Shown here one piece after another: positions 1-34,038 of a stretch of 34,038 nucleotides of DNA. The stretch is from Candidatus Cryptobacteroides merdigallinarum (GTDB lineage Bacteria; Bacteroidota; Bacteroidia; Bacteroidales; UBA932): NCBI GenBank assembly GCA_017694655.1, contig JADIMQ010000115.1, positions 1 to 34,038 on the forward strand, given 5' to 3'. The notes below the pieces were generated by a model, which searched no databases, was not told the DNA's origin, and saw only the letters and a program-made list of their open reading frames with translations. Numbering within the stretch: the stretch's first letter is position 1; each line of letters begins with the position of its first letter. The translations under genes and the position numbers were made by a program.

Positions 1-88
1 CTTCTGTATGCTCCGGGTTCCGGCTCCCGTGCGCCTTGTATCCCGCCCCTTCCGGCTGACCGTCCAGGGTAAAGACTCGGCGGGCACA

Positions 89-1429
89 TCAGGCGAGGGA
101 ATCAGGGGAGCCGGAATCTACGAGGCCGACATCCTCCAGGGACTTGTCACGGCTGACGGGAACCCCGAGGCGGGCGACATCACGGGCAGACTTGACGATA
201 CTGCGGCCGGAATCCTTGAGCTTTGCATTGCACTTCCCGTAGGCGTCGCGGGCATCGTCGAGCTTCCGTCCAAGGATATCGAAACTCTTCACAAGCTCCG
301 CCACACGCTCTATCATCCGGGAAGCCCCGTCTATGATCTTCTCCTGGTTACGCACCTGCTCAGTGTTCCGCCAGGCTATGGTAATCATCCTCAGGAAAGG
401 CATCAGGGTCTCCTCCGTGGTTATGAGGACATTCCTGCTGAAGGCATCCCTCCATATATTCGGGTCCTCGCTGTAGGCCAGCTGCATCGCCGAATAGTTG
501 GGGATGAACATCACGGTATAGTCCAGCATCCTGTGCCCCGGGGCAAGATAAGCGGAGTAGTTCTTTCCGGCGAGCCTGCGTACCTGCTCCTTCACCGAAG
601 CAAGATTCCTCTCCGCAGCATCCTTCCTCGCCCCCTCGTCCGACGCCTGGAGATAGTCCGAGAAAGCGGTGAGAGACACCTTCGAATCTATTACCACATC
701 GTTCCCGTCCGGGAAATGGATAATGTAGTCCGGCCTCATCCTCGAGCCTGAATCCTCATTGAGCAAAGGATTGCCCCTGCTGTCCCTCAAAGTGACCTCC
801 CGGTCGTAGTTCACCCCCTCGATGAAGCCTTCATTGTCGAAAAGAGTCTGGAGGATAGTCTCTCCCCAGCAACCCTGCATCTTGTTCTGCCCCCGAAGGG
901 CGTCTGCAAGGTTGTCTGCCTTGCTGCCGATGGCTTTCGTGTTCTCCTCGAGATTCCTTATGGCCCCGGCCAGGCTTTCCTTCAGGGAGGCTGAAGTCTC
1001 CGACTGTGTCTTCTTGTTCGACTCGAACGCCTCCTTCATGTTCCGGATATCCTTTTCCAGACTCCCAGTAATCGTAGAGAAAGTCTCCTGCGCCTTCCTG
1101 CTGAGCTCCTCTTCCCTCTTGCGCAATATCTCGTCCGTCCCGGCCTTCATCTCGGCCTTCATAGCCTCTATCTGCCTGGAGAGTGCCTCCGCATGAGCCC
1201 TCCGTACTTCCTCGAGAGCCTTTTCCCCGGACCTTCGGATCTCGGACTCCACACGCTGGTGAGTCTCCTCCGCCATCTGGAGCCTTGACCGCAGGGACTG
1301 TATCTCGGCATCCCTGGAATTCATTTCTTTCTCCATATTCCGCAGCCTGCCGGAGCAGGAGGCATATACTGCAAAGGCAGCGGCCGCCGCTGCAGCCACC
1401 GCCACCGATATAGCTATAAAAACAGACAT
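89..1429 (-). CDS. rmuC: DNA recombination protein RmuC family
   Basis: 446 aa; N-terminal TM segment, long coiled coil, then RmuC-like core (LRGQNKMQGCWGETILQTLFDNEGF, RPDYIIHFPDGNDVVIDSKVSLTAFSDYL). Confidence 0.92.
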   Translation of the reverse strand: MSVFIAISVAVAAAAAAAFAVYASCSGRLRNMEKEMNSRDAEIQSLRSRLQMAEETHQRVESEIRRSGEKALEEVRRAHAEALSRQIEAMKAEMKAGTDEILRKREEELSRKAQETFSTITGSLEKDIRNMKEAFESNKKTQSETSASLKESLAGAIRNLEENTKAIGSKADNLADALRGQNKMQGCWGETILQTLFDNEGFIEGVNYDREVTLRDSRGNPLLNEDSGSRMRPDYIIHFPDGNDVVIDSKVSLTAFSDYLQASDEGARKDAAERNLASVKEQVRRLAGKNYSAYLAPGHRMLDYTVMFIPNYSAMQLAYSEDPNIWRDAFSRNVLITTEETLMPFLRMITIAWRNTEQVRNQEKIIDGASRMIERVAELVKSFDILGRKLDDARDAYGKCNAKLKDSGRSIVKSARDVARLGVPVSRDKSLEDVGLVDSGSPDSLA

Positions 1430-1508
1430 GACTGTACGACTAATTCATTGTACCGGGCATCCTCCGTCATGGATTTTCCCGGAATCCATCCATCCCCGGA
1501 CCGGGGCA

Positions 1509-2009
1509 TCACTCATACCAACCCTTGCAGGTGACATATTCCATGGCATTCTTCCTTATCATGCCGGTTATGACATCCGAGCCGTCCTTCACCTTCCTGG
1601 CCGGCACACCGGCATATATCCCTGGCTCCAGGACAGAATTCTCAAGGACCACGGCCCCGGCCGCGATAACGGTCCCTTCAGGCACCACGGCATTGTCCAT
1701 GACAACAGCCCCCATCCCTACCAGGACGCAGTCACCGATCACAGCCCCGTGTATTATGGCCCCGTGCCCTACAGTTACGTCATTCCCTATCTTTACGGAG
1801 GAAGCCGCTGTCGTATGCATCACGGCCCCGTCCTGTACATTCACCCTGTCGCCGAGGGAGATGCTGCCCACATCACCGCGGAGCACAGCCCCGTACCAGA
1901 TGCTGCAATCTTCCCCGGTGGTCACATCCCCGGCCAGCACGGCATTCTCGGCGATGAAATTGCCTTTCCCGATGGCGGGCCTCTTTCCTGATATCTCCTT
2001 TAGAATCAT
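1509..2009 (-). CDS. gamma-carbonic anhydrase-like left-handed beta-helix (hexapeptide repeat) protein
   Basis: 166 aa; AENAVLAGDVTTGEDCSIWYGAVLRGDVGSISLGDRVNVQDGAVMHTT, GHGAIIHGAVIGDCVLVGMGAVVMDNAVV. Confidence 0.9.
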   Translation of the reverse strand: MILKEISGKRPAIGKGNFIAENAVLAGDVTTGEDCSIWYGAVLRGDVGSISLGDRVNVQDGAVMHTTAASSVKIGNDVTVGHGAIIHGAVIGDCVLVGMGAVVMDNAVVPEGTVIAAGAVVLENSVLEPGIYAGVPARKVKDGSDVITGMIRKNAMEYVTCKGWYE

Positions 2010-2036
2010 ATTCCCCTGATAATGTTAGTGTAAATG

Positions 2037-2966
2037 TCATTCCCAGCCGGCAGCTATATTCGCGGCAATCATCTCCACGAGACGGGTCCTCGCCTCCACG
2101 GAAGCCCATGCAGTATGCGGGGTGAGGGAAAGTCGGTCCTTGCGGACAACCTTCGCCAGGGGATTCTCCGGAGAAAGGGGCTCGGAAGAATAGACGTCAA
2201 GGGCGGCCCCGGCGATTGTCCCAGCATCCACGGCCTCCGCAAGCGCTGCCTCGTCCACTATGCCCCCGCGTCCCATGTTCACTATGAAGGCCGTATCCTT
2301 CATCATAGCAAGCTCCTTCCTCCCGACAAGACCTTCTGTCCTTTCATTCAGCGGGGCATGCACGGAAACCACATCGGAGACCGACATCAGCTGCCCGAGG
2401 CTGACGCTGGGATATTCCGTACAATGCGATGTCCCGGAGGTCGAATAATATATTACCTCCATCCCGAAGGCCGACGCCACGTCCGCGACCCTCCTGCCGA
2501 TGGTCCCCATGCCTATTATGCCCATGGTCTTGCCTGCAAGCTCGTGGAAAGGGAGTGAGACATCCGTGAAAAGTCCGCTGCGGGAATACTCCCCGGACTT
2601 TACCCTGGCATCGTAGTAAGGGAGCCTCCCGGCCAGGCTGAGTATGTGCATGAAGGTGCACTGCACGACGGATTCCGTGGAATACCCGGCCACATTCCTT
2701 ACCGGTATACCCTTGGAAGCAGCATACCCGAGGTCAATATTGTTGACACCCGTAGCCGCCTCGCAGATGAGCTTCAGGTTGGCAGCCGCATCTATCAGCC
2801 CGGGGGTAACCTTCACCTTGTTCACAATAAGGACATCACAGTCCTTCACCCTGTCCATGGCCTCCACCGGATCCGAGACCGGCCAGCAGACCAGTTCCCC
2901 GAGAGCCTCCACAGGGGCGAACGACACGTCACCGAGGGTCGCCGCATCAAGAAATACAATCTTCAT
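2037..2966 (-). CDS. D-2-hydroxyacid dehydrogenase (NAD-dependent)
   Basis: Start reassigned to MKIVFLDAATLGD (CAT at 2964-2966) with upstream AGGAGG; GIIGMGTIGRRVADVASAFGMEVIYY nucleotide-binding motif; VNMGRGGIVDEAALAEAVDAGTIAGAALDVYSSEP. Confidence 0.9.
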   Translation of the reverse strand: MKIVFLDAATLGDVSFAPVEALGELVCWPVSDPVEAMDRVKDCDVLIVNKVKVTPGLIDAAANLKLICEAATGVNNIDLGYAASKGIPVRNVAGYSTESVVQCTFMHILSLAGRLPYYDARVKSGEYSRSGLFTDVSLPFHELAGKTMGIIGMGTIGRRVADVASAFGMEVIYYSTSGTSHCTEYPSVSLGQLMSVSDVVSVHAPLNERTEGLVGRKELAMMKDTAFIVNMGRGGIVDEAALAEAVDAGTIAGAALDVYSSEPLSPENPLAKVVRKDRLSLTPHTAWASVEARTRLVEMIAANIAAGWE

Positions 2967-3016
2967 ATCACTTTCCTCCTTATGTTCCCGTCCGCCAGTA
3001 ATTCCTTTACCCGGCT

Positions 3017-5602
3017 TCAGATTATGTCCATGTCCGCAGAACGCATCCATCCCTGCCGGCCGTCCGCCAGCTCGATGTTGCGCCATTCACCCACCTCGTC
3101 TATGATGATGACCTTCGTCCCTTCATGCAGGATGAACAGGTCGGTGGAGGCCTCGGAGGACGGGGAACTCTTGACCGAGACTACCGGAGTCATTATTATG
3201 GCCCCGTCCTTGCGCATATAGTCGGACTTCTGCCAGAACGCGAAGGTCACTGACATGACCGCCAGCAGGAAGAACACTATTCCAGAGAAGAAGCCGGTCC
3301 GCCTCAATGCCAGGGAAGAGGACAGGAGAAGCAGGAGCAGGGCAGCCGCGGTCACGGCAAGGAAGACCAGCCCGGCCACCGCCCACGTGTCGGAATCCAG
3401 GGCATAGCACAGGTCCCTGACCCACGTCTTCAGGATGAACTCCGGAACAGGCTCTATCCGGTCCTGGACGAAATCGGACACCACTGTCCTGTTGTACCTT
3501 GCATCGGAGTAGGAAGGGTCCAGCTTCAGGGCTCGCTCATAGTAGAGCATGGCCCTGGCAATGTCCCCGGACTTGTACCAGGCGTTGCCCAGGTTGCAGT
3601 AGAGTGCCGGTGACTCCAGTCCGAGATTCTCGACAGCGGTATAGGCAGAGACGGCATCCTCCCACATACCTCCGGAATATGCCTCGTTTCCTGCATTGAA
3701 GAGGGAGTCCACGTATGCATCGGCGGCATGTCCCGTCACAGGGAAAGAAAGGAGGAGCAGGAAGGCCACTGCCTTTGCCGCCGAGTTTTTTTTCTTGCTT
3801 TTCATATAGGAATCTATGGAAGATATGACATCCACCGCATCCCGGTAATGCGCAGACATGGCGGCATTCCCGGAATCCGGGGAATAACGTGCGAATTCAC
3901 AGGCATCCACGATGGCTACGAACCGGTCCGTAACCTCCACAGGCACGCCGTTCCCGGAAAGGGCCTCCGCTATCCTCTCCTTGGACAGATCCGCCACCGG
4001 CATATTCAGCTTGTCGGACACATAGCCCATGAGGGCCTTGTGCAATTCCTCGTAGAACGCGGAATAAATGTTCTGGGAAAGATATTCAGATGCCTTGTGC
4101 AGGCGCTTGCGGGCCATCTTGGTAGCCCCCCTTGTCTTGGTCCCGGCAATGTCGGCCCTGCGTGCGGCAAGGAGACGGAGCAGGAAGTAAACCGCGGCAG
4201 CCAGCACGGCCACGAGGGCAATGACCACCCAGAACATTGCGGACCCGACAAAAAACTCTCCCTTCGGGGCCAGGCGCATGTCCTTGGTATTGATGAACCT
4301 GATATCCTGGTTAAGGTCCTTCACACCCCTCCTTGTCACGCCCTGCGTCACAACCGGCGAGGAAGCGTCGGCCTCGTTGCCCTTGGCCACGGAGAAAGGA
4401 ATCATAGGTGTCTCAATGGTGACATATTTCCTGGAGTTTATGTCATAGTAGCTGTATTTCACCGGTGCAATCGCAAAATCCCCGGCACTGCGCGGGATGA
4501 AAGGGAACTCGTAGGTCTTGCTCCCGGAAATCCCTCCGGAAGCCTTGTCTATGGACTCGGATACTTTCGTGTCGTAGACCTCGAAATCAGGAGGAAAGAC
4601 AACGTCCGGCTCTTCGAGGAGGGAAACATTGCCCTTTCCGGTAATCGTGACTATGAGGGAGGCCGCGTCGTGGGTCCGCAGGGAGTCCTTGCTCAAGGAT
4701 GCGGTTATGCTGAACTGTCCCACTCCGCCCTTGAACGAGGCAGGGGCCCCGGACGGGAGCGGGGCTACGTTGATGGTGGTGGACGGGGTGCTGATACGTT
4801 TTCTCACCGTCCTGTACTCGTCGAAAAATTCGTCGAATATGCTGACGCTGCCGCTCGACACAGTCCTGATGTTCACGAGGCAGACCAGTTCGGCCGGGTC
4901 TATGACCAGCTTGCCAGACTGCTGCGGGATAAGGATATATTTCCTGAGCAGGGCGGCGTTGTATATCCTGTCATTGAGGCTCTCCCTGTGGAACTCGATG
5001 TTGGAGGGTGACTCTATCTCCTGGTTCCAGAACCCGTTGAAGGCTGGGAAGCGGGCATCCTCGAAACCTGCTATGTTCACTCTCTGGTACAGTTTCAACG
5101 TTGCCACTATAGGTTCCCCGACCACTACATTCTTCTTGCTGAATGTCAGGGAGAGGAAGAGGTTGTCATCGGAGATATCCGTCGCCGGCTGTCCGCCACC
5201 TGACTGCTGCGTCTGCGCCGAGGCCCCCTGGGAAACGACAGTGATGCTCACCGGTCCGGCAGTATAGGTCTCGCCCTTGACCGTCACCGTAGCTGCCGGT
5301 ATCTGGAAGGTACCTGTCTTGCGCGGAGTCAGGATGTAGGTGTATGTGAACTGGTCCGTCCTGGTCCTTTTGCCGTTTATTATCTGTACGCTCGTGGACC
5401 GGCCCTGCTGGGGTCCCCACACAAGCTGGAAATCGTCTCCCTGCGTCCATTCGAATCCGGAAGGGGAATTCGCCCCTTCGTAGATGAAGGTCACGTTGAA
5501 CTGTTCGTCCAGGGACACCACGTCCGGCACCTCAACCCTCAACTGTGCAGACATCAGGACGGTCTGCAGTATAACAATCAATGTCAACGATAATTTCTTC
5601 AT
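3017..5602 (-). CDS. batD: BatD-BatE fusion: BatD (oxygen-tolerance) domain, TM, helical domain, internal signal-like segment, TPR, two TM, SH3-like C-terminus
   Basis: 861 aa uninterrupted; N-term LRVEVPDVVSLDEQFNVTFIYEGANSPSGFEWTQGDDFQLVWGPQQG is BatD-like; C-term TPR (CNLGNAWYKSGDIARAMLYYERALKLDPSYSDARYN) and SH3-like (VVSVKSSPSSEASTDLFILHEGTKVIIIDEVGEWRNIELADGRQGWM) are BatE-like; position next to batC. Confidence 0.85.
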   Translation of the reverse strand: MKKLSLTLIVILQTVLMSAQLRVEVPDVVSLDEQFNVTFIYEGANSPSGFEWTQGDDFQLVWGPQQGRSTSVQIINGKRTRTDQFTYTYILTPRKTGTFQIPAATVTVKGETYTAGPVSITVVSQGASAQTQQSGGGQPATDISDDNLFLSLTFSKKNVVVGEPIVATLKLYQRVNIAGFEDARFPAFNGFWNQEIESPSNIEFHRESLNDRIYNAALLRKYILIPQQSGKLVIDPAELVCLVNIRTVSSGSVSIFDEFFDEYRTVRKRISTPSTTINVAPLPSGAPASFKGGVGQFSITASLSKDSLRTHDAASLIVTITGKGNVSLLEEPDVVFPPDFEVYDTKVSESIDKASGGISGSKTYEFPFIPRSAGDFAIAPVKYSYYDINSRKYVTIETPMIPFSVAKGNEADASSPVVTQGVTRRGVKDLNQDIRFINTKDMRLAPKGEFFVGSAMFWVVIALVAVLAAAVYFLLRLLAARRADIAGTKTRGATKMARKRLHKASEYLSQNIYSAFYEELHKALMGYVSDKLNMPVADLSKERIAEALSGNGVPVEVTDRFVAIVDACEFARYSPDSGNAAMSAHYRDAVDVISSIDSYMKSKKKNSAAKAVAFLLLLSFPVTGHAADAYVDSLFNAGNEAYSGGMWEDAVSAYTAVENLGLESPALYCNLGNAWYKSGDIARAMLYYERALKLDPSYSDARYNRTVVSDFVQDRIEPVPEFILKTWVRDLCYALDSDTWAVAGLVFLAVTAAALLLLLLSSSLALRRTGFFSGIVFFLLAVMSVTFAFWQKSDYMRKDGAIIMTPVVSVKSSPSSEASTDLFILHEGTKVIIIDEVGEWRNIELADGRQGWMRSADMDII

Positions 5603-5621
5603 ATTGTCATCTTCCCTTTTG

Positions 5622-6365
5622 TTACCAATTCTTTTCCTTCTGCCTGGACTTCATCACTGCGGCCTTCTCCTTCTTCACCTTATCCTGGGTCTCCTTCTCC
5701 TTGGCCATCATGGCATTCAGCATCTGCTGGGCAGCCTGCCGGCTTATCGCTGGCTGGTCCTGCGGAGCCTGCCCGCCGTTCCTGTCCTCATTCCCGGAGT
5801 TGTCCTGATTCTGGTTCTGATCTTGGTTATGATCCTGGTTCTGGTCCTTATTTTGGTCCTGGTTCTGGTCCTGATTCTGGTCCTGGTTCTGGTCCTGATT
5901 CTGGTCCTGGTTATTCTGCTGCTCCTCCAGCTTCTTCCTGGCGTATATGTAGTTCTCTTTGGCGTCCAGGTCGCCCGGATTCCGGAGCAGGGCAGCCCGG
6001 TAGGAGTCCACCGCAGCCTGGTAATCCTTCAGGGCCAAGGCAGTATTCCCCGCATTGTAGTGATAGTCCGCCGCGTATCCGGACTCGTCAGCCCTGCCGG
6101 ATATGGAGTCCAGGACCGACCCTGCCTCCGTAAAATTACCGGTGCGGTACAGGGCGTTGGCCAGATTGTATGACGCAGCGAAAGAAGTGGAATCCCTGAG
6201 CAGGGCCTTCTGGTAGTCGACGATAGCTTCCCTGTATTTCTCCTTCGAGAAATGGCGGTTACCGCTCCTGACATCCTTCCTGTCGAGGCCCTGGGCAGAA
6301 GCAGCAAGCGAGGCAGCGGCAAACAGGACAGCCGCAGCCACAACCCGGGCCATAAATTTATCCAT
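5622..6365 (-). CDS. batC: BatC-like TPR protein with NQDQ low-complexity linker
   Basis: Start at MDKFMARVV (ORF opens at 6383); TPR repeats; position between batB and batD. Confidence 0.8.
   Translation of the reverse strand: MDKFMARVVAAAVLFAAASLAASAQGLDRKDVRSGNRHFSKEKYREAIVDYQKALLRDSTSFAASYNLANALYRTGNFTEAGSVLDSISGRADESGYAADYHYNAGNTALALKDYQAAVDSYRAALLRNPGDLDAKENYIYARKKLEEQQNNQDQNQDQNQDQNQDQNQDQNKDQNQDHNQDQNQNQDNSGNEDRNGGQAPQDQPAISRQAAQQMLNAMMAKEKETQDKVKKEKAAVMKSRQKEKNW
5801..5912. repeat. imperfect 12-bp tandem repeat encoding (NQDQ)n
   Basis: Reiterated ttctggtcctgg/a units; translation QNNQDQNQDQNQDQNQDQNQDQNKDQNQDHNQDQNQNQDN. Confidence 0.85.
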
Positions 6366-6390
6366 TCTGATCAACCTAATCATAACCGGA

Positions 6391-7392
6391 TCACTTTAAC
6401 AAATGTCTTGACGCCTTGCGCTCCCCTACCAGCATCTCTATGACCAGCAGCACGAGGGCGATGGCGAAAAAGTACATATACTGTTCATCGAATTCCTCGA
6501 AGATGACCGAGTTGAACATTTCCTCGTCCATCCTCTTGATATCGTCCACGATAGGGTTCAGGCCGAATTCGCTCATGCCGGCCCTCACGTATGCACCGTT
6601 CCCTGCGGAGGCTACCTCCCTGAGCACCTTCTCGTCGAGCCTCGACACCACGATGTTCCCGTCCTTGTCCTTCAGCAGCTCGCCCTTGTACGGTATAGGC
6701 TTGCCCTCCACGGAGCCAACCCCTATGGTGAAGACCTTTATCCCCATCTCGGCAGCCTGCCTGGCCGCAGCCACAGGATCGTCCTCATGGTTCTCCCCGT
6801 CGGTGATAACTATTATGGCCCGGCTTCTCTCGCTCTGTGTACTGAAACTCCGGATACAAGTGGTTATTGCCTCCCCGAGGGCTGTTCCCTGGATAGGGAC
6901 GGATTCGGTGTTGATACTGTTCAGGAACATTTTCGCGGATGCGTAGTCCGTGGTGACCGGAAGCTGTACGAAAGAAGTCCCGGCGAACACCACAAGGCCT
7001 ATCCTGTCATCCCGCAGCTTGTCCACAAGGCTCGAAATGGCCAGTTTCGCCCGCTCCAGACGGTCGGGGGAATAGTCCTCCGCCAGCATCGAGTTCGAAA
7101 CGTCCAGGGCTATCATTATCTCGACCCCTTTCGTCTTCCTCTCCTTCAGCTTGGCCCCTATCTGCGGGCGGGACAGGCCTATGGTGAAGAAGAAGAACGC
7201 GATGGCGAACAGGGTGACCCTCACCCATCCTTTGGAAGCCGATACGGACGGCATGAGCTCCCCTACCAGCTCCCTGTCCCCGAACTTTTCCAGCCTTCTC
7301 TTCCGGAAATGCCTCATCACCGCGTATGCTATGAAAAACAGGGGGACGAGCAACAGCAGTATCAGAAATTGCGCTTGTGCAAAATTAATCAT
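6391..7392 (-). CDS. batB: BatB-like VWA-domain membrane protein
   Basis: MIDAS motif DVSNSMLAEDYSPDRLERAK; VITDGENHEDDP; terminal TM segments; upstream GGAGGTGA. Confidence 0.87.
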   Translation of the reverse strand: MINFAQAQFLILLLLVPLFFIAYAVMRHFRKRRLEKFGDRELVGELMPSVSASKGWVRVTLFAIAFFFFTIGLSRPQIGAKLKERKTKGVEIMIALDVSNSMLAEDYSPDRLERAKLAISSLVDKLRDDRIGLVVFAGTSFVQLPVTTDYASAKMFLNSINTESVPIQGTALGEAITTCIRSFSTQSERSRAIIVITDGENHEDDPVAAARQAAEMGIKVFTIGVGSVEGKPIPYKGELLKDKDGNIVVSRLDEKVLREVASAGNGAYVRAGMSEFGLNPIVDDIKRMDEEMFNSVIFEEFDEQYMYFFAIALVLLVIEMLVGERKASRHLLK

Positions 7393-7407
7393 AATGTCAC
7401 CTCCATT

Positions 7408-8394
7408 CTACGGCAGACGCCTGAAAACAAACACTCTGAGGATGAACTCCAGGAGAAGGGCGGCAAGGGCCACAAGGGCATACATGCCGAACAGCTCCTT
7501 GTATACCGGGAAACTGTCGACCGTGGTCCTGACCTTTTCCATCTTGTTTATCTCGCCGTAGATCTCCATCAGCTTGGTATTGTCCGTGGCCCTGAAATAT
7601 TTGCCCCCGGTGGTCTCCGCTATCTCTTTCAGGAGGTCCTCGTCAATCTCCACCTGCACCTTCTGTATGTCCACGCCCCACGGGGTCATGACAGGATAAG
7701 GGGCGGTCCCCATGGCCCCGACGCCGATGGTATATACCCTGACTCCATAGGTCTTCGCGATCTGGGCTGCCATCTGGGGGGTTATCTCACCGGAATTGTT
7801 AACTCCGTCGGTAAGCAGGATGACCACCCTGCTGCGGGCGTCGGAATCCTTCATCCTCGCCACGGCAGTGGCAAGCCCGTTCCCGATGGCGGTCCCGTCC
7901 TCGATAAGATCCGTCTGGACCTCCTTCATAAGGTTTATAAGGGTGGACCTGTCCGTAGTCATCGGACACTGTGTGAAGCTCTCGCCGGCGAATACCACTA
8001 TGCCTATGCGGTCGTACGGACGCTGGGCGATGAACTCTATGGCGATGTCCTTGGCGGCGCTGAGCCTGTCCGGGGTAAAGTCCCTGGCAAGCATACTGGT
8101 GGACACGTCCATGGTGAGCATGATGTCGATCCCTTCCGAATCCACCTTCTCCACCTGCCCTGAAGATCTTGGCCGGGCGATGGCTATTATTATCATTACA
8201 AGGGCCAGCGTCCTGAGCACGAAAGGTATGTGCCGCAAGACACAGAAGGCGGACTTCCCGGCCTTCAGCCACGGTGTCAGGGAGGAAACCCTCAGGTGCG
8301 GCGCCCTCTGCTTCCACTCCAGGTATATGTAGTGGAACACCAGCAGGAGCGGTATTATTTCAAGCCATAGCAGCTTTGGATATTCAAAAAACAT
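7408..8394 (-). CDS. batA: BatA-like VWA-domain membrane protein
   Basis: MIDAS motif DVSTSMLARDFTPDRLSAAKDIA; LLTDGVNNSGEI; TM segments; gene order. Confidence 0.87.
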   Translation of the reverse strand: MFFEYPKLLWLEIIPLLLVFHYIYLEWKQRAPHLRVSSLTPWLKAGKSAFCVLRHIPFVLRTLALVMIIIAIARPRSSGQVEKVDSEGIDIMLTMDVSTSMLARDFTPDRLSAAKDIAIEFIAQRPYDRIGIVVFAGESFTQCPMTTDRSTLINLMKEVQTDLIEDGTAIGNGLATAVARMKDSDARSRVVILLTDGVNNSGEITPQMAAQIAKTYGVRVYTIGVGAMGTAPYPVMTPWGVDIQKVQVEIDEDLLKEIAETTGGKYFRATDNTKLMEIYGEINKMEKVRTTVDSFPVYKELFGMYALVALAALLLEFILRVFVFRRLP

Positions 8395-8397
8395 AGT

Positions 8398-9456
8398 CTA
8401 CTCCTCCTTCCCTTGCTGTCCGGATTCCGGCCGGCGCTGTCCTCCGTCCCCTGCAGAGGCGGCTTCCCCGGACTCGGTATCAAGTTCTTCCTGGTAGGTC
8501 ATGGTCACGAACTTGACTGCGGAAGGTACAGCCGAAGCCGTCTCCCCCTGCGTGGCCACATACTTGGCGAACTTGACATAGTCCGCCCTCTCGAAAAGTT
8601 CCTTCGCCTCCTGGTAGAGGTCCGGACGTATGTCCTTGTCCTTCAGCCCGTCGAAGATTTCCTTGGTTGTCATCTCCATGGCAGATACCCCGAACCTCGA
8701 CACTATATATTCTCGGAGGGCGTCCGTAATCCCCGAATAGAAGGCTTTCTGTTTTTCCGGTGTCCACCAGGTATCCCCCCTGAACCTGTCGAGTTTCCGC
8801 AAGGCGGTTATGTGTGCAGGTTCACGTCCAGCACCGTTTCCTGCCCGCCTCCCCGCATACTTCCTTGCAAGCAATACGGCGACCAGGACAACGGCCGCAA
8901 GGAGAAGGGCCCCTCCAAGCCACGGGAGCACCTCCCGGAACTGGACAGGGTACTGTATCTGGCCCTTGATGTCATGCACCTCGAATGCGGAGGTATCCAC
9001 AGGCATTGTCTTGACATCAAGGACTTTCGGAGAAAAGGAAAGGGTATCCGCCCGGCCTTCCGGGGATATCCTCACCACATATATAGGCGGCAGGCTGTAC
9101 TTGCCTTCGTCAAAGGAAGTGACGGTGATGCTGCCCTTTATGTTCATCAGCTCCGGGGCCTTCTTCCTGCCCTCCAGGACCTTGACCGTATCCAGCACCC
9201 AGGGCGACACTACTTCCACGCCTTCACAGAACCCCTTGGAATAGTCCGGCAGCATCAGTCCCGTACCGGCCCGGACCTCGTCGAGTTCAAACCCGTACTT
9301 CAGCTGGTCGGCAATGAGTATGGAATCACGGGGCTGCAGCTGCTCGAGGAAGGCCTCCCCGGCGTTCACTGCGGACAAGGAGTCCTGCGCACGGAGTCCC
9401 GGCACGGCAAGCACGGCGGCAGCCAGGACCAAAGACAATCTGATATGAAACTTCAT
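8398..9456 (-). CDS. DUF4381-like membrane protein of the Bat/MoxR cluster
   Basis: 352 aa; signal peptide, one TM (VLPWLGGALLLAAVVLVAVLLARKYAG), cytoplasmic ITDALREYIVSRFGVSAMEMTTKEIFDGLK; position between DUF58 and batA. Confidence 0.65.
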   Translation of the reverse strand: MKFHIRLSLVLAAAVLAVPGLRAQDSLSAVNAGEAFLEQLQPRDSILIADQLKYGFELDEVRAGTGLMLPDYSKGFCEGVEVVSPWVLDTVKVLEGRKKAPELMNIKGSITVTSFDEGKYSLPPIYVVRISPEGRADTLSFSPKVLDVKTMPVDTSAFEVHDIKGQIQYPVQFREVLPWLGGALLLAAVVLVAVLLARKYAGRRAGNGAGREPAHITALRKLDRFRGDTWWTPEKQKAFYSGITDALREYIVSRFGVSAMEMTTKEIFDGLKDKDIRPDLYQEAKELFERADYVKFAKYVATQGETASAVPSAVKFVTMTYQEELDTESGEAASAGDGGQRRPESGQQGKEE

Positions 9457-9457
9457 G

Positions 9458-10348
9458 TTATCTCCTTTGGAAAAAGGCCATAAGACCCTTTACATAATCG
9501 CTGTCAGTGGAAATGCTCACATTGTCCACCTTATATTTGAGGAAAAGCCTCGAAGAGGCAGCGGAAAGGCCGGCGAACCATTGTGAGTACATGGCCCGCA
9601 TCTTCCTGTCGGAGGTGTTCACCCAGCCCGAAGCCATGGTCTCGGAGTCCTTGACATGCACGAAACCCACGTCCGGCAGGGTCCTCTCCCTCGGGTCATG
9701 GACCTCTATCACGGAAAGGTCATGCCTGTTCACGGCCACCTTCAGTGCATCCTCATAGTTCGGGTTCCCGTCCTTGTCCACGTCGAGCAGGTCCGAGAGC
9801 AGGAATGCCGTACAGCGCTTCTTTATGGCATTCGTGAGGAAGCGCAGGGCCTCCCCTATGTCTGTCCCGTTATGCTCCGGCTGGAACTGGAGTATCTCCA
9901 TGATAATGTGCAGGAGATGACTGCGGCCCTTCTTGGGAGGGATGAATTTCTCCACCCTGTCGCTGAAGAAGAGGGCACCTACCTTGTCGTTGTTGATTAT
10001 GGCTGAAAAGGAAAGCACTGCGGCGATCTCCGCAATCATGTCGCGCTTGTTCTGTCCGGCAGTCCCGAATAGTCCTGATCTGCTGATATCTATCAGCAAG
10101 ACTACCGTCATCTCGCGCTCTTCCTCGAAGACCTTGATATACGGAGACCGCATTCTCGCAGTGACGTTCCAGTCCATATTCCTTACATCGTCACCGAACT
10201 GATACTCCCTGACCTCGCTGAAAGTCATTCCACGTCCCTTGAACGCGGAATGGTATTCCCCGGCGAAAATCTGATGCGAAAGGGCTCTGGTCCGGATCTC
10301 TATCTTCCTGACCTTCTTTAGCAGGTCGTTTGCATCCTTTTTATCCAT
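9458..10348 (-). CDS. DUF58 domain-containing protein
   Basis: FAGEYHSAFKGRGMTFSEVREYQFGDDVRNMDWNVTARMRSPYIKVFEEEREMTVVLLIDIS signature. Confidence 0.93.
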   Translation of the reverse strand: MDKKDANDLLKKVRKIEIRTRALSHQIFAGEYHSAFKGRGMTFSEVREYQFGDDVRNMDWNVTARMRSPYIKVFEEEREMTVVLLIDISRSGLFGTAGQNKRDMIAEIAAVLSFSAIINNDKVGALFFSDRVEKFIPPKKGRSHLLHIIMEILQFQPEHNGTDIGEALRFLTNAIKKRCTAFLLSDLLDVDKDGNPNYEDALKVAVNRHDLSVIEVHDPRERTLPDVGFVHVKDSETMASGWVNTSDRKMRAMYSQWFAGLSAASSRLFLKYKVDNVSISTDSDYVKGLMAFFQRR

Positions 10349-10352
10349 GATA

Positions 10353-11345
10353 CTATGGAACCTCCACGGCGTTGATGATTTCGGCTATGATGTTCTCCGT
10401 GGTGACATTCTCCGCCTCTGCCTCGTAGGTGAGCCCTATCCTGTGGCGGAGCACTTCGTTGCAGACAGCCCTGACATCCTCCGGTATGACATAACCTCTC
10501 CTCTTTATGAAGGCGTAGGCCTTCGACGCCATGGAGAGAGAGATGCTGGCCCTCGGGGAACCGCCGTAGGCGATCAGGCCGGAAAGCTTGTCCAGCCCGT
10601 AGTCGGAAGGGGTCCTCGTAGCGTACACGATGTCGACTATGTACCTCTCTATCTTCTCGTCCATATAGACATCCCTCACTACCTGGCGAGCCTTGACTAT
10701 ATCCTCCGGCTTCAGCACCGGGCTGGCCTTAGGGAACTCGCCGGAATTGTTCATCCTGACGATGAGCTTCTCCTCCTCCTTCTTAGGGTAGCTTACAACC
10801 ACCTTGAGCATGAAACGGTCCACCTGGGCTTCCGGGAGAGGATAAGTACCCTCCTGCTCGATTGGGTTCTGGGTAGCCATCACCAGGAACGGCTCCGGCA
10901 GCCTGAAAGTCTCGTCACCGATGGTCACCTGACGCTCCTGCATGGCCTCGAGAAGGGCAGACTGGACTTTCGCAGGGGACCTGTTGATCTCGTCCGCAAG
11001 GACGAAGTTGGCGAAGATCGGCCCTTTCTTGATCTGGAACTGCTCGCTCTTCTGGGAATATATGAGGGTTCCTATCACATCCGCAGGGAGCAGGTCAGGG
11101 GTGAACTGGATTCTGCTGAACTTGGCGTCGATGGCCGATGCCAGTGTATTGATGGCAAGGGTCTTGGCCAGTCCCGGCACACCTTCCAGCAGGATATGGC
11201 CGTTTGCAAGAAGGCCTATGAGAAGATTCTCGACAAGATGTTTCTGTCCGACGATGACCTTGTTCATCTCCATGGTGAGAATATCCACAAACGAGCTTTC
11301 CTGCTGTATGCGGTCATTCAATTCCTTAATATTTATATTGTCCAT
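10353..11345 (-). CDS. MoxR family AAA+ ATPase
   Basis: Start at MDNINIKELN; GHILLEGVPGLAKT Walker A, FVLADEINRSPAKVQSALLEAMQERQVTIGDETFRLPEPFLVMATQNPIEQEGTYPLPEAQVDRF. Confidence 0.94.
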   Translation of the reverse strand: MDNINIKELNDRIQQESSFVDILTMEMNKVIVGQKHLVENLLIGLLANGHILLEGVPGLAKTLAINTLASAIDAKFSRIQFTPDLLPADVIGTLIYSQKSEQFQIKKGPIFANFVLADEINRSPAKVQSALLEAMQERQVTIGDETFRLPEPFLVMATQNPIEQEGTYPLPEAQVDRFMLKVVVSYPKKEEEKLIVRMNNSGEFPKASPVLKPEDIVKARQVVRDVYMDEKIERYIVDIVYATRTPSDYGLDKLSGLIAYGGSPRASISLSMASKAYAFIKRRGYVIPEDVRAVCNEVLRHRIGLTYEAEAENVTTENIIAEIINAVEVP

Positions 11346-11398
11346 ATAATTAATTAAATTATTGTATTTTTGCACACCAACAATTATCCATAAGGCGG

Positions 11399-12172
11399 AT
11401 GCGGTATTCAATCAGACTCTCTTACAACGGGGCCGGTTTCAGCGGCTGGCAGATCCAGCCGAACGGGGCTTCGGTCCAGGAGCATCTTCAGAACGCGCTC
11501 TCGCTTGTCTTAGGTGAGGAAATCGCTGTCACCGGGGCAGGCCGCACCGATGCCGGCGTAAATGCAGTAAACTATGTGGCACATTTCGATGTCTCGAAGC
11601 CGCCTCGTTTAGAGCCGGAGGCTTTGGCATACAAATTAAATGCCATCGTCGGCAAGGAAATCACCGTTCATGAAATATGTCGGGAAAAGGATGATTTTCA
11701 TGCAAGATTTTCAGCGGTTTACCGGGAATACCACTATTTCCTCCACACCGTGAAGGACCCGTTCATGGGGCAGTTCTCATGGCATTGCAGATACCGCCTC
11801 GACATAGGGGCCATGAACGAAGCCGCCGCCCTTCTCCCCGGGACCCGGGATTTCAGCTGCTTCGAGAAGAAGGGCGGGAACAACAAGACCTCGATATGCA
11901 CGGTCAGCAAAGCCGTGTGGGAACCGTACACCCCGCCACATGTCTCCTCGCTCGGCTACCCGGCCGCCCCGGACAGCTACCTTGTCTTCACTATCGGGGC
12001 GGACAGGTTCATCAGGAACATGGTCCGGGCCGTGGTCGGCTCCCTTGTGGACGTGGGCCGAGGCAAGAGGGATCCGGAATGGATAAAGTCCCTCCTGGAT
12101 TCCGGCACACGCTCCGACGCCGGCGAATCCGTCCCCGGGCACGCACTCTTCCTCAACAAGATAGAGTATTGA
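11399..12172 (+). CDS. truA: tRNA pseudouridine(38-40) synthase TruA
   Basis: YNGAGFSGWQIQPNGASVQEHL, TGAGRTDAGVNAVNYVAHFD. Confidence 0.95.
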   Translation: MRYSIRLSYNGAGFSGWQIQPNGASVQEHLQNALSLVLGEEIAVTGAGRTDAGVNAVNYVAHFDVSKPPRLEPEALAYKLNAIVGKEITVHEICREKDDFHARFSAVYREYHYFLHTVKDPFMGQFSWHCRYRLDIGAMNEAAALLPGTRDFSCFEKKGGNNKTSICTVSKAVWEPYTPPHVSSLGYPAAPDSYLVFTIGADRFIRNMVRAVVGSLVDVGRGKRDPEWIKSLLDSGTRSDAGESVPGHALFLNKIEY

Positions 12173-12173
12173 C

Positions 12174-12308
12174 AACGGACGGGTGCAAGGCGCGCAAGGC
12201 GAGAACCCCGCAGCATACTGTAGTATGTGAGGTCGTGAGCGATAGGACGGGTGTCCGGTGGACACCCGTAGCGAGCAGCGAGTCCGAAGTGCAACGCCGC
12301 AGCCCGTT
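12174..12308. repeat. palindromic intergenic repeat, copy 1 (with 46-bp alternative centre)
   Basis: Bounded by AACGG...CCGTT; shares an identical 49-bp block (12184-12232) and 24-bp block (12279-12302) with copy 2; centre contains ACGGGTGTCC-GGT-GGACACCCGT. Confidence 0.88.
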
Positions 12309-12331
12309 GCAGCCACACGGCTTCTCCACGG

Positions 12332-12454
12332 CCGGTTTGTCAGAACGGACGGAATGCAAGGCGCGCAAGGCGAGAACCCCGCAGCATACTGTAGTATGTG
12401 AGGAGGTTCGAGTCCGAAGTGCAACGCCGCAGGCCGCCCGTTATCACAAACCGG
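12332..12454. repeat. palindromic intergenic repeat, copy 2 (with extended outer inverted arms)
   Basis: Core 12344-12442; AACCccGcagCATACTGTAGTATGtgaGGaGGTT hairpin; outer arms CCGGTTTGT (12332-12340) / ACAAACCGG (12446-12454). Confidence 0.88.
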
Positions 12455-12506
12455 TATGGCACGGAGATTGACAATATTCCGCCCCGTTAAAAAACCCCCG
12501 CACGGC

Positions 12507-12523
12507 ACTGACATTTTGTCAGT
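12507..12523. promoter_or_regulatory. inverted repeat upstream of lon (ACTGACA-TTT-TGTCAGT), candidate regulator site
   Basis: Perfect 7-bp arms, 3-nt spacer, about 65-70 bp upstream of the lon start. Confidence 0.5.
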
Positions 12524-12588
12524 ATGGAAAATTGAAGGCAAGGTGGCATGGCAAGGCCAGGCAGGTGCGATGCTTAAACAAGGAAAAC

Positions 12589-14994
12589 ATGATGATGAAG
12601 GAAATTAAAGACATTTTATCTCCGTCAGGGACGGAAGTGAATATTATACCGGTATTGCAGGGAGACGGGTTTATGAAGATTGATGAATCGGAATTGCCTG
12701 ATTCTCTCCCGATACTTGCGTTGAGGAATGCGGTATTGTTTCCGGGGACTATATATCCGATTACGATTGGAAGGGAGAAGTCGATAAGGCTGATTGAGGA
12801 TGCGGAAAAGAACAATGCGTTCATAGGGGCGGTGCCGCAGAACGATGTTGCAGTGGAGGACCCGAAGAAGGAGGATTTGTATGAATATGGCACGGTGGCG
12901 AAAATATTGAAGACACTGGAGATGCCGGACGGTACAATCACGGCGATATTGCAGGGATTCAAGAGGTTCAGCATAGATGCGGTGACGGAGTATGACCCTT
13001 ATATGCTGGGGCTGGTACATTACCTGCCTGACACGACACCTGACAATAATGACAAAAATGTCAGGATGATAGCTGAATCGCTGAAGGAAAAGGCAGTCAC
13101 TGTCATAAAGATGTCGTCATTCGTGCCGAAGGAGGCCACGTCCGCGCTGAAGTCGATAGACGGGTTCGAGTTCCTTGTGAATTTCATAGCCACCACGATA
13201 GAGGTGGACAACTTCACTGACAAGGTACAGCTGCTGCAGTACGGGGACCTGAAACAGAGGGCGATGAAGCTGCTCGCGGTACTCGATACGCAGATAGAGC
13301 TGCTGAAGATAAAGCAGGACATCAACCAGAAGGTGAAGATGGAGATAGACCAGCAGCAGAGGGAATATTACCTCAACAGCCAGCTGAAGACCATCCAGGA
13401 GGAACTGGGGATGGACGAGATGGAGGACTTCGAGAAGCTGAGGGCACGCGCGGAGGAGAAGATATGGCCGGAGTCCGTGGCGGAAATCTTCGAAAAGGAG
13501 ATGACGAAGCTCGAGAGGTACAACCCGAGTTCCCCGGACTACAGCATACAATATAATTATATACAGTTCATGCTCGACCTGCCGTGGGGAGTGATGTCCA
13601 AGGACAACCTGGACCTGAAGCACGCGCAGAAAGTGCTGGACGAGGACCATTTCGGGCTGGAGAACGTGAAGGAGAGGATAATAGAGTACCTGGCCGTACT
13701 GAAGCTCAAGGGCGACATGAAGTCCCCTATCCTGTGCCTGTACGGGCCTCCGGGAGTCGGCAAGACAAGCCTCGGGAAGTCCATTGCAAGGGCACTCGGG
13801 AGAAAGTATGTGAGAATAGCCCTGGGAGGAGTCCACGACGAGTCTGAAATCAGGGGGCACAGGAAGACCTACATAGGGGCCCTTCCAGGAAGGATACTGA
13901 ATGCCATAAACAGGGCCGGGACATCCAATCCGGTGATAGTCCTCGACGAGATAGACAAACTGAGCACGGACATAAAGGGTGACCCGTCCTCGGCATTGCT
14001 CGAGGCTCTTGACCCGGAACAGAACACGACCTTCCACGACAACTACCTGGACATCGACTACGACCTGTCCAATGTACTCTTCCTGACGACGGCCAACAAT
14101 ACGGCCACAATCCAGCCGGCCCTCCGGGACAGGATGGAGATGATAAACGTCAGCGGCTACCTCGCCGAGGAAAAGATGTCCATAGCCAAGGACTACCTTA
14201 TCCCACGGCAGCTGAAGGAGCACGGCATAGACAGGAAGCAGCTCCGTATTGACAAGAACTGCCTCGAGAAGATTATCAGCGACTACACGAGGGAATCCGG
14301 AGTCAGGGGGCTGGAGAAACAGATAGCCAAGATAGCGAGGGTCACCGCCAAGAAGATAGCCCTCGGGGACAACTACCCTACAGTCATCCGGAAAGAGCAC
14401 CTGAAGGAATACCTCGGGCTGCCGACCAGTTTCCACGACATGCAGAAAGGCAACGAGGCCCCTGGAGTAGTGACAGGACTTGCCTGGACCGAGATGGGAG
14501 GAGAAATACTTTTCATAGAAAGCTCTATAAGCAAAGGCAAGGGGATGCTTTCCATGACAGGCAACCTCGGGGACGTGATGAAGGAGTCCGCCACCATAGC
14601 CTACCAGTACATCAAGGCGCATCCGGAGATGGCCGGCATGACCTCGGAGGAATTCGCGGAGAAGGACATACACATCCATGTGCCGGAAGGAGCCGTACCG
14701 AAGGACGGCCCGTCGGCGGGTATCACTATGGTCAGCTCCATGATCTCCGCCCTGAGAGGCCAGCAGGTCAAGAGCGGGATAGCGATGACCGGTGAGATGA
14801 CATTGCGTGGCAGGGTGCTCCCTGTCGGCGGCATAAAGGAAAAGATACTTGCCGCCAAGAGGGCCGGGATAAACACGATAATCATTTCCGAAGACAACAG
14901 GAAAGATATCGAGGATATCAAGGAAATTTACGTAAAAGGACTTACATTTGTGTATGTAAAAACCATAGAAGACGTAATAAAATACATATTCTGA
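12589..14994 (+). CDS. lon: endopeptidase La (Lon protease)
   Basis: Start among ATGATGATG at 12589-12597; Walker [31 protein letters not shown]; catalytic [11 protein letters not shown]. Confidence 0.97.
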
Positions 14995-15662
14995 TGCAAG
15001 TCAAGATAGAAAAGAGCTGGGGAGACGCACTGCACGACGAATTCGGGAAACCCTACTTCGCGGAGCTGGTGCGTTTTCTTCATAAGGAAAAGGCGGAAGG
15101 AAAGACAATCTACCCTCCGGGGCCAGCTATATTCAAGGCTTTCGAGCTCACTCCGGCTGACAAGGTAAAGGTCGTGATTCTCGGGCAGGACCCCTACCCG
15201 GGACAGGGTCAGGCGATGGGACTTTCATTCTCGGTTCCGGCCGACATCCCTGCGCCTCCGTCCCTGAAGAACATCTTCAGGGAAATAGAGGACGACCTCG
15301 GGATACGGATGAGCGGGTGTCCCGACCTGAGGAAGTGGGCGGAGCAGGGAGTTCTCCTGCTGAACGCCTCCCTCACCGTGCAGGCAGGCATCCCCAACTC
15401 CCACAGCAGGATAGGCTGGACCGAATTCACGGATGCGGTCATAAGATGGCTTTCCGACAACAGGGAGGGAATAGTCTTCCTGCTCTGGGGCAACTATGCC
15501 AGGCAGAAGAAGGCCCTGATAGATACCTCCCGGCACCATGTCCTGGAGGCAGCCCACCCTTCCCCGCTCGCAAGAGGCGCATTCTTCGGCTGCCGGCATT
15601 TCTCAAAGACAAACGCAATCCTCGCCAGCGAAGGGCTTCCCCCTATCGACTGGCAGCTATAA
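14994..15662 (+). CDS. ung: uracil-DNA glycosylase (family 1)
   Basis: VVILGQDPYPGQGQAMGLSFSVP; LLLNASLTVQAG; HPSPLARGAFFGCRHFSKTN; TGATG overlap with lon stop. Confidence 0.97.
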   Translation: MQVKIEKSWGDALHDEFGKPYFAELVRFLHKEKAEGKTIYPPGPAIFKAFELTPADKVKVVILGQDPYPGQGQAMGLSFSVPADIPAPPSLKNIFREIEDDLGIRMSGCPDLRKWAEQGVLLLNASLTVQAGIPNSHSRIGWTEFTDAVIRWLSDNREGIVFLLWGNYARQKKALIDTSRHHVLEAAHPSPLARGAFFGCRHFSKTNAILASEGLPPIDWQL

Positions 15663-15671
15663 GAGACAACG

Positions 15672-16148
15672 ATGAAAAGGACAGCACTTTTCCCCGGCTC
15701 ATTCGACCCCTTCACTGCCGGACATCTCAATATCCTGAAAAGGGCCCTGACGATGTTCGATGAGGTGGTTGTGGCCATAGGCATAAACATAGACAAGAGA
15801 GGACATTTCTCCACCGAAAGGAAGATAGAGATAATAAGGCAGGCGACAGCCGGTCTCGAAGGAGTCAGGATCACGAAATACGACAACCTCACCGTCGACA
15901 TCTGCCGGGAACTCGGCATCAGGCATATAGTCAGGGGCGTGAGGAACATGATAGACTTCGAGACGGAAAGGTCAATAGCCGACGCCAACAGACGGCTCGC
16001 GCCGGAAATCGACACGATAATAATCCCGACGGCACAGGAGTTCGCCCACATATCCTCCACAGCCGTGAGGGATCTAATAAAACACAACAGCGACACCTCC
16101 ATGTTCATACCAGAAGGCGTCGACATCAGGCTTCTGAGGGAGGAATGA
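15672..16148 (+). CDS. coaD: pantetheine-phosphate adenylyltransferase
   Basis: ALFPGSFDPFTAGHLNILKRA; IVRGVRNMIDFETERSIADANRRL; AHISSTAVRDLIKH. Confidence 0.97.
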   Translation: MKRTALFPGSFDPFTAGHLNILKRALTMFDEVVVAIGINIDKRGHFSTERKIEIIRQATAGLEGVRITKYDNLTVDICRELGIRHIVRGVRNMIDFETERSIADANRRLAPEIDTIIIPTAQEFAHISSTAVRDLIKHNSDTSMFIPEGVDIRLLREE

Positions 16149-17752
16149 TGCGCAGACTTATCCTGGTGCTCGCAGCTGCGGCTGCCGCAGTCCCGTCCAT
16201 GTCCGGCAATGCCCCGGAAACCGGAGCCATGACTTCATGCGGGGCTTTCCGGCAGGTGCATGAAACAGCAGGAGACAGGCAGGTCCTGGACTCCTCAGTC
16301 ACCAAAGCCCTGGGAGCCAAGCTGGACGAATATGCCGCAATCATCGGAAAGGAACCGGAGACCGTCAAATGCGGAGAAGCCGACTTCCTCATAGAAAGCT
16401 GCCAGGACTCCCTCGTCAGGCAGTTCACCGCCCTCCGCCTGTACGGGCACTACATAAGTTCCAGGCTCATGGGGGACGAGGCCGTAGCAATCCATATATA
16501 CGACAGGTGGTTCGCCACGGGGAAGGTCAGGATGCAGAGCGAGCTGGACCTGATGAACGCCAGGATATTCGCGGAGTTCAACCGGCAATCCCTCATAGGC
16601 AGGCAGGCCCAGGAAATCTCGATGGAAGACCTTGACGGCAGGAGCGTGACTCTATTCGGGGACAGGCTCTACAGGGACCGTATGTCAGTGCTGTTCTTCT
16701 ACGACACAGGCTGCGCGACCTGCAAGGTGGAGAGTATATTGCTGCGCAACCTCCTCGACGACAAGGGCTACAGGATAGACCTGTACGCCATATACACCGG
16801 GCAGTCCCGCGCGGACTGGGAGAACTTCATTAGGGATTACCTCGTGACAGACAGTCCGCAGACAAGGGTAACGCATCTGTGGGACCCGGACATAAGTTCA
16901 GGCTACCAGATGAAATACGGGGTGATACAGACCCCCCGGATTTTCCTTGTGTCGGAGGACGGGACCATAACCGGGCGGGGACTGGACGTGCTGTCCCTCG
17001 GGAAGCTCCTGGACATTTATTCCAGGCCATACACCTACGGAAGCGAGAAGTCCTCGGCTTTTTTCGACAGGATGTTCGCCGGATACGGGAAGGACCCGGA
17101 ATGCCGGGAGGTCAAGGATGTGTGCGACAGTATCGCATCCAGGACCCTGGACAAAGGGGATACACTGGCATTCAGACGCATGGCCGGAGACCTGATGTAC
17201 TGGCTCGGTTCCAGGAGGGGGGAAGGGATAAAGTGCGGGCTGGAGTACCTTCTCGGCAGATATGTCACCGGGATGCCGGAGCTGTGGACCAGCCCCGGGG
17301 ATTCACTGGCGATACTCTCGTACGGAAGCATACTCAAGGACCTGCTCGGCAAGGCCGGGACAGGGAAAAGACTGCCCAGGATCGAGGTTCCAGGCATAGT
17401 GAAGACCCATTCCGGGGAAAAGGAGAAGACGGTGAGGCTGGACAGGCTCAGGAACACCACAGTGATCTTCCACACGAGAGGATGCGGTATATGCGAAGCC
17501 GAGCTGGCGGCAGCGGATTCCGTCGCCCGCTCGGACAGGAAGGCAAGGTTCTTCATAGTGGACATGGACTATGTCCTTGACATAAGCCCGGAAACAGCCT
17601 ACAGGCTGTTCGATGAGGTAGACCTTTCTGTTCTGCCATATATAACCAGGACCGACAGGAAGGGTCTCGTCTGCCGCAGGTACATGTCCTGCGTGGGGAA
17701 GGGGCCCTCGGCGGAGGATGAACAGTCACTTTCCGTGCTTCCTGCCCCGTGA
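16145..17752 (+). CDS. secreted protein with two thioredoxin-like segments (DUF5106/thioredoxin-like), function unknown
   Basis: N-terminal signal-like segment; FFYDTGCATCKVESILLRNLL and VIFHTRGCGICEAELAAADSV CxxC motifs; 4-bp overlap with coaD. Confidence 0.65.
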   Translation: MMRRLILVLAAAAAAVPSMSGNAPETGAMTSCGAFRQVHETAGDRQVLDSSVTKALGAKLDEYAAIIGKEPETVKCGEADFLIESCQDSLVRQFTALRLYGHYISSRLMGDEAVAIHIYDRWFATGKVRMQSELDLMNARIFAEFNRQSLIGRQAQEISMEDLDGRSVTLFGDRLYRDRMSVLFFYDTGCATCKVESILLRNLLDDKGYRIDLYAIYTGQSRADWENFIRDYLVTDSPQTRVTHLWDPDISSGYQMKYGVIQTPRIFLVSEDGTITGRGLDVLSLGKLLDIYSRPYTYGSEKSSAFFDRMFAGYGKDPECREVKDVCDSIASRTLDKGDTLAFRRMAGDLMYWLGSRRGEGIKCGLEYLLGRYVTGMPELWTSPGDSLAILSYGSILKDLLGKAGTGKRLPRIEVPGIVKTHSGEKEKTVRLDRLRNTTVIFHTRGCGICEAELAAADSVARSDRKARFFIVDMDYVLDISPETAYRLFDEVDLSVLPYITRTDRKGLVCRRYMSCVGKGPSAEDEQSLSVLPAP

Positions 17753-19375
17753 CACTGTCAGGACGGCCCTTACTGCCACGGCGGCGGCAAGCAGCCAGAA
17801 GACGAAGGTACATACCCTGCCCGTCACGTCACCGTACCGGACAAAGAAGGTCTGTTCCGTATTCCTGTCCACATGTCCCCGGAGTATCTCCCGTTTCCAC
17901 CACGAAGTTGAGGACACCACCTCCCCGCGCTGGTCGATAAAGGCGGAAATGCCCGTATTGGCGCACCGGGCTATGCTGCGGCGTGTCTCGACGGCCCTCA
18001 GTGAAGCATACCTCAGGTGCTGCATATAGCCGGGTGTATTCCCCCACCAGGCATCGTTGGTGATAATTGTCATGAACTCGGCACCCTTGCGCACGTAACC
18101 GGTATAATATTCCCCGTACACGGACTCGTAGCATACCGCGCAGCCAAGCGGCACCCTTTCCCCGCCGGCACCCCGGAAGTGCAGCAGCGAGACGGTATCC
18201 TGGCCGACGCATCGGCCCATCACCCCTCCGAGCATGTCGTCAATCCTGTAGAATAGAGCCGGATAAGGCATCTTCTCCACAGCCACCACAAGCTTGTTCT
18301 TGTGAAATATCTCCACTTCCTTCCCGTCTGTCAGCAGGGCGGAATTATGGGACTCCACCCATCTTCCCTCGCGGACACGGCGGGCAGTGTAAGACGGCCT
18401 CGGGCCAGAGTCTATGTAGGTATAGGAGGAAGCCCCGAACAGGATACTGGCTCCGGGATAATCCCCGAGGAAGGTGTCGAACGACCTCAAGGTGCGGCTC
18501 GAGTACAGGTTGTTCGTCACGACGTCACCGGTGAATGTCTCCGGGGCAAGCACAAGCAGGGGTGTGACGCTGGAAGTGTCCCCTTTCCTGTCCTGCAGGG
18601 CAGCCCCGGCCATCTCCAGGAAGACGGCGTTCTGCTGCTGCTGCGTCATCGCCTCGAACTTGTTGTAGGGGTCGATGTCCGGCTGGACTATCAGGACCTC
18701 CACCGGGTCGGACTTCTGCATGTAGCCGTCGTAAATCAGCTTCGAGACAATGAACGGGGCCACTATCACCGCCCCGCACCCAGTTAGGGCAGCAGTCTTG
18801 GCCTTCCAGTTGAAGCGGGACCAGCGTCCGTCGGAAAGTGCCACCATTAGCCCGAAGACAGAAAGATTCGCCATCCAGACCCAGAGCGAGCCCCCCAGGG
18901 ACCCGGTGTATTCATACCACTGCACTGTCCTTATGCTTGTGGCGAAAGCATTCCCGAGCACGAGCCAGGGCCAGGAAATCTCGGCGTCGAAATACGCCCT
19001 TTCCCACGCTATCCACATGACGGCGAGGAAGATGTACGGCAGGGAGCCGGAGAGATATTTCCTGCTGAAGCGGAACAGCCCGAAGATGACCGACATCTGG
19101 AAGGCGTTCGCGAAAATGGCGAAGAGCCCCCCGCCTACAGTGGCATTGCATACCCAGAATGTAGTGGCGGCGTTCCAAAGCACGAAGGACAGGTAGTGCC
19201 ACACCCAGAAATGCCTTGCCCCGGTCAGGTACGCAATCCTGTCCATGGCCAGCAGGGGAAGGAAACCGGCAAGTGCCAGGAAGCCAAGGTGCGGGACAAG
19301 GTAAGGGAGCGACATCAGGACTGCGAACAGCACTGAGAAGGCGGCGAAGAGCAGATTCGTATTCGTCTTTTTCAT
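17726..19375 (-). CDS. lnt: apolipoprotein N-acyltransferase
   Basis: Multiple N-terminal TM segments; nitrilase-like LVLAPETFTGD, KNKLVVAVEKMPYP, GCAVCYESVYGEYYTGYVRKGAEFMTIITNDAWWGNTPGYMQH. Confidence 0.94.
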   Translation of the reverse strand: MKKTNTNLLFAAFSVLFAVLMSLPYLVPHLGFLALAGFLPLLAMDRIAYLTGARHFWVWHYLSFVLWNAATTFWVCNATVGGGLFAIFANAFQMSVIFGLFRFSRKYLSGSLPYIFLAVMWIAWERAYFDAEISWPWLVLGNAFATSIRTVQWYEYTGSLGGSLWVWMANLSVFGLMVALSDGRWSRFNWKAKTAALTGCGAVIVAPFIVSKLIYDGYMQKSDPVEVLIVQPDIDPYNKFEAMTQQQQNAVFLEMAGAALQDRKGDTSSVTPLLVLAPETFTGDVVTNNLYSSRTLRSFDTFLGDYPGASILFGASSYTYIDSGPRPSYTARRVREGRWVESHNSALLTDGKEVEIFHKNKLVVAVEKMPYPALFYRIDDMLGGVMGRCVGQDTVSLLHFRGAGGERVPLGCAVCYESVYGEYYTGYVRKGAEFMTIITNDAWWGNTPGYMQHLRYASLRAVETRRSIARCANTGISAFIDQRGEVVSSTSWWKREILRGHVDRNTEQTFFVRYGDVTGRVCTFVFWLLAAAVAVRAVLTVSRGRKHGK

Positions 19376-19449
19376 ACAGGAAAATCAATGAGGCGGTAAA
19401 GATAATCATATTTATAATTATCTTTGCCAGATTCAAGGATTAAAAAAAC

Positions 19450-20103
19450 ATGCTTCTGGATATAGCCAAAGGATTCGTGATAGGGATATGCGCCTCGGCC
19501 CCGATAGGGCCGATAGCCATACTTGTCATCCAGAAGTCCCTGAGCAAGGGGCACAAGGCCGGCTTCATCACAGGCATGGGGGCTTGCGTGGTGGATACAA
19601 TCTTCTCCATAATAGCCATATTCGCACTTGCGGCGGCACAGAAGCTCATAGACGAGCACCGGGAACTGATACTGCTTGCCGGAGGCCTGGTGATAACCAT
19701 CCTCGGCTGGAGCATGAGCACCTCGGACCCGTTCAGGAAAGTAAAGGCGAAAGAGAACACCTCGTCCATTGTCTCGGTGAAGGATTTCCTCCAGGCCGTG
19801 GCCATGGGGCTCTCCAACCCAGGGGCGATATTCGTGATCTTCGCCCTTTTCGCATTCTTCGGCATAGGGCCCCTGGACCGGTCCGACTGGAGGGTGGCCC
19901 CGATAATAATAGCTGTGAGCCTGGGGGCGGCCTTCTACTGGTTCGTCACCACGTGGCTATTGAGCCATTTCCGCAAAAAGTTCAAGCTACGGACAATAAT
20001 ATGGATCAACCGCATCACCGGGGCCATAATCATAATAATAGGCCTGGTCCTGCTCGGGGAATGGCTCTTCCGGATACTGTTCCGCGGAGCCGAGTTCTTC
20101 TGA
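19450..20103 (+). CDS. LysE family translocator
   Basis: FVIGICASAPIGPIAILVIQKSLSKGHKAGFITGMGACVVDTIFS, six-TM pattern. Confidence 0.87.
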   Translation: MLLDIAKGFVIGICASAPIGPIAILVIQKSLSKGHKAGFITGMGACVVDTIFSIIAIFALAAAQKLIDEHRELILLAGGLVITILGWSMSTSDPFRKVKAKENTSSIVSVKDFLQAVAMGLSNPGAIFVIFALFAFFGIGPLDRSDWRVAPIIIAVSLGAAFYWFVTTWLLSHFRKKFKLRTIIWINRITGAIIIIIGLVLLGEWLFRILFRGAEFF

Positions 20104-20158
20104 AGCGGGCACGGCACGGCGGATTTCCTCTCACAACACATAAATTCCATCAACAGAC

Positions 20159-20980
20159 ATGAAGATTAAAAATTTTCTTTTCAACCGTATAACGGCCAAC
20201 ATATTCGCAGGTATAGTCCTTGTCGCGGCACTCCTGGCCGGCACAAGGGTGATGCTGGACAAGATCACCAGGCACAACCACGAGATCACAGTCCCTGACC
20301 TCACGAACAAGAGCGTGGCCGAGGCCGGAAAGATACTTTCCGAAAACGGCATGAGGCTGGAAGTAATAGACTCCGTATATGTCAGGAGGATGGGCAAGGG
20401 ACTGATATACAGGCAGAACCCGAGCCCCGGAAGCAAGGTGAAGGAAGGCCGGAGGATATTGCTCACAATCAATGCGGTGAATCCGAAGAAAGTGATGATG
20501 CCCAACCTCGTGGGCTATTCCATGAGGCAGGCAAAGGCTGAAATACTCTCCAAGGGCCTGCGGATCGGACGGCTCGAATATGTCACCGACATAGCTACCA
20601 ACAATGTCCTGAAGCAGCTCCATGGCGGTCAGGAGATCGCTGCCGGGGCCATGATCGAAAGCGGGGCCGCCATAGACCTCGTGCTCGGGCTGAACAACGA
20701 TGACTGCGTGACATACGCCCCTGCAGTGACCGGGCTCAAGTACATGAATGCCATAGAGGCCGTCCACGACAATTCCCTGAACATAAAGGATATCGTATTC
20801 GACGAGACCGTCAGGAACTACACGGACTCCCTTGAGGCCGTGGTATTCAGGATGGAGCCGGACTACGGGGCGGAGCCTCTGCTGATGGGGACGGACATAT
20901 CCCTTTTCCTTACCACCGACATGTCAAAGGTTCCAGTACCGGAGGACCTGGAGGATGAAGAAAACGCCGGAACCAGATGA
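20159..20980 (+). CDS. PASTA domain-containing membrane protein (no kinase domain)
   Basis: N-terminal TM; ITVPDLTNKSVAEAGKILSENGMRLEV..., MMPNLVGYSMRQAKAEILSKGLRIGRLEYV repeats. Confidence 0.9.
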   Translation: MKIKNFLFNRITANIFAGIVLVAALLAGTRVMLDKITRHNHEITVPDLTNKSVAEAGKILSENGMRLEVIDSVYVRRMGKGLIYRQNPSPGSKVKEGRRILLTINAVNPKKVMMPNLVGYSMRQAKAEILSKGLRIGRLEYVTDIATNNVLKQLHGGQEIAAGAMIESGAAIDLVLGLNNDDCVTYAPAVTGLKYMNAIEAVHDNSLNIKDIVFDETVRNYTDSLEAVVFRMEPDYGAEPLLMGTDISLFLTTDMSKVPVPEDLEDEENAGTR

Positions 20981-22086
20981 CAAAGAAAATATTCTACCCA
21001 GACTCCGATGACGGGCTCATCGGCGGTACAGGACCGGGCTTCGGCTACGAGGACGACATAGATGACGAGCAGAGGGAGATGTTCGAGCATTTCCGCCTCG
21101 AGCTCGACAAGGGACAGACACCGATGCGCGTGGACAAGTACCTCTCCACGCATCTCGAGAATACATCAAGGCACCGGATCCAGCTTGCCATAAAGCAGGA
21201 CTACGTGAAGGTGAACGGCAAGACAGCAAAGGCCAACTGTGTGGTAAGGCCGGGGGATGTCATATCCTTCGTGATGCCGTACCAGAGGCGCGGGCTCGAG
21301 ATTCTGCCCGAGGAAATACCTCTCGACATCGTATACGAGGACGATGACCTTCTTGTCGTGGACAAGAAGGCCGGGATGGTGGTCCATCCTGGGCACGGGC
21401 ACTTCTCCGGGACGCTTGTCAACGCCCTGGCTTGGCACCTCGGCATCCGCCAAGGCCCGGATGCCGAAGACGAGAGGATGGGTGTCCTGGTGCACCGTAT
21501 CGACAAGGACACTTCAGGGCTGCTGGTGGTGGCGAAGAACGACGAGGCGCAGCTCGACCTTGCAAGGCAGTTCTTCGTCCACTCCATAGACAGGATATAT
21601 GTGGCCGTGGTATGGGGCAACTTGAAGGAGGACGAAGGGACCATCACCGGGAACATCGGGCGGGACCCCAACGACAGGATGAGGTTCAAGGTATTCCCGG
21701 AAGGAGAGGCCGGGAAGCACGCGGTGACGCATTACAGGGTCCTGGAAAGGTTCGGGTTCGTGACAGTCGTGGAATGCCGGCTGGAGACAGGAAGGACGCA
21801 CCAGATAAGGGTACATTTCAACTACATAGGCCATCCGCTCTTCAACGACGAGAGATATGGAGGCTCGGAAATCCGGAAAGGGACCATATATGCCAAGTAC
21901 AGGCAGTTCATAGAGAACTGTTTCAAGATAATGCCACGCCAGGCACTGCATGCCAGGACACTCGGCTTCATACATCCGCGCACCAAGGAGCATCTCTTGT
22001 TCGACTCCCCTCTCCCGGAAGACATGTCAGCCCTCATAGAGAAATGGCGCAACTATTCCACGGCCGTCGGGGATGCGTCAAAATAG
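20977..22086 (+). CDS. RluA/RluD family pseudouridine synthase
   Basis: S4-like N-terminus (RVDKYLSTHLENTSRHRIQLAIKQDYVKVNGK); catalytic VHRIDKDTSGLLVVAKND; GRTHQIRVHFNYIGHPLFNDERYGG; 4-bp overlap with PASTA gene. Confidence 0.94.
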   Translation: MTKKIFYPDSDDGLIGGTGPGFGYEDDIDDEQREMFEHFRLELDKGQTPMRVDKYLSTHLENTSRHRIQLAIKQDYVKVNGKTAKANCVVRPGDVISFVMPYQRRGLEILPEEIPLDIVYEDDDLLVVDKKAGMVVHPGHGHFSGTLVNALAWHLGIRQGPDAEDERMGVLVHRIDKDTSGLLVVAKNDEAQLDLARQFFVHSIDRIYVAVVWGNLKEDEGTITGNIGRDPNDRMRFKVFPEGEAGKHAVTHYRVLERFGFVTVVECRLETGRTHQIRVHFNYIGHPLFNDERYGGSEIRKGTIYAKYRQFIENCFKIMPRQALHARTLGFIHPRTKEHLLFDSPLPEDMSALIEKWRNYSTAVGDASK

Positions 22087-22149
22087 ATGTGAAAGAGTCT
22101 GCAATCAGACACGTCGCGCCTCCCGGACCTGGCAAGGTCCCGGCAGAAG

Positions 22150-25131
22150 TCAGCGGCGGTGAGGAGGGCCTCCCATAGGGCCATGAGGCCCGCGCCCGCC
22201 CTGAGGCCCGTTGAAATTCCCGAACCGGTAGGTCAGGGACAGGATGATGTACCTTCCCAGGGTATTGTTCCTTGACTCGAGATGGTAGTTGGACTCGTCG
22301 GTCACGGAAAGGTTCTTGGACTGGTTGAATATGTCGTATGCCTTCAGGGCCAGAGTGAACTTGTCCTTGAAAAGGAGCTTGTTTATCTCCGCATTAAGGA
22401 TGAATTCGTCCTCCTGCGGAGTGGTATATCCGTTGTACCAGTTGTAGTCGAAGCTGGAAATCAGGTTCAGGCCCCATGGGATGGTCCAGTTGACAGAGGC
22501 GTCCACCTGGTTGTTCCATGTCGGCTTCTGGTTGTAGGAGGATATAGTATACCAGGACTTGGACACCCTCGTACGGCCTCCTATATTCACCTCTATAGCC
22601 TCGTTGCGGAAAGTGAAGCGGAGCCTCTGGGAGAAATTCAGGTTCTGGGTCCTGTTCCTGGTAAACATCTCGTCCCCGCGCTCATTGAAGTCCTTGTAGA
22701 AGGTATCATAGTCGAACTCAGCCGTGCTGCTGTCGTAATACAGTCCGGTATCGAATCCTCCGGTCCTGCCGATATACGAACTGGACTCGTTGTACCTTCC
22801 GTATGTCATGGAGAATATCGAAAACTTGGAATCCTTCCCGAAAGGCGAGTTTATCATGACCTGTCCGTCCACCGAACCGGTAAGAGGGCCGTTGACGGGG
22901 ATGGAATACTGCGCCCCGTTATCGTCGTACCACTGCGCGTTCACTATCGGGTCCTGGACGAGGCTGCCTCCGAAACGGCTGTGCACCGACATGAAGGTCT
23001 CCTTGTCCGTATAGCCGAACATGGCCCTCATGTTGTGGGAGAAGTACGGTATCAGGTAAGGGTTTCCGAGAGATACGTTAAGAGGGTCCGAATTGTCCGG
23101 CACCGGCATGAGCTGGGAAGTGGAGGGCTGGGATGAACGTCCGAAATAGAACATCCTGATGTTCGTATTGTCATTTATGTCATACCCGAGCATAGCCTGC
23201 GGAGACCAGTTGTAGACCATGCTGTCGTAATCCTCCCCGTTGGTCTCGTTATGCGTGTCCGTCGGGCGGAAAGCCGCGCCGAGCTGGGCCCTCAGCTTGT
23301 CTTTCTGGTACATGAAATTGAGGCCGGCGCTATGGTTGACGTACCTGTTCAGGATATTGTTCGAATATGTCGCGTCGTACGTCTCTCCGGCAGGGTCGTA
23401 GATCAGATGTTCCTCAGCCGCATCCAGGCTGTTCATCCCGCTGTTGTAGGTATCCTTGACGGAGGTGCTTCTGTTCCAGTTGTAGGAATAGTTGGCCTCA
23501 AGATAGAAGTCATGTCCGAGAGGTTCGGTATAGACCACCCTTCCGGAAAAGGAGGAGCGGCGGGAGTTCTGGTCGTAACGCTGGTTGATGATGCTGTCGC
23601 GTGGGGTTTCTTCCTCAAACGTCCTCGTGAGGGACTGGTTGTAGCCCAGGAGGTCGTTGTTGCTGAAATTGTAGTTGAACATCACGGACAGTGTCCTTCC
23701 CGGCTTCCCGAGACGCTGGCGGAAGAGGAGGAAACCGCTGGCCGTCCAGTTCCGGTTGGTCCCGTTGTTCTCGTTGAAACCAAGGTTTGTCGTGTCCCTC
23801 ACCCCGGAAGTCTCGTTCAAGGTAAGGAAGTCGGAATATTCGGTATAGCTTCCGTTCCCGAAATTGAACTGGGGCTCGAAGAGGATAGAAGTGTTCTCGC
23901 TGAACTTGTGGTCGAGCCTGACCCCGAAACGGTGTCCGCCACTGTTGGAAACATTATATCCGTCGTTGTCATAAATGAGCAGACTCCCGTCGTCCATATA
24001 CGTGGTCCTCGAGCTCTCTTCCTCGATATACCTGCGGGAACCTCCGTACATATAGTTGCCGTTCAGCTCCATGTTCCCGTCGAGGAGGTCGAAGGCCCCG
24101 TTCGCCCCGGCCATCCACGAGGTCGTGATGCCGTTGCTGCCCCAGCCTCCGCTGCCGCGTCCCATTCCCCTGGAACCTCTCATGGTCTGCATCATGCTTG
24201 AGGACAAATCATTGAAACCCCGGTTGTTGGTATTGTTGGCATTCAGGATTATGCTTATCTGGCTGTTCTGGGAGAAGCGTCCCGCCATGGCTGCCGCCTG
24301 ATATCTCCAGCCGTCCCTGCCAGCCGTGAGGCCGTCGGTATAGTATCCCTTGTCCGGCAGGTCATGCCCGCCTCCGGCCATCGCGTTACCGAACCATCCG
24401 TCCATCATCCCGGGCTTCACGGAAAGGTCTATTACAGTCTCCTCCTCCCCGTCGTCTATCCCGGTGAACTCCGCCTGCTCCGACTTCTTCTCCACGACCC
24501 GGACTTTCTCTATTATCTTGGCCGGGATATTCTTGGTCGCCAGCTGCGGGTCGTCGAGGAAGAATTCCTTGCCGTCAATCATCACCTTGGTGATGGTCTC
24601 GCCGTTGGCCGTTATGGAACCGTCGGAGCCGACCTCCACTCCAGGAAGTTTCTTGAGCAGCTCCTCGAGCATGTCATTGTCGGAAGTCTTGAACGATGCG
24701 GCACTGTATTCCACCGTGTCCTTCTTGACTATGATAGGGTTCCCGACGGCGGTAACGCTCGCCGCCTCGAGCACCTGGTTGTCCTGGTCCATCTTTATCT
24801 CCCCGAGATCGGCAGCCGCGGACACCTGCACTTCCTTCTCATATACCTTGTAGCCCATGAGCTCCGCCTTCAGGGTGTACTTGCCTTTCGGGACCCTGGT
24901 GAGTTCAGCCACTCCTTCAGCCGTGCTTAAAACATATCTTGTGGGTGTATCCTTCCCCTCGAGGGTCAGGGACACCGTCGCGAACCCGACAGGTTCCCCT
25001 GTGGAAGCATCGGAAAGTTTCATCTTTACAGAGAAAGTCTGCTGCTGGGCGAAGACATCGGATGTGGCCGACAGGAACAGGAGAACCGTCAGCAGGCTCA
25101 ACAGCCATTGCAGGGAAGAGGTTTTAGTCAT
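22150..25131 (-). CDS. TonB-dependent receptor-like outer membrane beta-barrel protein with carboxypeptidase-regulatory-like N-terminus
   Basis: Signal peptide; SDASTGEPVGFATVSL...VPKGKYTLKAELMGY; plug-like LLKKLPGVEVGSDGSITANGETITKVMIDGKEFF; C-terminal barrel strand LSLTYRFGNF then G/P-rich tail. Confidence 0.87.
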   Translation of the reverse strand: MTKTSSLQWLLSLLTVLLFLSATSDVFAQQQTFSVKMKLSDASTGEPVGFATVSLTLEGKDTPTRYVLSTAEGVAELTRVPKGKYTLKAELMGYKVYEKEVQVSAAADLGEIKMDQDNQVLEAASVTAVGNPIIVKKDTVEYSAASFKTSDNDMLEELLKKLPGVEVGSDGSITANGETITKVMIDGKEFFLDDPQLATKNIPAKIIEKVRVVEKKSEQAEFTGIDDGEEETVIDLSVKPGMMDGWFGNAMAGGGHDLPDKGYYTDGLTAGRDGWRYQAAAMAGRFSQNSQISIILNANNTNNRGFNDLSSSMMQTMRGSRGMGRGSGGWGSNGITTSWMAGANGAFDLLDGNMELNGNYMYGGSRRYIEEESSRTTYMDDGSLLIYDNDGYNVSNSGGHRFGVRLDHKFSENTSILFEPQFNFGNGSYTEYSDFLTLNETSGVRDTTNLGFNENNGTNRNWTASGFLLFRQRLGKPGRTLSVMFNYNFSNNDLLGYNQSLTRTFEEETPRDSIINQRYDQNSRRSSFSGRVVYTEPLGHDFYLEANYSYNWNRSTSVKDTYNSGMNSLDAAEEHLIYDPAGETYDATYSNNILNRYVNHSAGLNFMYQKDKLRAQLGAAFRPTDTHNETNGEDYDSMVYNWSPQAMLGYDINDNTNIRMFYFGRSSQPSTSQLMPVPDNSDPLNVSLGNPYLIPYFSHNMRAMFGYTDKETFMSVHSRFGGSLVQDPIVNAQWYDDNGAQYSIPVNGPLTGSVDGQVMINSPFGKDSKFSIFSMTYGRYNESSSYIGRTGGFDTGLYYDSSTAEFDYDTFYKDFNERGDEMFTRNRTQNLNFSQRLRFTFRNEAIEVNIGGRTRVSKSWYTISSYNQKPTWNNQVDASVNWTIPWGLNLISSFDYNWYNGYTTPQEDEFILNAEINKLLFKDKFTLALKAYDIFNQSKNLSVTDESNYHLESRNNTLGRYIILSLTYRFGNFNGPQGGRGPHGPMGGPPHRR

Positions 25132-25241
25132 AAATTTTTAAAGGATCAATAAAAATATTCCTGACCGCAACACACGGCCCGGCAACAATAACAGGCGCGG
25201 TGGTGTATGCAAAATTTATGCCTTACTGTGTACGGACACAG

Positions 25242-25799
25242 TTATTTTATACGCTCCGGATGCGTTTCCAGAAAATGCTTCCAGTCGCCGGAGGAACTGG
25301 CTGAGACAAGGGGGCTGGTGATGTGGTAGTAGTGGCAGAGAGCGAGAGCAAGCGCGTCGGTGGCATCGAGATGTTCAGGGGCAATGCTGATACCCAGGAT
25401 CTTCCGTATCATTATGCTCACCTGCTCCTTGGAGGCCGCCCCGATGCCGGTAATGGCGATCTTGGCTTTCCTCGGGGCATATTCCTCGACATGGATACCT
25501 CTCCTCATGGCCGCGATCATGGCAGCCCCCTGCGCCCTGCCGAGCTTGAGCATGACCTGCGGATTCTTGCCGCAGAAGGGGGACTCCACGGAGAGCTCGT
25601 CAGGCCGGTAGCGGTCCAGAAGCTCGTCCATCTTCTCCCCAAGCATGCGGAGCTTGCCGAAGTGGTCCTTCTCCTTCCTCATGTCCAGGACCCCCATGTC
25701 CACAAACGCGACATTGCGTCCAGATACGCGAATGACCCCGAAACCCAAGAGATTGGTCCCGGGGTCTATCCCCATTATTGTCTTTTCCGTCATCGGCAT
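25242..25799 (-). CDS. ruvC: crossover junction endodeoxyribonuclease RuvC
   Basis: IMGIDPGTNLLGFGVIRV; LSVESPFCGKNPQVMLKLGRAQGAA; EHLDATDALALALCH; alternative start at 25793. Confidence 0.96.
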   Translation of the reverse strand: MPMTEKTIMGIDPGTNLLGFGVIRVSGRNVAFVDMGVLDMRKEKDHFGKLRMLGEKMDELLDRYRPDELSVESPFCGKNPQVMLKLGRAQGAAMIAAMRRGIHVEEYAPRKAKIAITGIGAASKEQVSIMIRKILGISIAPEHLDATDALALALCHYYHITSPLVSASSSGDWKHFLETHPERIK

Positions 25800-25908
25800 A
25801 GGGTAAAGTCATCCGCCACAGGAGGCCGCCGTCCCTCACATCCGCCGCGGCAGGTATGCCGCCGGAACCGGTCAACAGGACAGACATGGCCCGTCACCGC
25901 AGCCATGA

Positions 25909-27177
25909 TCATATCATATCGAAGCCGGTATATGGCCGGAGAGCTTCAGGAATAATGATATGGCCGTCCTTCTGGTTGTTCTCGAGCAGGGCCGCAACCA
26001 CCCTCGGCAGGGCAAGGGAGCTGCCGTTGAGGGTATGGGCGAGCTGTATCTTGCCGTCCGCATCGCGGTACCTGAGCTTGAGCCTGTTGGCCTGGTATGA
26101 CTCGAAATTGGAGACCGAGCTTATCTCGAGCCACCTGCCCTGGGCAGCCGAATAGACCTCGAAGTCGTACGTGATGGCAGAGGTGAAGCTCATGTCCCCT
26201 CCGCACAGGCGCAGTATGCGGTACGGCAGCCCGAGCCTGCACACAATCCCTTCCACATGCGCGATCATCTCATCGAGGGCCGCATAGGAGTCTTCCGGTT
26301 TCTCTATCCTGACAATCTCCACCTTGTCGAACTGATGAAGCCTGTTCAGGCCGCGGACATCCTTGCCGTAAGAGCCTGCCTCACGCCTGAAGCACGGGGT
26401 ATAGGCCGTCATCTTGACCGGGAAATCATTGAGCCCGAGAATTACGTCCCGGTAAATGTTCGTGACAGGCACCTCCGCGGTCGGCACAAGATAATAATTG
26501 TCAAGGTTGGCATGGTACATCTGGCCTTCCTTGTCAGGAAGCTGGCCGGTACCGAAGCCGGAGGCCTCGTTCACCATGACCGGCGGCTCTACCTCAAGGT
26601 AGCCGGCAGCCGTGTTGATGTCAAGGAACATGTTTATCAGGGCTCTCTGCAGCCTGGCTCCCTTCCCCTTGTAGACAGGGAAACCGGCTCCGGTGAGCTT
26701 GACACCGAGGTCGAAGTCGATTATGTCCAGCTTCCTGGCGAGCTCCCAGTGCGGGAGTGCATCAGGGCCGAGGTCCGGAATCTCGTTCCCGGTCTTGACC
26801 ACGACATTGTCCTCTGCACCCTTTCCTTCAGGGACGAGGTCGCACGGGATGTTCGGGAGAAGCACCATGAGGGACTCGAGTTCACTGTGGTTCCCGTCAG
26901 AGCGTGCCTCCAGCTCCCTGGAACGTTCCTTCAGGGCCGACACCTCGTTCTTCACGGCCTCTGCCTCTTCCTTGCTGCCTGACTTCATGAGGGCGCCTAT
27001 GCGGGCGGCCTTCTGCTTCTGGAGCGCGAGGCAGCTGTCCAGTTCGGCCTGGAGCGCCCGCCTTTCCTTGTCGAGCTCCACTATCTTGCGGACGATGTCA
27101 CCGGCATCGAAATTCTTTACCGCGAGTTTCTTTATAACATAATCCGGATTCTCCCGGAGCAATTTCAAAGTCAACAT
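25909..27177 (-). CDS. serS: serine--tRNA ligase
   Basis: Start at MLTLKLLRENPDYV; class II motifs TPCFRREAGSYGKDVRGLNRLHQFDKVEI; LEISSVSNFESYQANRLKLRYR. Confidence 0.97.
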   Translation of the reverse strand: MLTLKLLRENPDYVIKKLAVKNFDAGDIVRKIVELDKERRALQAELDSCLALQKQKAARIGALMKSGSKEEAEAVKNEVSALKERSRELEARSDGNHSELESLMVLLPNIPCDLVPEGKGAEDNVVVKTGNEIPDLGPDALPHWELARKLDIIDFDLGVKLTGAGFPVYKGKGARLQRALINMFLDINTAAGYLEVEPPVMVNEASGFGTGQLPDKEGQMYHANLDNYYLVPTAEVPVTNIYRDVILGLNDFPVKMTAYTPCFRREAGSYGKDVRGLNRLHQFDKVEIVRIEKPEDSYAALDEMIAHVEGIVCRLGLPYRILRLCGGDMSFTSAITYDFEVYSAAQGRWLEISSVSNFESYQANRLKLRYRDADGKIQLAHTLNGSSLALPRVVAALLENNQKDGHIIIPEALRPYTGFDMI

Positions 27178-27232
27178 GATAAACGATTTATGAATATGAA
27201 TAAATGCCTTGCCTCCCGTTCTTATACACCGT

Positions 27233-27272
27233 GGAGGCTGCGCCAAAAAACGTTATTTTTGACACAACCTCC
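27233..27272 (-). other. long RNA hairpin in the rpmA-serS intergenic region
   Basis: Minus-strand RNA GGAGGUUGUGUCAAAAAUAACGUUUUUUGGCGCAGCCUCC pairs for about 17 bp with 3 G-U wobbles. Confidence 0.65.
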
Positions 27273-27342
27273 CCGGTTCTTATTCCTGAACGGTGTCCTG
27301 CAGGTCCTGGACCCGAGCCCGGGCCCATGCAGACGCACCTTC

Positions 27343-27603
27343 CTAGTTCTCAAAAGGAACTACCGATACATAGGACTTGGCCCCGGCCTTCTTGCTGAAC
27401 TTCACCTTCCCGTCTATGAGGGCGAAAAGGGTGTGGTCCCTGCCCATCCCGACATTCTGTCCAGGATTGTGCACGGTGCCGCGCTGACGCACGATAATAT
27501 TTCCTGCCTTCACTACCTGGTCGCCGAATTTCTTGAGGCCCAGCCTTTTGCTATGTGATTCACGACCGTTCTTTGAACTACCAACACCTTTTTTATGTGC
27601 CAT
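27343..27603 (-). CDS. rpmA: 50S ribosomal protein L27
   Basis: [61 protein letters not shown]. Confidence 0.98.
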
Positions 27604-27629
27604 AATAAAATCCTCCTGAGTCTTTGGAA

Positions 27630-27941
27630 TTAAGCGATTTCGTTAATCTTGATCTTTGAAAGGTTCTGACGGTGACCGGTCAACTTCTGATAGCCTTTAC
27701 GGCGCTTCTTCTTGAAGACCAGCACTTTCTTGGCCCTGCAGCTGTCGTCGAGGACAGTAGCCTTCACAACAGTACCTTCCACATAAGGGGCACCTACCTT
27801 CACATCCCCGTCAGTGTCCACGAGCAGCACCTTGTCGAACTCGACCGAAGCACCCTTCTCCGCAGCGAGACGGTTCACGAAAATTTCCTTGCCAGCCTCT
27901 ACCTTAAACTGCTGGCCTGCAATATCCACGATTGCGTACAT
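27630..27941 (-). CDS. rplU: 50S ribosomal protein L21
   Basis: Start at [53 protein letters not shown]. Confidence 0.97.
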
Positions 27942-27965
27942 AAATATAAAAACTTTAATAGTCCC

Positions 27966-28013
27966 GACCGTAAGCGGTTGCATAAACAACTCTTTGTCAA
28001 TGGCTTACCGGCC
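27966..28013 (-). promoter_or_regulatory. candidate structured 5' leader of rplU-rpmA mRNA
   Basis: Minus-strand GGCCGGTAAGC...GCTTACGGTC closing stem (one bulge, one wobble) around GTTGT-TTAT-GCAAC hairpin, between predicted promoter and rplU ATG. Confidence 0.4.
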
Positions 28014-28032
28014 ATAATCTCATTTTGGTCTG

Positions 28033-28062
28033 CAAAAATAACACTTTTTGACGAGATGACAA
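28033..28062 (-). promoter_or_regulatory. Bacteroidota-type promoter for rplU-rpmA (TTG-N19-TATTTTTG)
   Basis: Minus strand -33 TTG (28060-28062), 19-nt spacer, -7 TATTTTTG (28033-28040). Confidence 0.7.
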
Positions 28063-28080
28063 AAAAAAATGGTATTTTTG
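28048..28080 (+). promoter_or_regulatory. candidate Bacteroidota-type promoter for the ATPase gene
   Basis: -7 TATTTTTG at 28073-28080 exact; nearest TTG at 28048-28050 gives a long 22-nt spacer. Confidence 0.4.
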
Positions 28081-28118
28081 TCAATTCCAATCTGGACAGA
28101 AGCAAAACTACACTGACA

Positions 28119-29273
28119 ATGGACACGCCATTCATATATGACAGATTTGTCACGGGAAAAAATTTCATAGGCAGGAAGAGCGAGTGCACCGCCCTGCGGA
28201 ACCTCCTTGACAACAAGGAGCATGTTTGCATATATGAGCCGCCCATGGCCGGGAAGATGTCGGTCATACAGCAGACCCTCTTCAACATGAGAATCTCCGG
28301 CAAGCAGTATACGGTGGCGGAATCCGACCTGTTCAATGTCCGTTCATCCAGCCAGTTCCTGCTGAAGCTGGGCTCCTCGCTCATCCGGTCGCAGACCTCC
28401 ACTCCGGCGGAATACGAGGCCCTTGTCAGCACAATGCTCGAAGGTACGCACTTCAGGTTCGACCAGGAGAGGTTCTCGCTCAGGGACGAGGTGCTGACCC
28501 TGGAGGGGACTCCGGACGAGAATGACATCCGGAAGCTCCTGTCCCTCCCGTACAGGCTCGCGGAAAGGGACGGCAACATCTTCTTCGTGGTCATCGGGGA
28601 ATTCCAGAGCCTGCTTGCCCTCGAGGAGACCGAGTACGAGATGATATTCAGGATAATGTCCGAAATCTTCTCCGGCGCGGACAAGGCCGCTCCATGGCAG
28701 GTATCCTTTGTGCTGACAGGCTCCAAGGTGAACGCGATGAAGCATATCTTCGAGGAGAAGAAATATTTCTACCGGCAGGTGGAGCATCTGCCGCTCAACG
28801 AGATAGACCACAAGGAAATACTTGACCACATAGTAAGGGGCTTCCTGACAGGGGGCAAGGTCATAGAGAACGACCTGGTGCTCGGAGCCATAAAGCTGTT
28901 CCGCGGGAATATCTGGTACATCAACCATTTCTGTTCCATCTGCGACTCCCTCTCGAAAGGCTACATGAACGAGGGCATACTCATGGACGCCCTCGGGATA
29001 CTTATTTCGGTGCACAGGCACAGGTTCATGAGCATAGCCGACGACCTCACCACCCACCAGATGAGCCTTATCCGGGCGATCCTGGACGGGGAGACCAGGT
29101 TCAGCTCCGCCGAGGTCATAGAGAAGTACGGGCTCAACTCGTCCGCCAACGTGAGGAGGGTGAAGGATGCCCTGAAGAAAAAGGAAATAATCACATTCAA
29201 CGAGAAAGACGACCCTGAGGTAATAGATCCCCTGTTCAGATACTGGATAGAGAAATATTATTTCGAACGGTGA
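28119..29273 (+). CDS. P-loop ATPase of archaeal-ATPase/STAND-like type with C-terminal winged-helix/DUF234-like region
   Basis: MDTPFIYDRFVTGKNFIGRKSECTALRNLLDNKEHVCIYEPPMAGKMSVIQQ; FFVVIGEFQSLL; C-term VIDPLFRYWIEKYYFER; alternative start 28056. Confidence 0.75.
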   Translation: MDTPFIYDRFVTGKNFIGRKSECTALRNLLDNKEHVCIYEPPMAGKMSVIQQTLFNMRISGKQYTVAESDLFNVRSSSQFLLKLGSSLIRSQTSTPAEYEALVSTMLEGTHFRFDQERFSLRDEVLTLEGTPDENDIRKLLSLPYRLAERDGNIFFVVIGEFQSLLALEETEYEMIFRIMSEIFSGADKAAPWQVSFVLTGSKVNAMKHIFEEKKYFYRQVEHLPLNEIDHKEILDHIVRGFLTGGKVIENDLVLGAIKLFRGNIWYINHFCSICDSLSKGYMNEGILMDALGILISVHRHRFMSIADDLTTHQMSLIRAILDGETRFSSAEVIEKYGLNSSANVRRVKDALKKKEIITFNEKDDPEVIDPLFRYWIEKYYFER

Positions 29274-29317
29274 CGGCCAGGGGCCGGATACCGGGGGACC
29301 AATGACACGGATACATC

Positions 29318-30028
29318 ATGAAGAAGAAAATGGCAGTGCTGACAGGCGCCGGGGTGAGCGCCGAAAGCGGGATAAGCACATTCAGGGACAGCAACGGGCT
29401 GTGGGAAAACTACAGGGTGGAGGACGTTGCCTCAATCGAGGGCTGGCACAGGGATCCGGCCCTGGTGCTCGACTTCTACAACACGAGGCGCAGGGAGCTC
29501 GGTACAGTCAGCCCGAACGCCGCCCACGCAGCCATAGCGGAGCTCGAGAAAGACTATGACGTCACGGTCGTGACGCAGAATGTCGACAACCTGCACGAGC
29601 GCGCAGGTAGCACGAGGATAATCCACCTGCACGGGGAGCTCACCAAGGTCCGTCCGGAGGACAGGTGCAACTACCGCGACAATTTCTCGGAAGACTCGGT
29701 ATTCGACATAGGCTACGGGGAGATACACATCGGGGACCTTGCCCCGGACGGGGCGCAGCTGAGGCCGCATATAGTATGGTTCGGCGAGGCGGTCCCGAAG
29801 ATAGAGGCGGCGATCGACGCAGTGGAAAAGGCCTCGATCCTCCTCATCGTGGGGACTTCCCTGCAGGTCTACCCTGCCGCCGGGCTGTACAGGTATGCAG
29901 GGCCGGATACACCGATATATATTATAGACCCGAAGGATGTACCGGTGTCGGACCCGAGGATAACCCATATCAGGGAAGTCGCGACAAGGGGGATGGAGAT
30001 TTTCAAAAATATTTTGAAATCAAAATAA
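29318..30028 (+). CDS. Sir2 family NAD-dependent protein deacylase
   Basis: LTGAGVSAESGISTFRDSNGLWENY; VTQNVDNLHERAGSTRIIHLHGEL; LRPHIVWFGEAVP; IVGTSLQVYPAAGL. Confidence 0.95.
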   Translation: MKKKMAVLTGAGVSAESGISTFRDSNGLWENYRVEDVASIEGWHRDPALVLDFYNTRRRELGTVSPNAAHAAIAELEKDYDVTVVTQNVDNLHERAGSTRIIHLHGELTKVRPEDRCNYRDNFSEDSVFDIGYGEIHIGDLAPDGAQLRPHIVWFGEAVPKIEAAIDAVEKASILLIVGTSLQVYPAAGLYRYAGPDTPIYIIDPKDVPVSDPRITHIREVATRGMEIFKNILKSK

Positions 30029-30034
30029 TGTGAC

Positions 30035-30042
30035 TATCTTTG
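30035..30042 (+). promoter_or_regulatory. putative -7 element for rpsU (TATCTTTG)
   Basis: Matches TAnnTTTG; TTG at 30014-30016 with 18-nt spacer; within about 40 bp of the rpsU start. Confidence 0.55.
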
Positions 30043-30054
30043 CAGCCGCAAACA

Positions 30055-30066
30055 AAAGGAGGTGAT
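30055..30066 (+). promoter_or_regulatory. extended Shine-Dalgarno of rpsU (AAAGGAGGTGAT)
   Basis: 12 consecutive nt complementary to the conserved bacterial 16S 3' end; 6 nt before the ATG at 30073. Confidence 0.85.
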
Positions 30067-30072
30067 AAGAGT

Positions 30073-30267
30073 ATGATTATAGTTCCGGTAAAAGAGGGCG
30101 AGAACATAGAGAAGGCATTGAAGAAGTTCAAGAGGAAGTTCGAGAAGACGGGGGCGATACGCGAGCTCCGTGCGAGGAAGGCTTTCGTAAAACCTTCAGT
30201 GAAAAGAAGAGAGCAGATCAAGAAGGCTATCTATGTGCAGCACATGCAGCTCATGGATGAGCAGTAA
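30073..30267 (+). CDS. rpsU: 30S ribosomal protein S21
   Basis: MIIVPVKEGENIEKALKKFKRKFEKTGAIRELRARKAFVKPSVKRREQIKKAIYVQ. Confidence 0.95.
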   Translation: MIIVPVKEGENIEKALKKFKRKFEKTGAIRELRARKAFVKPSVKRREQIKKAIYVQHMQLMDEQ

Positions 30268-30289
30268 TTGATTCCAGATAGAATTACAT

Positions 30290-30327
30290 AAAGGCTGTGT
30301 CGTGATCCAATCCGGCGCAGCCTTTTT
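30290..30327 (+). terminator. rho-independent-like terminator after rpsU
   Basis: AAAGGCTGTGTCG...CGGCGCAGCCTTT stem (with G-U wobbles) running into TTTTT. Confidence 0.75.
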
Positions 30328-30469
30328 CGTAAGCCCTATGCTCGCTTTCGAACGTCCACAGGACATTCTCATAAACCGCTCACGACCCCTATTAAACAAT
30401 CTCATTGCTTTTCCTCGTTACGCCTCGGTTAGGGGGATTAACCCTTCGGGTTTTCCTCCTTTTACATCA

Positions 30470-30496
30470 GGAATATCCGGACAGGTCCGGTATTCC
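30470..30496. repeat. near-perfect inverted repeat GGAATATCCGGAC-AG-GTCCGGTATTCC
   Basis: 12 bp stem with a single bulged base. Confidence 0.7.
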
Positions 30497-30533
30497 GTTC
30501 GGTCTGGCGTCGGTTTCGCACCTGCCCGGTGCG

Positions 30534-30552
30534 GTCCCTTCGGGACTTTTTT
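30534..30552 (+). terminator. terminator-like hairpin GTCCC-TTC-GGGAC-TTTTTT
   Basis: Perfect 5-bp GC-rich stem followed directly by six T. Confidence 0.65.
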
Positions 30553-30580
30553 GCTCTGCGCTCGGCTTCTGCGATATTTG
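30550..30580 (+). repeat. promoter-bearing repeat module, copy 1 (degenerate -7)
   Basis: TTTGCTCTGCGCTCGGCTTCTGCG + ATATTTG; identical 24-nt block to copy 2 with one base missing before the -7. Confidence 0.85.
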
Positions 30581-30628
30581 TACGCTTCGCGTCCACATAT
30601 ACTGTGGCGCCTCGGCATAGCAAATTTA

Positions 30629-30660
30629 TTTGCTCTGCGCTCGGCTTCTGCGTATATTTG
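30629..30660 (+). repeat. promoter-bearing repeat module, copy 2
   Basis: TTTGCTCTGCGCTCGGCTTCTGCG + TATATTTG. Confidence 0.85.
30630..30660 (+). promoter_or_regulatory. Bacteroidota-type promoter of the AsmA-like gene (TTG-N20-TATATTTG)
   Basis: TTG 30630-30632, 20-nt spacer, TATATTTG 30653-30660; ATG 30687 lies about 26 nt downstream. Confidence 0.7.
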
Positions 30661-30686
30661 CAATGGACGTTAAAAAAATACGGATA

Positions 30687-33600
30687 ATGGAAAAGCGGAC
30701 TTCTCCGAAAAGAAAACGAATACTGAAAAAGGCAGGCATAGTCCTGCTATGCTTCATAGGGCTGTGGGCCGTGATACTGGCGGCGCTCCAGATTGCACTC
30801 ACCCCGGGTGTACTGACTAACCTGGCGAACAGGTACGCCCCGCAGTTCGTCGACGGCGATGTATCTTTCGGCAAAGTGAGGGCCTCTGTATTCAAGAGCT
30901 TCCCTTACCTCAACGTCACATTCGACAGCCTCTCCATAACATACCCTTCCGACAGGTTCGAGGCATACGGAGCCGGGAAAGACTGGTACACGAGCCAAGG
31001 CCGCGGGGAGACCTGCGACACCCTGATGTCATTCAACAGCCTTTCCGCCTCTGTCAACCTTTCGAGCCTGATAGCAGGACAGATAAACGTGCCGAGAATC
31101 CTCCTGTCCAAGCCGAGGATATTCGCCACGGCCTACAACGACAGCACGGCCACATGGAACATATTCAAGGGGCTCGGCGAGAGCGATGAACCGGAGGACA
31201 CTGTATCCGCAGGCATGCCTGACCTCGTGATCGGCAGGATCAGGCTTGTGGACAACCCGAGGATCGTATTCAGCAGCATACCCGACTCCACAAGCCTGTC
31301 GATGAGCCTGAAGAGGATGATCTTCTTCGGGAAAGTAGTCACCAGGGACCTGAAGAAAAGCCGGCTGGGACTGAAGGTCGACACGCTCTTCCTTACCGGG
31401 CGCTTCCCTTCGGACACGGTAGCCCTGAGGCTCGACAACTTCATGACCAGAGGCAAGGACAACGGGATTGAACTCAAGGCACTGGCGACAGCTTACCTTG
31501 CCATGAACTCCTACGGGAGGATGAAGCTGCCGGTTTCCATAGATTCCAGGATATCCTTCCCGAAGGACACGATAAGGAAGATTTCCCTGGAAAGGTTCGA
31601 CGTCAATTTCGCTGACATACCGCTTTCCGCACGTGCCGACATCGGCTTCAAGGGAGACAGCGTATATATCAAGGGAAATGCAAGGATAGACGGATGCGAG
31701 ATAACGAAGCCGATAGGATATTTCGGCAAGAACCTCGTGAAGGCAGCGGGAGCCATCAGGACCGACGCCGTCATAAGCATGTCTGCCGATGTCGACGGAT
31801 GGCTTGACTCTCAAGGACATATACCTGACATAGATGCAGTCCTGGAAATTCCGGTATCGAAAGTATCCCACAAACTTTTCGGCGAAGACAACAGGATAGG
31901 GCTGAAGGCAATCCTCAAGGGAGACCGTTCAGGCCTTGTGGACCTGCAGCTCGACAGCGTACTCGTGATAGGCAGAGGTATAGCCCTGGCAGGTGCCGGG
32001 AAGGCGCATGACCTGCTCGGGGAGGATCCCGCCCTCAGCGTGGACGGGCACTTCTTCCTGAATCTCGACACTCTTTCCACCCTACTGCAGAAAATGACAG
32101 GATACGCGGCGGCGGGCAGGCTGGCTGCGGAGCTGAACGGAGACATCAGGATGTCACAGCTCTCCCCGTACACCTTCGCCGACGCCGACCTGAAAGGCAG
32201 CGTGAAGAGCCGGGAAATGGTACTTTATTCCGAAAAGGACTCCATCGACATATACATCGACAGCCTGGACGTCAAGCTGGGGACCTTCGGGAACGTATAT
32301 ACCACAGGTGTAAGGAAAGGCGAACGGATGATGGCGGCAGCCGGGTATGTGGACAGCGTCAGGTTCAGGTACAAGGACGAGATGTCAGTGATGGGAAGAC
32401 AGCTGTCCCTGATGGCCCAGAATGCGGCAGCAGTACTTGACAAGGAAGACTCGTCCATGTTCTACCCGTTCGGGGGAAAGTTCAAGGCAGGATTCCTGTC
32501 CATGCGCGGAGCGGACACATCCGTCATAGTCGTGGCCAAGTCCGACAACACCTTCACTGTCAAGCCGAAGGAAAGCAATCCAGAGGTACCTGTGCTCGCC
32601 CTGGAAAGCAACACCGCCGGAATCTTCATAAAAGGCCCGGTGAACAGGCTGGCCGTGTCCGGGCTGCAGATGTCGGCAGATGCGGCGATGAACTCCATAG
32701 AAAGGAGGCACAGGGCGAAGGAATTCATGGATTCCCTCTACAGGGCTTACCCTGACATCCCGAGGGACTCCCTCTTCCGTTACCTCCGGAGGACAAGACC
32801 TGCGAGGGAAATACCGGAATGGCTCACGGAAGCCGATTTCAGGAAGAGAGACATCCGGCTCGATGTCGGGGAGAACATAAAGAAATATTTCAGGGAATGG
32901 GACATGGAGGGAAATATCTCGTTCAGGCGGACAAGCATACTTTCCCCTTACTTCCCGCTCCGCAACACCGTCCGGGACTTCAAGGGGACCTTCGACAACA
33001 ACAGCATAGCCCTGGAGAACATCACAGTGACGAGCGGCAGGTCCAACCTGTCGGCCAAGGGCTCCCTGACAGGCCTCAGGAATGTCATCCTCCGCAGCGG
33101 GTTCCTCAACCTCGACGTGGACGTGACTTCCGACAGCCTCGACATGAACCAGCTGCTGGCGACGTATTCCGCAGGAATGTCCTTCGACGCGGAGGATTTC
33201 GGGGGCAAGGACATGACCGGGATAGAAGATGACGAGTTCGAGGAAATGATAGTGGCGGACAGTACTGCCACAGAAGACACGCAGATGCTGCTGGTGATAC
33301 CGGCGAACCTCAACGCGGAGATAAGGCTCGATGCCCGGAACGTGAAGTATTCGAAGCTCGAGATGGAGACCATGACTGCAGACCTCGCGGTGAAGGAGAG
33401 GTGCGTCCAGTTCACGAACACCTCCGCATCCACGAACATGGGGAAACTCTTTTTCGAGGGCTTCTACTCTACCCGGACAAAGAAGGACCTGAAGACGGGC
33501 TTCAACCTTAATTTCTCGCAGATAACGGCGGAGAAGGTTATAGAAATGCTGCCGGCAATAGACACCGTGATGCCTCTGCTGAAGTCCTTCCAGGGGGAAC

Positions 33601-34038
33601 TGGATCTGGAAATGGCTGCCACTGCGGACATTGACACCACAATGAGTATCGAGATCCCTACCATCAACGGGGTCATAAGGATAGGCGGCAACCATCTGCG
33701 GCTGCACAATGACGAAAGCATAAAGAAGATAGCCAAGATATTGAAGTTCAAGGACAGGGAGAACAGCTACATCGACAAGATGTCAGTGGAGGGCGTCATT
33801 TCCGACAGCCGGCTCGAGATTTTCCCGTTCGTGCTCGAGATAGACAGGTACACCCTTGCCATGAGCGGGATACAGAACCTCGACTCCTCCTTCAAATATC
33901 ACATATCCGTCATCAAGTCCCCGCTGCCGTTCAGGCTCGGGATAGACCTGAACGGGAACTTCGAGGACATGAAGTTCAAGATAGGAAAGGCCAAGTACAA
34001 GAGCACCAATGTACCGGTGTTCACGGCCGCAGTGGACC
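30687..34038 (+). CDS. AsmA family protein (3' truncated by window end)
   Basis: MEKRTSPKRKRILKKAGIVLLCFIGLWAVILAALQIALTPGVLTNLANRYAPQFVDGDVSFGKVRASVFKSFPYLNVTFDSLSITYP; single N-terminal TM then long beta-rich sequence; not in the ORF track because no stop is reached. Confidence 0.85.
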   Translation, partial: MEKRTSPKRKRILKKAGIVLLCFIGLWAVILAALQIALTPGVLTNLANRYAPQFVDGDVSFGKVRASVFKSFPYLNVTFDSLSITYPSDRFEAYGAGKDWYTSQGRGETCDTLMSFNSLSASVNLSSLIAGQINVPRILLSKPRIFATAYNDSTATWNIFKGLGESDEPEDTVSAGMPDLVIGRIRLVDNPRIVFSSIPDSTSLSMSLKRMIFFGKVVTRDLKKSRLGLKVDTLFLTGRFPSDTVALRLDNFMTRGKDNGIELKALATAYLAMNSYGRMKLPVSIDSRISFPKDTIRKISLERFDVNFADIPLSARADIGFKGDSVYIKGNARIDGCEITKPIGYFGKNLVKAAGAIRTDAVISMSADVDGWLDSQGHIPDIDAVLEIPVSKVSHKLFGEDNRIGLKAILKGDRSGLVDLQLDSVLVIGRGIALAGAGKAHDLLGEDPALSVDGHFFLNLDTLSTLLQKMTGYAAAGRLAAELNGDIRMSQLSPYTFADADLKGSVKSREMVLYSEKDSIDIYIDSLDVKLGTFGNVYTTGVRKGERMMAAAGYVDSVRFRYKDEMSVMGRQLSLMAQNAAAVLDKEDSSMFYPFGGKFKAGFLSMRGADTSVIVVAKSDNTFTVKPKESNPEVPVLALESNTAGIFIKGPVNRLAVSGLQMSADAAMNSIERRHRAKEFMDSLYRAYPDIPRDSLFRYLRRTRPAREIPEWLTEADFRKRDIRLDVGENIKKYFREWDMEGNISFRRTSILSPYFPLRNTVRDFKGTFDNNSIALENITVTSGRSNLSAKGSLTGLRNVILRSGFLNLDVDVTSDSLDMNQLLATYSAGMSFDAEDFGGKDMTGIEDDEFEEMIVADSTATEDTQMLLVIPANLNAEIRLDARNVKYSKLEMETMTADLAVKERCVQFTNTSASTNMGKLFFEGFYSTRTKKDLKTGFNLNFSQITAEKVIEMLPAIDTVMPLLKSFQGELDLEMAATADIDTTMSIEIPTINGVIRIGGNHLRLHNDESIKKIAKILKFKDRENSYIDKMSVEGVISDSRLEIFPFVLEIDRYTLAMSGIQNLDSSFKYHISVIKSPLPFRLGIDLNGNFEDMKFKIGKAKYKSTNVPVFTAAVD

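Follow-up and report, generated by a model that had tools for sequence, protein, structure and literature searches.

The window, a 34,038-nucleotide stretch of DNA from a 2.33-Mb Cryptobacteroides-like MAG (G000; 135 contigs, 84.75% complete), carries 5' of an AsmA-like gene what is probably a two-unit array of a dispersed palindromic promoter repeat that spreads via a junction at the -7 box. A sequence-only reading had proposed a dispersed family that delivers ready-made promoters, and genomic comparison supported this proposal: the repeat has many copies, its 3' edge coincides with the -7 box, start codons on the same strand lie just downstream, and orthologous genes have a native promoter in some species and the repeat in others, joined at the -7 box. 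Since native signals are replaced across related species, the repeat looks as though it is spreading ready-made promoters.

In the window, an exact 24-mer occurs twice, at 30550-30573 and 30629-30652, with starts 79 bp apart, as had been reported from the letters alone. Copy 2 provides TTTG (30629-30632)-N20-TATATTTG (30653-30660), 26 nt from the ATG at 30687, consistent with the TAnnTTTG (-7)/TTTG (-33) consensus of the Bacteroidota primary sigma factor (PMC7366714). The claimed loss of one base from the copy 1 box, which reads GATATTTG, and the claimed inverted repeat AGCAAAT-TT-ATTTGCT (30619-30634) were likewise found. The features of the locus are as follows.

30513..30548, + strand: 3' end of module C, a second repeat family, with small hairpins CACCTGCCCGGTG and GTCCCTTCGGGAC; it abuts the first unit, and a ~35-nt segment recurs at 7 other G000 loci
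30550..30573, + strand: copy 1 of the 24-mer, a unit core with a TTTG -33 box (sequence and genome search)
30573..30580, + strand: GATATTTG, the copy 1 -7 box, one base short (continuing-unit class, in which only 14/49 have an intact -7 box)
30574..30602, + strand: hairpin B, ATATTTGTACGC-TTCG-CGTCCACATATAC, whose left arm is formed by the copy 1 -7 bases (compensated changes in 82 distinct hairpins)
30609..30645, + strand: hairpin A, GCCTCGGCATAGCAAAT..ATTTGCTCTGCGCTCGGC, which includes the inverted repeat and the -33 box of copy 2 (covariation across 62 non-redundant units)
30629..30652, + strand: copy 2 of the 24-mer, comprising the TTTG -33 box and a 20-nt spacer (sequence and genome search)
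30653..30660, + strand: TATATTTG, the intact -7 box and 3' edge of the repeat (conservation drop; consensus of PMC7366714)
30665..30668, + strand: predicted transcription start, placed by its distance to the -7 box
30687..34038, + strand: AsmA-like protein gene, presumably element driven, which runs off the window (weak DUF748 match below the cut-off)

Module C consists of ~105 nt of successive small hairpins, such as GTCTTTCTGCGAAAGAC, CCCCCTATTAGGGGG, and GTCCCTTCGGGAC, and lies within 30300-30548 in the window. It adjoins or sits inside promoter arrays in both orientations (L067, L075, L077, L078, L084, L087, and L088), and a longer upstream part of it is common to the window and L078.

The 24-nt module originally proposed proved too small, as the repeating unit measures ~77 bp. 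Tandem units are mostly spaced 73-88 bp apart, with a mode of 77, and the smallest recurrent copy of the repeat, ~50 nt, consists of a hairpin plus the promoter. From 5' to 3', a unit comprises a -7-like box, hairpin B, GCGCCTCGG, hairpin A, the spacer CTCTGCGCTCGGCTTCTGCG, and the next -7 box; each unit holds both hairpins and a complete predicted sigma-ABfr-type promoter. Hairpin A (AGCAAAT/ATTTGCT with a variable loop) contains the -33 TTTG within its right arm. Across 62 non-redundant units, with kin counted as independent, 97.9% of its cells were paired, compared to 91.1% on average and at most 92.3% after shuffling, and double changes were seen in 7 of 13 pairs. In hairpin B, the -7 bases pair with CATATAC. 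Among 82 distinct sequences, kin again being counted as independent, the first paired -7 position was T-A in 66 and C-G in 9, and the second was G-C in 64 and A-T in 9. UUCG loops are frequent in the covarying stems.

The predicted dispersal was evident from a genome-wide search, in which the 24-mer had 26 copies with ≤3 mismatches in G000, 8 of them exact. The reversed 24-mer, used as a control, had 0 copies in G000, and the repeat is thus not due to chance; CTCGGCTTCTGCGTATATT occurs exactly 25 times in this genome. Copies are dispersed and often tandem, and those close to genes terminate precisely at an intact σABfr -7 box, TATATTTG, which lies 20 nt past TTTG and ~27 nt before the ATG. Arrays are positioned at gene 5' ends, directed into the gene, and end at the -7 box of a predicted promoter. 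The start codon of a long same-strand ORF lies ≤200 nt downstream of 102 of the 112 arrays, at a median of 26-32 nt (14/17 arrays in G000, 53/58 among the matches listed in a GTDB scan, and 35/37 at other genus loci). An ATG is also present ≤200 nt away on the opposite side of 64/112 arrays, a backward count that includes chance ATGs. Thus, the orientation bias is by itself only modest, and the tight ATG distance is the stronger point. Genes 3' of arrays include greA, thioredoxin, trxB, ispF (YgbB), rsfS, cdaA (DAC), DUF2400, nucleoside symporter, GH3, and AsmA genes, and many of them are housekeeping genes.

The -7 box marks a sharp 3' edge. In 96 exit units, which lead into unique DNA, conservation fell from 1.62 bits at the terminal G of TATATTTG to 0.03 bits three bases on; array 5' edges are ragged and scattered over the unit. 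The search pattern that picked the loci lies entirely 5' of the -7 box, so the comparison of intact and broken boxes is unbiased by the box itself. TAnnTTTG was intact in 65/76 exit units compared to 14/49 continuing units (odds ratio 14.8, P = 2e-10, with related copies treated as independent), and the box was broken in 11/76 and 35/49, respectively. The window conforms to this pattern, with TTTG-N20-TATATTTG at 30629-30660 in its last unit. The broken forms are varied (ATATTTG, CAATTTG, TAATTTG, and TATATTCA), so they do not all descend from a single mutation. Of 44 arrays, 23 begin at a TAnnTTTG that follows unique DNA; TATATTTG at both edges of these arrays could reflect either target duplication or microhomology.

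Near-identical copies lie upstream of many unrelated genes and are present or absent at orthologs, the pattern that defines mobile promoters. The closest sampled relative of G000 by AsmA is G065 (85% protein and ~80% DNA identity; 97% complete; 26 copies), and the two genomes have 8 element loci in common. We compared 15 loci occupied in only one of them, each against its ortholog. At 8 of these, namely greA (L088), trxB (L079), L084, L068, L284, L260, L072, and L082, alignment covers the gene and 5' untranslated region as far as the -7 box and breaks off upstream of it. Among the compared pairs, some have upstream flanks so divergent that insertion and replacement look alike. The empty alleles at all 8 have a native TATATTTG or TATCTTTG in register with the element -7 box, the weakest cases being L072 and L082, where the register was read by eye over a poorly aligned leader. 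Three further loci (L081, L070, and L277) have an ortholog with a degenerate copy, and four (L076, L268, L085, and L272) are ambiguous. At L260/L344, the alignment extends over both flanks, and a native promoter of 35 nt stands opposite an array of ~230 nt. The AsmA gene carries the element in G000, G065, G372, and G134 and a native TAnnTTTG in several relatives, e.g., G349, G205, and G390. These comparisons show that the repeat has repeatedly replaced putative native promoters at orthologous genes, including greA, trxB, GH3, DUF2400, and 4Fe-4S protein genes, with the -7 box as the junction. Array length also differs between species at one locus whose flank is ~98% identical (L073 versus L095/L274).

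At the nucleoside symporter, L073 of G000 and L274 of G065 are 92-98.6% identical along a stretch, in species otherwise ~80% identical. This similarity suggests a recent exchange that carried the promoter array.

At least two copies were found in 44 of the 47 genomes nearest by AsmA, including three with partial AsmA matches, a clade grouping that is a reading of the AsmA protein similarity ranking and not a tree; the remaining 353 congeners yielded 5 genomes with one weak match each. G222, G270, and G380 have no copies, though they fall inside the element clade, and are candidates for secondary loss. Among the matches listed, the GTDB scan returned Cryptobacteroides, Egerieousia, Merdivivens, Coprenecus, Onthomorpha, Gallipaludibacter, and Muribaculum sp. 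An289. Even sampling of the order, covering 205 other genera, gave no match outside the genus. The copies in Bacteroides mentioned in the sequence-only reading appeared neither in this sample nor among the GTDB matches listed. The family marks one clade of uncultured gut bacteria, within which it has probably spread mostly vertically, with slow turnover continuing. Carriage by phage was considered and rejected, as neither of 2 viral-contig matches was followed by a unit.

RAYT genes are frequent (often 6 or more) in element-free Cryptobacteroides-like genomes and scarce or absent in the element clade. On contig 10 of G029 (L089/L300), two near-identical two-unit arrays flank a RAYT-like Y1 transposase gene. 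One of them is placed to drive this gene, which is followed by CCTTAGTAG-type repeats of its own.

Mobilization of a REP/REPIN-like element by a RAYT or another HUH transposase, with insertion 3' of TATATTTG and build-up of head-to-tail arrays, would account for the palindromic units, for a target, TATATTTG, that equals the element's own right end, and for the RAYT gene between two arrays in G029; the TATATTTG on both sides of about half of the arrays would also suit it, or any targeted insertion behind the -7 box. We nevertheless consider this origin unlikely. No RAYT match (E ≤ 1e-5) was found in G000, G065, G138 (95% complete, 54 copies), G134, G074, G076, or G124, whereas element-free congeners have RAYTs in abundance; only 1 of 30 protein-matched RAYT loci (L300-L329) is flanked by the element, and array 5' ends are ragged. 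RAYT mobilization, which looked strong at the G029 locus, does not hold as a general explanation.

The covarying stems and frequent UUCG loops would also befit an element acting at the RNA level, as a terminator, attenuator, or leader hairpins, with the promoter-like end secondary. This reading is quite unlikely, because the hairpin of a single unit lies upstream of the -7 box and hence outside that promoter's transcript, conservation stops at the -7 box and not in the leader, and the window has no Rfam match. It is extremely unlikely that unrelated promoters of a regulon converged on a transcription factor palindrome over the -33 box. Although the palindrome does overlap that box and many of the genes are housekeeping genes, convergence predicts no homology outside the operator, whereas the homology seen is extensive: the non-contact 20-nt spacer is near invariant and common to tandem units. 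This homology across non-contact bases led us to reject an operator; moreover, loops differ in length, changes in the arm sequences are compensated, and sister-species orthologs have unrelated promoters. Finally, an artefact of metagenome binning, conceivable for an 84.75% complete MAG, is refuted and has practically no probability, since the unit is also present in Muribaculum sp. An289, whose record carries no MAG label, and in numerous independent MAGs.

Under the preferred reading of a promoter repeat spreading via the -7 box, the last unit of an array would be the working promoter of the gene. Copying would join an existing repeat to the target's -7 box through the 8-nt microhomology TATATTTG, with template switching during replication, aided by the hairpins, as the probable route; tandem gain or loss of units would follow. 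The shared-box 3' edge, ragged 5' edges, lost native -33 side, and changes in unit number fit template switching or short-homology recombination plus slippage, and selection that retains working promoters would make the 3' edge sharper. When a new unit is added, the previous -7 box would become the left arm of hairpin B and would usually lose promoter function, such that one promoter stays active beside the gene; this silencing of continuing units is suggested by their broken boxes and compensated stems. Tentatively, then, the array may be self-renewing, each added unit recreating a working -7 box beside the gene and silencing the previous one by folding it into a hairpin, and a non-autonomous palindrome that recombines at the -7 box, conserved among genes, may be rewiring housekeeping promoters clade-wide without a transposase. 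Simple insertion 3' of a native -7 box that leaves the native -33 box in place upstream was rejected: few TTGs occur upstream of left-boundary boxes, with no clear preferred spacing, and at L260/L344 the native spacer is gone.

Judged by its architecture, the repeat appears to work like a promoter-bearing MITE or mobile promoter, and its closest kin are promoter-bearing MITEs and REPs. BrickBuilt of Porphyromonas gingivalis (PMC4596501) is likewise a dispersed, intergenic Bacteroidota element with tandem repeats and an outward promoter, which is predicted here and active there in lacZ fusions in E. coli. BrickBuilt has 23-nt tandem repeats between a leader and a tail, small inverted-repeat ends, and bidirectional promoters 49-591 nt from genes (PMC4596501); the present repeat has ~77-bp units, at a spacing that does not fit a 23-nt repeat, and a one-way predicted promoter at its 3' edge that lies ~27 nt (median) from the ATG, with a -7 box junction. 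Correia elements of Neisseria (reviewed in PMC10969869) are also small, dispersed, often directly upstream of genes, and promoter carrying, and their promoters are functional. They are ~204-bp MITEs with terminal inverted repeats, of which none stood out here, and the part of that review available to us does not describe replacement of target promoters at the -7 box. REPINs (PMC8049555) resemble the repeat in being palindromic, non-autonomous, intergenic, present in tens of copies, and vertically maintained; the repeat differs in ending in a promoter and in its many carriers without a RAYT match, and the lack of a cognate RAYT in G000, G065, G138, and others, with 1/30 RAYT loci flanked, places it outside the REPIN/RAYT system. 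Mobile promoters or promoter propagation, terms that occur in PMC8049555 and PMC9208149, likewise involve promoter-bearing repeats spreading in a genome; the present case differs in that the exact -7 junction, the pattern of broken internal boxes, and the clade history are resolved. A literature search, with most subscription journals outside its reach, returned no description of this repeat. As far as our searches reach, a repeat that joins exactly at the -7 box, ends 3' in a one-way predicted promoter, and forms arrays with mostly only the last box intact appears undescribed.

That promoters evolve by capturing mobile sequences has mostly been deduced from isolated examples. In this clade of ~47 sampled species, many pairs of occupied and empty promoters with an exact -7 junction are available, housekeeping genes included, and Muribaculum sp. 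An289 is a named strain record with the unit that is usable for experiments. This system would allow the frequency of wholesale promoter swaps to be measured and would allow one to ask whether a hairpin that swallows the -7 box silences old promoters in an array.
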